This document shows positions 1-64,000 of a DNA stretch of 64,000 bases, one piece after another. Both the position numbers and the translations under genes were made by a program. The notes beneath the pieces are model-generated. The model was given only the letters and a program-made list of their open reading frames with translations, did not search any database and was not told the origin of the DNA. How positions within the stretch are numbered: position 1 is the first letter of the stretch; the number at the start of each line of letters is the position of its first letter. The stretch is from an uncultured Coriobacteriaceae bacterium (GTDB lineage Bacteria; Actinomycetota; Coriobacteriia; Coriobacteriales; Atopobiaceae), in the NCBI GenBank assembly GCA_902786015.1, contig CADAAU010000013.1, positions 62,001-126,000 of the forward strand, in the 5' to 3' direction.

Positions 1-100
1 CGTGGAAGACGAGCGGTCACCTATCGGGATGGGACTCCCGCATCGCGCTCTCGAGCTTCGAAAGGAGCATGCTGGTGGGGTAGCCGAAGCACGTGGGGGC

Positions 101-928
101 ATGTTGTCTTTGGTGGGAACGCCCATAGGCAATCTGGACGATGCCTCCGCGAGGATGCTCACCACGCTCAAAAACGCTGACCTACTTCTTTGCGAAGATA
201 CCCGCGTGACTTCCAAGTTGCTCGCACGGTTCGACATACGGGTGTCTCTTATGCGCTGCGACCAGAACGTGATCGCCTCGCGCGTAGAGGGCGTGTGTCG
301 GCGTGTGGAAGAGGGCGAGCGCGTTGCCTTTGTTTCCGATGCGGGAATGCCCGGCATTTCGGATCCCGGGCAACAGCTTGTGGATGCGGCGCTCGATAGA
401 GGCCTTCCAGTCGAGGTAATACCTGGACCAAGTGCCATGACCTGCGCGTTGGTGGCGTCGGGACTCGCAATCGATCACTTCTTCTTTGAGGGATTCGTTC
501 CACGCAAGGCCGGGGCGCGCGAACGACGGTTGCGCGAGCTTGTTCCGATTCCCGGAGCGCTCGTATTGTATGAGTCACCACGTCGAGTATCGGCAACGCT
601 TGACTCCATAGCCGTGGTGATGCCCGAGCGACGCGTAGCCCTTGTGCGTGAGCTCACCAAGCTGCACGAGGAGGTCGTGCGCGACGTGGCACCCGAACTC
701 GCGCGGCGCATCGCGGAGGGCCCCGAAGTACGTGGCGAGTGTGTCATTGTAGTCGAAGGCCCCAGTTCCGATGCGCCAATTGCACCGCAGCGCCTGCTTG
801 ACGAGGCAATTGCGGAAGGTCTTTCTTCTGGAGAGCCAAAGAGTCGGCTAGCCAAGCGTCTGGCAAAGGAGTACGCGCTGCCGCGCGCCCAGGTTTACGA
901 GCAAATTCTTGCATTCGGCTCCAAATGA
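101..928 (+). CDS. rsmI: 16S rRNA 2'-O-ribose C1402 methyltransferase RsmI
   Basis: Tetrapyrrole-methylase-fold enzyme that uses SAM to 2'-O-methylate C1402 of 16S rRNA. The N-terminus shows the family signature LSLVGTPIGNLDD, then LLCEDTRVTSKLL and SDAGMPGISDPG, and later PGPSAM. The frame is open back to a GTG at 2 and an ATG at 29, but the family motif begins at the ATG at 101, which follows a G-rich stretch at 94-99, so I start it there (275 aa, normal length). The 100 bases upstream may hold the end of another gene (frame 3 stops at 81-83) but are too short to identify. The C-terminal KSRLAKRLAKEYALPRAQVY is the usual RsmI helix-turn-helix-like tail. Confidence 0.93.
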   Translation: MLSLVGTPIGNLDDASARMLTTLKNADLLLCEDTRVTSKLLARFDIRVSLMRCDQNVIASRVEGVCRRVEEGERVAFVSDAGMPGISDPGQQLVDAALDRGLPVEVIPGPSAMTCALVASGLAIDHFFFEGFVPRKAGARERRLRELVPIPGALVLYESPRRVSATLDSIAVVMPERRVALVRELTKLHEEVVRDVAPELARRIAEGPEVRGECVIVVEGPSSDAPIAPQRLLDEAIAEGLSSGEPKSRLAKRLAKEYALPRAQVYEQILAFGSK

Positions 929-988
929 CAGGAAGTGGGCGGGAGGTGGGGTATCCCATTGCCCGCAGATACCACAAACGGCATCGAA

Positions 989-1018
989 TTGGCTATCCCA
1001 ATTGCCATGTCATACAAT
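989..1018 (+). promoter_or_regulatory. Candidate sigma-70 promoter for the HerA-like ATPase gene
   Basis: TTGGCT at 989-994 and TACAAT at 1013-1018 are 18 nt apart in the 122-nt gap between rsmI and the next start. Sequence match only. Confidence 0.4.
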
Positions 1019-1050
1019 AGACGCGCAATGGACCGACGAAAGGATGTACC

Positions 1051-2727
1051 ATGCTCAAGGACAACGCCATATGGGTCGCCCAGGGAGAAAACCCTTGCTA
1101 CCTGTTACTCAACCAAGCCAATCGTCACGGCCTAATAGCCGGGGCGTCGGGCACCGGCAAGACCGTGACACTCAAGGTGATGGCAGAAGGCTTTTCTGAC
1201 GCGGGTGTTCCCGTTTTTATGGCCGACGTAAAGGGCGACGTTACGGGCATGGCACAGGCGGGCGAACTCAGCGATGCGTTGAGTGATCGCATGGAGGCTT
1301 TTGGCATCGATGAGCGTGCGTTCGCGTTCCAAGGAACGCCTTGTCGCATCTGGGATATGCTCGGTGGCGCGGGAATTCCCATTCGCATAACCATTTCGGA
1401 TATGGGCCCCGAGCTCCTGAGTCGTCTGCTTGGCCTTACCGAGGTGCAAAAGGGTGTGCTCAACATTGTGTTTCGAGTGGCTGACGATCAGCAGATGCTA
1501 CTTATCGACCTCAAGGATCTGCGTTCCATGCTCGCATACGTCGCAGAGCATGCCAAGGAGTACGAGACGACCTACGGGCGCGTTTCCTCGCAGTCGGTGG
1601 GCGCCATCCAGCGCGCGCTCATAGCCGTTGAAGATCAGGGTGGCAATGTGTTCTTTGGCGAGCCCAGCCTCGACATCATGGACTGGTTCGAATGCGATGC
1701 TAATGGTCGTGGCTACGTAAACATTCTCAATGCAACCGAGCTCGTAAACACACCGCTCATTTACTCGATGTTCCTGCTGTGGATGCTCAGCTCGTTGTTT
1801 GAGCGTCTGCCTGAGGTTGGCGATTTGGACAAGCCCAAGTTCGTGTTCTTCTTTGACGAGGCACACCTGCTGTTCAACGGCATGCCCAAGCAGCTCGTCG
1901 ATAAGGTGGTGCAGGTCGTGCGCCTCATTCGCTCCAAGGGCGTGGGTGTGTACTTCATTACACAGAGTCCGTCCGACGTGCCTGCCGACGTGTTGGCGCA
2001 GCTCTCCAACCGAGTGCAGCATGGTCTGCGCGCATACACACCGGCAGAGCAGAGGGCGGTAAAGGCGGCTGCCGCGAGCTTCAGGGCGAATCCGGCGTTC
2101 GACACGGTGGAGGCGCTTCAAGATGTGGGTACGGGTGAGGCGCTCGTAAGCTTCTTGGACGAGAGCGGCCGGCCTTGCATGGTGGAGCGGGCGCGTGTGC
2201 TCTTTCCGGGTTGCCGAATGGCGGCGGCAGACGCAGGTATCGTCTCGACCATAATCGCCAACGCATATGACCTCATGGGAAAGTACGAGGAGTCGTTTGA
2301 CCGTGAGAGCGCCTACGAACTTATTGAGGAGGCGCGTATCGCGGCAGAGGAAGAGGCTAAGGCGGCTGCCGAGGAAGCGGCTGCACAAAAGGAAGCTGAG
2401 CGTCGGCGTATAGAGGAAGAGAAGGCGGCCGAGCGGCAGCGCATCGCAGAGGAGAAAGAAGCTGAGCGCAAACGCATTGCCGAAGAGAAAGAGGCCGAAC
2501 GGTTGCGCCTGAAGGCCGAGAAGGAAGAGGAGCGATTGCGCCTCAAAGCCGAAAGAGAGGCAGATCGCCTGCGGCTCAAGGAGGAAAAGGAAGCCGAGCG
2601 ACGTGCGGCCGAGGCGAAGCGCGCTCGCGATCGGGTAGTTAACACCGTCTTTAGCAGTGTGGTGGGTTCGATTGGTCGCGAGGCGGGACGCCAGATTACG
2701 CGTGGCATCTTTGGCACGCGGCGTTAG
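1051..2727 (+). CDS. HerA/YjgR-type P-loop ATPase (DUF853) with coiled-coil tail
   Basis: Putative DNA-translocating or DNA-binding ATPase of the HerA-FtsK superfamily, helicase HerA-like C-terminal (DUF853) family; the cellular role is not established. Walker A is GASGTGKT at residues 31-38 and Walker B is FVFFFDEAHLLF at about 265-276. The start ATG follows GAAAGGA at 1037-1044. Residues about 420-535 form a very regular Glu/Lys/Arg/Ala coiled coil with repeated EKEAERxRI/L units, after which a short Gly/Arg-rich end (VVGSIGREAGRQITRGIFG) closes the protein. The 558-aa length exceeds the roughly 500 aa of E. coli YjgR mainly because of this coiled coil. It stands alone, separated from both neighbours. 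Confidence 0.88.
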   Translation: MLKDNAIWVAQGENPCYLLLNQANRHGLIAGASGTGKTVTLKVMAEGFSDAGVPVFMADVKGDVTGMAQAGELSDALSDRMEAFGIDERAFAFQGTPCRIWDMLGGAGIPIRITISDMGPELLSRLLGLTEVQKGVLNIVFRVADDQQMLLIDLKDLRSMLAYVAEHAKEYETTYGRVSSQSVGAIQRALIAVEDQGGNVFFGEPSLDIMDWFECDANGRGYVNILNATELVNTPLIYSMFLLWMLSSLFERLPEVGDLDKPKFVFFFDEAHLLFNGMPKQLVDKVVQVVRLIRSKGVGVYFITQSPSDVPADVLAQLSNRVQHGLRAYTPAEQRAVKAAAASFRANPAFDTVEALQDVGTGEALVSFLDESGRPCMVERARVLFPGCRMAAADAGIVSTIIANAYDLMGKYEESFDRESAYELIEEARIAAEEEAKAAAEEAAAQKEAERRRIEEEKAAERQRIAEEKEAERKRIAEEKEAERLRLKAEKEEERLRLKAEREADRLRLKEEKEAERRAAEAKRARDRVVNTVFSSVVGSIGREAGRQITRGIFGTRR

Positions 2728-2825
2728 GCGAGCGTTACGGACCTCCCGGAGAGTTGCGTTCTTTACAGTGTTTGGTATGCTACTCTTTTGTGACCTTATA
2801 GCAAACTGATAGAGGGGAAAGACAC

Positions 2826-3782
2826 ATGAGCATTCGTCAGCGGAAGTGGTCGCAAGTGGCGGTGGGTGCAAGTCTGGTTTTGGCGTTGGCTATAACGGGA
2901 TGTGAGCCTTCTACGGGAAACCAAAGTGATGCGCAGCCTACAGGTGGAGACGCGAAGGAGCAAGCCGCTTCTACCGACGAACAGAGCGACGTATGGGTGG
3001 CAACAAAGATTACCGCAGAGTACGAATCAGAGTATCAACCCGATGACGGCGAGAAACAAACGTATAAAACCAAGTCCGTGACGACCAACAAGCTTGATGA
3101 GCACGGGAACATCGAATCTAGGGAAACAGTCTCCACAAACGAGAGCGGTGTAACGACGGAAACGGCAACCAACACGTTTGACGAAGAAGGCCACATCCTG
3201 ACTGCGTCCAGCACCTCTAAGTATGAGCCCACTGCCGATGTTCCGAAGCCCGACGACCAGACGCACAAGGAAACCTATACCTATGAGTTTGACGACAAAG
3301 GTCGTATAACGAAGGAGACGTGCAAGAGCGACAACGAGTTCTTTAGCTACACCGTCGAGTATGAATACGATTCCGAAGGAAACATGACCAAAAGCACCCA
3401 GCGCTCGAAGACTTCTTCTTCGGAAGCAGACGGTGAAGTAACGTACGAAGAGGCGATCGTCGAGACCACATACGATGCTTCCGGTCATATCGAGTCGGTG
3501 ACAAACACTCCTGTTGGTGACGAGGCTGATGCAAAGGCGACCAAAACGAAGTACGAGTACGAACTCGATGACAAGGGCAATCCAATAAAGACGACAGTCA
3601 CCTCTGGCGACGAATACACAAGCACGATCGAAACGACGCGTGATGAGAATGGCAACCCCACGAAGGAAGTAACGACGGTCAAGACGAAGAACAGCACGGA
3701 CAAGATGACGTATGATTTCGAGTGGACGCGCGTGGATGATCCTTCGCCGTACTTGCGCCAGCAATATCGCACGCGGCACTAA
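2826..3782 (+). CDS. Secreted lipoprotein with YD/RHS-like beta repeats
   Basis: A signal peptide of about 25 residues ends in lipobox AITGC with Cys26 as the lipidation site. A Ser/Thr/Asp/Gln-rich linker follows. The body (about residues 60-310) consists of degenerate repeats of the type YEYDxxGNxTK or YEFDDKGRITK, the YD-repeat pattern of RHS-like and wall-associated proteins. An AGAGGGG ribosome site sits at 2811-2817. Function is unknown; it is presumably anchored on the outer face of the membrane. It ends 2 nt before the GTG start of the phosphopantetheinyl transferase, so the two may be co-transcribed. Confidence 0.75.
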   Translation: MSIRQRKWSQVAVGASLVLALAITGCEPSTGNQSDAQPTGGDAKEQAASTDEQSDVWVATKITAEYESEYQPDDGEKQTYKTKSVTTNKLDEHGNIESRETVSTNESGVTTETATNTFDEEGHILTASSTSKYEPTADVPKPDDQTHKETYTYEFDDKGRITKETCKSDNEFFSYTVEYEYDSEGNMTKSTQRSKTSSSEADGEVTYEEAIVETTYDASGHIESVTNTPVGDEADAKATKTKYEYELDDKGNPIKTTVTSGDEYTSTIETTRDENGNPTKEVTTVKTKNSTDKMTYDFEWTRVDDPSPYLRQQYRTRH

Positions 3783-3784
3783 GG

Positions 3785-4513
3785 GTGACTGGGACGCGCG
3801 TGGCAACGAGCAATCGGACGTTGCAGAAGTCAACGATGGACATCGAGGTCGTGCGCACGGCAGCGCGCGACCTCGCGCATTGTATTCCCGGTGCGCTGGC
3901 AAGTGCGGGCGGGATAGAGGTCGCACGTGAGGGCGCATGGGGTCCGCGCGAGGCGCGTGCGATTCCGCTGGACGACGACACAAAGGGACGCATCGTGCAT
4001 GACGAGCGCGAGGCGCCCTTTGTTGCGAACGCCCCCGACCTGCTCGTGAGCCTTTCTGACGAGAAGGGCGTTGCGGCATGCGCGTGGACGCGCCCACGGC
4101 CAGGTTCCGCGCTTGTGGGGTTGGGTATCGACCTTGCGAGCGTTGAGGACTTTGCCGGAGAGCGAGGTGCGACCTTCAATCATCTGCTTTTCTCAAAACA
4201 TGAACGGCGGCTTGTGACATCGCGCTACGAGAATGCCGGGCGGATGGAGTATGGCTACGCGATGGCCTTCTCGGCAAAGGAAGCAGCCTTCAAGGCATGC
4301 GCGGCGCCGTTGCGCACGTGGTATGCCACGCATAACGATTTGCTCGAGTTCGAGGTGCGCGAGTTCGAGCTGGCGGACTTCTCGCACGCGCGCGGTACAC
4401 TGCGCAGTGCCGAAGCGCAGCGGGCCATGGGCCTCATGGGCATCCAGACGATTGCCTTGCACCATGTGGAGCTATCGGGTGCGGTGATGACCGTGGCCTT
4501 TGCCTTGGCGTGA
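3785..4513 (+). CDS. 4'-phosphopantetheinyl transferase (Sfp/AcpS superfamily)
   Basis: Transfers phosphopantetheine from CoA to a Ser of carrier proteins. The two Mg/CoA-binding motifs are visible: GLGIDLASVEDF with Asp116, and FSAKEAAFK with Lys165-Glu166 and Lys170. The GTG at 3785 lies just after the preceding stop; an ATG at 3836 is an alternative (225 aa). The length is that of an Sfp-like or extended AcpS-like enzyme, longer than classical AcpS (about 120 aa). The next gene, 194 nt on, is an acyl carrier protein, which suggests the substrate, although it could also serve the fatty-acid synthase ACP encoded elsewhere. Confidence 0.85.
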   Translation: MTGTRVATSNRTLQKSTMDIEVVRTAARDLAHCIPGALASAGGIEVAREGAWGPREARAIPLDDDTKGRIVHDEREAPFVANAPDLLVSLSDEKGVAACAWTRPRPGSALVGLGIDLASVEDFAGERGATFNHLLFSKHERRLVTSRYENAGRMEYGYAMAFSAKEAAFKACAAPLRTWYATHNDLLEFEVREFELADFSHARGTLRSAEAQRAMGLMGIQTIALHHVELSGAVMTVAFALA

Positions 4514-4707
4514 CGCGTGTCGCAAACGTTTGGCCAGGCTCCTCGGGAAGCCTGTGTCACCCATAGCTGCTATTTCTTGAGGCGCTTTGCACTATCGCAC
4601 AAAACCACAAGCGGTTCTTGAGCTGCGTTTGAATCGAAAACCATGGAATCCCCGGCATACGCTTGCGATACTTATCTCATGTTAAACACCATCGAAGGGA
4701 GATCACC

Positions 4708-4956
4708 ATGGATGAGGATCGTCAGGAAGTATTCGACGCGCTGTGCGAGCGCGCCAGCCAGCTCTTTGGCAAGGACCCCTCCGAGTTTACCCTCGACACC
4801 AAGTTCGAGGACCTCAACATCAAGTCCGTGCAGGTGAGCCAGATTACCACCTACCTTGAGGACGAGCTTGACGTCGAGGTACCTTACATGAAGTTCCGCC
4901 GCTGCGCCACCTTTGGCGAGGCCGTTGACTTCGTGGCCGACCTTCTGGACGAGTAG
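4708..4956 (+). CDS. Acyl carrier protein (stand-alone)
   Basis: 82-aa acidic four-helix carrier protein. The prosthetic-group Ser is Ser40 in FEDLNIKSVQVSQI, corresponding to the DSL motif but with K-S-V instead of D-S-L, so it is divergent from a housekeeping AcpP. The start ATG at 4708 is set by AAGGGAG at 4695-4701. The CocE-type hydrolase starts 10 nt after the stop, and its ribosome site AGGGAG overlaps this stop codon, so the two are translationally linked. No ketosynthase or acyl-transferase gene is in the window. Confidence 0.85.
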   Translation: MDEDRQEVFDALCERASQLFGKDPSEFTLDTKFEDLNIKSVQVSQITTYLEDELDVEVPYMKFRRCATFGEAVDFVADLLDE

Positions 4957-4966
4957 GGAGACGGGC

Positions 4967-6889
4967 ATGGCTTTTCTGGAACCCCGCATTCCCGAGGACT
5001 GGGTCCCCGTAACCGACAAGAAGCTCTCGGACCTCATTCAGATGACGGGCGAGGTCGCGAGCTTCAACGAGGACGAGTGCCCCGTCTACTGGGACCCCGA
5101 CACCGAAGGATACATCTTCCTGCACAAGGAGGAGTTTGGTGGCGCCGAGATGATGGCCGCCTACCGTGTTGCTCGTCAGCCGAACGACAACCAGGCCGAC
5201 GTCGACCTCTCTACCTCGGATGACCCCATGGCGCGCATGGGCCAGGGCTTCTGCCCGCCCTTTAACCCCCACACCTACGAGGTCGTGCCGGGTATCGTGT
5301 GCATGCAGGACCAAGAGGTCGTCATGCGCGACGGCACAAAGATTTATGCCGACATCTATCGCCCCGCAGGTGACGACGTGAAGTGCCCCACCATCGTGAG
5401 CTGGTCTTGGTTTGGCAAGCGTCCCGGCGACGGTATGAGTGAGTGGCAGATTATGGGCGTTCCGCCCCAAACCGTCTCGAAGTGCGCCAAGTTTGAGAGT
5501 CCCGATCCGCTGTACTGGTGCCACTACGGCTATGCCGTGGCAAACGTCGACGTGCGCGGTGCTGGCCACTCCGAGGGCAGTGTGCACATGTTTACGCACC
5601 AGGACCGCGAGGACGGCTATGACTTCGTCGAGTGGGTCGCCGAGCAGCCTTGGTCCAACGGAAAGATCGGCATGGCCGGCAATTCCGGCGTCGCCATGCA
5701 CCAGTGGGGCATTGCCTCCACGCAGCCGCCGCACCTGGCCTGCATCGCTCCTTGGGAGTCCACCACCGACCTGTATCGCGAGAGCTTCTTTGAGGGTGGC
5801 GTGCCCGCGCTCTCGTTCAACAAGTTCATCGCCGCGCAGGTTACCGGCCCCAACGGCGTGGACGACCAGGTCGCCATGGCAAAGATGTATCCCGACATGA
5901 ACCCCTACTGGGAGGACAAGCGCCCCAACTTCCGTGCCGTCAAGTGCCCCGTGTACCAGACCGCCGGTTGGAGCCACTTCCACCTGCCGGGCTCCATCAA
6001 CGCATACAACCGCTGCCGCTCGCACAATAAGTGGCTGCGCGCCCATCGCGACTTTGAGTGGCCCGACACCTACGATCCCAACAACCTCGAGGAGCTGCGT
6101 CGCTACTACGATCGCTACCTCAAGGACATCCACAACGGCTGGGAGATGACCCCGCGCGTGCGCATCGACGTCATGGACGGCTACGACGTGGACTATCAGG
6201 AGCGCAGGCCCGAGAAGGCATGGCCCATCAAGCGCACCGAGTATCGCAAGCTCTACCTCGATGCGTCCCAGACACTCGAGTCCGTGGAGACCGACCACGT
6301 GCAGACCTTCGTCGCTGGACCCGAGCCGGCGCAGGCCGAGGCCGTCGCCAAGTACAACCCGGTGGACGAGGAGGTCCGCTTCGAGTGGGTCCTGCCCGAG
6401 GATACCGAGATCACTGGTCACATGACGCTGCACCTGTTCCTCAGCTGCGAGGGCTGGGACGACATGGACCTCTTCATCAATATCCAGAAGGCCACGGCCG
6501 ACGGCGAGTGGGTGCCTTGGCTCACGCTTGACGAGCCGCATCCTGGCGCCTGGGGCAAGTGCCGCGTTTCTCGCCGCGAGCTCGATCGTCGCCTTACCCG
6601 CAAGCATCGTCCCGTGCTGGCCAACAAGAGCAGCCAGAAGCTTGCTGAGGGCGAGATTGTCGAGGTCGACATCGCCATCGTCCCGACGGCCCGCGTATAT
6701 CACAAAGGCGAGCGCTTCCGCATCCAGATTGCCGGCCGCTACATCCGTGAGGGTTGGTTCGAGCCGCTGTCTTGGGACGAGGAGGCCAAGGGTACGCACG
6801 TTATCCACACCGGTGGCGAGTGCCAGTCTTGGATCGAGATTCCGGTCATTCCGCCGCGCTATCAGGCTGGTGAGTATATCCATCGCTAA
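4967..6889 (+). CDS. CocE/NonD (X-Pro dipeptidyl-peptidase S15) family alpha/beta hydrolase
   Basis: 640-aa hydrolase of the cocaine-esterase/X-Pro-peptidase class. An N-terminal region of about 110 residues (WDPDTEGYIFLHKEEF) has no function I recognise. The alpha/beta-hydrolase part starts near VVMRDGTKIYADIYRP and has the nucleophile elbow GNSGVAMHQW with Ser240. The family usually reads G-x-S-Y-x-G here, so the elbow is variant. The likely acid and base lie near WLRAHRDFEWPDTYDP and the following YYDRYLKD. The C-terminal jelly-roll (X-Pro_dipept_C) runs from about 425, including EITGHMTLHLFLS and GERFRIQIAGR. There is no signal peptide, so it is cytoplasmic. It is in an operon with the ACP, suggesting an acyl-thioester, ester or amide substrate; that is inference. 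Confidence 0.85.
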   Translation: MAFLEPRIPEDWVPVTDKKLSDLIQMTGEVASFNEDECPVYWDPDTEGYIFLHKEEFGGAEMMAAYRVARQPNDNQADVDLSTSDDPMARMGQGFCPPFNPHTYEVVPGIVCMQDQEVVMRDGTKIYADIYRPAGDDVKCPTIVSWSWFGKRPGDGMSEWQIMGVPPQTVSKCAKFESPDPLYWCHYGYAVANVDVRGAGHSEGSVHMFTHQDREDGYDFVEWVAEQPWSNGKIGMAGNSGVAMHQWGIASTQPPHLACIAPWESTTDLYRESFFEGGVPALSFNKFIAAQVTGPNGVDDQVAMAKMYPDMNPYWEDKRPNFRAVKCPVYQTAGWSHFHLPGSINAYNRCRSHNKWLRAHRDFEWPDTYDPNNLEELRRYYDRYLKDIHNGWEMTPRVRIDVMDGYDVDYQERRPEKAWPIKRTEYRKLYLDASQTLESVETDHVQTFVAGPEPAQAEAVAKYNPVDEEVRFEWVLPEDTEITGHMTLHLFLSCEGWDDMDLFINIQKATADGEWVPWLTLDEPHPGAWGKCRVSRRELDRRLTRKHRPVLANKSSQKLAEGEIVEVDIAIVPTARVYHKGERFRIQIAGRYIREGWFEPLSWDEEAKGTHVIHTGGECQSWIEIPVIPPRYQAGEYIHR

Positions 6890-6941
6890 GTCTTAGCTTT
6901 CGCCGCGGCAAGGCCGCCACGAGTAGATTCCCTTCCGTCGA

Positions 6942-6976
6942 CCGCCCCCTCGAATTAATTTCGAGGGGGCGGTTTT
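6942..6976 (+). terminator. Rho-independent terminator after the ACP-hydrolase operon
   Basis: A 13-bp perfect stem (CCGCCCCCTCGAA with its complement at 6960-6972), a 5-nt loop and TTTT at 6973-6976. Confidence 0.9.
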
Positions 6977-7039
6977 GGCTCTGAGGCGTATGCGATTTTG
7001 GATTCTTCTGGGCCGAAGGCCCTCATAATCCGGACATGC

Positions 7040-8215
7040 CTATCGCTGTGCTTGGGCAGCGAGTACCCTCACGCGCAGAGTTGCGACAAGCGAGACAACA
7101 AAGAAGGCCGAGAGCACCATCATGGCTGCCTGCATGCCCCATAGGTCGGCCATAAAGCCGGTGAGCGCGGTGAAGGCGAAGCCTCCGATGCCCGTAGCGG
7201 CGGTTATCATGCCGGTAGCTGTGGCTGTCTTCTTGCCGGCAAACGGAAGCATGAGGGTGAGCACACAGGGATAGATGGCGCCGCTTGCGATGCCGAGCGG
7301 AACGATGAGGAACATCACTAGTGCGGCGTTGCCCGATATGCCAATAAGAACCGTTACAAGGGGGATGGCGATGACGGAACCTAGGAGGATGTTGTCCACG
7401 TACTTAGAGAACTGTCCCACGAGCATGCGTGCCGGAATCATGACTGCCCAATACAGCGAAAGTGCGAGCTTGCCCGTTGTCGCGTGGAAGACGTCGGTAA
7501 ACAGTGTATCCACAAAGAAAGAAAAGCCGTTTTCGAAGCCGACGTAAATGCACATAATCGCGCACAAAAGCAGGATGCCCACGAGGACGAAAGACCCTGC
7601 GTTTGCCTGTCTTGCCTTGCCTTTTGGCATCTGCTCGCGGGGCTCAGTGCCCATTTTAGAGATGCCCACGAGGGCGACGACGGACCCTATGGCAAGGAAG
7701 GCAAAGAGTGCCCTCCAGCTCACGCCAAAGCCAAGGTAGAACGACACGACGAGCGGGGCTATAACTGCGCCAAAAGCATACATTGAGGTTAGGAAGCCGA
7801 TGCGCTTCTTGCCGCTGAGGGGATAGGCGTCTGCTAAGCAGGCTATGGCAATGAACTGCAGCGCACTGGTGGTAAGCCCGAGCACAAACATGCTCACGAG
7901 AAATGCGACCTGTGTATTGGTAAGTAAGACGACGGCCGCAGAGATGATCTGTAAGCCCAGCATGATGGTCATGCTCTTTGCCTTGCCTACCTTATCGGCC
8001 CAACCTCCCAAGAGGATGGGAGCAAGCATGTCGGCCAATAGCTCGAGCGCGGCAAAAAGGCCCATTGAGGTGACCGAGAGGTCGTAGGTCTGTCCTATGC
8101 TCCATAGGCTGGCCTGATATCCGCCCGATTCGAACCCGTTAATAAAAATGATGAGGAAGAGGATTATCCAAAGGCTGCCTTTCTTTTGGGTTGAAGTAAC
8201 ACGTGTGGCGACCAT
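7040..8215 (-). CDS. Major facilitator superfamily transporter
   Basis: About 12 hydrophobic segments over 391 aa with the MFS loop 2-3 motif GGWADKVGKAKS near residue 75. The substrate cannot be read from the sequence. Two ATGs are possible on the minus strand, at 8221 and 8215. The AGGGG ribosome site at 8222-8226 is 6 nt from the second and adjacent to the first, so 8215 is preferred (protein begins MVATRVTS). A possible minus-strand -10 element TATAGT lies at 8251-8256. It converges on the terminator at 6942-6976. Confidence 0.85.
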   Translation of the reverse strand: MVATRVTSTQKKGSLWIILFLIIFINGFESGGYQASLWSIGQTYDLSVTSMGLFAALELLADMLAPILLGGWADKVGKAKSMTIMLGLQIISAAVVLLTNTQVAFLVSMFVLGLTTSALQFIAIACLADAYPLSGKKRIGFLTSMYAFGAVIAPLVVSFYLGFGVSWRALFAFLAIGSVVALVGISKMGTEPREQMPKGKARQANAGSFVLVGILLLCAIMCIYVGFENGFSFFVDTLFTDVFHATTGKLALSLYWAVMIPARMLVGQFSKYVDNILLGSVIAIPLVTVLIGISGNAALVMFLIVPLGIASGAIYPCVLTLMLPFAGKKTATATGMITAATGIGGFAFTALTGFMADLWGMQAAMMVLSAFFVVSLVATLRVRVLAAQAQR

Positions 8216-8329
8216 GGTCATCCCCTGACGTCGAGTGATTACATATTATGACTATACCGTACTTTAGCTGAGGAAAACAACAGGTTATCTCTGGCGAAAC
8301 GGAGATCAGATGTGTGCCGGACGAGCCTC

Positions 8330-9109
8330 TTAGCTCAGTGCTACGTCGAGAATCATCATGAGCACGAAACCCAGGCTAAAGGCTATGGTTCCGGTATTGG
8401 AATGCGGTCCTTCGCTCATTTCGGGAATAAGCTCTTCCACCACAACATAGAACATGGCGCCTGCTGCAAAGGCCAGCAGATAGGGGAGGAGCGGGGCGAC
8501 GAGGCCCGATGCAAGGATGGTGACAAGAGCGGCCACGGGCTCGACCGCGCCCGAAAGGACGCCATACCCAAACGTCTTGCGTTTGTCCATGCCTTCTGCT
8601 CGCAACGGCATGGACACAATTGCACCTTCGGGAAAGTTCTGGATGGCGATACCCAGCGATAACGCCAACGCTCCCGCGGTACTCACGAGTTCTCCGCCGG
8701 CCAGAAGGTTTGCATACACCACGCCTACTGCCATGCCCTCGGGTATGTTGTGTAGCGTGACCGCCAGAATGAGTTTAGTCGTTCGCTTAAGGTTACTCCT
8801 TGGACCCTCTTCCTCGTTGTCCATGTGCATGTGGGGCGTAACCTCGTCTAGCAGGAGCAAAAACCCGATGCCAGCCAAAAACCCTACCGCAGCGGGAACA
8901 AAGGAGAGCTTGCCCATGTGTTCGGAGCCTTCCAACGCGGGCAGCAACAGGCTCCAAAACGAGGCGGCGACCATGACGCCAGCCGCAAATCCCGTGAGGA
9001 TTCTCTGCAGCTTGAAGGAGATGGTACCCTTTAGGAAAAACACCATGGCGGCACCGAGCGCCGTTCCTGCAAAGGGTATGAGTAATCCAAGAATGGTTTG
9101 CGAATTCAT
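8330..9109 (-). CDS. ZIP-family divalent metal (zinc) transporter, ZupT/GufA type
   Basis: 259-aa membrane protein with about eight helices. The diagnostic metal-binding motifs are present: HNIPEGMAVGV in helix 4 and NFPEGAIVSMP in helix 5. A cytoplasmic loop contains HMHMDNEEEG, the His-rich variable loop typical of ZIP proteins. GGAGG at 9116-9120 is 6 nt before the ATG. The expected role is uptake of zinc or related metals. The MFS gene follows after 114 nt in the same direction. Confidence 0.88.
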   Translation of the reverse strand: MNSQTILGLLIPFAGTALGAAMVFFLKGTISFKLQRILTGFAAGVMVAASFWSLLLPALEGSEHMGKLSFVPAAVGFLAGIGFLLLLDEVTPHMHMDNEEEGPRSNLKRTTKLILAVTLHNIPEGMAVGVVYANLLAGGELVSTAGALALSLGIAIQNFPEGAIVSMPLRAEGMDKRKTFGYGVLSGAVEPVAALVTILASGLVAPLLPYLLAFAAGAMFYVVVEELIPEMSEGPHSNTGTIAFSLGFVLMMILDVALS

Positions 9110-9318
9110 GCATGACCTCCCCGCACTTATTTTGTCTCAACCTTATCGTCTAGGCAACGGGCCGTGCTATCGACGGACCCATCGAATGGTTCGGTAGGGC
9201 ATCGCGATATTGTCGCATCATCTTCCGATGCGTATTGCGTTGAAAGATATAATAAACCCGAAAAGCGTGACGAGTCGCATGCGCGAACGCTATCGCATGT
9301 GGCGCAGGAGGTGGACGC

Positions 9319-9936
9319 ATGAAAGAAAATGACAGCGAGAATGGCGCACATGCGAGAGAGAATGGCATGGCGTACATTGCGATTGCACTCGCCTTGATTT
9401 TGGGCGGGCTTTTGGTGTACGCATATATGAAATACCTCTCTCCCCAAGCGTCGGGACCAGTAACCGTGGTCTCGGAGGAGTCTTCCGTAAAGGAAGTGAC
9501 GGAGCTGCAGCCGAGGGAGTCCTCAGTATCGTGGGCCGACGATGGGAATGAGGTTTCTTCAAGCAACACACCGACTAGCACGAACGCATCTCCTCGTACG
9601 GTTGCCGAGACGAGCGCGGAATCGGCTGCGGTCCCTCAGTCCAAAGAGCCGACGGGCGAGCGGCTGATGTCTACCTCCGAGTTCTGGGGGATATGGACCC
9701 TCGCGTCAAAGGAATACGAGGAATGTGCGGAGTACGTTCGCGACGTTCGCTCGAAGGGCTTCGACGCATACGTGACCGAAACAACCCTATGGGAGAATCT
9801 CAATGACGAACCATGGTATGTGGTAACTATTGGGGTCTATTCGAGCCAAGACGAGGCAAACGCCGCCTTGCCACGAGTCCAGAATGAGTTGGATGACACG
9901 GCCTATACAAAATACAGCGGTCTGTACGTGGGGTAA
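9319..9936 (+). CDS. Single-pass membrane protein with C-terminal SPOR-like domain
   Basis: 205 aa. A short charged cytoplasmic N-terminus is followed by one membrane helix at about 18-37, a Ser/Thr/Glu-rich linker to about residue 120, and a domain (FWGIWTLASKEYEECAEYV to the end) with the spacing and aromatic pattern of a SPOR peptidoglycan-binding fold. The likely role is in cell wall or division at the outer face. SPOR assignment is from pattern only. A TATAAT at 9248-9253 could be the -10 box; I see no good -35. Confidence 0.7.
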   Translation: MKENDSENGAHARENGMAYIAIALALILGGLLVYAYMKYLSPQASGPVTVVSEESSVKEVTELQPRESSVSWADDGNEVSSSNTPTSTNASPRTVAETSAESAAVPQSKEPTGERLMSTSEFWGIWTLASKEYEECAEYVRDVRSKGFDAYVTETTLWENLNDEPWYVVTIGVYSSQDEANAALPRVQNELDDTAYTKYSGLYVG

Positions 9937-9981
9937 AGAAAGCCGTGGTAGGCGAGGGGTGCACAGGACGCGCAGGATTCG

Positions 9982-10374
9982 TTATGCGATTCCCTGTTCT
10001 TTGATCGCCTTGACGACGAGGACATCCGCGGGCAGCCAATCGACTGTGTCGATATGGGAAGGCTGCAGCCATCTTGCCGCCTCGTGCTCAAGCAGGTGTG
10101 GCGTGCCGTCCGCGATGGAGCAAAGGAAGCAAGCCATTTCGAGGTGGAACTGGGGGTAGTCGTACGATACGTCCACGACGTGGCGCTCGACGGCAACGGT
10201 CATGTCGAGCTCCTCCTGAATCTCGCGCACAAGTGCCTGTTCGGGTGTCTCGTCAGGCTCAATCTTTCCGCCGGGAAACTCCCAGCCGTCCTTGTAGTCG
10301 CCGTAGCCGCGCTGCGTGGCAAAGATTTTGTTGTCTTGTTTGATGATGGCGGCTACGACGTGATAGGTTTTCAT
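9982..10374 (-). CDS. NUDIX hydrolase, MutT (8-oxo-dGTPase)-like
   Basis: 130 aa. The Nudix box GGKIEPDETPEQALVREIQE is intact, with preceding FATQRGYGDYKDGWEFPG as in MutT/CTP pyrophosphohydrolase-type proteins. It is expected to hydrolyse oxidised or non-canonical nucleoside triphosphates in the cytoplasm. The frame is open further upstream to 10527, but the family N-terminus MKTYHVVAAII and an AGGAGA ribosome site at 10381-10386 fix the ATG at 10374. The end lies 45 nt from the convergent SPOR gene. Confidence 0.88.
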   Translation of the reverse strand: MKTYHVVAAIIKQDNKIFATQRGYGDYKDGWEFPGGKIEPDETPEQALVREIQEELDMTVAVERHVVDVSYDYPQFHLEMACFLCSIADGTPHLLEHEAARWLQPSHIDTVDWLPADVLVVKAIKEQGIA

Positions 10375-10540
10375 GGGCAATCTCCTAGCGTTGTAATGGC
10401 TAGCGCATTGTAGACGATCCCAGGACTGTGGGCAAGCTGGGCGAGCCAGGCATCTAGGACGTTGCGCTAGATGATTCCGTAGCCAGATGTAGACTGAGCA
10501 CTCTTGACGCCCTGAGTCTATCATCAACGCGAGCGGACAG

Positions 10541-10577
10541 AAAAGGACGGCCCCGGCTGGAGCCGAGACCGTCCTTT
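10541..10577 (-). terminator. Terminator after the PASTA gene
   Basis: AGGACGG at 10544-10550 pairs with CCGTCCT at 10569-10575, with further pairing (CGGCT/AGCCG) inside. On the minus strand it is followed by TTTT. The plus strand also reads TTT afterwards, so it may work both ways. Confidence 0.8.
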
Positions 10578-10610
10578 ATGCATCCCTAATTCGCCGGCTA
10601 CGAGACCTGC

Positions 10611-12671
10611 TTAGTTCGTGGCGGGCGTGGCAGATACGAGCGAGGGGCTGCTGCCGTCACCCGGCACGTGGATCACGACATTGTAGTCTCCAGTGTCGTC
10701 GTGGCAGAGAAGCGTGTAGTTGACTCCGTCGTTGGCCGGGGTGGTGGTGAGCGTCTTTACGACCTCGTACTTTGCGCCCGCGACCTCGATGGCCTTAGAG
10801 AGCGTGTCTTGCTGGGAGTCGGCGCTGCTGCCCGAAGCGCCAGGTTGGGTGGCGCTTCCTTGGTCTGTCGTTGTGTCTACCTGCTGTGGCTTGTCCTGCT
10901 GCCGGTCGCTCTGCTGGCCCTTTTGGTCCTGTGCCTGATTGACGTCCTGGCCGACTTGCTGGTCGTCCTTCTGGTTCGCTGTCTGCTGATCAGCTTGCTG
11001 CTGGTCGTCGCCGGTGTTCAGTGTCTCAGGTGGATTCTGCTTAACGGAATCGTCGCGGGGGATGGCCTGTACGTGCGTGCCTTCGTCGACGAGCGCTCCT
11101 GCCACCGGGTCGGTTCCATCAAGAACTTGGTCCGACTCCATGCCGTCGTGGTCCAGCACAAGACCTGCCAGGCTCATCTGTGCACCGGCGTCCGTAACGG
11201 TCATGCCGCTCACGTCGGGCACTGCCACTTTGGAGCTCACGTGCTCGAGCTTGAAGGTCACCACGGTGCCTTGGTCCACCTCGGTTCCTGCGGGAGGATC
11301 TTGGGCCACGACCGTGCCGTTCTCCTCACCCGACCAGCGCTCGTTAAGACCGGCGCTCTTGAGCGTGGCAATTGTGTCGTCACGAGTGTACGTCATGATG
11401 TCGGGAACCGTAACACGGGCGACAGGGGGTGCCGGCGGTTCGGGTTTGGAGCCAAGCGACACGGTGAGCGTTACGAGGGTGTCATTTGTCACGTTGGTGC
11501 CGGCGGGAATCGACTGCCCTATGACGTTGCCTGCGGGCACGGTATCGCTGTAGGACTCCGCACGTTCGCTTGCCAGGCCGAGGTCAGAGAGGCTCTTCTC
11601 AGCGTCGTTGGCAGCCATCCCGGCAAGATCAGGAACTGTTACCGAACCCTCTTGGCGCTGACCCATGGACACCGTAATGGTGACGGGTGTGTCCTTGGCG
11701 ACCTTTGTGCCTGCATCGATCGACTGGCTCATGACGTTGCCCTCGGGTACGTCATCGCTGTACTCCTTGATGGAACTGACAGAGAGGCCCGCGTTCCGTA
11801 GGGTCGAAGTCGCATCGTCCGCGGCCTTGCCTACGACGTCGGGAACCTCGATGTCGCCGGAGGGCTTGGCACCCATGGAGATATTCAAGGTGATGACGGA
11901 TCCCTTGGCGACCTTTGTGCCCGCGTCGATCGACTGGCTTATGACGCGGTCCTTGGCCGCGGTTTCGCTGTATGCATAGGTCGTGTCGATTGCAAGGCCG
12001 GCATCCTTGAGCTGCTTACGCGCATCCTTGAGGGGCTCTCCCGCGACATTGGGTACCTGTACCGACGTGTCGGGCGCTATGGCGATGGAGTACGAGACGT
12101 AGGTGTCCTGCTTCACCTTGGTGCCCGCCTTAATCGACTGCTTGCAAACCAGACCGGGGGCTACATCCTTGGTCACGGTGTCTGCGTCTTGCACGGCGAT
12201 GAGCTTGGCGTCCGTGATGGCCTGCTCGGCCTCTTCGTGTGTCTTGCCCTTGAGGTCGGGCATGGTGGTCTCCTCAGGGGACTTGCGGCCCCTGGAGATG
12301 ACGAGGTTAACTTTGGCATCGGGATTTGCCTGCGTTCCCGGCTTGGGGTCTTGGGAGATCACGCTGCCCGCATGAACAGTGTCCGAATACTCTTCGGTTT
12401 CTTTGCCTACGTCGAGACGTGCGTTTGTAATGGTCCTCTCGGCAGATTGGCGCTCAAGGCCGCACACGTCGGGTATCGCTACAAGTTCGGTAACGGTTTG
12501 GGTCGCGCCATGGGAATCGGGGGTGGGAGTTACGGTGGCCGCTTGCTTCGGGGCGAGGGCGAGAGTTGCGGCCACGGATACCGCCGCAATGCCGATGCCA
12601 AGAGCCGCGAGTTTGGGTTTGCTTATCTGTACGGTGCCACGCTCGGTGGGGCTCACGTCGTTTTGTGACAT
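10611..12671 (-). CDS. Membrane-anchored protein with seven PASTA repeats, no kinase domain
   Basis: 686 aa. A short cytoplasmic N-terminus, one membrane helix at about 20-42, then seven consecutive PASTA units of about 65 residues, each opening with V(P)D(V/L)xG and ending near DxxVxxxxS(M/L)G, covering about 70-545. Next comes a Gln/Asp-rich low-complexity stretch (about 555-610), then a small C-terminal domain ending VVIHVPGDGSSPSLVSATPATN. PASTA domains bind peptidoglycan and beta-lactams and usually belong to Ser/Thr kinases or PBPs; here there is no catalytic domain. AGGAG, 7 nt before the ATG, sets the start. A TATAAT on the minus strand at 12709-12714 may be the -10 box. Confidence 0.9.
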   Translation of the reverse strand: MSQNDVSPTERGTVQISKPKLAALGIGIAAVSVAATLALAPKQAATVTPTPDSHGATQTVTELVAIPDVCGLERQSAERTITNARLDVGKETEEYSDTVHAGSVISQDPKPGTQANPDAKVNLVISRGRKSPEETTMPDLKGKTHEEAEQAITDAKLIAVQDADTVTKDVAPGLVCKQSIKAGTKVKQDTYVSYSIAIAPDTSVQVPNVAGEPLKDARKQLKDAGLAIDTTYAYSETAAKDRVISQSIDAGTKVAKGSVITLNISMGAKPSGDIEVPDVVGKAADDATSTLRNAGLSVSSIKEYSDDVPEGNVMSQSIDAGTKVAKDTPVTITVSMGQRQEGSVTVPDLAGMAANDAEKSLSDLGLASERAESYSDTVPAGNVIGQSIPAGTNVTNDTLVTLTVSLGSKPEPPAPPVARVTVPDIMTYTRDDTIATLKSAGLNERWSGEENGTVVAQDPPAGTEVDQGTVVTFKLEHVSSKVAVPDVSGMTVTDAGAQMSLAGLVLDHDGMESDQVLDGTDPVAGALVDEGTHVQAIPRDDSVKQNPPETLNTGDDQQQADQQTANQKDDQQVGQDVNQAQDQKGQQSDRQQDKPQQVDTTTDQGSATQPGASGSSADSQQDTLSKAIEVAGAKYEVVKTLTTTPANDGVNYTLLCHDDTGDYNVVIHVPGDGSSPSLVSATPATN

Positions 12672-12775
12672 TACGAGGCTCCTCTCTTGACGCTTTGTGA
12701 AATCGGTGATTATACGTGTTTGGAGCCGCTGCGTCCCATGTCAACAAAGATTCTATTGATTGACGAACCGAAGGT

Positions 12776-13573
12776 TTACCCCCGTATGTATACGACCTCG
12801 GTGGGATTAAAAAATCGAGGCACGGGGGCAGTGTTGCTTAGCCCTGCGGAGACAACCAAACGATCATCGTACACGCCCTTCGTGAGCTTTGGCCATATGC
12901 CTTGTCCGGGGGCAAATACGCCGTGACCAAATATACGCCACTGCCCTCCGTGGGCGTGTCCCGAAAGCATTAGCTCAACTTCCTTGGGCACGAGGTGCCG
13001 ATACTCGGGATGGTGCGAAAGAAGGATGTGGTAGCCGGGTGCAGCGGCAAACGACATGAGCCAGTCATCGTCCGGCACACGCTCCAAGAGCATTTCTGCG
13101 GGCGATTTAAAAATGTCCGCGATTCTTTCTTCGTTAGGATACCTTCTTGAGTTTCGCTCTTCATCAGTGAGGTTGCTCAGCCGGCGCCGATGCCTCATCA
13201 CATGCCCGGAGGTGAGTCCGCCAATTGCAAGTCCGTCGTGCTCGACCCAAGCATTGTCCAAGACGGTCGCACCGGTAGAGGCCATCTCGCGCAAGTCTTC
13301 CTCATCCAGCATCCATTCGTGATTGCCCAAGCTTACGTATGTGGGGGCAATGGTGGCACATGCTCGCAGCAGGGCAAGCGCGTTGGGTTGTGTGTGCAGT
13401 GGGGACTCGTCATCCTCCGGGATCCCTCCATAGATGAGGTCACCCGTGATGCATATGAGCGCGGGCTCGCGCTTTTGCAGGCTCTTGACCGCGGGCCGAT
13501 AGTCCCGATTGTGCAAATCCGAGAGAAGCGTCAGGTGTGGAGCGCCTGGAACGGTGTAGAAGGATTCTGTCAC
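12776..13573 (-). CDS. Metallophosphoesterase, calcineurin-like
   Basis: 265 aa. All metal-binding blocks are present in order: LLSDLHNRD, ITGDLIYGG, SLGNHEWM, LSHHPEY and LSGHAHGGQWR, as in YkuE-like and UDP-diacylglucosamine pyrophosphohydrolase-like phosphoesterases. The substrate is unknown. The frame extends upstream to a TTG at 13666, but a GTG at 13573 follows a perfect GGAGG (13581-13585, 7-nt spacing) and begins VTESFYTVPGAPHLTLLSD, so I use it. No membrane segment is visible. Confidence 0.85.
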   Translation of the reverse strand: MTESFYTVPGAPHLTLLSDLHNRDYRPAVKSLQKREPALICITGDLIYGGIPEDDESPLHTQPNALALLRACATIAPTYVSLGNHEWMLDEEDLREMASTGATVLDNAWVEHDGLAIGGLTSGHVMRHRRRLSNLTDEERNSRRYPNEERIADIFKSPAEMLLERVPDDDWLMSFAAAPGYHILLSHHPEYRHLVPKEVELMLSGHAHGGQWRIFGHGVFAPGQGIWPKLTKGVYDDRLVVSAGLSNTAPVPRFFNPTEVVYIRG

Positions 13574-13855
13574 GGGTTTACCTCCGTTATGCCTTGCTAC
13601 CAAGTAAGCATCGTGACGGGCGATTGCCGGCGTCTGTACGCTCTGGGCCTGACGGGATGATTCCAACTCACGCGTGGTGTAAGTCCGCTTACGGTGCGCG
13701 AGGTTTCCTTAACGTCGGCCACGCGCGCATAATACGATATACCGGACGTTGCGTGCAAGACAAAACTTTGCGCTACGCGCATTCGCTGATGCCGTCAACC
13801 TCCAAGACTGTGAACTATACTTTTGAGTCGATTCAAGAGGTTCGGAGGTTTGTGT

Positions 13856-14443
13856 ATGGGGCAGGGCGAGGCGAAGGAAGAGAGCCTAGGCTCACGATTG
13901 CTGACGCTCTTTTGGACGGTTTTCTCAATAAGCGCCACTGCGAACAGCGGGTATGCCATTCTTTCGGTCATGAAGGACGAGTTCGTACGGAAGCGGGCGT
14001 GGTTTAGCGAAGACCAGATGGCTGACTACATTGCCATCGTGCAAAGCACGCCCGGCGCGATGGCGGTCAATGCGTCGATGATTGTGGGATACCAGGCCGC
14101 AGGGCTCTTGGGCTCTCTTGTGGCGGTCTTGGGTTGTATTCTACCGCCAATCGTCGTGATGATTGTGGTCACCTATTTTTACGAGGCAATCGTCGGTAAC
14201 GAATTCGTGTATCTGTTCATGCGCGGCATGCAGCTTGGCGTTGTGGGGATGCTACTCGATGTGATTCTGTCGCTGGTTTCCAACGTCACAAAAAATGGCG
14301 TTGCGTACCCGATTGTGCTTATCGCGCTTGCCTTTGTTTACGTTCGCTTTTTGGGCTGGCCGATTCCCTTTTTGGCTGTTGGATGTGTCGTGGCGGGAAT
14401 CGTGAAGGCGATTGTCTTCTCGAAGGGGATCGAGCGCTCATGA
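13856..14443 (+). CDS. Chromate-type (CHR) transporter, first half subunit
   Basis: 195-aa membrane protein of the short-chain ChrA type, which acts as a pair with the next gene. The signature ADYIAIVQSTPGAMAVNASMIVGYQAAG corresponds to the conserved QxxPGP/N block near helix 2, and six hydrophobic segments follow. The start ATG at 13856 follows GGAGG (13844-13848). It overlaps the next gene by ATGA. CHR proteins export chromate in some bacteria; in gut anaerobes the true substrate is uncertain and may be another anion. Confidence 0.85.
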   Translation: MGQGEAKEESLGSRLLTLFWTVFSISATANSGYAILSVMKDEFVRKRAWFSEDQMADYIAIVQSTPGAMAVNASMIVGYQAAGLLGSLVAVLGCILPPIVVMIVVTYFYEAIVGNEFVYLFMRGMQLGVVGMLLDVILSLVSNVTKNGVAYPIVLIALAFVYVRFLGWPIPFLAVGCVVAGIVKAIVFSKGIERS

Positions 14444-15012
14444 GTCTTTTGCTCCAGACCGTTTTTGCGTTTATGCGCGTGAGTGTTATTGCTTTTGGGG
14501 GTGCCTATGCTGCGATTCCCCTCGTGGAGAACGAGGCGGTGGCGGTACAGGGCTGGATGACCTACGAGCAGTTCGCCGACCTTATTGCACTGGACGAGAT
14601 TACACCCGGCCCCATCATAATCAACAGTGCCACGTTCGTGGGCATGCGCGTTGCAGGCATTCCCGGTGCGATTGCCGCTACGTTTGGGGCGATTCTTATT
14701 CCCTGCGCGCTTGTTATGCTGCTCTATAGTCTCTACGACCGCTTTAAGGGTTCGGCAATCATGGATACCGTGATGGTTTCGCTCAAATGCATGGCCATAG
14801 CTCTCATAGCATCGACGTTCGTCCGGCTTGCGATGGCCGCATTTATGCCCGAAGGCGAGCTGCCCAGTCTTGTAAGAGGCTGCTATACCATTGCGGTGAT
14901 GTCGACTGGGTTTTATCTTATCCACAAGCGACAGATAAGTCCCTTGCCGGTGATGTTAGGCTGCGGGGCAGTCAATCTTGTGGTATGCACGCTGCTACCC
15001 GCGGGGATATAG
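14440..15012 (+). CDS. Chromate-type (CHR) transporter, second half subunit
   Basis: 190 aa, homologous in plan to the preceding subunit and overlapping it by 4 nt (ATGA), which implies coupled translation and an antiparallel pair in the membrane. It has the stronger form of the family motif, AFGGAYAAIPLVENE, followed by ALDEITPGPIIINSATFVG. Hydrophobic helices fill the remainder. The substrate is inferred from the family only. Confidence 0.86.
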   Translation: MSLLLQTVFAFMRVSVIAFGGAYAAIPLVENEAVAVQGWMTYEQFADLIALDEITPGPIIINSATFVGMRVAGIPGAIAATFGAILIPCALVMLLYSLYDRFKGSAIMDTVMVSLKCMAIALIASTFVRLAMAAFMPEGELPSLVRGCYTIAVMSTGFYLIHKRQISPLPVMLGCGAVNLVVCTLLPAGI

Positions 15013-15144
15013 CCGCTATGGCGTTCACTGGCATTCGTTATGTACCGTTGATGCGGGCAACGTTTCGCGCGGCGATTGGACAAAGCAAAGCGTAGGTGAC
15101 TGAGAGATTTTGAAATCAGGGGATGCGCCTTCGCGACGGTTTGG

Positions 15145-15645
15145 CTAGATGCCCTCGACGCGCCTGAGCCTGCGAATTTCGGCACGTTTGCGGGCCGCTT
15201 CGCATTCCGCATGCTCCTCAGCGTTCTGCGCGACCAAACCCCAGGGTATGGGCTTTGGTCGGCCTTCGTCGTCGATGCAAACTTCAGTAAGATAGGCATG
15301 ATTTATCATGCGTCGCTCTCCGGTTCGCGTGTCTTCCACGTATGTATCGGCGCGGACCTCCATGGACGTTCGTTCAACATGCGTGACCCATGCCTCTATA
15401 GTTATGATGTCGTTAAGGAACGCCGGATACTTGAATTCGAGCTTGTCGACGGCGACCGTAGTGATGTTGCATCCGGAGTGACGCCGTGCCGCGATACCTG
15501 CCGCATCGTCGATCCACTCCATGAGCCTGCCGCCAAACAGGCGGTCGGAACCGTTCATGTCTTCGTGTCGCAACATGCGCGTCGCGATGGTCCGCGAACT
15601 CCCCACCGGTTTATAACCCAGCTCGTATGTATGTCCCTGCGTCAT
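15145..15645 (-). CDS. Hotdog-fold acyl-CoA thioesterase (YciA-like)
   Basis: 166 aa. The N-terminal hotdog domain shows NGSDRLFGGRLMEWIDDAAG, the conserved helix and catalytic Asp region of acyl-CoA thioester hydrolases, then VDKLEFKYPAFLNDIITIEAWV. The C-terminal 35 residues are charged and Arg/Glu-rich (AARKRAEIRRLRR). The start ATG at 15645 follows AAGGGG; the frame is open further upstream without family similarity. It hydrolyses acyl-CoA in the cytoplasm; chain-length preference cannot be told. It is divergent from the HAD gene. Confidence 0.85.
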   Translation of the reverse strand: MTQGHTYELGYKPVGSSRTIATRMLRHEDMNGSDRLFGGRLMEWIDDAAGIAARRHSGCNITTVAVDKLEFKYPAFLNDIITIEAWVTHVERTSMEVRADTYVEDTRTGERRMINHAYLTEVCIDDEGRPKPIPWGLVAQNAEEHAECEAARKRAEIRRLRRVEGI

Positions 15646-15729
15646 CAGCACCCCTTCTCGCGTTCCTTTACATGCTTTTCTATCATATCCGACGAGCACA
15701 TCCAGCATACTGGCAGATAGACAGCGCCT

Positions 15730-15738
15730 TGCTATGAT
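15730..15738 (+). promoter_or_regulatory. Extended -10 promoter for the HAD phosphatase gene
   Basis: TGC-TATGAT at 15730-15738 is an extended -10 element 32 nt before the ATG; no good -35 is seen. Confidence 0.4.
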
Positions 15739-15770
15739 AAAACTTACAGAAATGACGGGCGGAGGTACAT

Positions 15771-16535
15771 ATGGGTATGGAAGGAACGGCATTCGCAAGC
15801 GACTTCGATGGAACGCTTTGCACGAGCAATTGGGAAACGCGCGAGCAATTCTTTCGCGACGAAGACCTTGAGGCGGTTCGGAGGTATCAGGAAGCGGGGG
15901 GTCTGTTTGGCATCTGCACGGGCAGACCGCTTTCGTCGGTTATCGAGTCACTCGAGGGGCTGCTCGAGCTGGACTTCTACATCGTGACGACGGGCGCTCA
16001 GGTCTTGGATCATGACCTCAATGTGCTGTGGGAGCGCACGATTCCTCGCGGCGTGGCGCAGTCGATATTCGATCGCCATGCTTCTCCCAGCTCGGTCGTT
16101 CTGGCCGTTACAGAGCGCGAGTTCGTCAGCGTACGCGACGAGATGGGCATGGGCTTGCGTGTGGTGCCATCAATTGACGATGTTCGTGGCAAACTGCTTG
16201 GGGTCTCGGTGGAGTGTCGCGGGGACCAAGATGCCGCACGTGCTGTATGCGCCGACATCAATGAGCGGTTTGCATGTGATGTGGAGGCATTCCAAAACCT
16301 TGGTAGTGTGGACGTCGTTCCGTCGGGATGCTCCAAAGGGGAGGGCGTGCGCATCGTGCAACGTGCGCTGGGTATAGAAACCATGGCTGGCGCTGGCGAC
16401 TCATACAACGACTTGCCGCTCTTGTCCGCAGCAGATGTCTCGTATACGTTCGCATCCTCTCCTGCTGTCGTGCGTGATGCCGCCAACGTGGTGGTGAACA
16501 CGCTCGAGGAAGCAATGCTTCACTTTATGCGGTAG
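15771..16535 (+). CDS. Cof-type HAD-superfamily phosphatase
   Basis: 254 aa. Motif I is SDFDGTL with nucleophile Asp11 and Asp13, motif II ICTGRPLSS, and motif III-IV GDSYNDLPLL near residue 208. A C2-type cap lies between, as in Cof/YidA sugar-phosphate or pyridoxal-phosphate phosphatases. GGAGG at 15761-15765 sets the ATG. The substrate cannot be assigned. It converges with galM at the shared hairpin at 16553-16583. Confidence 0.85.
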   Translation: MGMEGTAFASDFDGTLCTSNWETREQFFRDEDLEAVRRYQEAGGLFGICTGRPLSSVIESLEGLLELDFYIVTTGAQVLDHDLNVLWERTIPRGVAQSIFDRHASPSSVVLAVTEREFVSVRDEMGMGLRVVPSIDDVRGKLLGVSVECRGDQDAARAVCADINERFACDVEAFQNLGSVDVVPSGCSKGEGVRIVQRALGIETMAGAGDSYNDLPLLSAADVSYTFASSPAVVRDAANVVVNTLEEAMLHFMR

Positions 16536-16552
16536 CCTCAACGCAAAAGCAA

Positions 16553-16583
16553 GACGCCCAGATGGGACTCCCGTCTGGGCGTC
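16553..16583. terminator. Bidirectional hairpin between HAD phosphatase and galM
   Basis: GACGCCCAGA at 16553-16562 pairs with TCTGGGCGTC at 16574-16583, and GGGA/TCCC extends the stem. The minus-strand side continues TTGCTTTTG, so it best fits termination of galM. Confidence 0.7.
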
Positions 16584-16616
16584 AAAGAGCCGTGTTTTTG
16601 TCCCTGGGCTGAACGA

Positions 16617-17675
16617 CTATTCCATGGTGGAAAAACAATAAGTCGTGCAGCTGTGGAAGGGACGGTCGGGCGTGAACAGCGGCTGTGCGAATTCCGGATG
16701 GTGCATTGCGTCGGGCACGTATTGCGTTTCGAGTGCAATACCATCGTACGGGCGGTATGATGAGCCGTCTTTGGCTGACTCGGCCATGAGCGCCTGCGCA
16801 GTATAGACTTGCAATGACGGCATGTCGGTGAGGATATCCATCGCGATGCCGCTCTTTTCTCCCGTAAGTGTGGCCACGTGACGCATGCGGCCCGAAGAGC
16901 CAAGCAAGAGCGTGTGGTCGTAGCTCAAGAAGCGATCGCTGAGGTCACGGCCAATCGCCTTGGGAAGCCTAAAGTCAAAGGGGGTGCCGCCCACGTTGAC
17001 CTTGCGGCCCTGGGGAATGTGTTGACCGTCCGTTGGCGCGTAGCGTTCTGCAGCTACGCGCAGCAGGTGTCCCATAACGTCGCCGCTATCGTGGCCGTTG
17101 AGGTTCCAATAGGCATGGTTGGTGAGGTTGATGAAGGTCGGAAGGCTGGGCTGCGCGTCGTAGATAATCTTGATCTCGTTGTCGTCGGTAAGCTTGTACG
17201 TGACGCGTACGTCGACATCGCCTGGAAAGCCTTGGTCGCCGTCGGGAGAAAACAGACCAAAGATGACCGTGTCGGCACTCGATCCGCGCCTCCTGTCTCC
17301 TTTGCGACCCACCATCGCGCCTTCCCAAAGGCGCTCGTACCACATGTCGCAACCGCTATTCAGCGTGTTCTCGCCTTCGTTGGCGGTGAGCTCAAAGGTG
17401 CGCCCCTCCAGCTCGATGGAGGCACCGCCGATTCGTCCGGCGTAGCGCCCGACGATTCCTCCCATGGCATGGGTGTTGTGCTCGTAGCGATCGGTCTCGT
17501 CAAAGCCGAGCGCAACGTCAATGAGCTCGCCATCGGCATTCGGCACGCGCACCGACACGATGGAAGCGCCAAGGTCCGTTACATCGACCTCCATGCCCGC
17601 CGCATTTTTGAGCCGGTACAGATGTGTGGGCTGACCTGTGCGAGTCGTGCCGAAGTCTAAGGCGCGTACTGACAT
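16617..17675 (-). CDS. galM: Aldose 1-epimerase (mutarotase)
   Basis: 352 aa. It interconverts alpha and beta anomers of glucose or galactose. Seen in order: GGIVGRYAGRIGGAS, the acid-His block INLTNHAYWNL, the substrate loop YAPTDGQHIPQG, and the base-Glu block ALETQYVPDAMHHPEF near the C-terminus. AGGAGA at 17681-17686 marks the ATG at 17675; 29 further upstream codons are open but not family-like. There are no Leloir-pathway neighbours. Confidence 0.92.
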   Translation of the reverse strand: MSVRALDFGTTRTGQPTHLYRLKNAAGMEVDVTDLGASIVSVRVPNADGELIDVALGFDETDRYEHNTHAMGGIVGRYAGRIGGASIELEGRTFELTANEGENTLNSGCDMWYERLWEGAMVGRKGDRRRGSSADTVIFGLFSPDGDQGFPGDVDVRVTYKLTDDNEIKIIYDAQPSLPTFINLTNHAYWNLNGHDSGDVMGHLLRVAAERYAPTDGQHIPQGRKVNVGGTPFDFRLPKAIGRDLSDRFLSYDHTLLLGSSGRMRHVATLTGEKSGIAMDILTDMPSLQVYTAQALMAESAKDGSSYRPYDGIALETQYVPDAMHHPEFAQPLFTPDRPFHSCTTYCFSTME

Positions 17676-17778
17676 TGGAGTCTCCTCAAGCGAAGCTGAA
17701 TGGTTGCGTTTGTTCTTTAGTTTAGCGCACTTCCTCGCTCGTGGCATGGTATGCGTTCGCAATTAAGGAAGCCGCAGC

Positions 17779-17875
17779 GTGGAACGGAGTTCCCGGGGAG
17801 CTTGTTCCGCGTCTCGGGGCCGGGCTCGCGACGGACTCGTGTCGCGGAACAAGCTCCCCGGGAACTCCGTTCCAC
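17779..17875. repeat. Palindromic repeat family B, copy 1 (large perfect inverted repeat)
   Basis: Two 32-nt arms (17779-17810 and 17844-17875) are perfect reverse complements around a 33-nt loop. Each arm alone is a diffuse palindrome, GTGGAAC...CCGGGG...GTTCCGC. Shorter relatives are at 23452, 45455 and 61098. The 730 bases from 17676 to 18407 contain no gene that I can see, only this and the family A copy at 18191. Confidence 0.85.
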
Positions 17876-18190
17876 CCACTGCCTGGTCGGACGACCTGCA
17901 ACCGGGAGTGAACGAGCAACAGGTTTTGTGGCGGATGATCGGATACCGAAGTATGTGTTCGAGTTTCGAACGTGAATCACAATTGTCCTGAAAGTGAGGA
18001 AAACATTACATACACAAATAAGTCAAGCATCATAAAAGGTGCTCATGGAACGCTCAGTTGTAGTGTTTGACACAGATGGCGAACGTGCCAAGAGGGCCAT
18101 AAAAATAACTCGGGCGTTGTGCGTCCAATAAATATCAAGCGCTAGGTCCCAGCTGGATTGATGCGGGATGGTTCATTGTTCACTCCTGGA

Positions 18191-18223
18191 GGCAAACGAT
18201 GGGGACAGTCCCCATCGTTTGCC
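18191..18223. repeat. Palindromic repeat family A, copy 1
   Basis: Perfect 16-bp arms beginning GGCAAACGATGGGGAC around a single A. It shares the GATGGGGA...TCCCCATC centre with six other intergenic sites. Confidence 0.8.
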
Positions 18224-18407
18224 CTGGCCTCATGCCGTTACACATTTTCAGGCGGCTTGCCGTCGGGTGTGATCAGTAACGCAGAATGGGGCGATCGCGC
18301 CTCGTGTCGTCGCGTGAATCCGCAAATCCATCGCAAGGTAGTATACAATGAGTAAACATACAGAAGCTAAATGGAAAATAGGCAGCAAATATGCTTTTGG
18401 AGGTAAC

Positions 18408-18710
18408 ATGTCAGCCATATATCCCATATCCGATTTGCAGAAGAGGCCGGCGGAGGTCAAGGAACGCGCGAGGAGCGAGGTGGTGCATCTCACGGAAAAC
18501 GGGAGAGGCGCATTCGTAATGATGAGCGAGGATTATTTCGAGGACTATGTTGCGCGCAAGCAGGACGAGGCGGTGTGGGAAGCCGGGCTCATTGCTGCCG
18601 TAGAAGCGGGTATGCGAGACGTGGAGCAAGATCGTACCCACACGCTGGAAGAGACCCTCAAGCATATTGATGAGCTGCGGGCGCGCTTGGATGGAACTGA
18701 GGCGGCATGA
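18408..18710 (+). CDS. Antitoxin, Phd/YefM type
   Basis: 100 aa. The N-terminal MSAIYPISDLQKRPAEVKERAR and the following VVHLTENGRGAFVMMSEDYFEDYV have the Phd/YefM DNA-binding-domain pattern; the C-terminal half is acidic-helical and should wrap the toxin. GGAGG at 18399-18403 lies 4 nt before the ATG at 18408; an in-frame ATG at 18348 lacks a ribosome site. It overlaps the toxin start by ATGA. The pair probably autoregulates its own promoter. Confidence 0.83.
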   Translation: MSAIYPISDLQKRPAEVKERARSEVVHLTENGRGAFVMMSEDYFEDYVARKQDEAVWEAGLIAAVEAGMRDVEQDRTHTLEETLKHIDELRARLDGTEAA

Positions 18711-18985
18711 ACGGAGACAGAACTCAAGTAGTTGTCTCGAACCTTTTCTATGACGCGCTCAAGGAAGTAAAATCGAAACGTACGCTCGATGATATCGCTA
18801 GAAAGCTCGAGCTTCTTGCAAGCTTCCCCGATATGGGGAGGATGGCCACGAGTGCGTCTGTGACAAGCCGATTTGGTAATGACGTTAGAACACTTGTGTG
18901 CGGTAATTGCGTGCTTGTGTATCGTCACAGCGAAGAAGTCATCCACGTACTTGCTCTTTATCCGGCAAGGCTTGTCGTACACTAG
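18707..18985 (+). CDS. Toxin, ParE/RelE superfamily
   Basis: 92 aa. It contains FYDALKEVKSKRTLDDIARKLELLASFPDMG and ends with CVLVYRHSEEVIHVLALYPAR, the strand pattern of ParE/RelE toxins. It overlaps the upstream antitoxin by 4 nt. Whether it acts as an mRNA interferase (RelE-like) or gyrase poison (ParE-like) cannot be read; the fPDMGR segment resembles ParE proteins. Confidence 0.82.
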   Translation: MNGDRTQVVVSNLFYDALKEVKSKRTLDDIARKLELLASFPDMGRMATSASVTSRFGNDVRTLVCGNCVLVYRHSEEVIHVLALYPARLVVH

Positions 18986-19158
18986 CGACCGGCCCTACGC
19001 CCCTTCGAGCGCGAGGGTGTTTACAGTGGGCAATGCCGTCGAGTCCGAACGGCTATACGTTCAAAAGAAATGGATAACCGTAGTTCTTCCTGACACTGCG
19101 GTGCGTACGGAAACAAGTTACAATAGAACGCATTGTTGCTGAGGACAAGGGGACACTC

Positions 19159-20580
19159 GTGAGCAACCAAATCGAGGGGATAGAGAAGCTGCTGACCAAG
19201 CGGACCGTGCGTACAAAAAAAGAGAGAAAGCGCTACGGTAAGTCGCTACGCAAGGCTGTCCCGCGCAACGTATTTGCTGGTTGGCAGTCGGGGCCAGGGC
19301 GACCCGATCCGGTAGAGCTCATTTTTGGACAAGACGAGCAGCGAGTGAGTGCCTTGGTGCCCATCCGTCATGAGCGCATGTCCGTATCTCCATTTACGTT
19401 TTATCGTGGCGCCGCGCTCGTTATGGCCTCCGACCTCTCGTGGATGCCGACGACAGGTATTGAGGTGCAGCTCTGCGGCGATGCCCACGTCTCTAACTTC
19501 GGCGTGTTCCTCTCGCCCGAGCGCCGTACGATTTTTGACATCAATGACTTCGACGAGACCATGCGCGGTCCATGGGAATGGGACGTAGCTCGTCTGGCGG
19601 CAAGCATAGAGATTTGTGGTCGCGACCGAGAGTTTTCGAGCAAGCAGACGCACAAAGCCGTGCTGGCTACCGTCCGAGGGTATCGCGAGGCCATGCGCGG
19701 GTTCGCGGAAATGGGCAATTTGGAAGTGTGGTATGCGCATGCCGATGTTGAGAAGCTTTTGAAGTCGTTTGGCAAAGAGGCCAGTAAACAAAGCCGAAAG
19801 TCGGTGAAGCAGGGAATTAAGCACTCGCAAAAGAAAAACAGCGCTCGTGCCGTCCGCAAGTTTACCGAGGTCGTGGATGGCAAGTTGCGCATCGTGAGTG
19901 ACCCCCCAATTATCGTGCCCATACGCGATATAGCGAGCGAGGCCGGAGTGACGGTGCCGGAAGACATCGACATGGCCTCGGCCGTATCGGTGGTTCTTCA
20001 GGAGTACGAGAAGACCCTCTCGCCCGAACGTGCCGCGCTGGTGCGCAGCTACAGAGGCGTGGACGTTGCGCACAAGGTCGTGGGTGTGGGAAGTGTGGGC
20101 TTGCGCGCGTGGGTCGTCGTGCTTGAGGGGGCAGACTCCAGTGATCCGCTCGTGCTGCAGGTCAAGGAGGCAGGCCCGTCGGTGCTCGAGCGCTACGTAG
20201 GCAAGGCGCCTCAGCCCAATCATGGACAGCGCGTGGTTGAGGGCCAGCACGCCATCCAGTCGGCGAGTGACATGCTTTTGGGCTGGACGAGCCTGCCCTC
20301 CATCGATGGCAGCACGCGCGACTACTACGTACGCCAACTGTGGGATGGCAAGGGATCGGTTGGGCTCGACTCCATAAAGGAGGAGCAGCTCCAGATGCTG
20401 GGAAGGCTTTGCGGTTGGACGCTCGCGCACGCGCATGCTCGTACTGGTGACCGTTTTGCCATCGCTGCGTATCTGGGCAAGTCCGATGAATTCGATGAGG
20501 CCATGGCAGATTTTTCCGTTACATACGCCGACCAAAACGATAAGGACTATGCGAGCTTTATAGCCGCAATCGAGCAGTAA
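19159..20580 (+). CDS. DUF2252 family protein
   Basis: 473 aa, full length for the family. DUF2252 is an uncharacterised kinase-like family common in actinobacteria. Its conserved blocks are visible: FYRGAALVMASDL, QLCGDAHVSNFG, IFDINDFDETMRGPWEWDV and, near the end, GWTLAHAHARTGD. HxDxHxxN-like and DFD-like motifs suggest an aminoglycoside-phosphotransferase-type fold, but no reaction is known. The start is GTG at 19159 preceded by AAGGGG. A Lys/Arg-rich N-terminus is seen. It converges with the next gene 15 nt away without an obvious terminator. Confidence 0.88.
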   Translation: MSNQIEGIEKLLTKRTVRTKKERKRYGKSLRKAVPRNVFAGWQSGPGRPDPVELIFGQDEQRVSALVPIRHERMSVSPFTFYRGAALVMASDLSWMPTTGIEVQLCGDAHVSNFGVFLSPERRTIFDINDFDETMRGPWEWDVARLAASIEICGRDREFSSKQTHKAVLATVRGYREAMRGFAEMGNLEVWYAHADVEKLLKSFGKEASKQSRKSVKQGIKHSQKKNSARAVRKFTEVVDGKLRIVSDPPIIVPIRDIASEAGVTVPEDIDMASAVSVVLQEYEKTLSPERAALVRSYRGVDVAHKVVGVGSVGLRAWVVVLEGADSSDPLVLQVKEAGPSVLERYVGKAPQPNHGQRVVEGQHAIQSASDMLLGWTSLPSIDGSTRDYYVRQLWDGKGSVGLDSIKEEQLQMLGRLCGWTLAHAHARTGDRFAIAAYLGKSDEFDEAMADFSVTYADQNDKDYASFIAAIEQ

Positions 20581-20595
20581 AAACTGCACAAGATG

Positions 20596-21237
20596 CTATG
20601 TGTCCAGTTTGGGCTCCTTACCAAATAGGCGTACGTGAGCGGTGAGCGTTCTGCTAGCTGGTCCTTCGGGCATTTTAGCTTCTGGTCCAAACGCTCCGAC
20701 GCACATGCGGTGTAGATAGCGAACGAGGTCGGCAGATTCGCGTTCGGTGACTTTGCCGTCGGCGCTGATGAGGGCGCTTCCCACGAGGGCATACATATTG
20801 ATGAGGTCGACGATAAATGCGGAGGCCAGGTCGGTATCGACGGCTTTTCCAGACGATGCCATTTCTTGTTGAAGAATGCTGCCGAGTTCCTGAAGACACA
20901 AAATCGAAGCGGGAATCGCGTATTCAAACAAATGGTCGCTCACGTCGGTGCGGAAGATCTGAAAATCAACGTGGCAGAGGTCGATGTCGAAGATTTGGTT
21001 TACGACCTCGATTTCTCGCGGGTCCACGCCTCTGCTGACGCCGGACAAATAGAGCACGAACGCTAGCAGGTCTCCACGGATGCGTCCCTCAAGGCTAATC
21101 GGAACGGTTTCGTTATGGGACATAAGCTGGTCGTAACTGCTCGCCACGCTGAGCACGGACTCCAACTCTTTGCGAATGGACTCGATGGCTACAGGACCAA
21201 GTGCGCGTACCGATCGCTTGCGTTCAAACAGTCCCAT
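20596..21237 (-). CDS. Uncharacterised protein with TerB-like C-terminal region
   Basis: 213 aa, soluble and helical. The segment YALVGSALISADGKVTERESADLVRYLHRM resembles the acidic-helix core (ADGxVxxxE) of TerB/DjlA-like domains, and an earlier block, SRGVDPREIEVVNQIFDI, has similar character, so two copies may exist. AAGGAGGG at 21243-21248 sets the ATG at 21237. The role is unknown; a TerB relation is inferred from pattern alone. Confidence 0.65.
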   Translation of the reverse strand: MGLFERKRSVRALGPVAIESIRKELESVLSVASSYDQLMSHNETVPISLEGRIRGDLLAFVLYLSGVSRGVDPREIEVVNQIFDIDLCHVDFQIFRTDVSDHLFEYAIPASILCLQELGSILQQEMASSGKAVDTDLASAFIVDLINMYALVGSALISADGKVTERESADLVRYLHRMCVGAFGPEAKMPEGPASRTLTAHVRLFGKEPKLDT

Positions 21238-21355
21238 GGAGCCCTCCTTGATCACGTCTTTCGTAGTATCAATATACCATCGAAACATGCAAAGGGAGCG
21301 GGCGAGGGGTTGAACCCGGCAAAGGCAAGCATCTTGATCGCATTGCCTGGCTCAC

Positions 21356-21383
21356 AAAAATTGCCTCCGCAATGCACGGAGGC
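21356..21383 (-). terminator. Terminator after the XRE regulator
   Basis: GCCTCCG (21363-21369) pairs with CGGAGGC (21377-21383); the minus-strand product continues AATTTTTG. Confidence 0.8.
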
Positions 21384-21421
21384 GAAGAAGTCAAAAAATG
21401 AGAGTGAGTAAATCCGCATGG

Positions 21422-21688
21422 CTAATCGACAGGCTCGTCCTGCTCTTCGGATGGTGCGGTGTCATTAAAGGGAAGTTCGTCGGTAATGCCCAAAATATAG
21501 TCAGCTGAGCACTGTAACTCGTCGCAAAGCTTACTCAGGTAATCTGCACGGGGCGTTCGCAGGCCGACTTCCCAGTTACTGATTGTTTGGTCGGTAACAC
21601 CGATGGCAGCACCCAAATCGACCTGCTTCATATTGCGAAGTCGACGGACGTTTGCAATGCGGCTACCGATGAACTCCTGGTCGGTCAA
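21422..21688 (-). CDS. XRE-family helix-turn-helix regulator
   Basis: 88 aa. A single Cro/CI-type HTH: IANVRRLRNMKQVDLGAAIG, then VTDQTISNWEVGLRTPRADYL, followed by an acidic tail. An ATG at 21706 is in frame but has no ribosome site. AAAGGGAG lies inside that extension, 6 nt before a TTG at 21688, so the TTG is the better start (protein begins MTDQEFIGSR). It is a single-gene unit with its own terminator. The target is unknown; the TerB-like gene lies downstream on the same strand. Confidence 0.82.
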   Translation of the reverse strand: MTDQEFIGSRIANVRRLRNMKQVDLGAAIGVTDQTISNWEVGLRTPRADYLSKLCDELQCSADYILGITDELPFNDTAPSEEQDEPVD

Positions 21689-21843
21689 CGCAGTCTCCCT
21701 TTTCATGGTGTGTGGCCGTTTGAATCAGTCTACAAGATTGCGTACGTACTTGCTACAAATTACGATGGAAGATGACATGCAAAACATGTGGTAAAAAGCA
21801 ACCTGACTCTCATTTGAACGATAAATCGGGTTGGATCGTGCTC

Positions 21844-21867
21844 AAAAATGGGTGCGCCTTATGGCGC
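21844..21867 (-). terminator. Terminator after the zinc-ribbon gene
   Basis: On the minus strand a GCGCC-ATAA-GGCGC hairpin is followed by ACCCATTTTTG. Confidence 0.6.
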
Positions 21868-21885
21868 TTTGGGCAAACCGCCTGC

Positions 21886-22167
21886 TTAATGGCGCAGGAG
21901 CAGGAAGAGCGCAATGAGGCAAATGACGACAATGCCCAAGGCAAGGATGAACACTATCGAAATGCCTAGGCCAGTATTCTGGATCTTTTCGTCTGTCTCG
22001 CTCATGCGCCGTGCGCGATTGCGCTCCGTACTCGTTGTGCCGGCTGTGGCTGTTGCGCCTGCAAGCTTTGGGCTCGGCGTCGAAGGAGCAGCGTTTACGT
22101 CACCTCCGCACTCGTTGCAGTAGGCTACGCCGTCGGGGATTTCTTCTCCGCAGTGTGGACAGACCAT
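21886..22167 (-). CDS. Small zinc-ribbon membrane protein
   Basis: 93 aa. An N-terminal zinc ribbon, CPHCGEEIPDGVAYCNECGG (two CxxC knuckles), a Thr/Ser/Ala linker, then one hydrophobic helix (GLGISIVFILALGIVVICLIALFLLL) ending RH at the C-terminus. This tail-anchored layout is common in Gram-positive zinc-ribbon proteins of unknown role. AAAGGAGG upstream fixes the ATG at 22167. It is divergent from the aldo/keto reductase. Confidence 0.8.
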   Translation of the reverse strand: MVCPHCGEEIPDGVAYCNECGGDVNAAPSTPSPKLAGATATAGTTSTERNRARRMSETDEKIQNTGLGISIVFILALGIVVICLIALFLLLRH

Positions 22168-22253
22168 AAGTGCCTCCTTTTCTCTTGGTGATACTATAGC
22201 AAACAAACTTTGGTTTGCGGGTGGGGTGAACGGCGCAACAAAGAGGGGGTCGT

Positions 22254-23432
22254 ATGCAATATCGCAAGGACAGATTCGGTAATCCTTTGCCGCTGTTGGG
22301 CTATGGCTGCATGAGGTTTTCTCATAAAGGCACGGGAATCGACTACGAGAAGGCCGAGACAGAGATTCTGCGGGCAATTGAGCTTGGCGTGACCTATTTT
22401 GACACGGCGTATTTGTATCCCGGCAGCGAGGAGACGTTGGGTCGGGTGCTTCAAAGCAACGGCGTGCGCGATGACGTGTGCATCGCAACCAAATTGCCAC
22501 AGTATTTGGTAAGAAGGCGATCGTCAATCGATCGTTACTTTGACGAGGAACTCCGTCGGCTGCGTACCGACCATATAGACTATTACCTCATGCACATGGT
22601 TACGGACGTGCGCCAGTGGAAGAACCTCGTTGATTTGGGCATTGAGGAATGGATCGCACAAAAGAAGGCGTCCGGCGCGATTCGGAACATCGGATTCTCG
22701 TTTCATGGAAGCACGGAACTCTTCCTTGAGGTACTCGAGGCATACGATTGGGACTTCTGTCAGATTCAGTACAACTACCTCGACGAACACACGCAGGCCG
22801 GTCGTCGTGGCCTGCATGCGGCTGCGAAGCGCGGCATACCTGTTGTCATTATGGAGCCATTACGAGGAGGGAAGCTCGTGGCCAGCCTGCCCGCTGGGGC
22901 ACGCGAGGCGTTTGCGGCGAGCGAGCGTCCGTGGAGCCCTGCCGAGTGGGCATTCAGGTGGTTATGGAATCAACCTGAGGTGACGTGCGTTCTGAGCGGT
23001 ATGAACTCGCTACAGATGGTCGAGGAGAACTGCCGAGTGGCGAGCGAGGCCAAGGTGGGAGAGCTGACCGAGGCCGATTTTGCGACGCTCGAGGAGGTCA
23101 AGGCCGCCATCAACAAAAGCATACGCGTGGGATGCACGGGATGTGGCTATTGCATGCCTTGTCCGCGTGGCGTGGACATCCCGGCTCTCTTCCGTTGCTA
23201 CAACCGCATGTATACCGAGGGAAAGAACGAAGGGCGCTCCGAGTATTGGCAGACTGTCTCGCTACGCAAGGAGAAGGCGTTCGCGCGACAGTGCGTGCAG
23301 TGCGGCGCGTGCGAGCGGCGTTGCCCGCAGGGAATAGCCATTCGCGAACAGATCCGCATCGCCGACCGCGAACTGCGGCCGCTACCGTGGCGTATAGCTG
23401 GTGACGTGGCACGCCTCTGGTCCGTTCGATAG
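22254..23432 (+). CDS. Aldo/keto reductase with C-terminal 4Fe-4S ferredoxin domain
   Basis: 392 aa. The AKR barrel begins PLLGYGCMRFS and contains FDTAYLYPGSEE (catalytic Asp and Tyr), KLPQYL and the His-equivalent block DYYLMHMV; the NAD(P) end region is SGMNSLQMVEENCRV. After about residue 290 comes a ferredoxin-like tail with CTGCGYCMPCPRGVDIP and CVQCGACERRCPQGI, giving two Cys clusters for 4Fe-4S. This fusion is common in anaerobes; it suggests electron exchange between an Fe-S donor and a carbonyl substrate, but the substrate is unknown. GAGGGGG precedes the ATG. Confidence 0.9.
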   Translation: MQYRKDRFGNPLPLLGYGCMRFSHKGTGIDYEKAETEILRAIELGVTYFDTAYLYPGSEETLGRVLQSNGVRDDVCIATKLPQYLVRRRSSIDRYFDEELRRLRTDHIDYYLMHMVTDVRQWKNLVDLGIEEWIAQKKASGAIRNIGFSFHGSTELFLEVLEAYDWDFCQIQYNYLDEHTQAGRRGLHAAAKRGIPVVIMEPLRGGKLVASLPAGAREAFAASERPWSPAEWAFRWLWNQPEVTCVLSGMNSLQMVEENCRVASEAKVGELTEADFATLEEVKAAINKSIRVGCTGCGYCMPCPRGVDIPALFRCYNRMYTEGKNEGRSEYWQTVSLRKEKAFARQCVQCGACERRCPQGIAIREQIRIADRELRPLPWRIAGDVARLWSVR

Positions 23433-23451
23433 AGCGTGGCGCGCAAAGCAA

Positions 23452-23484
23452 GTGGAACGGGGTTCCCGGGGAGTTTTGTTCCAC
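23452..23484. repeat. Palindromic repeat family B, copy 2
   Basis: 33 nt, from GTGGAAC to GTTCCAC with core TTCCCGGGGAGTTTTG, in the gap between the convergent aldo/keto reductase and purL. The rest of the 161-nt gap shows nothing else. Confidence 0.7.
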
Positions 23485-23593
23485 GCCCGGTCCGTCTGCC
23501 ACGGTTGCCGCGCGCGCAGCTGGCACCGGAAGGATTAGACGATTCTTTGGGGCATCCCCTTCGCATACTCCTTTGGTGCGATGGTGCTGTGCG

Positions 23594-26500
23594 TTAGGCG
23601 AAGTAGGCAACGCCGCCTTCAAAGAGAGGCTGGAACGAGTTGCCAGGGACGTTTTGGTACAGCCCGTTCGCAGCGCGTTCGGTGTGGCCCATCTTGCCCA
23701 GCACGCGGCCGTCGGGGCTGGTGATGCCCTCGATGGCGAGTGCCGATCCGTTGGGATTCACACAGAGGTCCATCGATGACATGCCATGCTCGTCTACGTA
23801 TTGCGTGGCTACCTGGCCGTTGTTTATCAGCTCGTTTAGGAGCGTGCCATTCGCTACGAAACGCCCCTCTCCGTGGCTGATAGCGATGTTGTGGATGTCG
23901 CCCACCTCGCACTTGCTGAGCCACGGCGAGAGATTGCTGGCTACGCGCGTGTGAACGAGTCGGCTTTGGTGGCGACCCAGCGTGTTGAATGTGAGCGTGG
24001 GACACTCATCCGTCATGGGAACGATGTCGCCATACGGCACGAGTCCCAACTTGACGAGTGCCTGGAAGCCGTTGCAGATGCCCAGCATGAGACCGTCACG
24101 CTCGTTGAGCAGCCTACGGACGGCCTCGGTGACCTGCGGTGCACGGAAGAAGGCGGTGATGAACTTGGCTGACCCGTCGGGTTCGTCTCCGCCCGAGAAC
24201 CCTCCCGGCAGCATGATGATTTGCGAACGATCGATTTCGCTCACGAGCTGAGCGGTGCTTTGTGCTACAGCGTCCGGCGAAAGGTTGTTTACAACGAGGG
24301 TGGAAACTTCGGCGCCAGCGCGACGGAACGCCCGGGCAGTGTCGTACTCGCAATTGGTGCCCGGAAAGACGGGGATGACGACGCGCGGCTTGGCGATGCC
24401 GATCTTTGGCGCGCGGGTGTGTTGGCCGGTCCAGCTCACCTGTGCCACCGACTCTCCCTCGCCGCGATAGGGGAATACCGGCTCGAGTCGAGCCTCCCAC
24501 GCCTCTTGCTCGGCGGCAAGGTCGATGCGCTCGTCGCGGATGCCGAGCTCGTAGGCCTCCGTAACGGTACCAACGTGCTCAATGGAGAAAAGACTGCCGC
24601 TGCGAGGTACGAAGGTGCAGTCGCTGACCTCCACCACGAAGCTGCCGTATGCCGGTACAAAAAGGCGTTCGGCGTCGAGCCCCCATAGGTCGGCGCCCAG
24701 CTGGTTGCCCACGCACATCTTAAAGAGCGTCTCGGCAAGGCAGCCGTAACCCACCGTCGCGACCGAAAGGGCATCGCCGTCGCCAATGCTCTTTTCCACA
24801 AAGTTGAGTACTGCGCGCAGGGAGGCGGGGTCGGGCGTGATGCCGTCCTCGCCATAGCGCGGCGAAACGAGCACGATTTTGCTGTCGGCCTGCTTGAACT
24901 CCGGCGAGCACACGCGATCCAAAGATCCGATGGCCGTGGCAAAGCTCACGAGCGTCGGCGGTACGTCGAGGTCCTCAAAGCTGCCGCTCATCGAGTCCTT
25001 GCCGCCGATGGAGCCGACGCCGAGGTCAAGTTGGGCGGCAAGGGCGCCAAGAACAGCGGCGGCGGGCTTGCCCCAACGCTCGGGGGTCGCTCCTAGGCGC
25101 TCGAAGTACTCCTGGAAGGTGAGGTACGCGTTGCGATGTTCCATACCGCACGCGACGAGCCGCGCGATGGATTCCACGACCGCCAGATACGAGCCGCGGA
25201 ACTGGTCGGCGCTGGCAAGGAAGGGGTTGTAGCCCCAGGCCATGCCGCTCACAGTGGTTGTCTCGCCGTCGACGGGCATCTTGCACACCATGCCCTGCGC
25301 GGGGCTTAGTTGCGTGCGACCGCCAAAGGGCATGAGGGCGCTTGCGGCGCCGATCGTGGAGTCAAAGCGCTCGGCAAGGCCCTTGTTTGATGCCACATTG
25401 AGGTCGGTGAGCACGGAGCGCAGGCGATCGGCGGTCGTTGAGCCCTCCCACGTGGGAGTCCAAGGCTCAGCTGCGCAAACATGCACGGACTGATGCTTGG
25501 GCGCGCCGTTGGAGTTAAGAAACTCGCGGCTTATGTCCACGATGGTGTCGCCGTTCCAGCGCATGCGCAGGCGTGGCTCTTTGGTGACGGTGGCAACTAC
25601 GGTTGCCTCGAGGTTCTCCTCGTGAGCGAAGGCCAAGAACGTATCGACGTCCTCGGGCGCGAGCGCCACAGCCATGCGCTCCTGGCTCTCGGAGATGGCC
25701 AGCTCGGTGCCGTCGAGGCCCTCGTACTTCTTTGGCACGAGGTCAAGGTTGATGTCGAGACCGTCGGCCAGCTCGCCGATGGCCACGCTCACGCCGCCGG
25801 CGCCAAAGTCATTGCATCGTTTGATGAGCCGGCAGGCATCCTCGCGACGGAACAGTCGCTGCAGTTTGCGCTCGACGGGGGCGTTGCCCTTTTGTACCTC
25901 GGCGCCGCACGTCGTGAGGCTGGATGCCTTATGTGCCTTGGAGCTTCCGGTTGCACCGCCAATGCCATCGCGTCCCGTGCGTCCGCCAAGAAGCACGATG
26001 GCGTCGCCGGGGGCCGGGCGCTCGCGCCGTACGTGGCTGGCGGGCGTGGCGCCCACCACGGCGCCGATCTCCATGCGCTTGGCAACGTAGCCGGGATGAT
26101 ATAGCTCGCTTACCTGTCCGGTGGCGAGGCCGATTTGGTTGCCGTAGCTGGAGTAGCCTTCGGCGGCCGTACGCACGATCTTTCGTTGGGGCAGCTTGCC
26201 TGCGAGCGTCTTGTCGACGTCTACCGTGGGGTCAGCTGCGCCGGTGACGCGCATGGCCTGGTACACGTAACTACGGCCGCTCAGCGGGTCGCGAATAGCG
26301 CCACCGATGCAGGTCGCGGCGCCACCAAAGGGCTCGATTTCGGTGGGGTGGTTGTGCGTCTCGTTCTTAAAGAGGAAGAGCCAGTCTTGATCCTCGCCGT
26401 CCACGTCCACCTTGCAGCGCACCGTGCAGGCGTTTATCTCCTCGGACTCGTCGAGCCCGGTGAGCTGGCCGGTATGCGCGAGGTACTTGGCTCCAATGGT

Positions 26501-27310
26501 TCCCATGTCCATAAGGCACACGGGCTTGTTTTCGCGGCCAAGCTCACGACGCAGTTCGAGGTAGCGCTCGAAGGCCGCCTGTACCACGGGCTCGTCGATG
26601 GACACCTCATCCAGCACTGTGCCAAATGTGGTGTGACGGCAGTGATCCGACCAGTAGGTGTCTATCATCTTTATTTCGGTGATGGTGGGGTCGCGCTTCT
26701 GGGTCTTAAAGTAGTCCTGGCAGAACGTGATGTCGGCCAAGTCCATGGCAAGGCCGCGCTCGTCAATAAATGCCTTGAGCTTCTGCTGTCCCAGGCGGCG
26801 GAATCCCACGAGAGTCTCTACTGCTTCGGGCGCGGCAAGTTCGAGGGCGAGGGTGTCGCGCTCCTCAAGCGAGGCCTCTCTCGCCTCGACGGGGTTGATG
26901 ACGTAGTCCTTTACTGCCTTTTCGCTTGCTTTGCTCACGCGACCCTCAAGCACGTAGACCTTGGCGCTGGCCACCTCGGGTCGTTCGCCTTGGCTGATGA
27001 GCTGGATGCATTCGCTGGCGCTGGCGGCGCGCTGATCGAATTGCCCGGGCAAGAACTCAACGGCAAACACCTTGGTTGATGCGGCGAACGTTGGAAGCTC
27101 GACGTATGTGTTGTCGGACTGAGGCTCGCTAAAGACCGTGGGGACGCATTGTTCAAACAATTCGTTCGATATCCCCTCCACGTCATATCGATTGATGATG
27201 CGGACGTTCTTGAGGCCTTTGATGCCGAGCGTGTGACGCAACTCGTGGCTGAGCTGCTGTGCCTCGATGTCGAATCCTGGCTTCTTTTCTACGTAAATGC
27301 GAGAGACCAT
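23594..27310 (-). CDS. purL: Phosphoribosylformylglycinamidine synthase (single-chain PurL-PurQ)
   Basis: 1238 aa. Makes FGAM from FGAR, glutamine and ATP in step four of purine synthesis. The FGAM-synthase core has IKMIDTYWSDHCRHTTFGT, FKNETHNHPTEIEPFGGAATCIGGAIRD and SIGGKDSMSG. The C-terminal glutaminase domain has IPVFPGTNCEYD, LPGGFSGGDEPDG, the nucleophile Cys in LGICNGFQAL, and the His-Glu pair in ISHGEGRF. This is the large fused form, not the split PurS-PurQ-PurL form of many Gram-positives. The upstream frame is open to 27439, but MVSRIYVEKKPGFD at 27310, after AAAGG, is the natural start. It stands alone, away from other pur genes. Confidence 0.95.
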   Translation of the reverse strand: MVSRIYVEKKPGFDIEAQQLSHELRHTLGIKGLKNVRIINRYDVEGISNELFEQCVPTVFSEPQSDNTYVELPTFAASTKVFAVEFLPGQFDQRAASASECIQLISQGERPEVASAKVYVLEGRVSKASEKAVKDYVINPVEAREASLEERDTLALELAAPEAVETLVGFRRLGQQKLKAFIDERGLAMDLADITFCQDYFKTQKRDPTITEIKMIDTYWSDHCRHTTFGTVLDEVSIDEPVVQAAFERYLELRRELGRENKPVCLMDMGTIGAKYLAHTGQLTGLDESEEINACTVRCKVDVDGEDQDWLFLFKNETHNHPTEIEPFGGAATCIGGAIRDPLSGRSYVYQAMRVTGAADPTVDVDKTLAGKLPQRKIVRTAAEGYSSYGNQIGLATGQVSELYHPGYVAKRMEIGAVVGATPASHVRRERPAPGDAIVLLGGRTGRDGIGGATGSSKAHKASSLTTCGAEVQKGNAPVERKLQRLFRREDACRLIKRCNDFGAGGVSVAIGELADGLDINLDLVPKKYEGLDGTELAISESQERMAVALAPEDVDTFLAFAHEENLEATVVATVTKEPRLRMRWNGDTIVDISREFLNSNGAPKHQSVHVCAAEPWTPTWEGSTTADRLRSVLTDLNVASNKGLAERFDSTIGAASALMPFGGRTQLSPAQGMVCKMPVDGETTTVSGMAWGYNPFLASADQFRGSYLAVVESIARLVACGMEHRNAYLTFQEYFERLGATPERWGKPAAAVLGALAAQLDLGVGSIGGKDSMSGSFEDLDVPPTLVSFATAIGSLDRVCSPEFKQADSKIVLVSPRYGEDGITPDPASLRAVLNFVEKSIGDGDALSVATVGYGCLAETLFKMCVGNQLGADLWGLDAERLFVPAYGSFVVEVSDCTFVPRSGSLFSIEHVGTVTEAYELGIRDERIDLAAEQEAWEARLEPVFPYRGEGESVAQVSWTGQHTRAPKIGIAKPRVVIPVFPGTNCEYDTARAFRRAGAEVSTLVVNNLSPDAVAQSTAQLVSEIDRSQIIMLPGGFSGGDEPDGSAKFITAFFRAPQVTEAVRRLLNERDGLMLGICNGFQALVKLGLVPYGDIVPMTDECPTLTFNTLGRHQSRLVHTRVASNLSPWLSKCEVGDIHNIAISHGEGRFVANGTLLNELINNGQVATQYVDEHGMSSMDLCVNPNGSALAIEGITSPDGRVLGKMGHTERAANGLYQNVPGNSFQPLFEGGVAYFA

Positions 27311-27573
27311 GAACTGCCTTTCCTCGGTCGGTAGTGCAGTAAACCATAATACCCATTTGCATGTTCTGTGCAGCAATAAATCACGATGACCACTTGACTT
27401 GAACGGTTCGGACCCTGGCACGAGAAGGATGGTGCCCATAACAGGCTGTCTGCGTAGCGCCTTGACTGTTCACACCTAGACGGCATGTCATGTTTCGGCT
27501 CTGCTGCGCGACGTTGCCTTACGCTTGCATGCGCTATATCATATATCAGCAGCCTATGGGAAGGATGGGTCAC

Positions 27574-27960
27574 ATGGAGCAACTCGAGCAGGACGAACCC
27601 GCTCTCAAATCAAAGCGGCGAGGGCGCCCCCGCACTCGTGGGGCTACAACACAGATGAACGTTCGCGTCGACCGCGAACTCAAGATTCGTGGTGACGAGG
27701 TTCTCCGAGCCGCCGGTACGAATCCGACCGACATCGTTTCGAGGCTTTGGAGCTATGTGGCGCGGACCGAGAGCGTGCCGGAGTTTCTTACCGATGAGGA
27801 AATCCAGAAGCACGACGAAGAACTGCGTCGCCTGAAAACCGCAATTGCCGAAGCCAGGGGCATGGTGTGGAAGACCTTGGTTGACGAGGGGATCTTTTTG
27901 GAGGACACGACGCCGCGTCTGAACGCCGACGAGATTCAACTTGTAAAGCAGTATTGGTAG
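27574..27960 (+). CDS. RelB/DinJ-type antitoxin-like protein
   Basis: 128 aa. The N-terminal basic stretch SKRRGRPRTRG (AT-hook-like) precedes MNVRVDRELKIRGDEVLRAAGTNPTDIVSRLWSYV, the ribbon-helix-helix pattern of RelB/DinJ antitoxins. The C-terminal helical part likely binds the toxin. AAGGA at 27560-27564 favours ATG 27574; ATGs at 27556 and 27565 are also in frame. The PIN-domain gene starts 19 nt after its stop, so they form a pair. Confidence 0.75.
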   Translation: MEQLEQDEPALKSKRRGRPRTRGATTQMNVRVDRELKIRGDEVLRAAGTNPTDIVSRLWSYVARTESVPEFLTDEEIQKHDEELRRLKTAIAEARGMVWKTLVDEGIFLEDTTPRLNADEIQLVKQYW

Positions 27961-27979
27961 CATCGGCGTAGGGGGCAAG

Positions 27980-28468
27980 ATGGGCCATATAGAGGGAAGA
28001 AATGTCATTGTCGAAACGAGCGTGTGGCTGGCTCTGTGTCTCGACATGGACGAGTATGCCGAGGACGCCCAACGGTTTTTAACGGCGGCAACGGGAAAGA
28101 TCAACCTTTTGGTCACCACGACGTCGCTGCAAGACCTCTGGTGGGGTTTGCGCTTTTCTTTGCGAAAGGCGACTCAGGAGAGGGTGGGGGCACTAAGCGC
28201 ACAGGCCGAGGTTGCTATCGATTCGGTTGCGTGGGACAGCGTCGAGTTCGTGCGCGGAATGGCATCGGTGGTTCCCACGGGCTCCTTGGGCGCAGAAGCA
28301 GCGGAATCGATGCGGAAGTTCCGCTTGGGTTATGCCGATGCGCTCCTTATAGCTGCGGCCCATGAGTGCAGGGCCAGTAGCATTGTCTCGTTCAACGAAG
28401 ACCTGCATAATTGTATGCTCACGCGTTGCCTGTATCCCTCGGAGGCAATTGTCGCCTACGACATCTAG
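27980..28468 (+). CDS. PIN-domain ribonuclease-type toxin
   Basis: 162 aa. PIN fold pattern: NVIVETSVWLALCL at the N-terminus, a central helical part, GYADALLIAAAHE for the third acidic site, and SSIVSFNEDL at the fourth. The usual first Asp is Glu12 (VETS instead of VDTS), a conservative change. VapC-like proteins cleave tRNA or mRNA. The upstream RelB-like gene is the probable antitoxin; RelB with PIN is less usual than VapB with PIN. It converges with ecfT 4 nt away. Confidence 0.75.
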   Translation: MGHIEGRNVIVETSVWLALCLDMDEYAEDAQRFLTAATGKINLLVTTTSLQDLWWGLRFSLRKATQERVGALSAQAEVAIDSVAWDSVEFVRGMASVVPTGSLGAEAAESMRKFRLGYADALLIAAAHECRASSIVSFNEDLHNCMLTRCLYPSEAIVAYDI

Positions 28469-28472
28469 TGTC

Positions 28473-29285
28473 CTAGCGTCCAACAACGAAGTCCCAAGGT
28501 ACTACGAGAAGAGTCGCGTAGATTATTGTGAGGACAAGCGCCAGCCAATCGACTGCGTGCATATGGAGTGGGTGCCAATGACTGCGTTTGGCTCCACCCA
28601 CATAACAGCGTGCGTCAAGTGCGCGCGAAAGGTCGTTGGCATGGTGAAGCGCGCTTGCGAGCAGCGACACGACGACGGGCATCACGGAGCGCACGCGCTT
28701 GAGGGGCGAGCCTTCACTCAGGGCTCCTCCGCGTGCCGTCTGTGCGTCCATGATGGCTCCCGCCTCGTCGGTAAGCGTGGGGATGAATCGCAGCATCAGC
28801 GAAAACACCATGGCGAGCTCGTGTGCCGGCAGGCCGATGTGTGCGAGTGGAGCAAGCAGGGCGTCAAACGCGTCCGTGAGTTGGGCGGGCGTGGTGGTGA
28901 GGAGCATGAGCATGCCCGCGAGGACGCCGACGATGAGGCGCAGGCTGTACAGGAGTGCCGCACGCACTCCCGTTGTAGTTATCTGCAGGGGGCCAAGATG
29001 TAGGAGTGGGATGCCGTCGGTGGTGAGGAAAAGGTTGAACAGCCCGAGCAGCACGAGCATGAAGACCACGGGTTTTATGGATGACAGTACTTTGCGTGCT
29101 GGTATGTGGGCGAGCGTTACTGCGCCCAGAATGACGATGAACCCCAACGCAAGCTTGAAGGGCGTGGTTATAAAGAACACCGATACCATCATGATAAGGG
29201 CGATGACGACCTTTGCCCGTGGGTCGAGTCGATGTACGATCGAATCTGCGTTGTAGTACTGTCCGAGCGAGATTCTTAGTGCCAT
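28473..29285 (-). CDS. ecfT: Energy-coupling factor transporter transmembrane protein EcfT
   Basis: 270 aa, mostly hydrophobic, with the EcfT opening LGQYYNADSIVHRLDPRAKVV and the coupling-helix Ala-Arg-Gly motif in AIMDAQTARGGAL, followed by a second conserved ARG/DAR segment, SRALDARCYVGG. It connects the ATPase to the substrate-binding S component in the membrane. It overlaps the upstream ATPase gene by 10 nt; AAAGGAGG within the ATPase end serves as ribosome site. Last gene of the riboflavin ECF operon. Confidence 0.92.
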   Translation of the reverse strand: MALRISLGQYYNADSIVHRLDPRAKVVIALIMMVSVFFITTPFKLALGFIVILGAVTLAHIPARKVLSSIKPVVFMLVLLGLFNLFLTTDGIPLLHLGPLQITTTGVRAALLYSLRLIVGVLAGMLMLLTTTPAQLTDAFDALLAPLAHIGLPAHELAMVFSLMLRFIPTLTDEAGAIMDAQTARGGALSEGSPLKRVRSVMPVVVSLLASALHHANDLSRALDARCYVGGAKRSHWHPLHMHAVDWLALVLTIIYATLLVVPWDFVVGR

Positions 29286-31093
29286 GGAGAGGCCTCCTTT
29301 GACGCCATCTCCACCGCGCGTACCAGCTCACCGAGCGTGAGGGGAGAGCCGAGAGAGGGGAGGCCGGCGCGTTCCAAGCGCAGAGCCCACGTGAGGGAGA
29401 GCGTGAGGCCAAGGCCGGCGTCCACAAGCAGTTGTTCGTGCTCGGCACAAAACACCTCTTTGGGCGTGCCTTCCAACAGCACGTGCGCTTGGTCGAGCAC
29501 CACGACTCGCTCCGCACGCGCGGCGTCCTCCATCGAGTGCGTCACCTGGACGATGGTCACGCCATGTGCATGGATGTCTTCCAGGATGTTGCGCAGCTCG
29601 TGACGACCGCGCGGATCCAGGCCGGCGGTTGGTTCGTCCAGAACAAGGATGTGAGGCTCCATGGCAAGGATGCCCGCCAGTGCGCACAGGCGTTGCTGGC
29701 CTCCCGAAAGCTCGAACGGCGAGGCGCCCTCGAGGCCGGTGAGACCGACGAGCTCAAGAGCATGCGAGCAACGACGGTCGACCTCCTCACGAGAGAGGCC
29801 GAGGTTTTCTGGTCCAAATGCCACATCCGCGCGGACGGTCTCGGCAAAGAGCTGCCGCTCGGGATGTTGCATCACGTACCCTATGGTCCCATAGAGGCGT
29901 CGCCGGTCGCGCTTGCGGAGCGTATCGATGCCATCGATCACGACGTGGCCGACGTCGGGTACCTCGAGCGCGCAAAGAAGGCGTAGCAGGGTGGACTTGC
30001 CCGAGCCGGTTTGGCCTACGAGTGCAAGTGAGGTCCCGGTAGCAATGCGAAGCGACACGTTGTCGAGGGCAGGACGCTCCCGCCCGTACGAGAAGGTCAC
30101 GTTCTCGAACGAGGCAACCGTTTGGGCTGGCGTCCTGTTGGATTCTGGCCTGTTGTTGGAAGCTGGTCGTAGGCTGCTTCGTGTTTGGGTCTCTTGACCA
30201 CCCGTTGTGGATGAATCCGGACCAAAGTGTGCCAAAATGCTGTTTTCAAGTATGTCGTCATCGCACGTCCATGGGAGTCCGAGCCGCCGAGAAAAGCGTG
30301 CCACGAACGGCTCTTCAAGCCCAAGTGTACCGAGCTCTCGCTCGTGGGCGAACACGTCGCTTGGCGAGCCCTCGAACGCGATGCGACCGTGGTCGAGTAC
30401 CACGACGCGGTCTGCCTCGAGCGCCTCTTCCATGAAGTGCGTCACATGCACGATGGCCGTGCCCGCGTCGCGCAGGCGCCTCATCACGCGCATGATAGCC
30501 GAGCGGCCACGGACGTCGAGCAACGATCCGGGTTCGTCGAGCACGAGTAGTTGAGGCTCCATGGCGAGCGCGCCGGCGATGGCGACGCGCTGCTTTTGTC
30601 CGCCCGAGAGTCGGGTGGGGTCAGCCTTTGCATAGGCGGTCATGGCTACGCGTCGAAGCTCTCGCTCTACGCGAGTGCCAATCTCGTCGGAAGGGACTCC
30701 GAGGTTCTCTGGCCCAAACGCGATATCCTCCTCGACAACGGTGGTGACAAGCTGGTCGTCGGGATTTTGGAACACAAGGCCGAGTTTGCGCCGTGCGCGT
30801 TGGTATGCGGCAAAGTCGATGTGATCTTGCCGATTGGAGTCAAACGTGTTCTCGCCAACGAGCTGGACACGGCCGGCATCGGGTGCCAACAGTCCACAAA
30901 GCACCGAGGCCAAGGTGGATTTACCCGATCCGTTGGCGCCCAGAACACAGAGGTGCTCGCCAGAGAACACCTTGAGTGACACGTCTTCGAGTGCCTGAGT
31001 TCCGCTGTCGTAGCGCAACGTCACGTGCGAGAGGCGTGCCACATGGGGTGTGTGGTTCGGTGTGGGCGACGAATCGGGATGCAGGGGTGCCAT
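29276..31093 (-). CDS. ecfA: Fused EcfA-EcfA' ATPase of ECF transporter
   Basis: 605 aa holding two complete ABC ATPases in one chain. Domain 1: Walker A GANGSGKST at 52-60, signature LSGGQKQRVAIAGALAME, Walker B LLVLDEPGSLLD. A hydrophilic linker at about 285-320 follows. Domain 2: GQTGSGKST near 350, LSGGQQRLCALAGILAME, ILVLDEPTAGLDPRG. Most ECF systems use separate EcfA1 and EcfA2; fused forms are known in actinobacteria. It powers uptake with EcfT and the S component. It lies 15 nt downstream of ribU and overlaps ecfT. Confidence 0.93.
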   Translation of the reverse strand: MAPLHPDSSPTPNHTPHVARLSHVTLRYDSGTQALEDVSLKVFSGEHLCVLGANGSGKSTLASVLCGLLAPDAGRVQLVGENTFDSNRQDHIDFAAYQRARRKLGLVFQNPDDQLVTTVVEEDIAFGPENLGVPSDEIGTRVERELRRVAMTAYAKADPTRLSGGQKQRVAIAGALAMEPQLLVLDEPGSLLDVRGRSAIMRVMRRLRDAGTAIVHVTHFMEEALEADRVVVLDHGRIAFEGSPSDVFAHERELGTLGLEEPFVARFSRRLGLPWTCDDDILENSILAHFGPDSSTTGGQETQTRSSLRPASNNRPESNRTPAQTVASFENVTFSYGRERPALDNVSLRIATGTSLALVGQTGSGKSTLLRLLCALEVPDVGHVVIDGIDTLRKRDRRRLYGTIGYVMQHPERQLFAETVRADVAFGPENLGLSREEVDRRCSHALELVGLTGLEGASPFELSGGQQRLCALAGILAMEPHILVLDEPTAGLDPRGRHELRNILEDIHAHGVTIVQVTHSMEDAARAERVVVLDQAHVLLEGTPKEVFCAEHEQLLVDAGLGLTLSLTWALRLERAGLPSLGSPLTLGELVRAVEMASKEASPWH

Positions 31094-31108
31094 GGGCTTG
31101 TACTCTGG

Positions 31109-31699
31109 TTAGTTGCCCAGCGCCTTAGTGACGGGCTTGTACACGAGCGCCGTCACGACGCAGTTGATGATGATTTTTATGAGGTTGAAGGGAAGGAGTG
31201 CCGGAACGATCATCTCGACGACGGCCTGCGTGGGAACGCCCATGTAGATGGGCGTCACGATGAGGTTTGCCAAGATGCAGCAGACAAGGCACACGACTCC
31301 GCCCACACACATGCCCAAAATCGCTCCCTTAAATGTGGTGTTGCGCTTGTACACGAGCGAGGCAGGCAGGACGAGGCTCAGTGTGGCGATGATTGCCATC
31401 ACCATGCCGTAGAGCCCGCTCGCGGTGGCTATGTGGGGAAGATACGACACGATGCTCACCACGGAGCCGATGGCAGGCCCAAAGGCGAATCCTGCGATGA
31501 GTGCGACGATGGCGGATGGATCGTACTTGAGAAACGTGACACCCGGCAGCAGAGGAAACTCAATAAAGAGTGTGCAAATGGCGGCGACGGCACAGAAGAG
31601 AGCCGTGATCGCGATGCGCTTGGTACTCCACCCAGACCCCTGCTCGGTGGTGGAATGTGCGTCGTGGCGATTGCTGGAAGAGCTTAGATTGGTGGCCAT
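31109..31699 (-). CDS. ribU: ECF riboflavin S component RibU
   Basis: 196-aa membrane protein with six helices. The helix 1-2 region EFPLLPGVTFLKYDPSAIVALIAGFAFGP matches the RibU pattern for flavin binding. The N-terminal 25 residues are Ser-rich and hydrophilic. The gene sits directly behind an FMN riboswitch, which strongly supports riboflavin as the substrate. CGGAGA before the ATG at 31699 lies next to the riboswitch 3' end, so the switch may also hide the ribosome site. First gene of ribU-ecfA-ecfT. Confidence 0.93.
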   Translation of the reverse strand: MATNLSSSSNRHDAHSTTEQGSGWSTKRIAITALFCAVAAICTLFIEFPLLPGVTFLKYDPSAIVALIAGFAFGPAIGSVVSIVSYLPHIATASGLYGMVMAIIATLSLVLPASLVYKRNTTFKGAILGMCVGGVVCLVCCILANLIVTPIYMGVPTQAVVEMIVPALLPFNLIKIIINCVVTALVYKPVTKALGN

Positions 31700-31711
31700 G
31701 ATGGTCTCCGT

Positions 31712-31840
31712 TTCTCTCGTCCGGACTCTAACCGTTGGCCTTGGATTCTCACCAAGTCAGCCGCTCTTTTGTGTGCGGCACGCGGGCTCGGCATTCGGAT
31801 GCCATCACCGCCAGTGGGGAATTTCACCCCGCCCCGAAAC
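31712..31840 (-). promoter_or_regulatory. FMN riboswitch (RFN element) controlling ribU-ecfA-ecfT
   Basis: Read on the minus strand it has the conserved RFN blocks in order: GGGGCGGGGTGAAATTCCCC, then CTGGCGGTGA, AGCCCGCG, GACTTGGTGAGAATCCAAGG, CCAACGGTTAGAGTCCGGA and the closing GAGA. With FMN bound it should reduce expression of the riboflavin importer. Confidence 0.95.
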
Positions 31841-31850
31841 TGACGCCAAG

Positions 31851-31880
31851 ACTATAGCACATGTCCAGACCGATAGCCAA
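31851..31880 (-). promoter_or_regulatory. Promoter of the riboflavin ECF operon
   Basis: On the minus strand, TTGGCT (31875-31880) and TATAGT (31851-31856) are 18 nt apart, ending about 11 nt before the riboswitch. Confidence 0.6.
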
Positions 31881-31890
31881 ACAATGGGGG

Positions 31891-31908
31891 AGCCGCCTAC
31901 GGGCGGCT
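31891..31908. terminator. Hairpin downstream of the EamA gene
   Basis: AGCCGCC-TACG-GGCGGCT, between the EamA stop and the riboflavin promoter. The U-tract is poor on both sides, so termination is only probable. Confidence 0.45.
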
Positions 31909-31920
31909 TCGTTTATCTGT

Positions 31921-32841
31921 TCAGGGCCGATTTTGGATTGCGACTAGGACGATGGTTGCCACCATGAGTGCGAGACCTACCCAGTCGGCCCAGGCGAAGG
32001 GTGTTGCGAGCCAAAGAGCGCTGATGACGGTGGCGCTCACGGGTTCGGCAGCGCCCAGCATGTTGCCGGCGACCGGTCCCACCAGTGAGATTCCGTGCAA
32101 AAACAGACCGTAGGCACCAAACGTTCCCACGAGCACGGCGACGGCCAAGACAACAAGGCTTGGGCCGTCAACAGCAGGCAGTCCCCGAGCAAACGTTCCC
32201 GTGGTGGCGCACGTCACGAGTCCCGTAAGGCCGCCCGCGAGCATACCGAGCCCCGTTACGGCAAAGCTGCCCCACTGGGCAAACAGGGGCTTGGGATACA
32301 TGGTGTAAAACGCGGCGGCCGCAGCGGTCGCCAGGCCAAGCGCGAGTCCCATTGCGGGCATGTGCAACTGCGACATGTCGCCGTGGGTGGCAATGAGCAC
32401 GGTTGCGGCGAATGCGCACGCAAGGGCTGCGGTCTCGAGCGGTCGCGGCAGGCGTCGAGCCCATATGCAAGTTGCGGCGAGCACCATGGCGATATTGAGG
32501 CTCTGCAGGACGGTGGCCGTCCCTGCGTTGGTGTACGAGATGGTGAGCGCGTAGAGCGTGGAGTTCAAAAACAACCCGCATGAGCCAAAGACGAGCAGCC
32601 GCACGAGCGTGCGTTTATCGGCAAGCATCGAGCGCAGGCGGCCTCGGTTACCCGCTGCCAGCACGGCCAAAAATACGAGCCCGGCACCAAGTTGCCGGAT
32701 GGTAGTGAGCAGGAGCGCGTCCATCTGTGTGGAAGAAAACAGATACTGCACGCAGGTTCCCGAGAAGCCCCATGCAACTGCCCCGAGCAACGTCGAAAGT
32801 ACGCCGATGGCCAGAGGCCGTTTGCTGTTAGCGTTGCCCAT
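31921..32841 (-). CDS. EamA-family (DMT superfamily) transporter
   Basis: 306 aa with ten hydrophobic segments in two EamA halves: GVLSTLLGAVAWGFSGTC starts the first, and PAMGLALGLATAAAAAFYTMYP the second. Late motif NMLGAAEPVSATVISALWL is typical. The export substrate is unknown, likely an amino acid or other metabolite. Its start overlaps the end of aroD by 14 nt, so the two are co-translated on the minus strand; a link to aromatic metabolism is possible but unproven. Confidence 0.87.
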   Translation of the reverse strand: MGNANSKRPLAIGVLSTLLGAVAWGFSGTCVQYLFSSTQMDALLLTTIRQLGAGLVFLAVLAAGNRGRLRSMLADKRTLVRLLVFGSCGLFLNSTLYALTISYTNAGTATVLQSLNIAMVLAATCIWARRLPRPLETAALACAFAATVLIATHGDMSQLHMPAMGLALGLATAAAAAFYTMYPKPLFAQWGSFAVTGLGMLAGGLTGLVTCATTGTFARGLPAVDGPSLVVLAVAVLVGTFGAYGLFLHGISLVGPVAGNMLGAAEPVSATVISALWLATPFAWADWVGLALMVATIVLVAIQNRP

Positions 32842-33634
32842 GATCTGCGTTATTGTCCGTGCTGTCGAGGCTTTCGGTGAGGGCGAAATGCAGGGATTCG
32901 ATTGCTGCTCTTGCCCGAGCCAGGCTCACCTGCCCCGGGGCAGAGGCCCGCTCCAACGAGCAGAACGTCATCGCGCTGCCAAAGGACTCTCCGACAAGGC
33001 GCGTCACGGTTCCATGGGGCCCCATCGCCATCGTGAGAAGCGGCGCGTCAATGAGCTCGCTTGCCGCGGCTGTCGCCTCCATGAGTCGGGCGGCGTCTGC
33101 GGACGAGTGCGCCATGACGGCAATCTTGGGTATGTCAGCGCCCAGGGCATGCAGCCTGCAGATCTGGTTTATCATCCACTCCGTCGGAGGTGTCGCCAAG
33201 AAGTCGTGGTACGACACGATTGCATGCGAGCCGTGCACTCGCGCGTAATGCACGAGGTCGCGAACGAGGTCGTCGCCCTTGTCAGCTTCTATGTCCACTA
33301 GATCTACGACGCCATGGGAGGCCAAGGCCCGCACAAGTGTCGCGTATTCCATTGGTCCAACGTTCAGGTGCCCTCCTTGTGGGACGGTTCGAAGGGTGGC
33401 GATTATCGGCATGTTTTCGAGCGTCTCGCCTAGCGCGCAGCACGCTTCTGCCAATGCGTCGGGATCATGCGCTTCGGCCAAGAAGTCCGCACGCCATTCG
33501 AGAAAGTCCGCCCCAGCCGCGATAGCCCTGCGCGCCTCCGCGACAAGTTCGTGGGGGTTTGTGCCCATCAGAGGGACGATGATCTTTGGCGTGTCCTCTC
33601 CTATGACGGTGCCCTTTATGCGAAGTGTGGTCAT
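32828..33634 (-). CDS. aroD: 3-dehydroquinate dehydratase, type I
   Basis: 268 aa. Shikimate-pathway enzyme forming a Schiff base with 3-dehydroquinate. The type I signatures are visible: LEWRADFL near residue 50, the catalytic His in VSYHDFLATP, the Schiff-base Lys in DIPKIAVMAHS, and the loop FCSLERASAPGQVSL. A GGAGGG ribosome site precedes the ATG at 33634. It is followed by eamA with a 14-nt overlap. No other shikimate genes are in the window. Confidence 0.93.
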   Translation of the reverse strand: MTTLRIKGTVIGEDTPKIIVPLMGTNPHELVAEARRAIAAGADFLEWRADFLAEAHDPDALAEACCALGETLENMPIIATLRTVPQGGHLNVGPMEYATLVRALASHGVVDLVDIEADKGDDLVRDLVHYARVHGSHAIVSYHDFLATPPTEWMINQICRLHALGADIPKIAVMAHSSADAARLMEATAAASELIDAPLLTMAMGPHGTVTRLVGESFGSAMTFCSLERASAPGQVSLARARAAIESLHFALTESLDSTDNNADHGQR

Positions 33635-33701
33635 AGACCCTCCTCAAATTTGCTTGCGACATCATATACTATCGAGTCAATCGAGCGAAGATGGAGCGCG
33701 C

Positions 33702-34025
33702 ATGGGAAGACCGACAATTCATGTTGAGCACAGGAAGCGCCTGCCCTCGCTTCGCATGTCGGGGCTCGTGCTGCTCACTGCGGCAAGCGAAGGCGTGGAA
33801 CGAGCATACCAGCGCGCCATTGAGCGCATGTATCGGCGCGGAGAAACGAGGGAATCGCTTCTTTGTGAGTTGGAGAACGTCCGCTTGCCGGCTGGGCTCA
33901 AGAAGCTGGCAAGCGAGCGCGTGCAAAGTCGTTCGCAAGACGTTTCGTCGACCATCGAAGTGGAGTCCTTCGTCGAAGCCCTGCCAGATGAGGCGACTCC
34001 ATCGCAAAGGGGAGATCAGTCATGA
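33702..34025 (+). CDS. Small hypothetical protein coupled to the U32 peptidase gene
   Basis: 107 aa, basic in the first two-thirds and acidic at the end; I do not recognise the family. It reads MGRPTIHVEHRKRLPSLRMS, then helical Glu/Arg-rich sequence. There is no signal or membrane segment. Its stop overlaps the next ATG by ATGA, so it is translated ahead of, and probably coupled with, the U32 peptidase gene. GGAG at 33693-33696 is the only ribosome-site candidate. Confidence 0.6.
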   Translation: MGRPTIHVEHRKRLPSLRMSGLVLLTAASEGVERAYQRAIERMYRRGETRESLLCELENVRLPAGLKKLASERVQSRSQDVSSTIEVESFVEALPDEATPSQRGDQS

Positions 34026-35239
34026 TGGTGGGTCACAATATGGAGCTGCTGGCGCCGACGGGCGGGCCAGAGCAGTTGCGTGCGGCAGTGCGCTTTGGGG
34101 CTGACGCGGTCTATTTGGCGGGTCGGCGATGGGGCATGCGGGCTCGCGCGACCAACTTCGATGACGACGAGCTCCAGGAGGCCGTTGCGTACGCTCATGC
34201 GCACGGGGTTTCCGTGCATGTGACGCTCAACACTCTGATGTTTGATGAGGACACCGATGAGCTGCCCGCATATTTGCGTCTTCTCGACGAGGCGGGCGTC
34301 GATGCCGTCATCGTTGCGGATTTGGGTGCGCTGCTGCTTGCACGCGAACACGCCCCACACGTAGCGGTGCATGTCTCGACGCAGGTATCAGTCACCAACG
34401 CGCAGGCTGCGCTCGAGTATGCCAAACTGGGTGCCTCGCGCATCGTGCTTGCGCGCGAGATGACCCTCGATCGCATTGCGGAGCTTCACCGACGCGTGGG
34501 CGATGCCATCGAGCTGGAGGCGTTCGCGCATGGGGCCATGTGTGTGGCGGTCTCTGGGCGATGCCTGCTCTCAAGCGCGTTGGTGGGACCGGAGCGATCG
34601 GCGTCATGTGGCAACTGTACGCAGCCCTGCCGATGGACTTGGAGCTTGGTAGAAGAAACGCGGCCCAATCTGCCCATGAAGCTGGAGGCCGACGAGCATG
34701 GCAGCTACATCCTTTCGGCCAACGACCTATGCATGCTGGAGCACTTGGACGAGCTTGCGCACGCCGGTGTTGCCTCCATCAAAATCGAGGGGCGCAACAA
34801 GGGTGCGTACTACGTCGCCGCCGTCGTCAACGCATATCGCCACGTGCTTGACGGAGAGAATCCGGCCTCGTGGCTCGGCGAGCTTGAGGCAACGAGCCAT
34901 AGGCCCTTTTCGACGGGTTTCTTCTTTGGGAATCCCACCCAAAATCCCGGACATGCCGAATACGCGCGAGACCGTCTGCTGGTCGCCGTTGCCCAAGGCA
35001 GCTCGCCTGCTGCCGGTGGCTGGGTCACGGAGGTCGTCTGTCGCAACAAGGCGGGAGTGGGGGACAAAATCTCGGTCTTGGCACCGGGACATCCGGTGAG
35101 GCATTTTGTACTGGGAGAGGTCGAGCGCCTGATGCCCGAGGAGGGCTGGCAGCCGGCAGAATGCCTGTCGGTGAACATGGAACGATACAGGTTCCAAACG
35201 CCGTTCGCCCTGAGCGAAGGAGATATGCTCTGCCGGTAG
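34022..35239 (+). CDS. U32-family peptidase / tRNA uridine hydroxylase-like (TrhP/YegQ type)
   Basis: 405 aa. It starts MELLAPTGGPEQLRAAVRFGADAVYLAG, the normal family N-terminus. The Cys signature EAFAHGAMCVAVSGRCLLSS followed by SASCGNCTQPCRW provides the Fe-S ligands seen in TrhP/RlhA proteins. Family members act with prephenate in tRNA 5-hydroxyuridine formation or in 23S rRNA C2501 hydroxylation; older annotations call them collagenases. The 405-aa length with the C-terminal domain fits the TrhP subgroup, but which RNA is modified cannot be told. Confidence 0.85.
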   Translation: MMVGHNMELLAPTGGPEQLRAAVRFGADAVYLAGRRWGMRARATNFDDDELQEAVAYAHAHGVSVHVTLNTLMFDEDTDELPAYLRLLDEAGVDAVIVADLGALLLAREHAPHVAVHVSTQVSVTNAQAALEYAKLGASRIVLAREMTLDRIAELHRRVGDAIELEAFAHGAMCVAVSGRCLLSSALVGPERSASCGNCTQPCRWTWSLVEETRPNLPMKLEADEHGSYILSANDLCMLEHLDELAHAGVASIKIEGRNKGAYYVAAVVNAYRHVLDGENPASWLGELEATSHRPFSTGFFFGNPTQNPGHAEYARDRLLVAVAQGSSPAAGGWVTEVVCRNKAGVGDKISVLAPGHPVRHFVLGEVERLMPEEGWQPAECLSVNMERYRFQTPFALSEGDMLCR

Positions 35240-35285
35240 GCTCCAACGCATGGGCGGAACAGGGATGGAGGTCGTTGTCACGTCT

Positions 35286-35316
35286 GCAAGCGATGGGGTG
35301 TATCCCCATCGCTTGC
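35286..35316. repeat. Palindromic repeat family A, copy 2
   Basis: 13-bp perfect arms, GCAAGCGATGGGG and complement, with a TGTAT loop, directly before the terminator of the U32 gene. Confidence 0.8.
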
Positions 35317-35343
35317 CACATGGGCGTTTTCATGTGGTTTTTT
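35316..35343 (+). terminator. Rho-independent terminator after the U32 gene
   Basis: CCACATG (35316-35322) pairs with CATGTGG (35331-35337), then six T. Confidence 0.85.
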
Positions 35344-35408
35344 GGCGAGGACGACATGCGTGGTAGCATTACTTTTTAATGCGAACACCATACTGCCGGA
35401 GGTAGACC

Positions 35409-37160
35409 ATGGCTGAGAACCGCTCGAACGACCACGCGCAAAGTGGCAGACGGCAACCCGGTTCAACGACTGGCAAGGTGGGCACATCCGGCCAACTAAA
35501 GGTCGTTCGAAACGCGAAACGCGCCGACGCTTCTGCTCCCTCATCAAAATCCGACATCAATGCTAACTTCAAGGACGCAGGTGTAGAGACACGCAAGGAG
35601 GCGCGGCGAAAGAAGAGGCAAGAGAAGCGAACCCCGGGACGCCATGCGGCGGGCAAAAATGCTGGCGCAAAAAAGGCCCCGACCGGTCGCACCTCTGCCG
35701 GCAACACGTCTGCAGGCCGCACGTCCACTGGGCATACCTCCGCCGGTCGCACTTCAGCTGGCCGCACCTCCGCCGGACGCACTTCAGCTGGCCGCACCTC
35801 TGCTGGTCGCACTTCCGCCGCCGCCACCTCCGCGAAGCGCCTGTCTGCCAAGCACGCTGCGGGCAAGAAGGCGCCACGCAAACTCGGTCTTAACCCGCTG
35901 CTCATAGGCGGCATCGCCGGTGCTGTCGTGCTGCTTCTGGTGGTTGGTGGAGCCATATTCGCCTGCACTCGCTCCTCGTCAGGCGGTGGTCAGGGTGACC
36001 AGGCAAACGGCACCACACAAACGAGTGTCGAAGACATCCAGAAGACTGCGGCAAAGATGTCATTTTGTGCGGTGGGCACCAACATCGCAAACGAGGACAT
36101 TCTCAAGAGCGCTGACGCCTGGGCGGGCGCGGCCGGCGACAAGACGTACGACTTCTCTCCGCTCTACGAGCAGGTGCGTGGACCCATCTCGCAGTACGAT
36201 GTTGCGTTCGTTAGCCAGGGCACCATCTTGGGCGGAACAAGTTTTGAGTATCAGGGGTATCCCAGCTACAATACGCCGGACTCGATGGCTGACGCCATTG
36301 CCCAAGCGGGCTTTGATGTGGTGAACTGCAACACAAACCACGTGTACGACTTTTGGGTGGATGCGATCCAGCACTCTCAGTCGGCATGGGCGAAGCATCC
36401 CGAGCTCACCACGATTGGCAGCTATGCTTCCGCCGAGGATCGCAAGAACATCCGCGTCGTTGAGCGCAACGGCATGAAGGTTGCCTTCCTCTCGTATTGC
36501 TACGGACAGAACGGCTATAACCTGAGCGATCTGCCTAACGACTACTTTGCCGCGCCGTTCAACAAGGATGCCATACGTGAAGAGGTCGCGCGAGCGAAGG
36601 ACCTCGCCGATGCCGTGGTCGTGTACATGCATTGGAACGAGATGGACGCAGTGAGCGGTTCGAGCGACACTAGCATCCTTAGCGACGAGCAGCAGGACTA
36701 TGCCTCGTACCTTGCCGGCTTGGGCGTGGACCTTCTTATTGGCTGCCGCGGCCAGCGAATCCAGCCGGTGACGTATATGGGGCGTGGTATCCGCACCACG
36801 GATGGCTCGGGCGTTACGTCAACCAACGGCATGCTGTGCGTGTATGGGCTCGGCGACTTCGTGAGTGCCTACACAGTTCCCGAGGCGGTGCTTTCGGGCA
36901 TGTTTACCTGCGATTTTGTTCGTGATGCCAACGGTGAGGTAAGCGTCCAGAATCCAACGTGGCATCCGCTCATTGAGCACAGGAGCGGAAACGTCGACTG
37001 CGTGTATCCGCTTACGAGCTACACTGCGGATCTCGCTGCGTCAAACGAGCTCCTCGCGCGTCTACGCGAGGGGACAGGTGTTGCCAACGTCGACCCCTTG
37101 CAGTGGGCGCGTGAAATCACGACCCAGACGGTCGGAAATGCCATAGCCCTTGACATGTAG
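35409..37160 (+). CDS. CapA-like (poly-gamma-glutamate synthesis type) membrane-anchored protein
   Basis: 583 aa. The first 160 residues are hydrophilic and basic and include about eight tandem five-residue repeats of the type TSAGR (DNA 35690-35820, 15-bp units). One membrane helix follows (about 165-190). The extracellular part is a CapA/PGA_cap metallophosphatase-like domain: FCAVGTNIANED, VNCNTNHVYDFW, VVVYMHWNEMD and DLLIGCRGQRIQPVTYMG. CapA proteins normally read GDxM, NNHxxD, HWGxE and GHxPH; several ligand positions differ here (HWNEMD, GCRGQ), so activity may be altered. A cell-surface role is inferred. Confidence 0.8.
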   Translation: MAENRSNDHAQSGRRQPGSTTGKVGTSGQLKVVRNAKRADASAPSSKSDINANFKDAGVETRKEARRKKRQEKRTPGRHAAGKNAGAKKAPTGRTSAGNTSAGRTSTGHTSAGRTSAGRTSAGRTSAGRTSAGRTSAAATSAKRLSAKHAAGKKAPRKLGLNPLLIGGIAGAVVLLLVVGGAIFACTRSSSGGGQGDQANGTTQTSVEDIQKTAAKMSFCAVGTNIANEDILKSADAWAGAAGDKTYDFSPLYEQVRGPISQYDVAFVSQGTILGGTSFEYQGYPSYNTPDSMADAIAQAGFDVVNCNTNHVYDFWVDAIQHSQSAWAKHPELTTIGSYASAEDRKNIRVVERNGMKVAFLSYCYGQNGYNLSDLPNDYFAAPFNKDAIREEVARAKDLADAVVVYMHWNEMDAVSGSSDTSILSDEQQDYASYLAGLGVDLLIGCRGQRIQPVTYMGRGIRTTDGSGVTSTNGMLCVYGLGDFVSAYTVPEAVLSGMFTCDFVRDANGEVSVQNPTWHPLIEHRSGNVDCVYPLTSYTADLAASNELLARLREGTGVANVDPLQWAREITTQTVGNAIALDM

Positions 37161-37252
37161 GTCCCGTTACGTCTGGGTCGGCCAAGGCACCAAGCAGCAA
37201 CGAACATGTATACAATATGTTATAGTTGCTGCTCAATGGAAAGAGGGCGAGT

Positions 37253-38329
37253 ATGGGTACCCGTAAGGTGGCAAATGTCTTGGTAGCATCTCTGACGGTG
37301 GCAATTCTTGCTGTTGGAGGGGCGCGCGTGGGCTATGCCGACGAGCGTGGCTCGCAGCAGAGCTCATATGCGCAACAAGAGAGTTCTGCGGTCGATTTCG
37401 AGCGCGAGCTTGACGATTACATGCCCAAAAAGGACCACTACAATCTGTTCCTCACCTACAAGATTGAGCATTCCTGGTGGGATGCGGTGGCCTCGGGTAT
37501 GGAAGACGCACGGCGTCAGTACCTCCAAAACGGAATCACGGTGACCTATGAGTACCTCGCCCCAAAGACCGCGTCAGCGGAGGACCAGAAGCAAAGGCTG
37601 CTGACTGCCGAAAAAGGTCCCTATGATGTAATTGGGGTCGACGTGGCCGATGAGAAAGTCATTAGCCCAATTCTTGACGAACTGGTGGACGCGGGGCATA
37701 AGGTCATGACCTTCTCGAGCTCGGATGCGGCAAAGGGCTGCAAGCGAATTGCGTACGTTGGGAATACCCACAACTATGAGGATGGTGCGCAGCTTGCAGA
37801 GGCTCTGTGCAAGAAGTTGGGATACAAGGGGAAGGTAGCGATTCTGGTGGGCAGCGAGGGGGCACCCTGTCACGAGGACCGAGCTCGCGGTGCGCAAGAC
37901 ACGATTGCAAAGTATGATGGCATGGAGGTCGTCGAGGTTGTCTACGACCAAGACTCCGTCAAGCTCGCGCGTACCCTCACTGATGACATTCTTCGTGAGC
38001 ATGCCGACTTGGCAGGGATTGTCTGCTGCAACATGAGCAATCCTGTTGGTGCGGCGCAGGCGATTACGAGTGCAAAGAGAGAAGTCGTCATTGTGGGAAT
38101 GGATCATGACCGCGACGCCTTGCGCTATCTTCGCGACGGCATCATCTACTGTCTGGGTGTGCAGGATTGCTATTCCATAGGGTTTGACACGATTCAAACA
38201 GCCATAAAGGTCGCAGATGGTATGATGCCCGGAAAGCTGTATCCCGAGAGCCTAGAGGAAAAGACAACTATCATCTATCAGAACGAAGCAGAAGACATGC
38301 TCGGCACGCTCTATGGCGTTACGGAATAG
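37253..38329 (+). CDS. Periplasmic-binding-protein-like sugar sensor (RbsB-type)
   Basis: 358 aa. Signal peptide MGTRKVANVLVASLTVAILAV to GYADERG with probable cleavage after YA. The mature part is a type I periplasmic-binding fold (Peripla_BP_4): YNLFLTYKIEHSWWDAVASGMEDA, IGVDVADEKVISPILDELVDAGHKVMTF, then VIVGMDHDRDALRYLRDG. AAAGAGGG precedes the ATG at 37253. No lipobox is seen. No ABC permease or ATPase is nearby; the GGDEF gene follows after 12 nt, suggesting it feeds a signal to that protein rather than a transporter. Confidence 0.83.
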   Translation: MGTRKVANVLVASLTVAILAVGGARVGYADERGSQQSSYAQQESSAVDFERELDDYMPKKDHYNLFLTYKIEHSWWDAVASGMEDARRQYLQNGITVTYEYLAPKTASAEDQKQRLLTAEKGPYDVIGVDVADEKVISPILDELVDAGHKVMTFSSSDAAKGCKRIAYVGNTHNYEDGAQLAEALCKKLGYKGKVAILVGSEGAPCHEDRARGAQDTIAKYDGMEVVEVVYDQDSVKLARTLTDDILREHADLAGIVCCNMSNPVGAAQAITSAKREVVIVGMDHDRDALRYLRDGIIYCLGVQDCYSIGFDTIQTAIKVADGMMPGKLYPESLEEKTTIIYQNEAEDMLGTLYGVTE

Positions 38330-38341
38330 GCGGAGAGCACC

Positions 38342-39877
38342 ATGCAAAAAAAGCCTTCGTTCCCCACGCAGATTATCATTGGCGCGCTGCTGGTCACGAC
38401 AATTATCGGTGCAGCTTCTATCTGGGTTACCTCTGGCGCGATTTCTACCACCAACAAGGCGGCAAACAAGGTTACCGAGTTCTATTTGCGAGAGCTTGCA
38501 GGTCGCCGCTCGCAAATGGTGCAGGCTGCAATAAACGAGGAGTTCGAGGAGATGGAAAGGGTGCTCGAGCTGGTCGAGCCTGCCGATCTTGTCTCGCAAG
38601 ACACTCTTCGTTCTTTTTTGGGAAAGACGGAAACTGCCTACGGTTCGGATGAGTTCGCTTTTGTTGACGAGGACGATGTGGTCTATACGCGGTATACCAC
38701 GTATAGCGGAGGGAGCAGGTACGGATTCCTTTCTGATGGCACGCTCGACGAGGGAAAGGTCATTAGCACGACGGATATCTATGGTGCCAGCAAGCGAGTG
38801 TGTCTAGCAGTACCTATTTCGGGGCTCACATTTTTGGACAAGGGTCTAAAGGCGTGTTTTGTGGAGGTGAACATCGAAGAGATTGTGCAAGGGCTCGACT
38901 TCGATGCCAAAGATGCCAACACCTCCTTCTGCATGTATTACCAAAACGGGGAGAACCTTACATCGCTCGACTTCGGCTCCATTGGGGCGGGGCAGAACCT
39001 GTATGAAGCGATGCATGCCACTCTTGGCGAAGGTGAGTGGGATGAGTTCAGCAAGAGCTTTGCAGGTGGTAAACAGGGTGGGGTGGAGTTTAGCTACAAC
39101 GGCGTTCGCCAAACGCTCTATTATGCACCGGTTCCCGACACGAACTGGGTGCTTACGGTTTTGGTTGCAGACAATCTGATTCAGGATCAGGTTCGCAGTG
39201 TTGGCAGCGAAATGGTCGCACGCAGTTCGGTCCTAATTATCGTGACGGGCTTGACGTTGCTCGCGTTCTTTGTTGCCATAATCATAAGAACGCGCAAGCA
39301 ATCCGCGGCGTTGCTCGAGATTGAACGAAAGAACACACACGATGCGGGAGAACGTGCGCAAAGGAGCGAACGAGAACTCGGAGAGGTAAAGCAGATTGCC
39401 TACAAGGATGCCCTTACGGGGGCCAAGAACAAGCATGCTTATTCCGAGCGCGAAATTGACTTGGACATGCAGATTCGCGAGGGGACCGTTGGCGAGCTTG
39501 CTGTGGTCGTGTGCGACCTAAACGGGCTCAAGTTTGTGAACGATACCTATGGGCATAAGGCGGGCGACGAATACATCCGATCGGCATACAAACTCATTTG
39601 TGGTTTGTTCGAACACGACTCGGTCTATAGGATTGGTGGAGACGAGTTCGTGATTCTGATGCAAGGCAGTGACTACGAGCATCGGGACAGGCTTCTTGGC
39701 GAATTCAATAGGCGTGTTGAGAAAAACATCGCGCGTGGGGAAGTTGTTATTGCGGCGGGGATGGCCGAGCGTGAGCCGGAGGACGAGCTGCTCCAAGCGA
39801 CCTTCCGTCGTGCGGATGAGCGCATGTATTACCGCAAAGCTCAGCTCAAGAAGATGGGGGCGAAGACAAGAGAGTAA
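38342..39877 (+). CDS. Membrane diguanylate cyclase with extracellular Cache-type sensor
   Basis: 511 aa. Helix 1 at about 8-30, an extracellular sensor domain to about 295 with dCache character (DEDDVVYTRYTTYSGG, VLTVLVADNLIQDQV), helix 2 at about 298-317, a short coiled coil, then the cyclase domain: YKDALTGAKNKHAYSE, DLNGLKFVNDTYGHKAGDEYI and the active site YRIGGDEFVIL. The GGDEF motif is intact, so it should make cyclic di-GMP. I see no RxxD inhibitory site five residues upstream. Co-transcribed with the binding protein. Confidence 0.9.
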   Translation: MQKKPSFPTQIIIGALLVTTIIGAASIWVTSGAISTTNKAANKVTEFYLRELAGRRSQMVQAAINEEFEEMERVLELVEPADLVSQDTLRSFLGKTETAYGSDEFAFVDEDDVVYTRYTTYSGGSRYGFLSDGTLDEGKVISTTDIYGASKRVCLAVPISGLTFLDKGLKACFVEVNIEEIVQGLDFDAKDANTSFCMYYQNGENLTSLDFGSIGAGQNLYEAMHATLGEGEWDEFSKSFAGGKQGGVEFSYNGVRQTLYYAPVPDTNWVLTVLVADNLIQDQVRSVGSEMVARSSVLIIVTGLTLLAFFVAIIIRTRKQSAALLEIERKNTHDAGERAQRSERELGEVKQIAYKDALTGAKNKHAYSEREIDLDMQIREGTVGELAVVVCDLNGLKFVNDTYGHKAGDEYIRSAYKLICGLFEHDSVYRIGGDEFVILMQGSDYEHRDRLLGEFNRRVEKNIARGEVVIAAGMAEREPEDELLQATFRRADERMYYRKAQLKKMGAKTRE

Positions 39878-39930
39878 GCCACTTGGCGTGACCGTTGGGA
39901 AGCTCTCGCTCTAGCCCCCAAAATCTGTGC

Positions 39931-39959
39931 TTGCATAACGGCGAGGTGTTCGCTATACT
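39931..39959 (+). promoter_or_regulatory. Promoter of the SRP RNA
   Basis: TTGCAT (39931-39936) and TATACT (39954-39959) at 17-nt spacing, ending 11 nt before the RNA. Confidence 0.8.
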
Positions 39960-39970
39960 TGTGTACTACT

Positions 39971-40079
39971 TAGTGCGTTCGATGGGTTCGGGTGACGGCA
40001 CACTTCGAACCTGGTCAGGGTCGGGAGACAGCAGCCATAAGGAGCCTCTGTCGGGTACCCGTTCCCATCGAGCGCACTA
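39971..40079 (+). ncRNA. ffs: Signal recognition particle RNA, small bacterial (4.5S) type
   Basis: About 109 nt. The ends pair (TAGTGCGTTCGATGGG with CCCATCGAGCGCACTA apart from one G-T). The apical domain IV is classic: CTGGTCAGGGTCGGGAGACAG with the GGGA tetraloop-type tip, then CAGCAGCCATAAGGAGCC for the asymmetric loop that binds Ffh M domain. The strong promoter upstream supports an independent transcript. It lacks the Alu domain. Confidence 0.95.
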
Positions 40080-40143
40080 AATTCTTGTCTCGGCGATGTC
40101 GGGGCATTTTTTGAATGGCTCGACCGCAAGGGGACAATCCAAT

Positions 40144-40785
40144 ATGGGCTTTATCAACTTCATAATGGGCCTGCTCCGTGACCCGCGAGCGTTTATTGCC
40201 GCACAGATAGCCGCTGGACCTGTTGCCGCATACGGCTTTGTGTTTCTTATCATATTTATCGAGACGGGCGTGGTGTTCTTTCCGTTTTTGCCGGGAGACT
40301 CGCTGCTCTTTGCCTCGGGCTTCTTTGCGCAGGGCGGTGGCTTCAACATCTTTATGCTGCTGGGCGTAGCGTGGGCTGCTGCCATCCTCGGCGATCAGTG
40401 CAACTTCTTTATTGGCCACTTTTTGGGTCGCAAGATTATTGATTCCGGCAAGGTGAAGGCCATGACGCCGGAGCGTATTGCCAAGTCCGAGGCGTTTCTG
40501 GACAAATGGGGTAATCTCGCGATCTTCCTTGGTCGGTTCTTCCCGTTTATTCGTACGTTTGTGCCGTTTTTGGCTGGTATGGGTGGCATGAAGTGGCATA
40601 ACTTCGTTATGTTCAATATTCTGGGTGGCATTACGTGGAGTACGCTGTTCATTTTGCTCGGATATTTCTTTGGCGGAATTCCCTTTGTGCAGGAGCACTT
40701 TGAGCTGCTTATCGTGGGCATCGTTGCCGTGTCGCTCGTTCCTACGGTTGTCGGCCTCGTCCGCAGCCGCCTCAACAAGGGCTAA
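40144..40785 (+). CDS. DedA-family membrane protein
   Basis: 213 aa. DedA/SNARE-associated (VTT) domain: FIETGVVFFPFLPGDSLLFASG, then GRFFPFIRTFVPFLAGMGGMKWHNF, which contains the conserved F/GR...R.P..AG motif. Four to six membrane segments. DedA proteins help recycle lipid carriers and keep membrane potential; some are undecaprenyl-phosphate flippases. The ATG at 40144 follows AAGGGG. It starts 65 nt after the SRP RNA and may share read-through. Confidence 0.88.
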   Translation: MGFINFIMGLLRDPRAFIAAQIAAGPVAAYGFVFLIIFIETGVVFFPFLPGDSLLFASGFFAQGGGFNIFMLLGVAWAAAILGDQCNFFIGHFLGRKIIDSGKVKAMTPERIAKSEAFLDKWGNLAIFLGRFFPFIRTFVPFLAGMGGMKWHNFVMFNILGGITWSTLFILLGYFFGGIPFVQEHFELLIVGIVAVSLVPTVVGLVRSRLNKG

Positions 40786-40823
40786 CGCCTGCAGGAGCTC
40801 TGCAGGCCTGATTCAGGGCCTGA

Positions 40824-40885
40824 GGCAAGCGATGGGGGTACTCCCCTTTGCCTTCATGCAAAGGGGAGTACCCCCATCGCTTGCC
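40824..40885. repeat. Palindromic repeat family A, copy 3 (full-length)
   Basis: Perfect 28-bp arms (40824-40851 and 40858-40885) with a 6-nt loop, located 38 nt after the dedA stop. A separate small hairpin, GCCTGCAG/CTGCAGGC, precedes it. Confidence 0.9.
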
Positions 40886-40946
40886 CTGAGAACTAACTCC
40901 CCGAGTCCCGTTAACAAGCTTAAAATTTCCTTAGCACTTGTAGCCA

Positions 40947-41105
40947 CGAGTGTACCCAAAATGTAACGAGGGGTATGTTTTCCCAGGCAAGCTATCTGCA
41001 AAGTGCAATTTGGGTACACTGCCTAAAATAGACAGTGTACCCAAATTGCACTTTTAAGGATGCTTATCTGGGACTATGCTGACATTCCAACAATTTGGGT
41101 ACGCT
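40947..41105. repeat. 159-bp repeat family C (MITE-like), copy 1
   Basis: Bounded by GAGTGTACCCAAA and its near complement TTTGGGTACGCT. A central inverted repeat has 21-bp perfect arms (41001-41021, 41033-41053). It matches the copy at 50682-50840 in length and layout. No gene lies between dedA and the dnaX promoter. Confidence 0.8.
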
Positions 41106-41231
41106 AAGCCCACCCTGAGGTCCGCCATGCTTTCAGAAAGTCGTTTGATTGCGGCGCCGTAAGGGTGTCAAAGATAAGTTTGCCCGAGTTTATCCTCCGC
41201 AGCGCGGTTTCTTGGCGGCGTGGCTTCGCGC

Positions 41232-41237
41232 TATACT
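41232..41237 (+). promoter_or_regulatory. -10 element upstream of dnaX
   Basis: TATACT, 32 nt before the chosen ATG at 41270; longer open-frame starts at 41165 would lie upstream of this promoter. Confidence 0.45.
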
Positions 41238-41269
41238 GTTTCTCACGAAATCGAGAGCCGGAGGGGCGT

Positions 41270-43603
41270 ATGGAGTCTCTGTACAGAAAGTACCGACCGC
41301 AGACATTTGCCGATGTGGTGGGTCAGCAGCATGTGGTGGGGACCTTGCAACGTGCCGTTATGGAAGGTCGCACGAGTCATGCCTATCTGTTTTGCGGTCC
41401 GCGTGGTACGGGCAAAACGACCATGGCGCGCCTGCTGGCCAAGTCGCTTATGTGTGAGCAGGGACCATCGCAGCTGCCCGATGGCACATGCGAGCAATGC
41501 GAGCTCATTGCGGCGGGAGAGCATCCGGACGTATATGAGCTCGACGCGGCTTCTCGGACGGGCGTCGACAACGTGCGCGAAGAGATCATCAATCGTGTGG
41601 GCTATGCACCGGTGCGTGGGCGCTACAAGGTCTACATCATCGACGAGGTCCACATGCTCACGACTGCGGCGTTCAACGCGTTGCTCAAGACATTGGAAGA
41701 GCCTCCGAGCCATGTAGTCTTTGTATTGTGCACGACGGATCCCCAAAAGATTCCCGCCACGATTCTCTCGCGCGTGCAACGGTTTGACTTTAGGCCAATC
41801 GGTAACGACGACATACACCGTCGTCTTGCGTACGTATGCGAACAGGAGGGCTTCGCATTTGAGGACGCAGCGCTTGACCTCGTGGTGCGCCACGCGCGCG
41901 GCGGTATGCGCGACGCCCTTTCCACGCTCGAGCAGCTTTCGGTGTTTGGTGGGGGGAGCATTACCGCAGCGGCCGCGCAAGACCTGCTGGGCTCGGTTCC
42001 CGGCGCCGAGATGGACCATGTGGTGGAGGCTCTTGCCGCGCGCGATGTCCCCATGCTGTTTTTGCAGGTGGGAGAGCTCATCGAGTCCGGTAGAGATCCC
42101 CTGCAGTTTACGCGCGACCTGGCCGCGCGCATACGTGACGTCTACGTCGTGGCCTTGGTGGGGCCGCGGCCAGAGGTGCTCGATCCGTCGGCTGACGTTA
42201 CCAAGCTGCAAGCCGAGGCCAACGCATTTGGGTCTGCCGATAGGCTCGCTCGTGTGCTTTCGCTTTTGGGCGGGGTTGTGCGCGAGATGGCAACCGCTCC
42301 AAATCAACGGCTCGTGCTCGAGATTGCCTTTACTCGAATCGCACGACCTGCGGAAGACCTTTCTCTCGATTCGCTGGCAGAGCGTGTGGCAGAGCTAGAA
42401 GGCAAGGTGCGGGCACTTCTTTCGGGTGGTGTGGTTCCCGCAGCAGCGACGGCTCAGGTGGCAAAGAATCCCGAGCCCGAGTCTGCTCAGCCGGCTGCCG
42501 CCGAGGTCGCTCCTGCTGTGTCGTCTGGGTACGAACAACCCCAGCCAACGTCTGAACCACCAGTCGAACCTGTGCCGACAGCTGTTTCCGGATCTGCACA
42601 GCCCGTCCCAACCCAACCGATGCAGCCCGCACAGCCTCCTCAACCAGCGCCAGCCCCGCAGAACGTACAGCCCCCGCAGCCCGTATCAGCCCCGCAATCC
42701 GCACAGGCCACGCAGCCTCAACCGGCGTGGCCCCAACCTGCATCCGTAGTGTCTCCTCAGCCGGCGCAGGCCCAGCCGGTACCGGCGGCACCACATCAAC
42801 AGGCATCCCAATCGCAGGGAACGCAAGCCTCGCAGGCGGTTGTCGATGCGGGCGAGTTGCAGCGCAGATGGCGAACGGTCGTCACCGAGATGATTTCGCG
42901 CTTGCCCTCGCGAGGGTCGCTTTTGAGCAATGCGATTGCGCGCTCTGATGATGGCTCGACCATAGAGGTGAGCCTACCCAAGGGTTCCTCGTTTGCACTC
43001 AAAATGCTCGAGCGCCCCGATATTCGGGCGGCGGTGGAAGAGGTGGTTGCCGAAGTCTTTGGCAAGAGAACCGTCACGTTCTGTGAGGGCATGGTCATGG
43101 CCGCCGCGGCAGCAGAGTCGGCTCCCATGCCAAGAACGACGCACGCTCCGCAGCTAGTCCAGGTTCCGCAGCCGGCTCCGGCTGTGCAGCCGGCCCCTGC
43201 TTCGCAGCCCGTGTCTGATTATCCCATGCCGTGGGATGAGCCTTCTGCCATGCCTGAGGCTTCCTTTGCGCCCGATCCAGTGGAACCGGTACCTTACGAC
43301 GAGATTGACGCAGCGGTGTATGAGCAGTCGCCGGCTTATGAACCCGCTCCGTATTCGCAGCCGGCACCGGTCCAGCGGCAAGCCCCGGCTCCGCAGCGCC
43401 CGTCTCAGCCGGCACCGACTGAGCAGTCGGCCCCGACGCCAAAACCCACATCTCAGCCAGCTCCGTCCCAACAGCCCGCTCCGACGTCCAAGCCAACCCC
43501 TCAGCCCGTGCCTCAGGCACCCGACGATCTTCCCGCTGACCTTGCCGCGGTTCTCGCCAACGCATTCGAGGTGTTTGGGGCCGACGTCAAAGTCAAGCGA
43601 TAG
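41270..43603 (+). CDS. dnaX: DNA polymerase III subunit gamma/tau
   Basis: 777 aa. Clamp-loader ATPase: MESLYRKYRPQTFADVVGQQ, Walker A GPRGTGKT at 43-50, the zinc-binding Cys cluster, DEVHML Walker B, and the SRC-like sensor TILSRVQRFDF. Domain III runs to about 380. Then come long Pro/Gln/Ala-rich linkers (about 385-530 and 620-760) around a folded tau domain (LQRRWRTVVTEMI to FCEG). GGAGGGG at 41260-41266 and the -10 box at 41232 fix the start. I saw no A-AAA-AAG frameshift site. First gene of dnaX-ybaB-recR. Confidence 0.95.
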   Translation: MESLYRKYRPQTFADVVGQQHVVGTLQRAVMEGRTSHAYLFCGPRGTGKTTMARLLAKSLMCEQGPSQLPDGTCEQCELIAAGEHPDVYELDAASRTGVDNVREEIINRVGYAPVRGRYKVYIIDEVHMLTTAAFNALLKTLEEPPSHVVFVLCTTDPQKIPATILSRVQRFDFRPIGNDDIHRRLAYVCEQEGFAFEDAALDLVVRHARGGMRDALSTLEQLSVFGGGSITAAAAQDLLGSVPGAEMDHVVEALAARDVPMLFLQVGELIESGRDPLQFTRDLAARIRDVYVVALVGPRPEVLDPSADVTKLQAEANAFGSADRLARVLSLLGGVVREMATAPNQRLVLEIAFTRIARPAEDLSLDSLAERVAELEGKVRALLSGGVVPAAATAQVAKNPEPESAQPAAAEVAPAVSSGYEQPQPTSEPPVEPVPTAVSGSAQPVPTQPMQPAQPPQPAPAPQNVQPPQPVSAPQSAQATQPQPAWPQPASVVSPQPAQAQPVPAAPHQQASQSQGTQASQAVVDAGELQRRWRTVVTEMISRLPSRGSLLSNAIARSDDGSTIEVSLPKGSSFALKMLERPDIRAAVEEVVAEVFGKRTVTFCEGMVMAAAAAESAPMPRTTHAPQLVQVPQPAPAVQPAPASQPVSDYPMPWDEPSAMPEASFAPDPVEPVPYDEIDAAVYEQSPAYEPAPYSQPAPVQRQAPAPQRPSQPAPTEQSAPTPKPTSQPAPSQQPAPTSKPTPQPVPQAPDDLPADLAAVLANAFEVFGADVKVKR

Positions 43604-43667
43604 CAAGCGATGGGTACTCCCCTTTGCCTGTATGAGTAAGGCAAAGGGGAGTATCCCCATCGCTTGC
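43603..43667. repeat. Palindromic repeat family A, copy 4 (full-length)
   Basis: Arms of 26 and 28 nt (43603-43628, 43640-43667) with one small gap. The first base is the last base of the dnaX stop codon. Confidence 0.85.
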
Positions 43668-43796
43668 TTCCGGGTGCGAACAGTGGCAGCCGGCAAGACG
43701 AAACGACGGTCTCTCGGTTGAGTTTTCCGTGACGCCGTTTGCGCATGTTACAATGCGGTGCCAATGATTAAACAAGAGAGAAAAGAGGGGCTTGCC

Positions 43797-44105
43797 ATGG
43801 ACATGGAAAAGATAATGGAGCAGGCGCGCATCATGCAGCAGCAGCTCATGGACGCTCAGGACAACATGGCTGGCATCGAGGTGTCTGCGACGGCAGGCGG
43901 CGGCATGGTAAACGTGAGTGCCACAGCCGACATGAAGCTCACCTCCATCTCCATTGACCCGGCCGTGGTCGATCCCGATGATGTAGACATGCTCGAGGAC
44001 CTTGTGCTTACCGCGGTCAACGCGGCGCTAGCAAAGGCCAACGAAGCGGCCAACAGCCAGGTCGCAGGCATCACGGGTGGTCTCAACATGCCTGGTCTCT
44101 TTTAA
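43797..44105 (+). CDS. ybaB: Nucleoid-associated protein YbaB/EbfC
   Basis: 102 aa, typical length. MEKIMEQARIMQQQLMDAQDNMAGIEV followed by the strand region GGGMVNVSATADMKLTSISIDP matches the YbaB fold, a DNA-binding dimer. GAGGGG at 43785-43790 is 6 nt from the ATG at 43797. Position between dnaX and recR is the standard bacterial order and confirms identity. The family A repeat and about 130 nt separate it from dnaX. Confidence 0.93.
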   Translation: MDMEKIMEQARIMQQQLMDAQDNMAGIEVSATAGGGMVNVSATADMKLTSISIDPAVVDPDDVDMLEDLVLTAVNAALAKANEAANSQVAGITGGLNMPGLF

Positions 44106-44110
44106 TCCCT

Positions 44111-44716
44111 ATGCCCGACGTCAACGATGGCCGTGCGCTGCAACGCCTGCTCGATGAGTTGGGTCGCCTGCCAGGCATAGGCCCAAAGTCCGCACAGCGC
44201 ATTGCCTACTATCTGCTCGAATCCGACGCGGAGCAGGGCAGGCGTCTTTCCAACGCAATTCTGGACGTCAAACGACAGGTGCATTTTTGTCCGGTTTGCT
44301 TCTCGTATGCTACGAGAGACACCTGCGATGTGTGTGCCGACTCCTCGCGCGATACGTCCACGATTTGTGTGGTGTCGGAGCCGCGCGACGTATCGGCGGT
44401 CGAGCGTACAGGTGCCTATCATGGCCTTTATCACGTTCTGGGCGGTGTAATCTCGCCCATGGACCGTATTGGGCCAGACCAGCTGCACGTGCGCGAGCTG
44501 CTCTCGCGCCTTGCGTCGGGTGAGGTGCAAGAGGTGATACTTGCCACGAATACCGATGTGGAGGGCGAGGCGACGGCGACGTATTTGTCTCGAATCATCA
44601 AGCCCATGGACGTGACGGTTACGCGGTTTGCCGTGGGCATGTCGGTAGGTGGCGAGGTCGAGTTGGCAGACGAGTTGTCGCTTGGCCGTGCGATTGAGGA
44701 TCGACGCGAACTATAA
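44111..44716 (+). CDS. recR: Recombination protein RecR
   Basis: 201 aa. Helix-hairpin-helix LLDELGRLPGIGPKSAQRIAYYLL, C4 zinc finger CPVCFSYATRDTCDVC, Toprim domain ICVVSEPRDVSAVERTGAYHGLYHVLGG and ATNTDVEGEATATYL, then the C-terminal GGEVELADELSLGRAIEDRREL. It acts with RecO/RecF in single-strand gap repair. It starts 5 nt after ybaB with no clear ribosome site, suggesting coupling to ybaB translation. Confidence 0.95.
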   Translation: MPDVNDGRALQRLLDELGRLPGIGPKSAQRIAYYLLESDAEQGRRLSNAILDVKRQVHFCPVCFSYATRDTCDVCADSSRDTSTICVVSEPRDVSAVERTGAYHGLYHVLGGVISPMDRIGPDQLHVRELLSRLASGEVQEVILATNTDVEGEATATYLSRIIKPMDVTVTRFAVGMSVGGEVELADELSLGRAIEDRREL

Positions 44717-44770
44717 GGTGAAAGTGGGCATCGTGGCTTGTGGCCGCGCCTTGCAATGGAAAGGGACGAC

Positions 44771-45424
44771 ATGTACTCAATTGACGACACCGACGACATG
44801 GGAATCAACGCGCCCACGCCCCTCGACACGGCTTCAATAAACAAGGGCGACTTCGCGCAACTCTCGAATGGACAGGGCGCCAAGTCAGCACGCCATGCCA
44901 AGCCCGCGGGTCACAAGGCCGAGACGGGTATGCCCCGTCGCATGATGGTCATCTTGTCCGTGGCCGCATTGCTCGTCATCGTGCTCGGCGTCGTGCTGTT
45001 TGTTCGCGTGCTCAATACGCCCGTCGCGGCCAATACCCAACAGCAGGTAATGCGTACTCAGGCGGGCGTGGACCAAAGCGTCACCTACAGTGGATCGACC
45101 TATTCCCTGCGAGAAGAGAACGGGAAATACTCGCTGGTGGAGTCGCATGCCGATGGCGATAAAAAAGAGGTCGTCGTGGGCGGTCTTCCGGGCACTCCTG
45201 TGAGCATTGTCCTTTTTGACGGCGCCGTGCTTCTTCCCGAGAATCTGCCCGACGGAACGTGGGACGTTTCGGTATATACCGTTGGCGTGGGATGGAGCAC
45301 TGTGGGAAGCCGCAATGGTACCCCGAGCAGCGGTCAGGGGACCATATCGGAGGCAAACCTCGACGGCTCCAAGCTGCTTCTGACAGTCGACGGCTCGACA
45401 GTCGAGGTGCCCCTGGTTTGGTAA
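44771..45424 (+). CDS. Hypothetical single-pass membrane protein
   Basis: 217 aa. The cytoplasmic N-terminus (about 65 residues, hydrophilic) is followed by one membrane helix, MMVILSVAALLVIVLGVVLFV, and an outside domain of beta character (VTYSGSTYSLREENGKYSLVES) of about 130 residues. I do not recognise a family. AAGGGA before ATG 44771 fixes the start; ATGs just upstream are in frame. It lies 54 nt after recR in the same direction. Confidence 0.65.
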   Translation: MYSIDDTDDMGINAPTPLDTASINKGDFAQLSNGQGAKSARHAKPAGHKAETGMPRRMMVILSVAALLVIVLGVVLFVRVLNTPVAANTQQQVMRTQAGVDQSVTYSGSTYSLREENGKYSLVESHADGDKKEVVVGGLPGTPVSIVLFDGAVLLPENLPDGTWDVSVYTVGVGWSTVGSRNGTPSSGQGTISEANLDGSKLLLTVDGSTVEVPLVW

Positions 45425-45454
45425 CAAGCAAAATCGACTGCGCGTATTGTCTGC

Positions 45455-45482
45455 GGCACAAACTTCCCAAGAGGTTTGTGCC
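45455..45482. repeat. Palindromic repeat family B, copy 3
   Basis: GGCACAAAC...GTTTGTGCC, 28 nt, just beyond the stop of the membrane-protein gene and next to the nth stop (convergent). Confidence 0.6.
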
Positions 45483-45485
45483 ACA

Positions 45486-46208
45486 TTATTGTTGGGGTGC
45501 CCTGCTGGTCTTTTGTCTGCGCTTCCCTTTGCCCTTGCTGGCCTTACCGGCACCATGGCGAACGGGGCGCTTGGGACAAAGGTCGTCGCACGGGCACTCG
45601 TCGCATTTGGCAAGGCGTGCCGTGCAGGTTGCGCGACCAAACCGTATCCATTCGGAGTTGACGCCACCCCAAAGCTCTTGCGGAATGATTGCGAGTAGGT
45701 CCTGCTCGGCGGCGAGCGGGGTCGTGGCGCGAGTGAGTCCCATACGCTGGGCGATTCTAAAGACGTGCGTGTCGACCGCAATGCCCTCAACGATGCCAAA
45801 CGCCTTGTTGAGCACGATGTTTGCCGTCTTGCGACCGACCCCGGGCAGGCGAACGAGCTCCTCCATCGTGCGCGGGACCTCACCACCATAGTCCGTCATG
45901 ATCATTTGCGCACACCCAACGCAGTGCTCCGACTTGGTCCGAAAGAACCCTAGGCGGTGGATGACCTCGGCGACGTCGGAGGGACTGGCTTGAGCCATCG
46001 CCTCCGGTGTTCCCCACCTCTCAAAGAGGGTGGGGGTTACCGCGTTTACGGCGACATCAGTGGTCTGCGCCGAAAGAAGCACGGCGATGACCAGCTGGAA
46101 CGGGGTTTTCCAATCCAAGGCACTCGGCTCGTCCCCATAGAGCTTGTCCATGCGATGACAAAACTCCGTAACGCGCGCGACCTTCGACTTCTTTGACTCA
46201 CGTGGCAT
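45486..46208 (-). CDS. nth: Endonuclease III (DNA glycosylase/AP lyase)
   Basis: 240 aa. HhH-GPD enzyme removing oxidised pyrimidines. Catalytic Lys lies in LPGVGRKTANIVLNKAFG and Asp in VDTHVFRIAQRMGL. The 4Fe-4S ligands are CTARLAKCDECPCDDLCP (C-x6-C-x2-C-x5-C). It ends in a basic tail (KASKGKGKRRQKTSRAPQQ). Start ATG 46208 follows GGAG; a further ATG at 46241 lies only a few bases from a minus-strand TATACT (46247-46252) that could be the promoter. Confidence 0.94.
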   Translation of the reverse strand: MPRESKKSKVARVTEFCHRMDKLYGDEPSALDWKTPFQLVIAVLLSAQTTDVAVNAVTPTLFERWGTPEAMAQASPSDVAEVIHRLGFFRTKSEHCVGCAQMIMTDYGGEVPRTMEELVRLPGVGRKTANIVLNKAFGIVEGIAVDTHVFRIAQRMGLTRATTPLAAEQDLLAIIPQELWGGVNSEWIRFGRATCTARLAKCDECPCDDLCPKRPVRHGAGKASKGKGKRRQKTSRAPQQ

Positions 46209-46255
46209 CTGTTTTCTCCGTCGTTTGGCTCCAGAAGACATCGCCCTAAGTATAA

Positions 46256-46351
46256 GGCAGGCGATGGGGATACTCCCCTTTGCCTGGACGGCCCATAGGC
46301 TGGCTTGTGGGCCCTCAAGTAAGGCAAAGGGGAGTATCCCCATCGCCTGCC
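46256..46351. repeat. Palindromic repeat family A, copy 5 (full-length, long loop)
   Basis: Perfect 29-bp arms (46256-46284, 46323-46351) with a 38-nt loop that itself holds a small hairpin (GGCCCATA...TGTGGGCC). In the divergent gap between nth and glgB; the nth promoter candidate abuts it. Confidence 0.9.
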
Positions 46352-46534
46352 TCTAGGAGTGAACACCAATAAAAGACAATAAAATGCCGCTAGATTGCGA
46401 ACAAAAACTCGGTTTCTTCGCGAAAATAACCCGTGCGCCGAAGGTTGCGGCACGTCTGCCCAATAGTCAAAAAACTTGCGAGCATGCCTTCCTAAACTAA
46501 TAGAGCCTATACCGCTCACGAAGGGATAACTGCA

Positions 46535-48784
46535 ATGAGCAAGCCAGACAAAGATTTTTTGCTTAGTAACGACGATCTGTATCTGTTCGCCAAGGGCGAG
46601 TGGTTCCGTAGCTACGAGAAGCTCGGTGCACATCCGGCGATTCTCGACGGTGTCGAGGGCTACCACTTTGCCGTGTGGGCACCCGATGTTCGCTCGGTAC
46701 ACGTAATCGGCGAATTCAATGGCTGGGATGCCGGGGCCACGGCGCTCACGCTCACGCCGGTAGGAGGCGTATGGTATGGCTTCGTGCCGGGCGTAACGGA
46801 GGGCCAGCTCTACAAGTACGTGGTAGAGACTCGTGCGGGCGACGTGCTGTACAAGGCCGACCCGTATGCGTTCCAGGCCGAGCTCATTCCTGGCACCGCA
46901 TCTCGTACGGCAGAGATCGACTCCTACGAGTGGAACGATGGCGAGTGGATTAAGCAGCGCCAGTCGCAGGACCACATGAAGCGCCCGCTCAACATCTTTG
47001 AGGTCCATCTGGGCAGCTGGAAGCGCCATAAGGACGGACTCACCGCCTTTGGCACCGAGGCGACCGAAGAAGATGAGGCCACGGGTTCTTGGTATACCTA
47101 CGACGACCTCTCCGACGAGCTGGTCTCCTATGTGAAGGAAATGGGCTACTCGCACATCGAGCTCATGCCGGTTATGGAGCACCCGTTTGACGGCAGCTGG
47201 GGATATCAGGTTACCGGATACTATGCGCCCACTTCTCGCTATGGCAATCCCAAGCAGTTCAAGCACTTCGTTGACGCCTGTCACCAGGCCGGCATCAGCG
47301 TGATTTTGGACTGGGTGCCCGGTGGGTTCTGCCCCGACGAGCATGGTCTGGTGCATTTCAACGGCACCAAGCTCTACGAGAAGGAAGTCCATCCCAACTG
47401 GGGAACCTACAAGTTCAACTTCGAAAAGGGCGAGGTTCGCACATTCCTCATCTCCAACCTTCTGTACTGGATTGACGAGTATCACGCGGACGGCATCCGC
47501 ATGGACGGCGTCACCTCCATGCTGTATCTCAACTTTGGCATCGACGATCCTGGCCAAAAGAAATTCAATCCCGATGGCTCCGAGAACGACTATCCGTCCA
47601 TCGAGTTCGTCCGCCAGTGCAACACCACCATCGGCCAGTATCATCCCGACGTCATGATGATTGCCGAGGAGTCCACCGCTTGGCCGCTCGTCACCCGTCC
47701 GCCTGAGGTTGGTGGCCTTGGCTTCAATTACAAGTGGGACATGGGCTGGATGAACGACACCCTGCGTTACTGCCAGACGGACTTCCCGTATCGTCCGGGC
47801 AACCACAGCCTGCTTACCTTCTCCATCATGTATGCCTTCAACGAGAACTTCGTCCTGCCGCTTTCTCACGACGAGGTCGTACACGGCAAGTGCTCGCTCA
47901 TCACGCGTCAGCCTGGTGACTATTGGCGTCAGATGGCCGGTCTGCGCTCGCTCGCCTTCTATCAGACCACGCATCCAGGTGGCCAGCTCAACTTCATGGG
48001 CAACGAGATCGGCCAGTTCATCGAGTGGCGCTATTACGAGGGCATCGAGTACTTCCTCGCCGAGGAGTACGAGGGCCACAAGAAGCACCAGCAGTACATT
48101 GCGGCGCTCAACAAGTTCTACCTCGAGCAGCCTGCATGCTGGGAGAAGGCCTACGTGGAGGACGGCTTCGAGTGGATTGACGCCAACAACTCCAATCAGT
48201 GTGTCGTAAGCTTCGTTCGTCATGGCGACAACCCCGACGACGACCTGCTCATCGTCATCAACTACGAGGTCAACCCCTACGAGGGGTATCGCATTGGCGT
48301 GCCGCGTGCGGGCTATTGGCGCGAGATCTTTAACTCCGACCGCGAGGAGTTCGGTGGCTCTGGCGTCACCAACGACGACGTTCGCTTCGAGTCCGAAGAG
48401 AAGCCTTGGAACCTGCGCGAGAACTCCATCAAGGTGCGTGTTCCGCCGCTGGGCGGCGCCGTATTCAAGTACGACGGACCTCTGCCGCCCAAGGAAAAGA
48501 AGCAGTCTCGCCTAGAGAGGGTCGAGGCCGCAGTGCAGACGCACGTGGGTGCCCACACCACTAAGGTTAGTGCTCCTGCTCCGAAGCCTGCCCCAAAGAA
48601 GGCGGCGGCCAAGGCAAAGACGGCCGCAAAGAAGACGGTGGACAAGGCTAAGGCGGCTGCCGATGAAGCCGCGCTCAAGGCAAAGCGCTCCGCTGCCGCA
48701 AAGAAGGCCGCGGCAACGCGTAGGGCCAACGCCGCCAAGAAGGCTGCTGAGGAAGCTGCCAAGAAGGCGGCCAAGAGCAAGTAG
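46535..48784 (+). CDS. glgB: 1,4-alpha-glucan branching enzyme with basic C-terminal tail
   Basis: 749 aa. GH13 enzyme making alpha-1,6 branches in glycogen. CBM48-type N-domain (HFAVWAPDVRSVHVIGEFNGW), the barrel with GYSHIELMPVMEHPFDGSWGYQVTGYYAPTSR, nucleophile Asp324 in GIRMDGVTSM, acid Glu378 in IAEESTAWP, and LPLSHDEVVHGK. The first 640 residues complete a normal enzyme. The last 100 are extremely Lys/Ala-rich (AAKAKTAAKKTVDKAKAAA and similar), like histone H1 tails. AAGGGA precedes the ATG. A terminator follows. Confidence 0.93.
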   Translation: MSKPDKDFLLSNDDLYLFAKGEWFRSYEKLGAHPAILDGVEGYHFAVWAPDVRSVHVIGEFNGWDAGATALTLTPVGGVWYGFVPGVTEGQLYKYVVETRAGDVLYKADPYAFQAELIPGTASRTAEIDSYEWNDGEWIKQRQSQDHMKRPLNIFEVHLGSWKRHKDGLTAFGTEATEEDEATGSWYTYDDLSDELVSYVKEMGYSHIELMPVMEHPFDGSWGYQVTGYYAPTSRYGNPKQFKHFVDACHQAGISVILDWVPGGFCPDEHGLVHFNGTKLYEKEVHPNWGTYKFNFEKGEVRTFLISNLLYWIDEYHADGIRMDGVTSMLYLNFGIDDPGQKKFNPDGSENDYPSIEFVRQCNTTIGQYHPDVMMIAEESTAWPLVTRPPEVGGLGFNYKWDMGWMNDTLRYCQTDFPYRPGNHSLLTFSIMYAFNENFVLPLSHDEVVHGKCSLITRQPGDYWRQMAGLRSLAFYQTTHPGGQLNFMGNEIGQFIEWRYYEGIEYFLAEEYEGHKKHQQYIAALNKFYLEQPACWEKAYVEDGFEWIDANNSNQCVVSFVRHGDNPDDDLLIVINYEVNPYEGYRIGVPRAGYWREIFNSDREEFGGSGVTNDDVRFESEEKPWNLRENSIKVRVPPLGGAVFKYDGPLPPKEKKQSRLERVEAAVQTHVGAHTTKVSAPAPKPAPKKAAAKAKTAAKKTVDKAKAAADEAALKAKRSAAAKKAAATRRANAAKKAAEEAAKKAAKSK

Positions 48785-48814
48785 GTTCAAGTCGCAAACA
48801 TACTGGGTTAGGAG

Positions 48815-48850
48815 GCGCCGCGCGGACTTTGGTCGCGCGGCGCTTTGTTT
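48815..48850 (+). terminator. Rho-independent terminator after glgB
   Basis: GCGCCGCGCG (48815-48824) pairs with CGCGCGGCGC (48834-48843), then TTTGTTT. Confidence 0.9.
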
Positions 48851-48919
48851 CGTGCAAAATATGATTGAGACACCATAATATAATCATTGCAAGGTTATTT
48901 TCGGTGAGGGAGGGGCAGC

Positions 48920-50308
48920 ATGAAGAAAGGGCTAAAGATTTGCACCATAGGCGGAGGAAGCAGCTATACGCCAGAGCTCATGAATGGGTTTATTAAGCGA
49001 TACGACCGTCTGCCGGTGCGCGAGATCTGGCTCGTGGACGTTGAACGTGGCCGCGAGAAGCTCCAGATCGTCGGCGCGCTTGCGCAACGCATGTGGGACA
49101 AGGCTGGCCACGACGTGAAGGTGCACCTTACGCTCGACCGTCGTGAGGCTTTGCGGAATGCCGATTTCGTGACCACGCAGTTCAGAGTCGGTCTGCTTGA
49201 GGCACGTATAAAGGACGAGCGCATTCCGTTTTCGTATGGGATGCTGGGGCAAGAAACCAACGGTGCCGGCGGCATGTTCAAGGCGCTACGTACCATTCCC
49301 GTGATCCTTGACATAGTGGAAGAGATGAGGGAGCTTTGTCCCGATGCATGGCTCGTGAACTTTACCAACCCGAGCGGCATGGTGACGGAGGCAGTGATTC
49401 GCTATGGTGGGTGGGAGCGCTGCATAGGCTTGTGCAACGTGCCTATCGGGGCAATGCTCACGGAACCAAAGCTGATAAACAAAAGCTTGGATGAGCTTGT
49501 GTTCCGGTTTGCCGGCATAGATCACTTCCACTGGCATCGTGTCTTTGATGCGGCGACGGGCACCGAGGTAACAATGGACATTATTGACGGCATGCTTGAC
49601 CCGAGCAAGGATGACGGTACGCCGGCAAATATCCACAACATTCCGTTTGCCCGCGAGCAGCTTGAGCATCTGGGCATGATTCCGTGCGGATATCATCGGT
49701 ATTACTACCTGCAGGGTGACATGCTTGATGACGGCTTGCGCGAGTTCAACAGCGAGGAGGGAACGAGGGCTCAACAAGTGAAGGCGGTGGAGGACGAGCT
49801 CTTTGAGCTCTACAAAGATCCCAACCTCGCCGAGATGCCCGAACTGCTCAGTAAGCGTGGTGGAGCGCACTACTCCGACGTTGCTACCGAGTCCATAGCA
49901 GCCATTTACAACAATGCCAACGAGCACATCGTGTGCTCGACGCTCAACCGTGGGGCCATTCCCGACTTGCCCGATGATGCTGTGGTACAGGTCTCGAGCT
50001 TCGTGGGCGGTGCCGGAGCACAGCCAGTGGCGTTTGGGCCTTTGCCTGCTAGCGCGCGGGGTTATTTGCAGCTGATGTGGAACATGCAACAGCTGGTGGA
50101 GGAGGCGGCTGTTACCGGCAGCTATGGTGCGCTGCTCGAGGCCGTTGCGCTTAATCCACAAACACCTGCTGGCAGCGTCGCAAAGCAGGTAATCGACGAA
50201 TTGCTCGTTGCCCACGAGCCGTATCTGCCGCAGTTTGCAACAAAGATTGCCGAACTCAAGGCCGCTGGCGTCACCATCAATGACGATGTTGCCCGTAGCT
50301 TGAGCTAA
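48920..50308 (+). CDS. GH4 family 6-phospho-beta-glucosidase
   Basis: 462 aa. NAD- and Mn-dependent glycosidase. N-terminal Rossmann motif KICTIGGGSSYTPELMNGF; LRNADFVTTQFRVGLLEARIKDE; MFKALRTIPVILDI; LVNFTNPSGMVTEA; the metal-binding Cys in GLCNVPIG and the following His in AGIDHFHWHR. The ETNGAGG segment agrees with the 6-phospho-beta-glucosidase branch (LicH/CelF). Upstream a TATAAT at 48879-48884 could be the -10 box. There is no PTS gene in the window, so the phosphorylated disaccharide must be imported by a system elsewhere. Confidence 0.9.
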   Translation: MKKGLKICTIGGGSSYTPELMNGFIKRYDRLPVREIWLVDVERGREKLQIVGALAQRMWDKAGHDVKVHLTLDRREALRNADFVTTQFRVGLLEARIKDERIPFSYGMLGQETNGAGGMFKALRTIPVILDIVEEMRELCPDAWLVNFTNPSGMVTEAVIRYGGWERCIGLCNVPIGAMLTEPKLINKSLDELVFRFAGIDHFHWHRVFDAATGTEVTMDIIDGMLDPSKDDGTPANIHNIPFAREQLEHLGMIPCGYHRYYYLQGDMLDDGLREFNSEEGTRAQQVKAVEDELFELYKDPNLAEMPELLSKRGGAHYSDVATESIAAIYNNANEHIVCSTLNRGAIPDLPDDAVVQVSSFVGGAGAQPVAFGPLPASARGYLQLMWNMQQLVEEAAVTGSYGALLEAVALNPQTPAGSVAKQVIDELLVAHEPYLPQFATKIAELKAAGVTINDDVARSLS

Positions 50309-50681
50309 ATCTATGGATGGGGCAGTCCTGTTTGGCGCGGCGGGTGGAGCTGTCCCAATTACTCGGACGTCGCTTATGCGGACGGCTGTCGATGGCGCGT
50401 TCAGGTACGTGGCGCGGCACAGGATGAGATTTTTTCACCTTGGATTAAGTGGTCAGGGCTGGCGGGGTCGAGTTTTTGGTGATGATGGCTAGCGTTACAT
50501 AAAGCTAACAGTGTGCTGCCTAGGAGAGGGTCCATCTAATCAAAAAAAAGCGATATCGCAATAGCTTTGGGCTCCTTCTGTGGTGGCGTGGCTTGGATAT
50601 CCCGCCGAATCTCAATCGGATTGGGTTTGACGAGGCCGTAACTTAAATACAGGCTGAATATATTCTGAAATGTTTGGACTT

Positions 50682-50840
50682 CGAGTGTACCTAAATTGTA
50701 GGGAGGACTGCAAAAGCCCAGTTGGCGAGAAGGCCAAATGCAATTTGGGTACAGTAGCTAAAATAGCCACTGTACCCAAATTGCATTTGTCATGATGCCT
50801 ATCTGGGGTTTTGTGTCGAGCAAAACATTTTGGGTACACT
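50682..50840. repeat. 159-bp repeat family C (MITE-like), copy 2
   Basis: Same plan as the copy at 40947: outer GAGTGTACCTAAA and TTTGGGTACACT, and a central inverted repeat with 20-bp perfect arms (50736-50755, 50769-50788). Conserved TATCTGGG lies right of centre. The 50309-51008 gap otherwise shows no coding signal. Confidence 0.8.
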
Positions 50841-51008
50841 CGCAGCTCGGACAAACCTTAAAGCGATGACCCAAGACGTCGTTTTGACTGCCAAGCCTCC
50901 CAATTCTATTCCCGGTTCTTGATTTTCGGCCATGCGCACGACTCCTTCAGGACAAAAAGGCATCGCATCGGCTTAACGCATGCCTAACACAATTCTGGGA
51001 AATGGTGA

Positions 51009-51350
51009 CTTGTTAGCAACTATCAATTTCTCACAGACGAGCATGGCAACAAGCATGCTGGGAAGCTTGTTCTTTGCATCGGGCAGGGTGATCCAATGGG
51101 CCCATCCGGCACGAGTTCTTCGGCCGAGCAAGCCAACGGTGTTTCCGTTGCGGCTTCAACCACGAGCTACGAGTCGGGAACCGCGACCGCTACGCCGGCG
51201 ACTGGCAGCGCATACGTGTCGCCCACGGAGGCCGCGACTGCCGCCGCAACTCCCGCAACCTCGGACACCACCTCGCTCGCCGGCGCAATAGCCCCGGCTG
51301 TCTCCGCGCTCGGCGCCCTCGGCTTGGGGAAGGCCCTTCGTCGCAAGTAA
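51009..51350 (+). pseudogene. 5'-truncated remnant of a surface-protein gene
   Basis: The frame is open from 51009 (after a stop at 51006-51008) and ends with a C-terminus nearly the same as the intact protein at 51644-52864: YESGTATATPATG, AYVSPT, PATSD, SLAG, then hydrophobic residues and RRK. Nothing resembling the signal peptide or the Ala/Glu-rich region of the intact copy is upstream. A short reading from ATG 51096 (84 aa) is possible but would have no export signal, so I treat it as a decayed paralogue. Confidence 0.6.
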
Positions 51351-51392
51351 CATCGTCGGTCGAATCAAAAGCACTCATCCTTGCCTTGACCT

Positions 51393-51450
51393 GAGCTGGA
51401 ATCGCGTTTGGTGTGGGTTGGGCAGCCACATCAAACGCGATTTGCGCTCA
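51393..51450. repeat. Palindromic repeat family D, outlying copy
   Basis: GAGCTGGAATCGCGTTTG with complementary CAAACGCGATT...GCTC around CCACA/TGTGG; related to the array at 52934-53197. A decayed second copy starts near 51463. This lies in the gap between the pseudogene and the intact surface-protein gene. Confidence 0.6.
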
Positions 51451-51643
51451 AGAGACTCTGTTCTGAGCTGAGATTGCGTTTTCTGTGACAGTCCGATTCA
51501 CGCCAAACTGAATCCGAGTTCGGGGACAGGATTAGAAGAGAGAGCATTACGCAATTTATCGGTTGCATCATGTGGTAGGCTGGCTATGATATACAAAATA
51601 CGTCGAAACAAAATCTAAACCGACCTACGAAGGGAGATCGAAA

Positions 51644-52864
51644 GTGACCATCAGCAGGAGCAAGGTGGCGGCGGTGACCGCTTCTCTCGTGTTTGCGCTC
51701 TCAGGCGGAGTGGCGATTGCCGATGAGGTTACGGCCACTGCGCAGCCCACGGCCGAGGCTGCCGCGCAGGGGCAGGTGACGACGGAGACGCAGACGACGG
51801 GAGCCGAGGACGCAACGACCGGCGCGGCAACGGGCGACTCCGCTGTAGGCCAGGCTCAGGACAATGGCGAGGCCAGCCAGCAGGCTGCAGAGAAGGAGGA
51901 GGTCGACGGCGCGAAGGCCGACGAAGCTGCCGCAAAGGACGGGCAGCAGGCCGACGAGTCCAAGCCCGGTGAGGCGACTGACGTCCAGAAGGCCGAAGAG
52001 GTCAAGTCCGGCGATACGACTGACGCCCAGAAAGCGGACGGGCCTAAGACCGGCGGGACAGCGAATGCCAAGGACGCCGCAGGCTCCGGTGAGGCGGCCG
52101 CAACGGCCGACGACGTGGCCCTCGAGGCCCAGGTCGCAACGATGTGGAAGAGGGGCGATATCTTTGTGAACAACGGAGGGTTTGTAGAGAGAAACGACGC
52201 TCAAGCTGATGAGTCCAAGGTTGAGTGGATGGTGATCGAAGCGGATGTTCCCTCCGACATGAAGTATGTTGATGAGGATGGATACCGCATGTTCTATGGT
52301 GGCGTAAAAGCAAAGGTAGGCGGTAAGAGTCAATCGATTTCTTGGGCGAAGATCGGCGACAATGGCGAGCTTCTCTTTCCTGCGGACCAGTCTAAGTCAG
52401 CTCCACTGAGCTACATAAATACCGAGAACTATAAACTACTGAATAGTACCAACTTCCCCGTGACGCGTCTGCTCCACTACGACGCAGTCAAGGACGCGCT
52501 CGTACCGTATAACGGCGGATACTATTATCCGGGCGGGGAGTATGGTGCTCCAGGCATTTTTTATTATTCCTCTACGTCTGATCGCGAGGCTGGCCTTCTA
52601 ACACATGCCAACCAGGGAGGACTTCCGAACTCCGGTACAAGTGCTGTTGGCCCAGTTGCTACCGCTCCGATTACGGCCTCCCTATCTAACTACGAGTCTG
52701 GCACGGCAACTGCAACGCCAGCGACTGGCACCGCCTATGTTTCTCCTACGGCCGCCGAGACGACCCCGGCGACCTCGGATGCCACCTCGCTCGCTGGTGC
52801 CGCTGCAGCGGCAATCTCTGCGCTCGGTGCGTTTGTTGGTGCAAAGGCAATTCGCCGTAAATAG
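51644..52864 (+). CDS. Secreted surface protein with sorting-like C-terminus
   Basis: 406 aa. Start is GTG 51644 after AAGGGAG. Signal peptide MTISRSKVAAVTASLVFALS to GVAIADE (cleavage after AIA). Residues about 27-165 are low-complexity Ala/Glu/Asp/Lys/Gln with repeated xADxxKxGxxTDxQKA units. A folded region follows, WKRGDIFVNNGGFVERNDA to about 325, with many Tyr and Gly (YNGGYYYPGGEYG). The C-terminus is a Thr/Ala spacer, TPATSD, a hydrophobic stretch (SLAGAAAAAISALGAFVGA) and KAIRRK, the plan of a sortase substrate, but without LPxTG. Function unknown; probably displayed on the wall. Confidence 0.75.
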   Translation: MTISRSKVAAVTASLVFALSGGVAIADEVTATAQPTAEAAAQGQVTTETQTTGAEDATTGAATGDSAVGQAQDNGEASQQAAEKEEVDGAKADEAAAKDGQQADESKPGEATDVQKAEEVKSGDTTDAQKADGPKTGGTANAKDAAGSGEAAATADDVALEAQVATMWKRGDIFVNNGGFVERNDAQADESKVEWMVIEADVPSDMKYVDEDGYRMFYGGVKAKVGGKSQSISWAKIGDNGELLFPADQSKSAPLSYINTENYKLLNSTNFPVTRLLHYDAVKDALVPYNGGYYYPGGEYGAPGIFYYSSTSDREAGLLTHANQGGLPNSGTSAVGPVATAPITASLSNYESGTATATPATGTAYVSPTAAETTPATSDATSLAGAAAAAISALGAFVGAKAIRRK

Positions 52865-52933
52865 TACGGCCGTGGTCAAGTGGGGATAACTTCCCGACTT
52901 GCTTTGAGCTGACTAAGCGTTTCGTATGACTTG

Positions 52934-53197
52934 TTGAGCTGAGATCCCCTTTCGTGTGGCAAACCGACCCACACGAAAGGGGATCTCAGCTCAATAGTCT
53001 CTAGATTGAGCTGGATTTACGTTTCGTGTGGCGTCTTGAGCTGGGATTGACTTTCGTGAGGGTCTTTCAGCCACACAAAGCCCGATCCCGGCTCAGAGAG
53101 GCCGGTTTTGAGCTGGATTTTCGTTTCGTGTGGCGTCTTGAGCTGGGATTGACTTTTGTGTGGACCGTGCTGCCACACGAAACGAAATCTCAGCTCA
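52934..53197. repeat. Array of palindromic repeats, family D
   Basis: Starts at 52934, 53006, 53036, 53108 and 53138 each read TTGAGCTGRGATNNNN...TTTCGTGTGG or close. Right arms (complement) close at 52994, about 53099 and 53197. The unit at 52934-52994 is a perfect 26-bp inverted repeat with a 9-nt loop. The array fills the gap between the surface-protein gene and the IS, and a further right arm is present beyond the IS at 54449-54467. Confidence 0.8.
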
Positions 53198-53250
53198 GTC
53201 GGATCAGTTATTCACCAAAAACCGGTTTCGTGAGGCGGCTGGACTCTCAA

Positions 53251-54456
53251 AAACGAAAAGCTCTTTTAGACCAGAATTGACATGGCCGGAGTCCAATTGT
53301 TGTCCGGGCCCTCCCGTATAGTCGGTGTCGCCAAACATCCCGACAAAGCAGGAGGACCCGTATGTACGAGAGTGTACTACAGGGCGCGCTGGAGCTGCCG
53401 CTCGCGCAGAAGAAGTCGCTGATAGAGTGCCTGAAGGGCGCGGTGCTCGCGCAGATGTCGAGCGTGCACGCCGGCGACCCGTCCGAGTGCCCCCGCTGCC
53501 ACCACGGCCACGTGGTCAGGAAGGGGCGCGACGGCAAGGGTCGCCAGAGGTGGCTGTGCCGCGGCTGCGGGAGGACCTTCGGGACGAGCACGCTCGGGCT
53601 GCTAGCCCAGTCGAAGCTGGGACCGGCCGTCTGGGCTTCCTACGTAGAGCACATGGTGGAGGGCGAGTCGCTGCAGAGGTGCGCGGACCTGTGCGGCGTG
53701 TGCCTCAAGACCTCGTGGTTCATGCGAATGCGCGTGTGCGAGGTCATGCGCAACGTGCTCGCGCCGTTCCGCGGGGGCGCCGGCCTTTCCGTGCAGATCG
53801 ACGAGAAGTACCTGAGCGAGTCCTTCTGCGGCAACCGCGACCGCGCGCGGGTCAAGATGCCCAGGCAGGCGCACGCCAACGGGAACTCGGTGCGCAAGAG
53901 GGGGCTCTCCAAGCTCAAGGCGTGCGTCGTCACCCTGGTCAACGACCTCGGCGACTGCGCGTGCGAGGTCGTCGGGCGGGGCAAGCCCACGAAGGGCGAG
54001 GTCAAAGCGGGGATCGAAGGCTGCGACCTCGAGGGCTCGACGGTGACGACCGACTCGCTCGCGTCCTACGCGTCGCCGCTGAGGGACGCCGGGGTGGCGG
54101 CGCACAGCCGCTACAACGCGAGCGTCGGCGACGGCGACGGGGTGGGGATGGTCAACGCGCTGCACGAGCGGATGTCGTCCTTCCTCTCGCGGTTCAACGG
54201 GGTGTCGACGCGCAGGCTCCAAAGGTACATGTGGTGGTTCTGCTGGTCCGAGCAGGTGAGGAGGTCCGACTCCTCGTCGGTCGAGGCGTTGCGCGCCCAC
54301 GTCGCCAACGGCACCTACCGGGTGACGCGCAGGATGCTCACCGACGAGCCGCAGCCGTTCTGGGAGTACTGGGAGGGCAGGATGCCGGAGGTAACGGAGG
54401 ACGACCTTTGGGGACCGGAGGCGATGTCAATTCTGGTCTAAAAGAGCTAAACGAAA
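53251..54456 (+). mobile_element. IS1595-family insertion sequence with target duplication
   Basis: The element is 53259-54448 (1190 bp). Its 25-bp terminal inverted repeats (53259-53283 and 54424-54448) are perfect complements starting AGCTCTTTTAGACCAG. The direct repeat AAACGAAA stands at 53251-53258 and again at 54449-54456, an 8-bp target duplication as expected for IS1595. One transposase gene is inside. The insertion split a family D repeat. Confidence 0.95.
53362..54441 (+). CDS. IS1595-family transposase
   Basis: 359 aa, apparently intact. N-terminal zinc ribbon CPRCHHGHVVRKG and WLCRGCGRTFG, as in the IS1595/ISXO2 group. The catalytic part has IDEKYLSES, VTTDSLASY, and MVNALHERMSSFLSRFNGV with the STRRLQRYMWWF block that identifies the family (DDN/H-E type). 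The gene is richer in G+C than its surroundings, consistent with recent arrival. Its stop lies inside the right terminal repeat. A TATAGT shortly upstream may serve as -10. Confidence 0.95.
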   Translation: MYESVLQGALELPLAQKKSLIECLKGAVLAQMSSVHAGDPSECPRCHHGHVVRKGRDGKGRQRWLCRGCGRTFGTSTLGLLAQSKLGPAVWASYVEHMVEGESLQRCADLCGVCLKTSWFMRMRVCEVMRNVLAPFRGGAGLSVQIDEKYLSESFCGNRDRARVKMPRQAHANGNSVRKRGLSKLKACVVTLVNDLGDCACEVVGRGKPTKGEVKAGIEGCDLEGSTVTTDSLASYASPLRDAGVAAHSRYNASVGDGDGVGMVNALHERMSSFLSRFNGVSTRRLQRYMWWFCWSEQVRRSDSSSVEALRAHVANGTYRVTRRMLTDEPQPFWEYWEGRMPEVTEDDLWGPEAMSILV

Positions 54457-54536
54457 TCTCAGCTCAATCCGCTGGTGAGTTCCGGCCTACGAGCCAAAAA
54501 TCTAAGTGTCGTAATGAAGATTTTCTTAAGTCTCGT

Positions 54537-54565
54537 TGTATAAAGTCGCAAAGGTGGGTACTATA
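54537..54565 (+). promoter_or_regulatory. Promoter of groES-groEL
   Basis: TTGTAT (54537-54542) and TACTAT (54560-54565) are 17 nt apart, 56 nt before groES. No CIRCE (TTAGCACTC-N9-GAGTGCTAA) and no HAIR operator are visible nearby. Confidence 0.6.
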
Positions 54566-54621
54566 CACAACGTTGGCTATCGCACAGGCGCAAAATGGCG
54601 CCACAAAGGAGGTCTTGCATT

Positions 54622-54912
54622 ATGACACTTAAGCCACTGGGCGATCGCGTGCTCGTAAAGCCCGCTCCCAAAGAGGAGAAGACTGCCACCGGACTGTACA
54701 TCTCTTCTGGTGCTCAGGAGAAGCCGCAGCGCGGTGAGGTCATCGCAGTGGGCGAGGGCAAGCGCGACGACAACGGCAATCGCATTCCGGTTGACGTGAA
54801 GGTTGGCGATCAGGTCTTCTATGGCAAGTTTGGCGGCAACGAGGTCAAGGTTGACGGTGAGGATTTGCTGTTGCTCCGTGCTGACGACATCTACGCCGTC
54901 GTCGAGGACTAG
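54622..54912 (+). CDS. groES: Co-chaperonin GroES
   Basis: 96 aa. MTLKPLGDRVLVKPAPKEEKTATGLYI, the mobile loop that docks to GroEL, then GKRDDNGNRIPVDVKVGDQVFYGKFGGNEVKVDGEDLLLLRADDIYAVVE, the standard ending. AAAGGAGG precedes ATG 54622. Followed 33 nt later by groEL; a one-operon chaperonin. Confidence 0.97.
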   Translation: MTLKPLGDRVLVKPAPKEEKTATGLYISSGAQEKPQRGEVIAVGEGKRDDNGNRIPVDVKVGDQVFYGKFGGNEVKVDGEDLLLLRADDIYAVVED

Positions 54913-54915
54913 TAA

Positions 54916-56589
<1,674 letters not shown>

Positions 56590-56597
56590 GTGCAAAT

Positions 56598-56703
56598 CCC
56601 ATACGTAGGGGTGGCCTCGGCCCTTTTCCTCCGTGCTCAAACAGTCCTCGGCTTCGCCTGCGGAACTGCGCCGGAGGAAAAGGGCCGAGGCCGTCGTATG
56701 GGG
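56598..56703. repeat. Long inverted repeat after groEL
   Basis: 21-bp perfect arms (56613-56633 and 56672-56692; begins GGCCTCGGCCCTTTTCC) plus an outer CCCATACG/CGTATGGG extension (56598-56605, 56695-56702). It forms a long hairpin ahead of the terminator and may protect the groEL message 3' end. Confidence 0.8.
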
Positions 56704-56735
56704 TTCGGGCGCCTTTGCGCCGAGGAGAGATTGGA

Positions 56736-56759
56736 GCGGGGCTTCGCCCCGCGTTTTTT
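56736..56759 (+). terminator. Rho-independent terminator after groEL
   Basis: GCGGGGC-TTC-GCCCCGC, then G and six T. Confidence 0.92.
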
Positions 56760-56771
56760 ATAGGGGGCGAA

Positions 56772-56799
56772 GGCAAAGGGGAGTGTCCCCATCGCTTGT
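56772..56799. repeat. Palindromic repeat family A, copy 6 (half unit)
   Basis: GGCAAAGGGGAGTGTCCCC followed by ATCGCTTGT; matches the right arm of the full copies. Confidence 0.75.
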
Positions 56800-56892
56800 C
56801 CTGATCCTTGGGCTGGGTCGCTAGGGACTCAAACGGTGCATTTGGTACACTAGGGGTCGTTTGTTTTTGTTCCGGTGCGAGGAGCGTGCGTT

Positions 56893-58401
56893 ATGGGGCG
56901 TGTTTCCAAGAGTCCATGGAAAAGATTTCTGTTGCTTGTGCCGTTGGCAGTCGTGCTCGCAATCGCTTCGTGGGCTTATATTCGATCCACGAGCCATACC
57001 TACACCGTAAAGTGCAGCAGGCTCTACCAAAGAATGAGTCTTATTGCCGGGGATGTGGTATTCGACGTTCCCGGCGTGGTCGAGGTTACGGGAATCGAAT
57101 ACGATGGGGAAGGTGTGCCGCTCGTGACGTTTGCTGCACTGTCCGACGGAACAACGGACGCTCGTGTCGTGCCCAAGGCGGGCGTTGCGGTTCCTGACGC
57201 TAGCCAAGTCAACGACTTTGAACACCAAGAGAGCGAATGGACTTTGGAGGTACGCGACGGTGCCATAATCGAGGGTGCCGTCAACTTCTCGGGTTGGGAA
57301 GCGTTGTACGTGAGTACCTGCATATTTTTGACCGCCGTCGTTGTTTTGTTGGCGAGCATGCTCGTTCAGCTGTGGCGTGAGGTGGCATACGGATACGAAA
57401 TGGTGGCATGTGGCGGAGCGTTGTTGTTTTTCCTATTGCAGCTTGGCGTGCAGGCATCCCTGATTGCCAATGATTTGACCCAAGAATGGGCGTTCAGCGA
57501 GTTCATTCTGGGCCTTGCCACCATGCCAGAATCGTTTGTGCTGCTCTCACTTATGCCCATGGCGGTCCTTGCCGTGCTCGTCTCTTTGAGTAACCTGTCG
57601 CTTATTCGACATGAGGGCATGCGTCCCGTCAATCTCTTGGGCATTGGCTTTAGCGTGGTTTGGCTCGTGGCGGTTCTCTTTTGGCTCAACTTTGGATCGG
57701 CGCTGTTTCATGCGTCAGTCTCGCCTGAGGTCATATGGATCGCCGACACGCTCATAGGTACGGCCATATCGTTCGGAGAGACCCTGCTGCTTTCGACCAT
57801 ACTGTGTGGATGGCTCGCCTCTCGTCACGTCCCAAATCATGCAATGGACTACCTCATCGTATTGGGATGCGGCATTCGAGCCGATGGAACTCCCACTCCT
57901 TTGCTTGCGGCTCGCGTGGACCGGGCATCCAGCTTTGACGAGAAATGCGTGGCACAGGGAGAAATGCCCGCCACGTTTGTGCCCAGTGGGGGACAAGGTC
58001 TCGACGAATGCATGTCGGAGGCGCAGAGCATGGCGAACTACTTGGTAAGCAAGGGCACGCCGCGAGAGCGGGTCGTGCTCGAGGACGCTTCCACTACCAC
58101 GCGGGAGAACATGGCGTTCTCGCGAAAGGTAATCGAGCAGCACGCCGGATGTGATGTCTCGAAGCTACGCGTGGGCTTCTCAACAACGAACTATCATGTG
58201 TTCCGCGGTTATGTATGCGCACGTCAGGCCGGCATGCGGGTGGAGGGCATGGGCAGCCCAACGCGCGCCTACTTTTGGCCCAACGCCTTCCTTCGTGAGT
58301 TCGTGGGGCTGCTCGCCACAAAATGGAAGACCCTCTTGCAGGTGTATGCAATCATTGCCATTTTCTATGCGGTCGCGGTATATCTGCTCCTGCTGACGTA
58401 G
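56893..58401 (+). CDS. Multi-pass membrane protein with YdcF/SanA (DUF218) domain
   Basis: 502 aa. Helix near 12-30, an outside segment to about 145, then six or so membrane helices to about 315. The C-terminal DUF218 domain begins DYLIVLGCGIRADGTPTPLLAARVDRA and contains FVPSGGQGLDECMSEAQSMANYL, LEDASTTTRENMAFS and VGFSTTNYHVFRGYVCARQAGM, all family blocks. A final helix closes the protein. SanA/ElyC relatives act in envelope maintenance; the biochemical role is unclear. GAGGAG before ATG 56893 sets the start. Confidence 0.85.
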   Translation: MGRVSKSPWKRFLLLVPLAVVLAIASWAYIRSTSHTYTVKCSRLYQRMSLIAGDVVFDVPGVVEVTGIEYDGEGVPLVTFAALSDGTTDARVVPKAGVAVPDASQVNDFEHQESEWTLEVRDGAIIEGAVNFSGWEALYVSTCIFLTAVVVLLASMLVQLWREVAYGYEMVACGGALLFFLLQLGVQASLIANDLTQEWAFSEFILGLATMPESFVLLSLMPMAVLAVLVSLSNLSLIRHEGMRPVNLLGIGFSVVWLVAVLFWLNFGSALFHASVSPEVIWIADTLIGTAISFGETLLLSTILCGWLASRHVPNHAMDYLIVLGCGIRADGTPTPLLAARVDRASSFDEKCVAQGEMPATFVPSGGQGLDECMSEAQSMANYLVSKGTPRERVVLEDASTTTRENMAFSRKVIEQHAGCDVSKLRVGFSTTNYHVFRGYVCARQAGMRVEGMGSPTRAYFWPNAFLREFVGLLATKWKTLLQVYAIIAIFYAVAVYLLLLT

Positions 58402-58457
58402 TCGGCGCATGGGCACGCTCTTTTGGACAGCCTGCCCCGTTGCATCTGCCATAGAAA

Positions 58458-58492
58458 AGGCGACCATCCAGCTGCCGCGGATGGTCGCCTTT
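58458..58492. terminator. Terminator after the YdcF-like gene (possibly bidirectional)
   Basis: AGGCGACCATCC (58458-58469) pairs with GGATGGTCGCCT (58479-58490), then TT. On the minus strand the stem is followed by TTTTCT, so it could also end the small minus-strand frame at 58538-58654. Confidence 0.8.
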
Positions 58493-58537
58493 GGAATGCA
58501 AGGCATAAGCCTCTCGATCATTTGGGGAACAAGTGAC

Positions 58538-58654
58538 CTACTTGGCCTCAGTCGTCTCGGTCGTCTCGGTGGTTGTCTGACCATTCTCGGTGGTCGTGGT
58601 GGTCGTCCAAGGAGCTGTATCCAGACGCGCAAGTGGGTCCTGTTTGCGATACAA
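58538..58654 (-). CDS. Possible small Thr-rich protein or gene remnant
   Basis: A 38-aa frame (TTG start, MYRKQDPLARLDTAPW, then TTTTTTENGQ and repeated TTE, ending AK) lies opposite the leader of the Fe-S gene. The amino-acid composition looks like a real secreted-protein tail, and a hairpin with a T-run follows it on the minus strand. There is no ribosome site, so it may be a gene remnant or chance. Confidence 0.25.
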   Translation of the reverse strand: MYRKQDPLARLDTAPWTTTTTTENGQTTTETTETTEAK

Positions 58655-58680
58655 TGTGCTTTCATGCTTGAGGGGGACCC

Positions 58681-59940
58681 ATGGCCGCAAAAGAGCGAGA
58701 TTTCTTAGACGAGATTATTGACATAAAAGAAAACTGGAATGCGCTTTCGCATACCGGTGATGACTTGGTGAGCCAGCTGACTGCCGAGCCAGAAGACGAG
58801 CCGTTCTACGATCCGGATGACTATCGTGAGCGTCCGCGGGCAAACTCTACGTTCTGTCCCTCGGCCGTGACACGCAATCTGAAGGCATGCCGTCGGTGCA
58901 TTGACGTGTGCCCTGCGAATGCCATCTCGATTGAGGGCTCCGTGGTGCGCGTGGGCGACAATTGCCTGCGGTGCGGTCTGTGCGCGGCTGCGTGCCCCAC
59001 CGAGGTCTTTATGCTGCGTAGTTACGCTCCGCTTGCTCTGTACGACAAGATTGCGCGGGTCGCCGCGGCATACGAGCAGTGCTACGTAACGTGCACGCAC
59101 GCCCTGGATAGGATGCCCGAGCCCAATGAGGTCTTGTTGCCGTGCGTTGGGGCAATCGCGCCCGAGGTCTGGTTCAATCTCTTGTGCGAGTTCCCAAACC
59201 TCAACGTGTATCTGCCGTTCGACACGTGCGAAGAGTGCACGACCACGACGGGGGAGGAGTTCTTCTCGGAGGCGATTGCCGACGCGGAAGAGTGGAGCGG
59301 AGAGAGCGTGGGACTTGAGGTAGATGAGGCCGATCTTGTCCGCGAACAAAAGCGAGCATACAAGCGCAGCCAATTCGTGAGCAGCGTGACGCAGGCGGGA
59401 ACGAACCTCGTCTCGCGCACTACGCCGGTTCTGGCGGGGGCTCAGGCGGTGGCAAAGCGTCTGCAGGATCACTCCAAGCAGATAACGGACGTTCAACGGT
59501 CGCTTGACCGCGCCGTGGGTAACTCGAGTGCGCGCGTCAGCAGGCGCGTGCTTACGCGCAAGCGGCGTCTCCTTATGGTGGCGCTCAGGCGCTTCCCGGA
59601 CCTCGCAGACGAGATGCGATTCTCGTTTCCCGAGGTGGACTTCGAGCGCTGCACCTCGTGCGGCGATTGCGAGAAGGCTTGCACGCTCAAGGCAATTCAG
59701 CTCGAAGACAGCGGCCGGCCCGTTTTGGAGGCATCGTATTGCACTTGCTGTGGCGCATGCGCACGAGCGTGTTCCGAGGGGGCCATCCGCATGGCTGAGC
59801 GAACGTGCGAGGAGCTTGTGGTGCCCGACGAGGAGGCGGAGGCGCGCAAGCGTCAGCAGAAGCGCGCGGCAAAGGCTCGCAAGGAGGGCAAGCAGGCGCT
59901 CGAGAAGGGGCTCAACTTCCTCGAAAGTCTCGACAAGTAG
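58681..59940 (+). CDS. 4Fe-4S ferredoxin-type protein
   Basis: 419 aa. Two pairs of iron-sulfur motifs flank a long middle: near residue 70, CRRCIDVCPANAI and CLRCGLCAAACPTEV; near residue 325, CTSCGDCEKACTLKAI and CTCCGACARACSEGAI, which is enough for four clusters. The centre (about 110-300) has extra Cys (CYVTCTH, CDTCEECT-like) and a charged helical linker. The C-terminus is Arg/Lys/Glu-rich. There is no signal peptide. It is probably a cytoplasmic electron carrier or subunit; the partner is unknown. The ATG is followed by AAKERDF. A TACAAT at about 58650 may be its -10 box. Confidence 0.85.
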   Translation: MAAKERDFLDEIIDIKENWNALSHTGDDLVSQLTAEPEDEPFYDPDDYRERPRANSTFCPSAVTRNLKACRRCIDVCPANAISIEGSVVRVGDNCLRCGLCAAACPTEVFMLRSYAPLALYDKIARVAAAYEQCYVTCTHALDRMPEPNEVLLPCVGAIAPEVWFNLLCEFPNLNVYLPFDTCEECTTTTGEEFFSEAIADAEEWSGESVGLEVDEADLVREQKRAYKRSQFVSSVTQAGTNLVSRTTPVLAGAQAVAKRLQDHSKQITDVQRSLDRAVGNSSARVSRRVLTRKRRLLMVALRRFPDLADEMRFSFPEVDFERCTSCGDCEKACTLKAIQLEDSGRPVLEASYCTCCGACARACSEGAIRMAERTCEELVVPDEEAEARKRQQKRAAKARKEGKQALEKGLNFLESLDK

Positions 59941-60018
59941 CACGCGAGGCGGGCTGCGTAGCAGCGTGTTCCACGTGCTACCATACATACGGCACATCAG
60001 TCCAGCAAAGGAGCTTTC

Positions 60019-61092
60019 ATGGCACTCTCTATTGGTATTGTTGGCCTTCCCAACGTGGGGAAGTCGACTCTCTTTACGGCTCTAACAAAGAAGGGTGGGC
60101 TTGCGGCGAACTATCCGTTTGCAACCATCGATCCCAACGTGGGCATCGTGGACGTGCCCGATGCGCGGCTTCAGGTGCTTGCCGACATCGTGCATCCAGG
60201 TCGCATTGTGCCCGCAACGGTGGAGTTCGTGGACATCGCGGGCTTGGTGAAGGGTGCCAGCGAGGGCGAGGGCCTGGGCAATCAGTTCTTGGCAAATATC
60301 CGCAATACCGATGCCATTTGCGAAGTCGTGCGATTCTTCTCTGATCCGGATGTGATTCGTCACGAGAGCAGCGCAAATCCTGAGGCCGATATGGACACAA
60401 TCCAGACCGAGCTGGTGCTTGCTGACCTTGGCACGCTCGAGCGCGCCATTCCCAAGCTCGAGAAGGAGGCGCGTCGCGATAAGGCCAACGCACCGCGACT
60501 GGCCATCGCACAGCGACTCCAAGACTGGCTCAACGAGGGCAATCGTGCTGCGGACCTCGACATGACCGAAGAAGAGCGCGCGGCTGCGCACGACCTGTTC
60601 CTGCTCACCATGAAGCCGATCCTCTATGTAGCCAATGTGGACGAGGATGCGCTGGGGGAGGAGTTGCCCACAATCGATGGCGCCACCGTCGTCCCCATAA
60701 GCGCAAAGGTGGAGGCCGAGCTGGCCGAGCTCGCAGAAGAGGACCCCGAGGAGGCGGCAGAGTATCTGGCTGATCTTGGTTTGCAGAAGTCTGGTCTAGA
60801 GACGCTCGCACAGGCGGCCTACCAGTTGCTCGGCCTACAGAGTTACTTCACGGCTGGTGAACTCGAGGTAAAGGCGTGGACCATCCCCATAGGCGCCAAA
60901 GCCCCACAGGCTGCCGGCGTCATTCACTCAGACTTCGAGCGCGGCTTTATTAAGGCGGAGGTGGCGGCGTACGACGACTACGTGGCCCTCGGAGGCGAAG
61001 CCGGCTGCAAGGCGGCCGGAAAGCTTCGCATGGAAGGCAAGGATTACGTTGTCGCTGACGGTGACGTCATGCACTTCCGGTTCAACGTGTAA
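60019..61092 (+). CDS. ychF: Redox-regulated ATPase YchF (Obg family)
   Basis: 357 aa. G1 motif GLPNVGKST near residue 8, switch and G3 EFVDIAGLVKGASEGEGLGNQFL, then the YchF-specific NVDE in place of NKxD (ILYVANVDEDALG), consistent with ATP rather than GTP use. The C-terminal TGS domain reads GLQSYFTAGELEVKAWTIPIGAKAPQAAGVIHSDFERGFIKAEV. Associates with ribosomes and stress responses. AAAGGAG precedes the ATG. Confidence 0.97.
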   Translation: MALSIGIVGLPNVGKSTLFTALTKKGGLAANYPFATIDPNVGIVDVPDARLQVLADIVHPGRIVPATVEFVDIAGLVKGASEGEGLGNQFLANIRNTDAICEVVRFFSDPDVIRHESSANPEADMDTIQTELVLADLGTLERAIPKLEKEARRDKANAPRLAIAQRLQDWLNEGNRAADLDMTEEERAAAHDLFLLTMKPILYVANVDEDALGEELPTIDGATVVPISAKVEAELAELAEEDPEEAAEYLADLGLQKSGLETLAQAAYQLLGLQSYFTAGELEVKAWTIPIGAKAPQAAGVIHSDFERGFIKAEVAAYDDYVALGGEAGCKAAGKLRMEGKDYVVADGDVMHFRFNV

Positions 61093-61097
61093 CACAC

Positions 61098-61126
61098 GGC
61101 ACAGACTTCCCCGGGAGTTTTGTGCC
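61098..61126. repeat. Palindromic repeat family B, copy 4
   Basis: GGCACAGACTTCCCC and its near complement GGGAGTTTTGTGCC, 5 nt after the ychF stop. Confidence 0.6.
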
Positions 61127-61180
61127 TGACAAGCAAAGGAATCACGCCCGATCACTTGACTCCACGAGCGTACAGCAGCA

Positions 61181-61211
61181 AGTTGGGCGGGGAGTGTTTC
61201 CCCGCCCAACT
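61181..61211. terminator. Hairpin between ychF and the LCP gene
   Basis: 13-bp perfect stem AGTTGGGCGGGGA/TCCCCGCCCAACT with a 5-nt loop in the convergent gap. There is no T-run, so intrinsic termination is uncertain. Confidence 0.55.
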
Positions 61212-61227
61212 CGTTAATCGTTGTCTG

Positions 61228-62577
61228 TTAGTCCTCGTCGCCACCTTCTTCGGGTGGTGGTGCAGGTGCGGGCTCTTCGTCTCCGCCGCCACCGCCGCCG
61301 TCGCCCTCGTCCTCGGGAGCGGTGACGATGGGGGGCGCTTCCTTAGCCTCGCCAGATTGCTTTGCGGCGTCGGCGTCGCGTGCGCCTGACTCGCCAACTC
61401 CACCCGCAATGCCGGCTGTCGAGTCACGGCTGTTCTCGTCGTATGGCGGCAGTCCCTGGTTGACACGATTCATCATTGTGTTCCACTCGGACTTGACGCA
61501 CTGCTCGTACCAGCCCCCATTAATGAACACGCCTTCTGTGGGCTCCATGCCGGTCATGATGTCCTTATCGACATTGATGGTCTGCATCTGGCCGGCCAAG
61601 TCCAAAATCTGGGCGAGCGAAAGGTCAGTTGACACACTTTCGGCCATTGCCGTAATGGATGCGACGATGGTTGCTGGGTCGCTGTGCATGACCTTCTTGA
61701 TAATTTCCGAGAAGACCATGCGTTGGTTGGCGGCACGATAACGGTCGCCATCGCCGTACTGGTCGTAGCCGTGACGACATCTGCAGAGTAGGGCGGCCTC
61801 AAGGCCGTTGAGCGTCTGCTCGCCTGCAGGTAGATTGAGGCCCGTGTAGTTCGGATCGTATACAGGGACGGGAAGGTTGACGGTGACGCCGCCCACGACG
61901 TCGACGATTGCGATAAAGCGATCGAGGTCGACCTCTGCGTAGTGCGTTATGGGAACGCCCGCGAACTCTGACACGACTTGGGTCGCATACGCCGCTCCGC
62001 CAAACGAATACGCAGCGTTTATCTTTTGCTGGCCGTGTTCATCCATGTTGATGAGCGTGTCGCGGTGAATCGAAACCATCGTGACCTTGACGTTCTTTGG
62101 GTCGATGCGGCAAAGCATGATGGAGTCGGATCGGTAGCTATGCTCGTCGGCGCCGTAGTTTTCGACGTCCTCAACGCGTCCCTGATCTTTGTCGATACCG
62201 AGTAGCAACAGGTAGAAGGGGTCACCGGGCTCGGAATGCTCAAGAGTTTGCCTGAGCTGGTCGGTGACGTCCTGATGGAGCTTGTTATCGATGTCCGCAA
62301 CATAAAGAGCCACGGCTACGCCAACGCTCAGCACCAAAACGATGGCCGAGACGGCAAAGACCTTGAGCGCAAACATTCGGCTGCGCTTCGACTCGCTACG
62401 CCGGTATCGAGTCACGTCGTAGTATTTCTCTAGCTCGGGCGGTACGTCGCTCTTGCGGTGTGTAGTCTTTGCAAAAGAGGATTGGGCATGCTGTGCCGAA
62501 TCGGCACCCGCATCGTTCCCCATCTTATTTGCCAGCGCCGGAGCGTCTTGGTTTGTTGTAGTACGTTTGTCTGTCAA
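61228..62577 (-). CDS. LytR-CpsA-Psr (LCP) family wall-polymer ligase
   Basis: 449 aa. A cytoplasmic N-terminus of about 65 residues, a membrane helix at about 70-92, then the LCP domain: LLLLGIDKDQG, YRSDSIMLCRIDPKNVKVTMVSIHRDTLINM, KINAAYSFGG, VDLDRFIAIVDVVGGVTVNLP, RYRAANQRMVFSEI. These cover the phosphate and polyprenyl-binding Arg and Asp sites. LCP enzymes attach teichoic-acid-like or capsular glycans to peptidoglycan. The last 60 residues are Gly/Pro/Glu/Asp-rich. The start is TTG, 6 nt after GGGAGG. Confidence 0.92.
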   Translation of the reverse strand: MTDKRTTTNQDAPALANKMGNDAGADSAQHAQSSFAKTTHRKSDVPPELEKYYDVTRYRRSESKRSRMFALKVFAVSAIVLVLSVGVAVALYVADIDNKLHQDVTDQLRQTLEHSEPGDPFYLLLLGIDKDQGRVEDVENYGADEHSYRSDSIMLCRIDPKNVKVTMVSIHRDTLINMDEHGQQKINAAYSFGGAAYATQVVSEFAGVPITHYAEVDLDRFIAIVDVVGGVTVNLPVPVYDPNYTGLNLPAGEQTLNGLEAALLCRCRHGYDQYGDGDRYRAANQRMVFSEIIKKVMHSDPATIVASITAMAESVSTDLSLAQILDLAGQMQTINVDKDIMTGMEPTEGVFINGGWYEQCVKSEWNTMMNRVNQGLPPYDENSRDSTAGIAGGVGESGARDADAAKQSGEAKEAPPIVTAPEDEGDGGGGGGDEEPAPAPPPEEGGDED

Positions 62578-62701
62578 GACAGGCCTCCCGGAGGGGATTA
62601 CAGATGACTTGCAATTTAGTCAACAAACCATAATACACCGTTCGTTGCACGGCCACATAAAACACGTATGCTCTTAGACTTTGCTGAAGAATGATAGGGC
62701 A

Positions 62702-62730
62702 GGCAAAGGGGAGTATCCCCATCGTCTGCC
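62702..62730. repeat. Palindromic repeat family A, copy 7 (half unit)
   Basis: GGCAAAGGGGAGTATCCCC then ATCGTCTGCC, in the divergent gap between the LCP gene and the binding-protein gene; short GGGCAG/CTGCCC ends flank it. Confidence 0.75.
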
Positions 62731-62796
62731 CTAGCGGCTAATCCTTTCTGTGTGCGCTGCTTAGGTTGCGGAATGGTTCCAGCTGCCGTCATAGGA

Positions 62797-62824
62797 TTGA
62801 CAATTCCCAGTAACGGACTAGTAT
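62797..62824 (+). promoter_or_regulatory. Promoter of the amino-acid binding-protein gene
   Basis: Consensus -35 TTGACA (62797-62802) and TAGTAT (62819-62824), 16 nt apart. Confidence 0.65.
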
Positions 62825-62857
62825 TTAGCTTATTATTGCCGTGTGATAGGAGTTCCT

Positions 62858-63874
62858 ATGAAGTCTCTCGACAGCGTAGTGCTCAACCGCCGCCAGCTCG
62901 TGGCGCTCGGCTTGGGTACCAGCTCTGCCCTTTGGTTGGCGGCCTGTGGCTCCAACAACGCTGCTCCCGCCGACAAGCCAAGTGAGGACACGGGCCAGAA
63001 GCAAGAGGCTCTTACCGACGAACAAGAGGCTCCGGCCGTCGACGCGGCGGCGTTCGACGCCATTCTTGCCAAGGGTCCCGTAGCGGACGATGCGGCGATT
63101 GACGCCAGCGCCTGGGCAAAGAAAATCAAAGATGCGGGTCTTCTTCGCGTCGGTGCCGTCGAGACCTCCACGTTCTTTAGTCTTCTTAACGTCGACGACC
63201 AGCACTATCGCGGGTTTGACGCCGGCCTGTTCCAGTTGCTCGCTCGCTACATCACGGGCGACGAGACCAAGTTCTCCAACCCCGTTACGCAGGTCACGTC
63301 CGACACGCGCGAGTCTGTGCTGCAAAACGACACGGTCGACGCGGTGTTCGCTACTTACTCGGTTACCGAGGAGCGCCAAAAGAAGATCAACTTCGCTGGT
63401 CCGTACTACACCTCGCAGCAGTCGATCCTGGTGATGAAGAGCACCACCGACATCACAGGACTCGAGAGCCTTGCGGGCAAGAACGTGGCCGTGCAGTCCG
63501 GCTCGACCGGCCCCTCCATCATGGAGAAGCTTTGCCCGGACGCCGTGCTGCAGGAGTTCACCACCGACGAGGAAGCTCGCCTGGCACTTGAACAGGGCCG
63601 TGTGGATGCCTACGTTATCGACAACACCATGCAGATGGGCGCCGTCGCAAAGAACCCCAGCAAGTATCAGATCGTGGGCAGCGTGTTCGGCGACATCGAT
63701 CCGTACGGCATTGGCCTGCCCAAGGAAGCCAACGACGCCGTGGAGTTCGTGAACACTTTCCTTACCACCATCGAGCAGGCTGGTCTTTGGAAGGAGCTGT
63801 GGCAGGTGTCCATCGGTGACCGCATTGGAGCCAAGGACGCGCCCGAGCCGCCGGCGATTGGCGTCTTTAAATAA
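62858..63874 (+). CDS. Amino-acid ABC transporter substrate-binding lipoprotein
   Basis: 338 aa. The signal region has a twin Arg (NRRQLVALGLG) and lipobox LAAC with Cys30, so it is a lipoprotein, perhaps exported by Tat. The mature part is a family 3 solute-binding protein: LLRVGAVETSTFFSLLNVDDQHYRGFDAGLFQLLARYI, VDAVFATYSVTEERQKKINFAGPYYTSQQSILV, then NVAVQSGSTGPSIME and YGIGLPKEAND. The glutamate/glutamine-type subgroup is likely. AGGAG before ATG 62858 sets the start. A strong hairpin separates it from the following gene. Confidence 0.9.
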   Translation: MKSLDSVVLNRRQLVALGLGTSSALWLAACGSNNAAPADKPSEDTGQKQEALTDEQEAPAVDAAAFDAILAKGPVADDAAIDASAWAKKIKDAGLLRVGAVETSTFFSLLNVDDQHYRGFDAGLFQLLARYITGDETKFSNPVTQVTSDTRESVLQNDTVDAVFATYSVTEERQKKINFAGPYYTSQQSILVMKSTTDITGLESLAGKNVAVQSGSTGPSIMEKLCPDAVLQEFTTDEEARLALEQGRVDAYVIDNTMQMGAVAKNPSKYQIVGSVFGDIDPYGIGLPKEANDAVEFVNTFLTTIEQAGLWKELWQVSIGDRIGAKDAPEPPAIGVFK

Positions 63875-63891
63875 GTGTTTTCGCGCTATGA

Positions 63892-63950
63892 GGGGTGATG
63901 CGCGGCCAAGGAAGTGTCTTTGGCCGCGCATCACCCCCTGTTCTTTTTTT
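63892..63950 (+). terminator. Strong hairpin with T-run inside the ABC operon
   Basis: GGGGTGATGCGCGGCCAA pairs with TTGGCCGCGCATCACCCC at 63920-63937; TTCTTTTTTT follows. It probably ends most transcripts after the binding-protein gene, giving more binding protein than permease. Confidence 0.9.
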
Positions 63951-63963
63951 GAGAGGAGACCCG

Positions 63964-64000
63964 ATGGGATATGCGGAACTGATTGCCGAATACGGCGACA
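63964..64000 (+). CDS. Start of a gene cut by the window end, probably an ABC permease
   Basis: Only 12 codons are present: ATG GGA TAT and on, MGYAELIAEYGD, after an AGGAG ribosome site. By context it should be the permease of the amino-acid transporter, but the sequence is too short to show it. Confidence 0.5.
   Translation, partial: MGYAELIAEYGD

Follow-up and report, generated by a model that had tools for sequence, protein, structure and literature searches.

Dispersed four-site palindromic elements and a candidate cognate gene family in an Atopobiaceae genome and its relatives

Results

Two Palindromic Elements in the Window

The window, a 64,000-nucleotide stretch from the genome of an uncultured Atopobiaceae gut bacterium, contains two 159-bp elements whose positions and length had been given correctly in a first-pass annotation of the same DNA. 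Their parts are listed below; the names DedA-like, dnaX-like, and glycosidase-like were assigned to the adjacent genes by eye.

40919..40923, minus strand: outward TTAAG box, left of copy 1
40947..41105, unstranded: element copy 1, 159 bp, between a DedA-like gene (end 40785) and a dnaX-like gene (start 41270)
40950..40963, plus strand: A1 site GTGTACCCAAAATG, copy 1
40982..40986, plus strand: CCCAG centre of the left B module, copy 1
41006..41019, minus strand: A2 site, copy 1
41023..41031, plus strand: core CTAAAATAG, copy 1, found again across the genus
41035..41048, plus strand: A3 site, copy 1
41068..41072, plus strand: CTGGG centre of the right B module, copy 1
41091..41104, minus strand: A4 site, copy 1
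41132..41136, plus strand: outward TTCAG box, right of copy 1
50642..50669, minus strand: three outward TT(A/C)AG boxes (50642, 50654, 50665), left of copy 2
50682..50840, unstranded: element copy 2, 159 bp, 374 bp past a glycosidase-like gene (end 50308)
50685..50698, plus strand: A1 site GTGTACCTAAATTG, copy 2
50717..50721, plus strand: CCCAG centre of the left B module, copy 2
50741..50754, minus strand: A2 site, copy 2
50758..50766, plus strand: core CTAAAATAG, copy 2
50770..50783, plus strand: A3 site, copy 2
50803..50807, plus strand: CTGGG centre of the right B module, copy 2
50826..50839, minus strand: A4 site, copy 2

Scanned at 12 mismatches or fewer, the four-site geometry occurred in the window only at copies 1 and 2, with 4 mismatches each, and the best arrangements in three shuffled windows had 15, 12, and 15. 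The loop core described as conserved in the first-pass annotation is present in both copies. Its report of a motif occurring four times per element is true to within one base, since three of the four core decamers are exact to TTTGGGTACA or its complement and the fourth carries one mismatch.

A Family with Maintained Sites and Near-Random Filler

At least 17 copies of the family are scattered through the intergenic DNA of this genome, 15 of them beyond the window, and the same architecture occurs elsewhere in the genus with a site sequence that differs per genome. A lack of further copies, which the first-pass annotation had named as grounds for abandoning its reading, is thus not what this genome and its relatives show. 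Across the 17 copies, GTGTACCCAAATTG occurs four times in the order forward, reverse, forward, reverse at spacings of 58, 27, and 58, the exceptions being two halves of 57. When several genomes were considered, the length from GTGTAC to GTACAC was 153 to 156 in 46 of 47 copies, none of the 47 overlapped a predicted gene, and the 44 dispersed copies with both neighbors called lay between 8 convergent, 5 divergent, and 31 same-direction gene pairs. The chance match L135 and L059, cut by a contig end, were left out, and identity, pairing, folding, and G-U counts were restricted to elements of exactly 155 bp, setting aside 10 of 47. Pairwise identity was 0.90 for A sites and 0.28 to 0.32 for outer filler, against 0.25 by chance (15 copies); sites and geometry are maintained and the remainder is near random.

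This genome carries two element subfamilies, GTGTACCCAAATTG and GTGTACACCAAAA. The exact W1/W2 motif pattern is genome-specific, with no match in public genomes or viral contigs, collections from which the genome itself may be excluded. The core pattern was found in 81 stretches of genome contigs, including 27 from Coriobacteria, Coriobacteriales, or Atopobiaceae MAGs (two of these cut by the stretch end and unscored). The remaining 54 stretches (one unscored) and 11 matches in viral contigs were judged to be chance because arms and outer sites did not extend. An orthologous position for elements near dedA or in L015/L063 was rejected, their flanks being different places.

Copy-Specific Pairing in the Stems

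According to the first-pass annotation, both stem arms had changed together, from TACACTG/CAGTGTA to TACAGT/ACTGTA. This difference is real between the two window copies, but the A2:A3 stem that it concerns showed no excess pairing across copies, with 0.912 paired within copies and 0.903 between copies (111/500 permutations). Compensatory change was instead found in the inner filler (0.560 within versus 0.384 between copies, 0/500 permutations) and in module B (0.616 versus 0.524, 8/500), all three comparisons covering 15 of the 17 copies. Predicted folding was strong on either strand, at about -46 to -102 kcal/mol, with the strands about equal. No G-U excess was detected over the whole stem (83 G-U versus 95 A-C, 112/500 permutations); G-U outnumbered A-C in the inner filler alone, 37 to 22, within chance (61/500). 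A DNA hairpin is favored over an RNA because the stems lack this G-U excess. Rfam gave no match over the elements; elsewhere in the window it recognized just an FMN riboswitch and an SRP RNA. The copies had no fixed orientation relative to genes.

An Uncharacterized Gene Family Adjoins the Elements

Directly behind the stop codon of an uncharacterized gene, encoding a protein family of about 375 aa, an element was found in 28 of 29 strong genus homologs (E<=1e-60), which are distributed over 13 of the 16 genomes of the genus. These elements were four-site at 27 genes and two-site at one (L344), with none at L343; L344 and L343 are also the weakest homologs in this set. The geometry scan behind the stop codon recovered 24 of 29 at 12 mismatches or fewer, compared with 15 to 19 in shuffles (one each) and 13 to 18 in upstream regions. 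Elements at L216, L226, and L337 had first been called by eye, and all three were among the 24 of 29 that gave 0 to 5 mismatches over 20 arm positions in an independent core-palindrome test, for which the best of 20 shuffles gave 8 to 13; nine of the 29 genes were examined in one scan only.

Gene and site sequence also correspond genome by genome. The two strong homologs of this genome match its two subfamilies one to one, C2:270212-271324 with GTGTACCCAAATTG and C17:42517-43647 with GTGTACACCAAAA, and 39 of 41 dispersed copies best matched a gene of their own genome (of two ties, one was scored as a hit and the other as a miss). Protein distance correlated with site distance (Mantel r 0.51, 0/5000 permutations) over 18 of 22 genes, L216, L219, L220, and L226 being set aside. 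Only one of 17 genus genes had its own A site, at two mismatches or fewer, within 200 bp upstream.

Relatives of the partner, some of them lacking elements, occur in 18 of the 107 genera of the order. Among 24 loci outside the genus, no fewer than 8 have two-site half-elements of one A sequence both before and after the gene, a comparison made without six of the 24 (L247-L251, L253). For five of these eight genes, the upstream half-elements begin 91 to 118 bp before the start codon, itself a guess. Genome G314 has six two-site elements of 83 to 84 bp, four of them distant from the gene. A convincing element was absent at 8 of the 24 homologs fetched from other genera (L246-L250, L253, L254, L259) and doubtful at L251.

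The partner family gave nothing significant against Pfam, NCBIfam, PADLOC, or PHROGs, nor in a PDB sequence search with its profile; weak paralogs L234 and L235 and homolog L247 had no Pfam match, and PF01797 did not match the partner proteins scanned. Among 20 proteins neighboring the copies of this genome, the only transposase-type hit was to PDDEXK_2 ('transposase family'), in a protein lying 440 bp from L003. A RAYT was rejected as partner, the sole Y1 match in this genome (C10:55818-56150) being flanked by hairpins of another family.

A Predicted Two-Domain Protein

Structure comparison predicts an AbiEi-C-terminal-like domain followed by a Vsr/DUF559-type PD-(D/E)XK fold. Foldseek alone returned nothing significant, either for the full-length protein or for its N-terminal part, so support for the Vsr/DUF559-type fold is moderate. 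Residues 185-338 matched 3hrl (Z 9.0), Vsr (1vsr, Z 8.0), and I-Bth0305I (3r3p, Z 7.9), values that the tool itself rates as middling, and a ribosomal chain, 9i05_Xr (Z 8.4), also ranked near the top. Residues 1-182 alone matched AbiEi (Z 7.7) and Rv2827c (Z 5.5), with the next match at 4.3, and align to AbiEi 67-195 (rmsd 3.8, 119 aligned), mostly its C-terminal domain, leaving the winged helix unmatched. Across 20 proteins, D235, N246, and H252 are invariant and D248 nearly so. The DUF559-type E-x-D-G motif carries a catalytic Glu. In the partner an invariant Asn, N246, replaces this carboxylate, so its nuclease could be inactive or modified.

Persistence of the Elements

Twelve of 13 distinct elements in genome G002 have a counterpart at the same place in G001, so movement is slow at best. 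Between two sister species, A sites diverged more slowly (7.1%) than module B (11.5%), core (10.3%), or filler (20.8%) in 12 orthologous pairs, a second L331-L314 pair being left out of these rates. No clean empty site was found between the sister species, the sole candidate region being rearranged, and no target duplication was visible by eye in 47 flank pairs. All 64 sites with 0 or 1 mismatch in the assembly (59 contigs) lie inside 159-bp elements; the assembly thus holds no larger unit with these ends, nor a transposase with matching terminal repeats as the first-pass annotation had proposed to look for. At one locus in G001 (L331:6653-13571), two directly oriented elements enclose a full type I Wadjet set, JetABCD, where G002 has a single element with the left flank of the first G001 element and the right flank of the second.

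Discussion

We consider it probable, if by no means assured, that the elements and the adjoining gene are a repeat and its cognate enzyme, paired in the manner of REPINs and RAYTs but with an enzyme of another kind. The window elements would be dispersed members of a repeat population belonging to one gene, with every partner gene having a recognition sequence A of its own and carrying a cognate element downstream of the stop codon. As basic unit we propose a two-site half, A-B-A', of about 70 to 84 bp, two of which in the genus would stand head to head around the TAAAATA core as a rigid palindrome of 155 to 159 bp. Most likely the protein recognizes the A sites, and a process dependent on it, probably cleavage of a strand while the element is folded as a hairpin, may have scattered copies into intergenic space, much as RAYT transposases are thought to spread REPINs. 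Copies would then persist in place for long, with their A sites maintained. Site binding, nuclease activity, movement, and the copying route are what we infer from this arrangement.

The unlikely alternative that the partner is an AbiEi-like repressor, and the elements its immobile operators or regulon sites, draws on PMC7319586, in which AbiEi binds its own promoter at two inverted 23-bp repeats and Rv2827c binds its own at four. The upstream two-site elements outside the genus and the maintenance of A sites in place are in keeping with it, but genus genes carry the element behind the stop codon and almost never an A site of their own upstream, the gene pairs around dispersed copies are mostly in the same direction, and a regulon accounts neither for the copy-specific hairpin complementarity nor for the sharing of a new site sequence by every copy within a genome. 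That the elements serve genome structure or recombination, as fixed binding or exchange points or as a sponge diverting the protein from other targets, with defense or other cassettes gained and lost between them, is distinctly improbable. The JetABCD locus and the long persistence at orthologous sites would suit such a role; that locus is, however, a single instance, homologous recombination between any two direct repeats looks alike, and the 9.6 kb between the window copies holds what appear by eye to be housekeeping genes.

We give very little credence to a classical MITE, a nonautonomous element derived from a DDE transposon with GTGTAC ends. The elements are short, dispersed, intergenic, and palindromic with inverted ends, so that the first-pass label of a miniature inverted-repeat element holds loosely, and the four-site form resembles the joined ends of a larger unit without its gene. 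The classical form is unsupported because the assembly holds no larger unit with these ends, although one could lie in a gap between contigs or in a different strain, no target duplication is seen by eye, and the partner matches no known transposase; internal A sites and near-constant length would also be unusual for decaying MITEs. The other first-pass suggestion, a structured RNA, or else a bidirectional terminator, is hardly credible. Intergenic position, strong folding, and the G-U surplus of the inner filler, itself within chance, are consistent with either, but they are disfavored by the missing Rfam match, the absence of a whole-stem G-U excess, the nearly equal folding of both strands, and the lack of a preferred orientation to genes.

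The REPIN/RAYT-like reading can be set against described systems. Passages of Bertels and Rainey 2011 (PMC3116915) describe REPINs as extragenic palindromic repeats, arranged as inverted pairs with a spacer, capable of forming hairpins, and tied to specific transposase genes. The elements here are likewise inverted extragenic doublets with hairpin potential whose cognate gene adjoins its repeat, yet they have four sites in a rigid geometry, and the partner is a predicted AbiEi-CTD plus Vsr/DUF559-fold protein rather than a Y1/HUH tyrosine transposase. The predicted N-terminal match likens the partner to the C-terminal region of AbiEi-type proteins, which bind two or four inverted repeats per promoter (PMC7319586); the partner differs in lacking a matched winged helix and in having sites behind the gene and dispersed, not solely in a promoter. 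Unlike AbiE type IV toxin-antitoxin systems, ten Pfam-scanned neighbors of six homologs included no DUF1814 toxin. The PD-(D/E)XK-type fold predicted for the C-terminal part likens the partner to Vsr, DUF559 proteins, and I-Bth0305I, from which the Asn at the motif position sets it apart; to our knowledge, dispersed cognate palindromes are not known for these endonucleases. MITEs similarly are short, dispersed repeats with inverted ends and no coding capacity. No description of such a repeat and gene pairing was found in a literature search from which most subscription papers and all bioRxiv preprints were absent.

We put at about even the chance that this is a new repeat-and-enzyme class of Coriobacteria, separate in descent from RAYTs and DDE transposases. 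Here, a Vsr-fold protein with an AbiEi-like domain would recognize a gene-specific sequence and copy its own palindromic element into intergenic DNA, and the specificity of the gene and its entire repeat population would change jointly, lineage by lineage. The ancestral form would be a gene between two half-elements, and the four-site palindrome the two halves joined without the gene. We know of bacterial repeat populations with a dedicated enzyme mainly for RAYT transposases. An AbiEi-like domain and a predicted Vsr-type fold would thereby be linked to genome-wide repeats, and more than 20 pairs of protein and recognition sequence form a natural series in which specificity and its change are directly testable. 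Beside REPINs, the system would offer a second, independent example of how palindromic repeats spread and persist in bacteria.

Four-Site Elements and Their Surroundings in the Source Genome

The two 159-bp elements claimed by the first-pass annotation, copy 1 (window 40947-41105) and copy 2 (window 50682-50840), were confirmed in both position and length. Each contains four A sites (GTGTACCCAAATTG or a near relative) in the order > < > <, a core between the halves, CTAAAATAG, and a B module central in each half, whose consensus, read by eye, is approximately CAAAACCCCAGWTRRC. A four-site geometry scan of the 64-kb window found no third copy, the real elements having 4 mismatches vs. 15, 12, and 15 at best in three shuffled windows. 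Searching the source genome with both elements as query recovered 17 family copies, spread over many contigs and, bar two halves of 57, all spaced 58/27/58 between core decamer starts. All 64 sites with 0 or 1 mismatch in this genome were inside such an element; 2-mismatch sites also occurred outside elements, a level at which a reversed control likewise yields matches. Between-copy agreement (15 copies) was 0.90 for A sites and 0.28 to 0.32 for outer filler vs. a chance level of 0.25. A second, smaller subfamily of identical build, with GTGTACACCAAAA as its A sequence, had four copies, three of them found via the core pattern and one lying behind its own gene.

Flanks of the GTGTACCCAAATTG subfamily carried outward TT(A/C)AG boxes at approximately +15, +26, and +37/38, an 11-base period. 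Counted in either direction, 49 boxes were present in 3,298 bp near elements vs. 26 in 23,800 bp farther off; neither the second subfamily nor elements in other genomes showed the pattern. These boxes resemble response-regulator direct repeats. Neighboring features were as follows.

Window 50642-50669: outward TT(A/C)AG boxes, an example of those on both sides of the 17 source-genome copies
Window 40824-40885: near-perfect hairpin of a separate 62- to 78-bp family (also L188:1051-1118 and 1877-1950; L190:1046-1111 and 1886-1963)
Window 31705-31845: FMN riboswitch
Window 39979-40074: bacterial SRP RNA
Window 53362-54441: open frame, 2.5 kb from copy 2, that reads by eye as a zinc-ribbon insertion-sequence transposase

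In certain genomes of the genus, the separate hairpin family was present in high copy number, and at 5 of 11 loci viewed, a Y1 (RAYT-like) gene had hairpins of this type, genome-specific in sequence, on either side. Together with the Y1 gene, they are a REPIN-RAYT-like system in Coriobacteria. In the source genome, the hairpin adjoining the Y1 gene was unlike that in the window.

The Architecture Recurs with a Different Site in Each Genome

The exact motif of the window elements was found in none of 59 relatives, nor in public genome contigs and viral contigs. Searching for the core pattern GTACA-N5-TAAARTA-N5-TGTAC identified the architecture in 7 of 150 genomes, including the source genome, all belonging to this genus, and a named Coriobacteriia MAG (L093) was an eighth carrier. 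Further copies in relatives, on which the first-pass reading had been staked, therefore exist as a shared architecture, the A sequence differing from genome to genome. GTGTAC-to-GTACAC length was 155 in 37 of 47 copies and 153 to 156 in 46. None of the 47 overlapped a predicted gene, and where both neighbors were called (44 copies), these ran in the same direction in 31 cases, convergently in 8, and divergently in 5, as called by a simple gene finder that overlooks atypical genes such as the partner gene on contig C2.

Two sister species, G001 and G002, carried 18 and 14 elements, respectively, one of the latter an apparent assembly duplicate. In 12 pairs, one or both flanks were shared, with 79 to 99% element identity. 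Differences fell at 48/672 A, 55/480 B, 21/204 core, and 100/480 filler positions; the A sites are therefore kept in place by selection or by between-copy conversion. In G001, a complete type I Wadjet system (JetABCD) lay between two direct four-site copies (L331:6653-13571), while G002 had a single element at the matching place and lacked the Wadjet system there. A search for empty sites between these two genomes turned up none that was clean.

Elements Are Paired with a Single Gene Family

Gene and element are paired. Proteins adjoining elements in four genomes formed one single family, and a profile search (E<=1e-60) returned 29 strong homologs, distributed over 13 of the genus's 16 genomes. 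An element lay 3' of the stop codon in 28 of these (27 four-site and one two-site, L344); L343 had none behind the gene, and these two were the weakest matches in the set. The geometry scan recovered 24 of the 27 four-site elements (<=12 mismatches; single shuffles 15 to 19, upstream regions 13 to 18), with L216, L226, and L337 called by eye since their outer sites were unlike the inner or their spacing was shifted. An independent core-palindrome test gave 0 to 5 mismatches of 20 in 24 of 29 (best of 20 shuffles, 8 to 13), the by-eye elements scoring 0, 5, and 1, respectively. Gene fragments L219 and L220 also had an element, and only 1 of 17 genes had its own A site within 200 bp upstream.

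The source genome encoded two strong homologs (C2:270212-271324 and C17:42517-43647), each with an element whose A sequence is that of one of the two subfamilies, and five weaker profile matches (E 1e-24 or worse). Of 41 dispersed copies in gene-bearing genomes, 39 were nearest to a same-genome gene, and protein distance correlated with site distance (r 0.51; 0/5000 permutations; 18 genes). Partner genes (L228:1132-2256 and others) were partly or wholly overlooked by a gene finder trained on source-genome codon usage, and hence their codon use is atypical.

The partner protein, of ~375 residues, was modeled by AlphaFold with pLDDT 87 and pTM 0.84; Foldseek found no significant match in the PDB. 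By VIA-align, residues 185-338 scored Z 9.0 against 3hrl, an endonuclease-like protein, 8.0 against Vsr, and 7.9 against the catalytic domain of I-Bth0305I, with a ribosomal chain (9i05_Xr, Z 8.4) ranking among these matches. D235 and H252 were invariant, and N246 stood at the position of a glutamate in DUF559-type proteins. Residues 1-182, modeled separately (pLDDT 91) and compared with 160 chains, matched the antitoxin AbiEi (Z 7.7; AbiEi residues 67-195, mostly its C-terminal domain) and, less well, Rv2827c (Z 5.5); scores of the two rows below were 4.3 and 2.1. No DUF1814 toxin was present among ten neighbor proteins of six homologs, these neighbors being ordinary or unknown.

Pairing Favors DNA over RNA

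The first-pass annotation had proposed compensatory stem changes and, as one reading, a structured RNA. Comparing complementarity within and between 15 source-genome copies (500 permutations), compensation held for inner filler (0.560 within vs. 0.384 between; 0/500) and the B module (0.616 vs. 0.524; 8/500) but not for the A2:A3 central stem (0.912 vs. 0.903); outer filler likewise had no copy-specific pairing (0.255 vs. 0.304). Among 22 copies from other genomes and the second subfamily, all parts were above most permutations, although same-genome copies share motifs and hence are not independent. Stem mismatches in 37 copies comprised 83 G-U vs. 95 A-C, with no excess over within-genome permutation (112/500), and the lean to G-U in inner filler alone (37 vs. 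22) was within chance (61/500). Pairing without G-U excess is the trace that a DNA hairpin, a cruciform, or between-arm template switching would leave and gave no sign of selected RNA. The elements had no Rfam match.

Half-Elements Outside the Genus and Overall Reading

Across the order, 54 of 297 genomes, from 18 of 107 genera (own genus counted), encoded the family (E<=1e-40). At 24 fetched loci outside the genus, the four-site form was found at three, all of one genus (g9); 12 more had inverted sites behind the gene (0 to 2 mismatches; shuffles 4 to 5), one was doubtful (L251), and eight lacked a convincing element. Two-site elements with identical A lay both before and behind the gene in at least eight of the 24 (L245, L252, L255, L258, L260, L261, L264, and L265) and probably also at L256 and L257, 18 loci having been examined for this and the other six having had nothing convincing on either side earlier. 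Genome G314 had six two-site elements of 83 to 84 bp, two adjoining the gene and four elsewhere, and one lone site. Together with the both-sided half-elements, these suggest that half-elements probably came first, with the four-site element resembling the two halves united.

A palindrome population with fixed ends, one cognate gene, and a gene-side copy are likenesses to REPIN-RAYT as set out in PMC3116915. However, the enzyme defining REPIN-RAYT is another than the partner protein, and therefore the four-site elements are not classed with it. Element and protein may also be an operator and its regulator, or the elements may be fixed chromosomal sites. The pairing of gene and element itself is shown; the partner protein likely binds its element, and the chances that it also mobilizes it are about even.

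Follow-up and report, generated by a model that had tools for sequence, protein, structure and literature searches.

Surface proteins with LPXTG sorting signals (TIGR01167, PF00746) carry a signal peptide and end in a five-residue box, a hydrophobic segment and a basic tail. Relaxed or altered residues at P1', the position of the Gly in this box, are already known. LPXTS signals are documented in Streptococcus uberis, and an LPXXXD hexapeptide signal is described for its SrtA (Egan et al. 2010, as cited in PMC7862697). The SrtA of Streptococcus pyogenes binds and cuts both LPATS and LPATA (PMC9520033), Lactobacillus plantarum has an LPQTxE signal (PMC3619620), and Bacillus cellulosilyticus has LPXTA proteins together with class D sortases (PMC3617157). 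Class B substrates include NPKTGD in Bacillus anthracis, whose SrtB needs Asp at P2' (PMC11987632), and (S/P)PxTG in C. difficile, whose SrtB rejected LPETG and NPQTN in a set of assayed peptides that, NPQTN excepted, had only Gly at P1' (PMC4155245). The three papers found that name both Atopobiaceae and sortase concern other subjects, judging by their titles and abstracts. The notable part of the case described here is the mixture of Gly, Ala and Ser at P1' in a single genome.

The window, a stretch of 64,000 nucleotides that is part of contig C13 in the 3.49-Mb genome of an Atopobiaceae bacterium, encodes an intact surface protein, here called protein P1, and a broken paralogue (Table 1). 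Protein P1 consists of a signal peptide, an acidic low-complexity region, a small beta-rich domain, a linker and a sorting signal, in that order, a layout predicted with low confidence overall (AlphaFold model, mean pLDDT 44.7), in which the signal peptide is modelled as a helix at residues 8-18. Searches of Pfam and NCBIfam with the domain upstream of the linker gave nothing at E up to 1, and the model matched no PDB fold at an E of 0.001 or less. With its signal peptide and, at the C-terminus, a hydrophobic segment and a basic tail, protein P1 has the general layout of sortase-dependent proteins. The remnant departs from this layout because its N-terminus is absent: its open frame has no signal peptide, and the region upstream has no detectable homology to the N-termini of the paralogues.

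Table 1. Features of the intact gene, the remnant and the full-length paralogues (window positions unless a contig is named)
Feature	Position	Strand	Details
Intact surface protein P1	51644..52864	+	406 aa; GTG start; purine-rich stretch upstream
Probable Sec signal peptide of P1 (MTISRSKVAAVTASLVFALSGGVAIA-DE)	51644..51727	+	From sequence; kept by both full-length paralogues
Conserved linker motif of P1, YESGTATATPATGTAYVSPT	52691..52750	+	Seven proteins all have P-A-T-G and Y-V
TPATSD of P1, putative cleavage box (P4-P2')	52763..52780	+	Aligns with TPATGD, IPSTGD and TPSTAD of relatives
Hydrophobic segment and KAIRRK tail of P1	52787..52861	+	Helix 382-405 in the model; conserved tail
Paralogue remnant, C-terminal module without N-terminus	51009..51350	+	Open frame after TGA 51006-51008
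TPATSD box of the remnant	51249..51266	+	From sequence
Full-length paralogue with the module	C1:80039-81295	minus	48% identical over its length; box TPATSD
Full-length paralogue with the module	C2, about 236.8-237.7 kb		Box IPATSD

The initial annotation proposed that the intact gene and its broken neighbour share a C-terminal module laid out like a sortase signal, with PATSD in the place of LPxTG. The shared module is real: both proteins have TPATSD followed by a hydrophobic helix and an RRK tail, and these C-termini are 76% identical across 58-61 aa. The similarity extends about 35 aa farther upstream, since residues 314-406 of protein P1 match the remnant at 61%. The genome search recommended in that annotation recovered two more full-length genes with the same ending, on contigs C1 and C2 (module matches at E 1e-19 and 5e-7, respectively), and the module also ends two proteins in each of the relatives G001 and G009. 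This recurrence far exceeds chance and runs against the refutation named in that annotation, that the ending would occur in no other protein. A search for the module across named genomes gave no confirmed relative. An internal motif, YESGTATxTPATG, is conserved as well.

Homologues from the same genus have TPATGD, IPSTGD or IPATSD at the PATSD position. Those of G009 have Gly at P1' (TPATGD, IPSTGD), and those of the window's genome and G001 have Ser. Because Gly forms stand at the same position, PATSD can be read as an LPxTG-type box with Ser for Gly, which bears out the proposed layout. The literal LPxTG is absent, the box being TPATSD in protein P1, the remnant and the C1 copy, and IPATSD in the C2 copy; these signals thus differ from LPXTG in having Thr or Ile for Leu and Ser for Gly. 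The tail of protein P1 scores 14.7 bits against PF00746, below the cut-off of 20, and is not reported by TIGR01167, the NCBIfam LPXTG model. Some of the Gly-form homologues in the genus are above the TIGR01167 cut-off, and so is another TS form of the same genome, a TPKTSD tail (22 vs 15.9).

The variation is spread across the genus. Further surface proteins have TPSTGD, VPATGD or TPSTAD-like boxes before a similar hydrophobic segment and basic tail, and the near-identical tails of two relatives (28/33 residues identical) differ as LANTAD and LAKTGD. Over 113 hand-corrected signals from 16 genomes of the genus, P1' is Gly in 68, Ala in 23, Ser in 19, Asp in two and Thr in one; in the family's other genera, 36 signals have Gly in 29, Ser in four, and Ala, Asn and Gln in one each. 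These counts depend on the profile, in most cases one built on the Gly, Ser and Ala forms, and are lower bounds. Most of the genomes are split into many contigs, whose ends may hide genes. Asp occupies P2' in 147 of the 149 family signals counted. Gly and non-Gly signals have the same median spacing, 29 residues, between P1' and the C-terminus. In the window's genome, P1' is Ser in nine signals (one of them in the remnant), Gly in eight and Ala in two. Non-Gly residues are more frequent in the genus than in the other genera (45/113 vs 7/36, Fisher p 0.028), but this contrast is weak, the signals being non-independent and three of the seven coming from one genome. As a separate observation, locus L026 (genome G000, contig C40) encodes two very large surface proteins of 1538 and 1792 aa whose terminal signals are TPSTSD and TPRTAD, respectively; the 1538-aa protein has twelve List_Bact_rpt repeats.

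A control sample was obtained by masking P1' and P2' in 34 signals and searching eight genomes anew; only the 20 held-out signals of the genus found in this way are free of the profile's bias. Their P1' residues are Gly in ten, Ala in six, Ser in three and Arg in one, and all 20 have Asp at P2'. Gly, Ala and Ser thus make up 19/20, compared with 44% expected from the composition of the upstream linker (p 2e-6), and Thr is lacking at P1' although it makes up 24% of the linker (p 0.005); both p values assume independent signals, and some of these signals are orthologous to each other. Judged from these signals, PATSD is an instance of a relaxed tag that occurs throughout the genus, x-P/A-x-T-G/A/S-D.

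This tag resembles several described signals and is identical to none of those compared here. As cited, the S. uberis LPXXXD signal is likewise relaxed at P1' and has an invariable Asp as its sixth residue, but it is read by a streptococcal SrtA, whereas the enzyme here is likely of class B and P1' is almost wholly Gly, Ala or Ser. The L. plantarum signal also has a free P1' and an acidic P2', the latter being Glu rather than Asp, and its motif core differs. The LPXTA proteins of B. cellulosilyticus similarly form a full natural set in which P1' is not Gly; they are near-uniformly LPXTAT and belong with class D sortases, unlike the mixed Gly, Ala and Ser of one genome seen here. Class B substrates share the Pro-x-Thr core and the Asp after P1' that the B. 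anthracis enzyme requires, and the signals described here differ from them in a P4 that is mostly Thr or Leu and a P1' that is often Ala or Ser. By sequence, two attributes of class B substrates are present: Asp at P2', and a class B sortase that is kept across the lineage.

Five sortases in the genome exceed the PF04203 cut-off. An NCBIfam class scan covered four of them, including one of the two on contig C20. It assigned this C20 protein and the one on C10 to class C, placed the C11 protein nearest class D, and placed the C3 protein (gene at 4606-5640) nearest class B (TIGR03064, 148.5 bits, just below the cut-off of 153.75). The class B sortase has a match at E 3e-48 or better in all 61 family genomes sampled. 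It is found in 16/16 genomes of the genus, as a clear orthologue in 15 and only as a weak paralogue in G006. The positions taken as the catalytic His, Cys and Arg are kept in at least 35 of the 36 orthologues compared. Position 180, seven residues past the first His of an HH pair, is Gln in 14/14 orthologues from the genus and Met in 22/22 from other genera; position 151 is Ser or Ala in the 14 genus orthologues and Gln in 21 of the 22 others.

The suggestion that a dedicated sortase or an exosortase-like enzyme processes the PATSD proteins is not supported. None of the five PF04203 matches lies on the window's contig, and the best exosortase match in the genome (PF09721) is an open frame of 47 aa with 13.1 bits against a cut-off of 25.7. 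Moreover, Ser, Ala and Gly forms coexist in one genome and swap between homologues, so a general sortase that tolerates any small P1' residue is a simpler explanation than a dedicated enzyme. We therefore consider it probable that TPATSD is a variant sorting signal, cut most likely by the general class B sortase. The Sec signal peptide of protein P1 would direct its export, and the C-terminal helix with the basic tail would keep it in the membrane. The family-wide class B enzyme would then recognize a signal of the form [T/L/I/V][P/A]xT-[G/A/S]-D and cut between Thr and Ser (TPAT|SD), and the Thr of the cut protein would be joined to the cell wall. The fixed determinant seems to be the Asp at P2', not the Gly of P1', where a small residue would be tolerated. 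The near-invariance of this Asp, together with the need of B. anthracis SrtB for Asp at P2', suggests a class B sortase as the enzyme that reads it. Counting against this reading are the sub-threshold match of the tail to the anchor models and the peptide assays of C. difficile SrtB. More tentatively, it is possible, if somewhat doubtful, that the general class B sortase of the genus has exchanged Gly at P1' for Asp at P2' as the residue it reads, leaving Gly, Ala and Ser interchangeable; genus-specific residues near the active site, such as Gln180, may be part of such a change.

Four other sortase genes could act on these signals instead, namely the two of class C, the one nearest class D on contig C11, and the second C20 gene, which adjoins one of the class C genes. 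That a class C or class D-like enzyme does the cutting gains some support from a LAKTGD protein that is encoded inside the C10 class C (pilus-type) locus. However, some signals beside class C sortases have GG at P1'-P2' (LPSTGG, LPATGG), unlike the D type; D-type signals are present in 16/16 genomes of the genus, and the class B gene is present in every genome sampled, in a survey of that gene alone. We regard cleavage by one of these other sortases as unlikely.

It could also be argued that the signals with Ser or Ala have decayed and that their tail now serves as a plain C-terminal membrane anchor, as the broken neighbour gene bears the same tail. Decay would neither select a small residue nor keep the Asp, yet Ala and Ser account for 47 of the 52 non-Gly residues, Thr occurs once although it is the commonest linker residue, and Asp and spacing are the same as in the Gly forms; we consider this explanation improbable. 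Still less credible is a cut at the internal TPATG of the YESGTATATPATG motif, with TPATSD as mere linker. Its P-A-T-G is invariant across seven aligned proteins, but the next residue is Thr, Ser, Asn or Gly rather than Asp, the site lies about 16 residues farther from the membrane segment, and the motif is missing from most proteins with D-type signals. Cleavage at TPATSD by the class B sortase remains our preferred reading.

Intergenic inverted repeats of one family (TGAGCTGGGATT..TTTCGTGTGG and complement) occur near the gene of protein P1, at window positions 51392-51521 and 52904-53200, with one pair complementary at 26/26 positions. An IS1595-family element (53259-54448) is inserted next to these repeats; it encodes a 359-aa transposase (53362-54441) and has 29-nt terminal inverted repeats that are 97% complementary. 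Stretches resembling the intergenic repeats seemingly produce spurious open frames in loci L020, L021 and L026. Elsewhere in the genomes compared, two single open frames, L317:2184-4745 (G011, contig C2) and L318:2580-5924 (G013, contig C19), share one order of parts. From the N-terminus, a signal peptide and a short linker precede an internal sorting-like signal (LARTAD and LARTGD, respectively), which is followed by a hydrophobic segment, a basic loop, a second signal-peptide-like segment and a large domain; this domain is a 5'-nucleotidase by Pfam in the L317 frame and contains List_Bact_rpt and ChW in the L318 frame. By their sequence, both look like two exported proteins in one chain.

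If TPATSD and its variants are indeed read by the class B sortase, searches for the literal LPxTG would overlook many wall-anchored proteins in these bacteria; Ser or Ala stands at P1' in 11 of the 19 signals recovered from the window's genome. The occurrence of the same protein families with Gly, Ala and Ser would then provide a natural test set for what class B sortases recognize.
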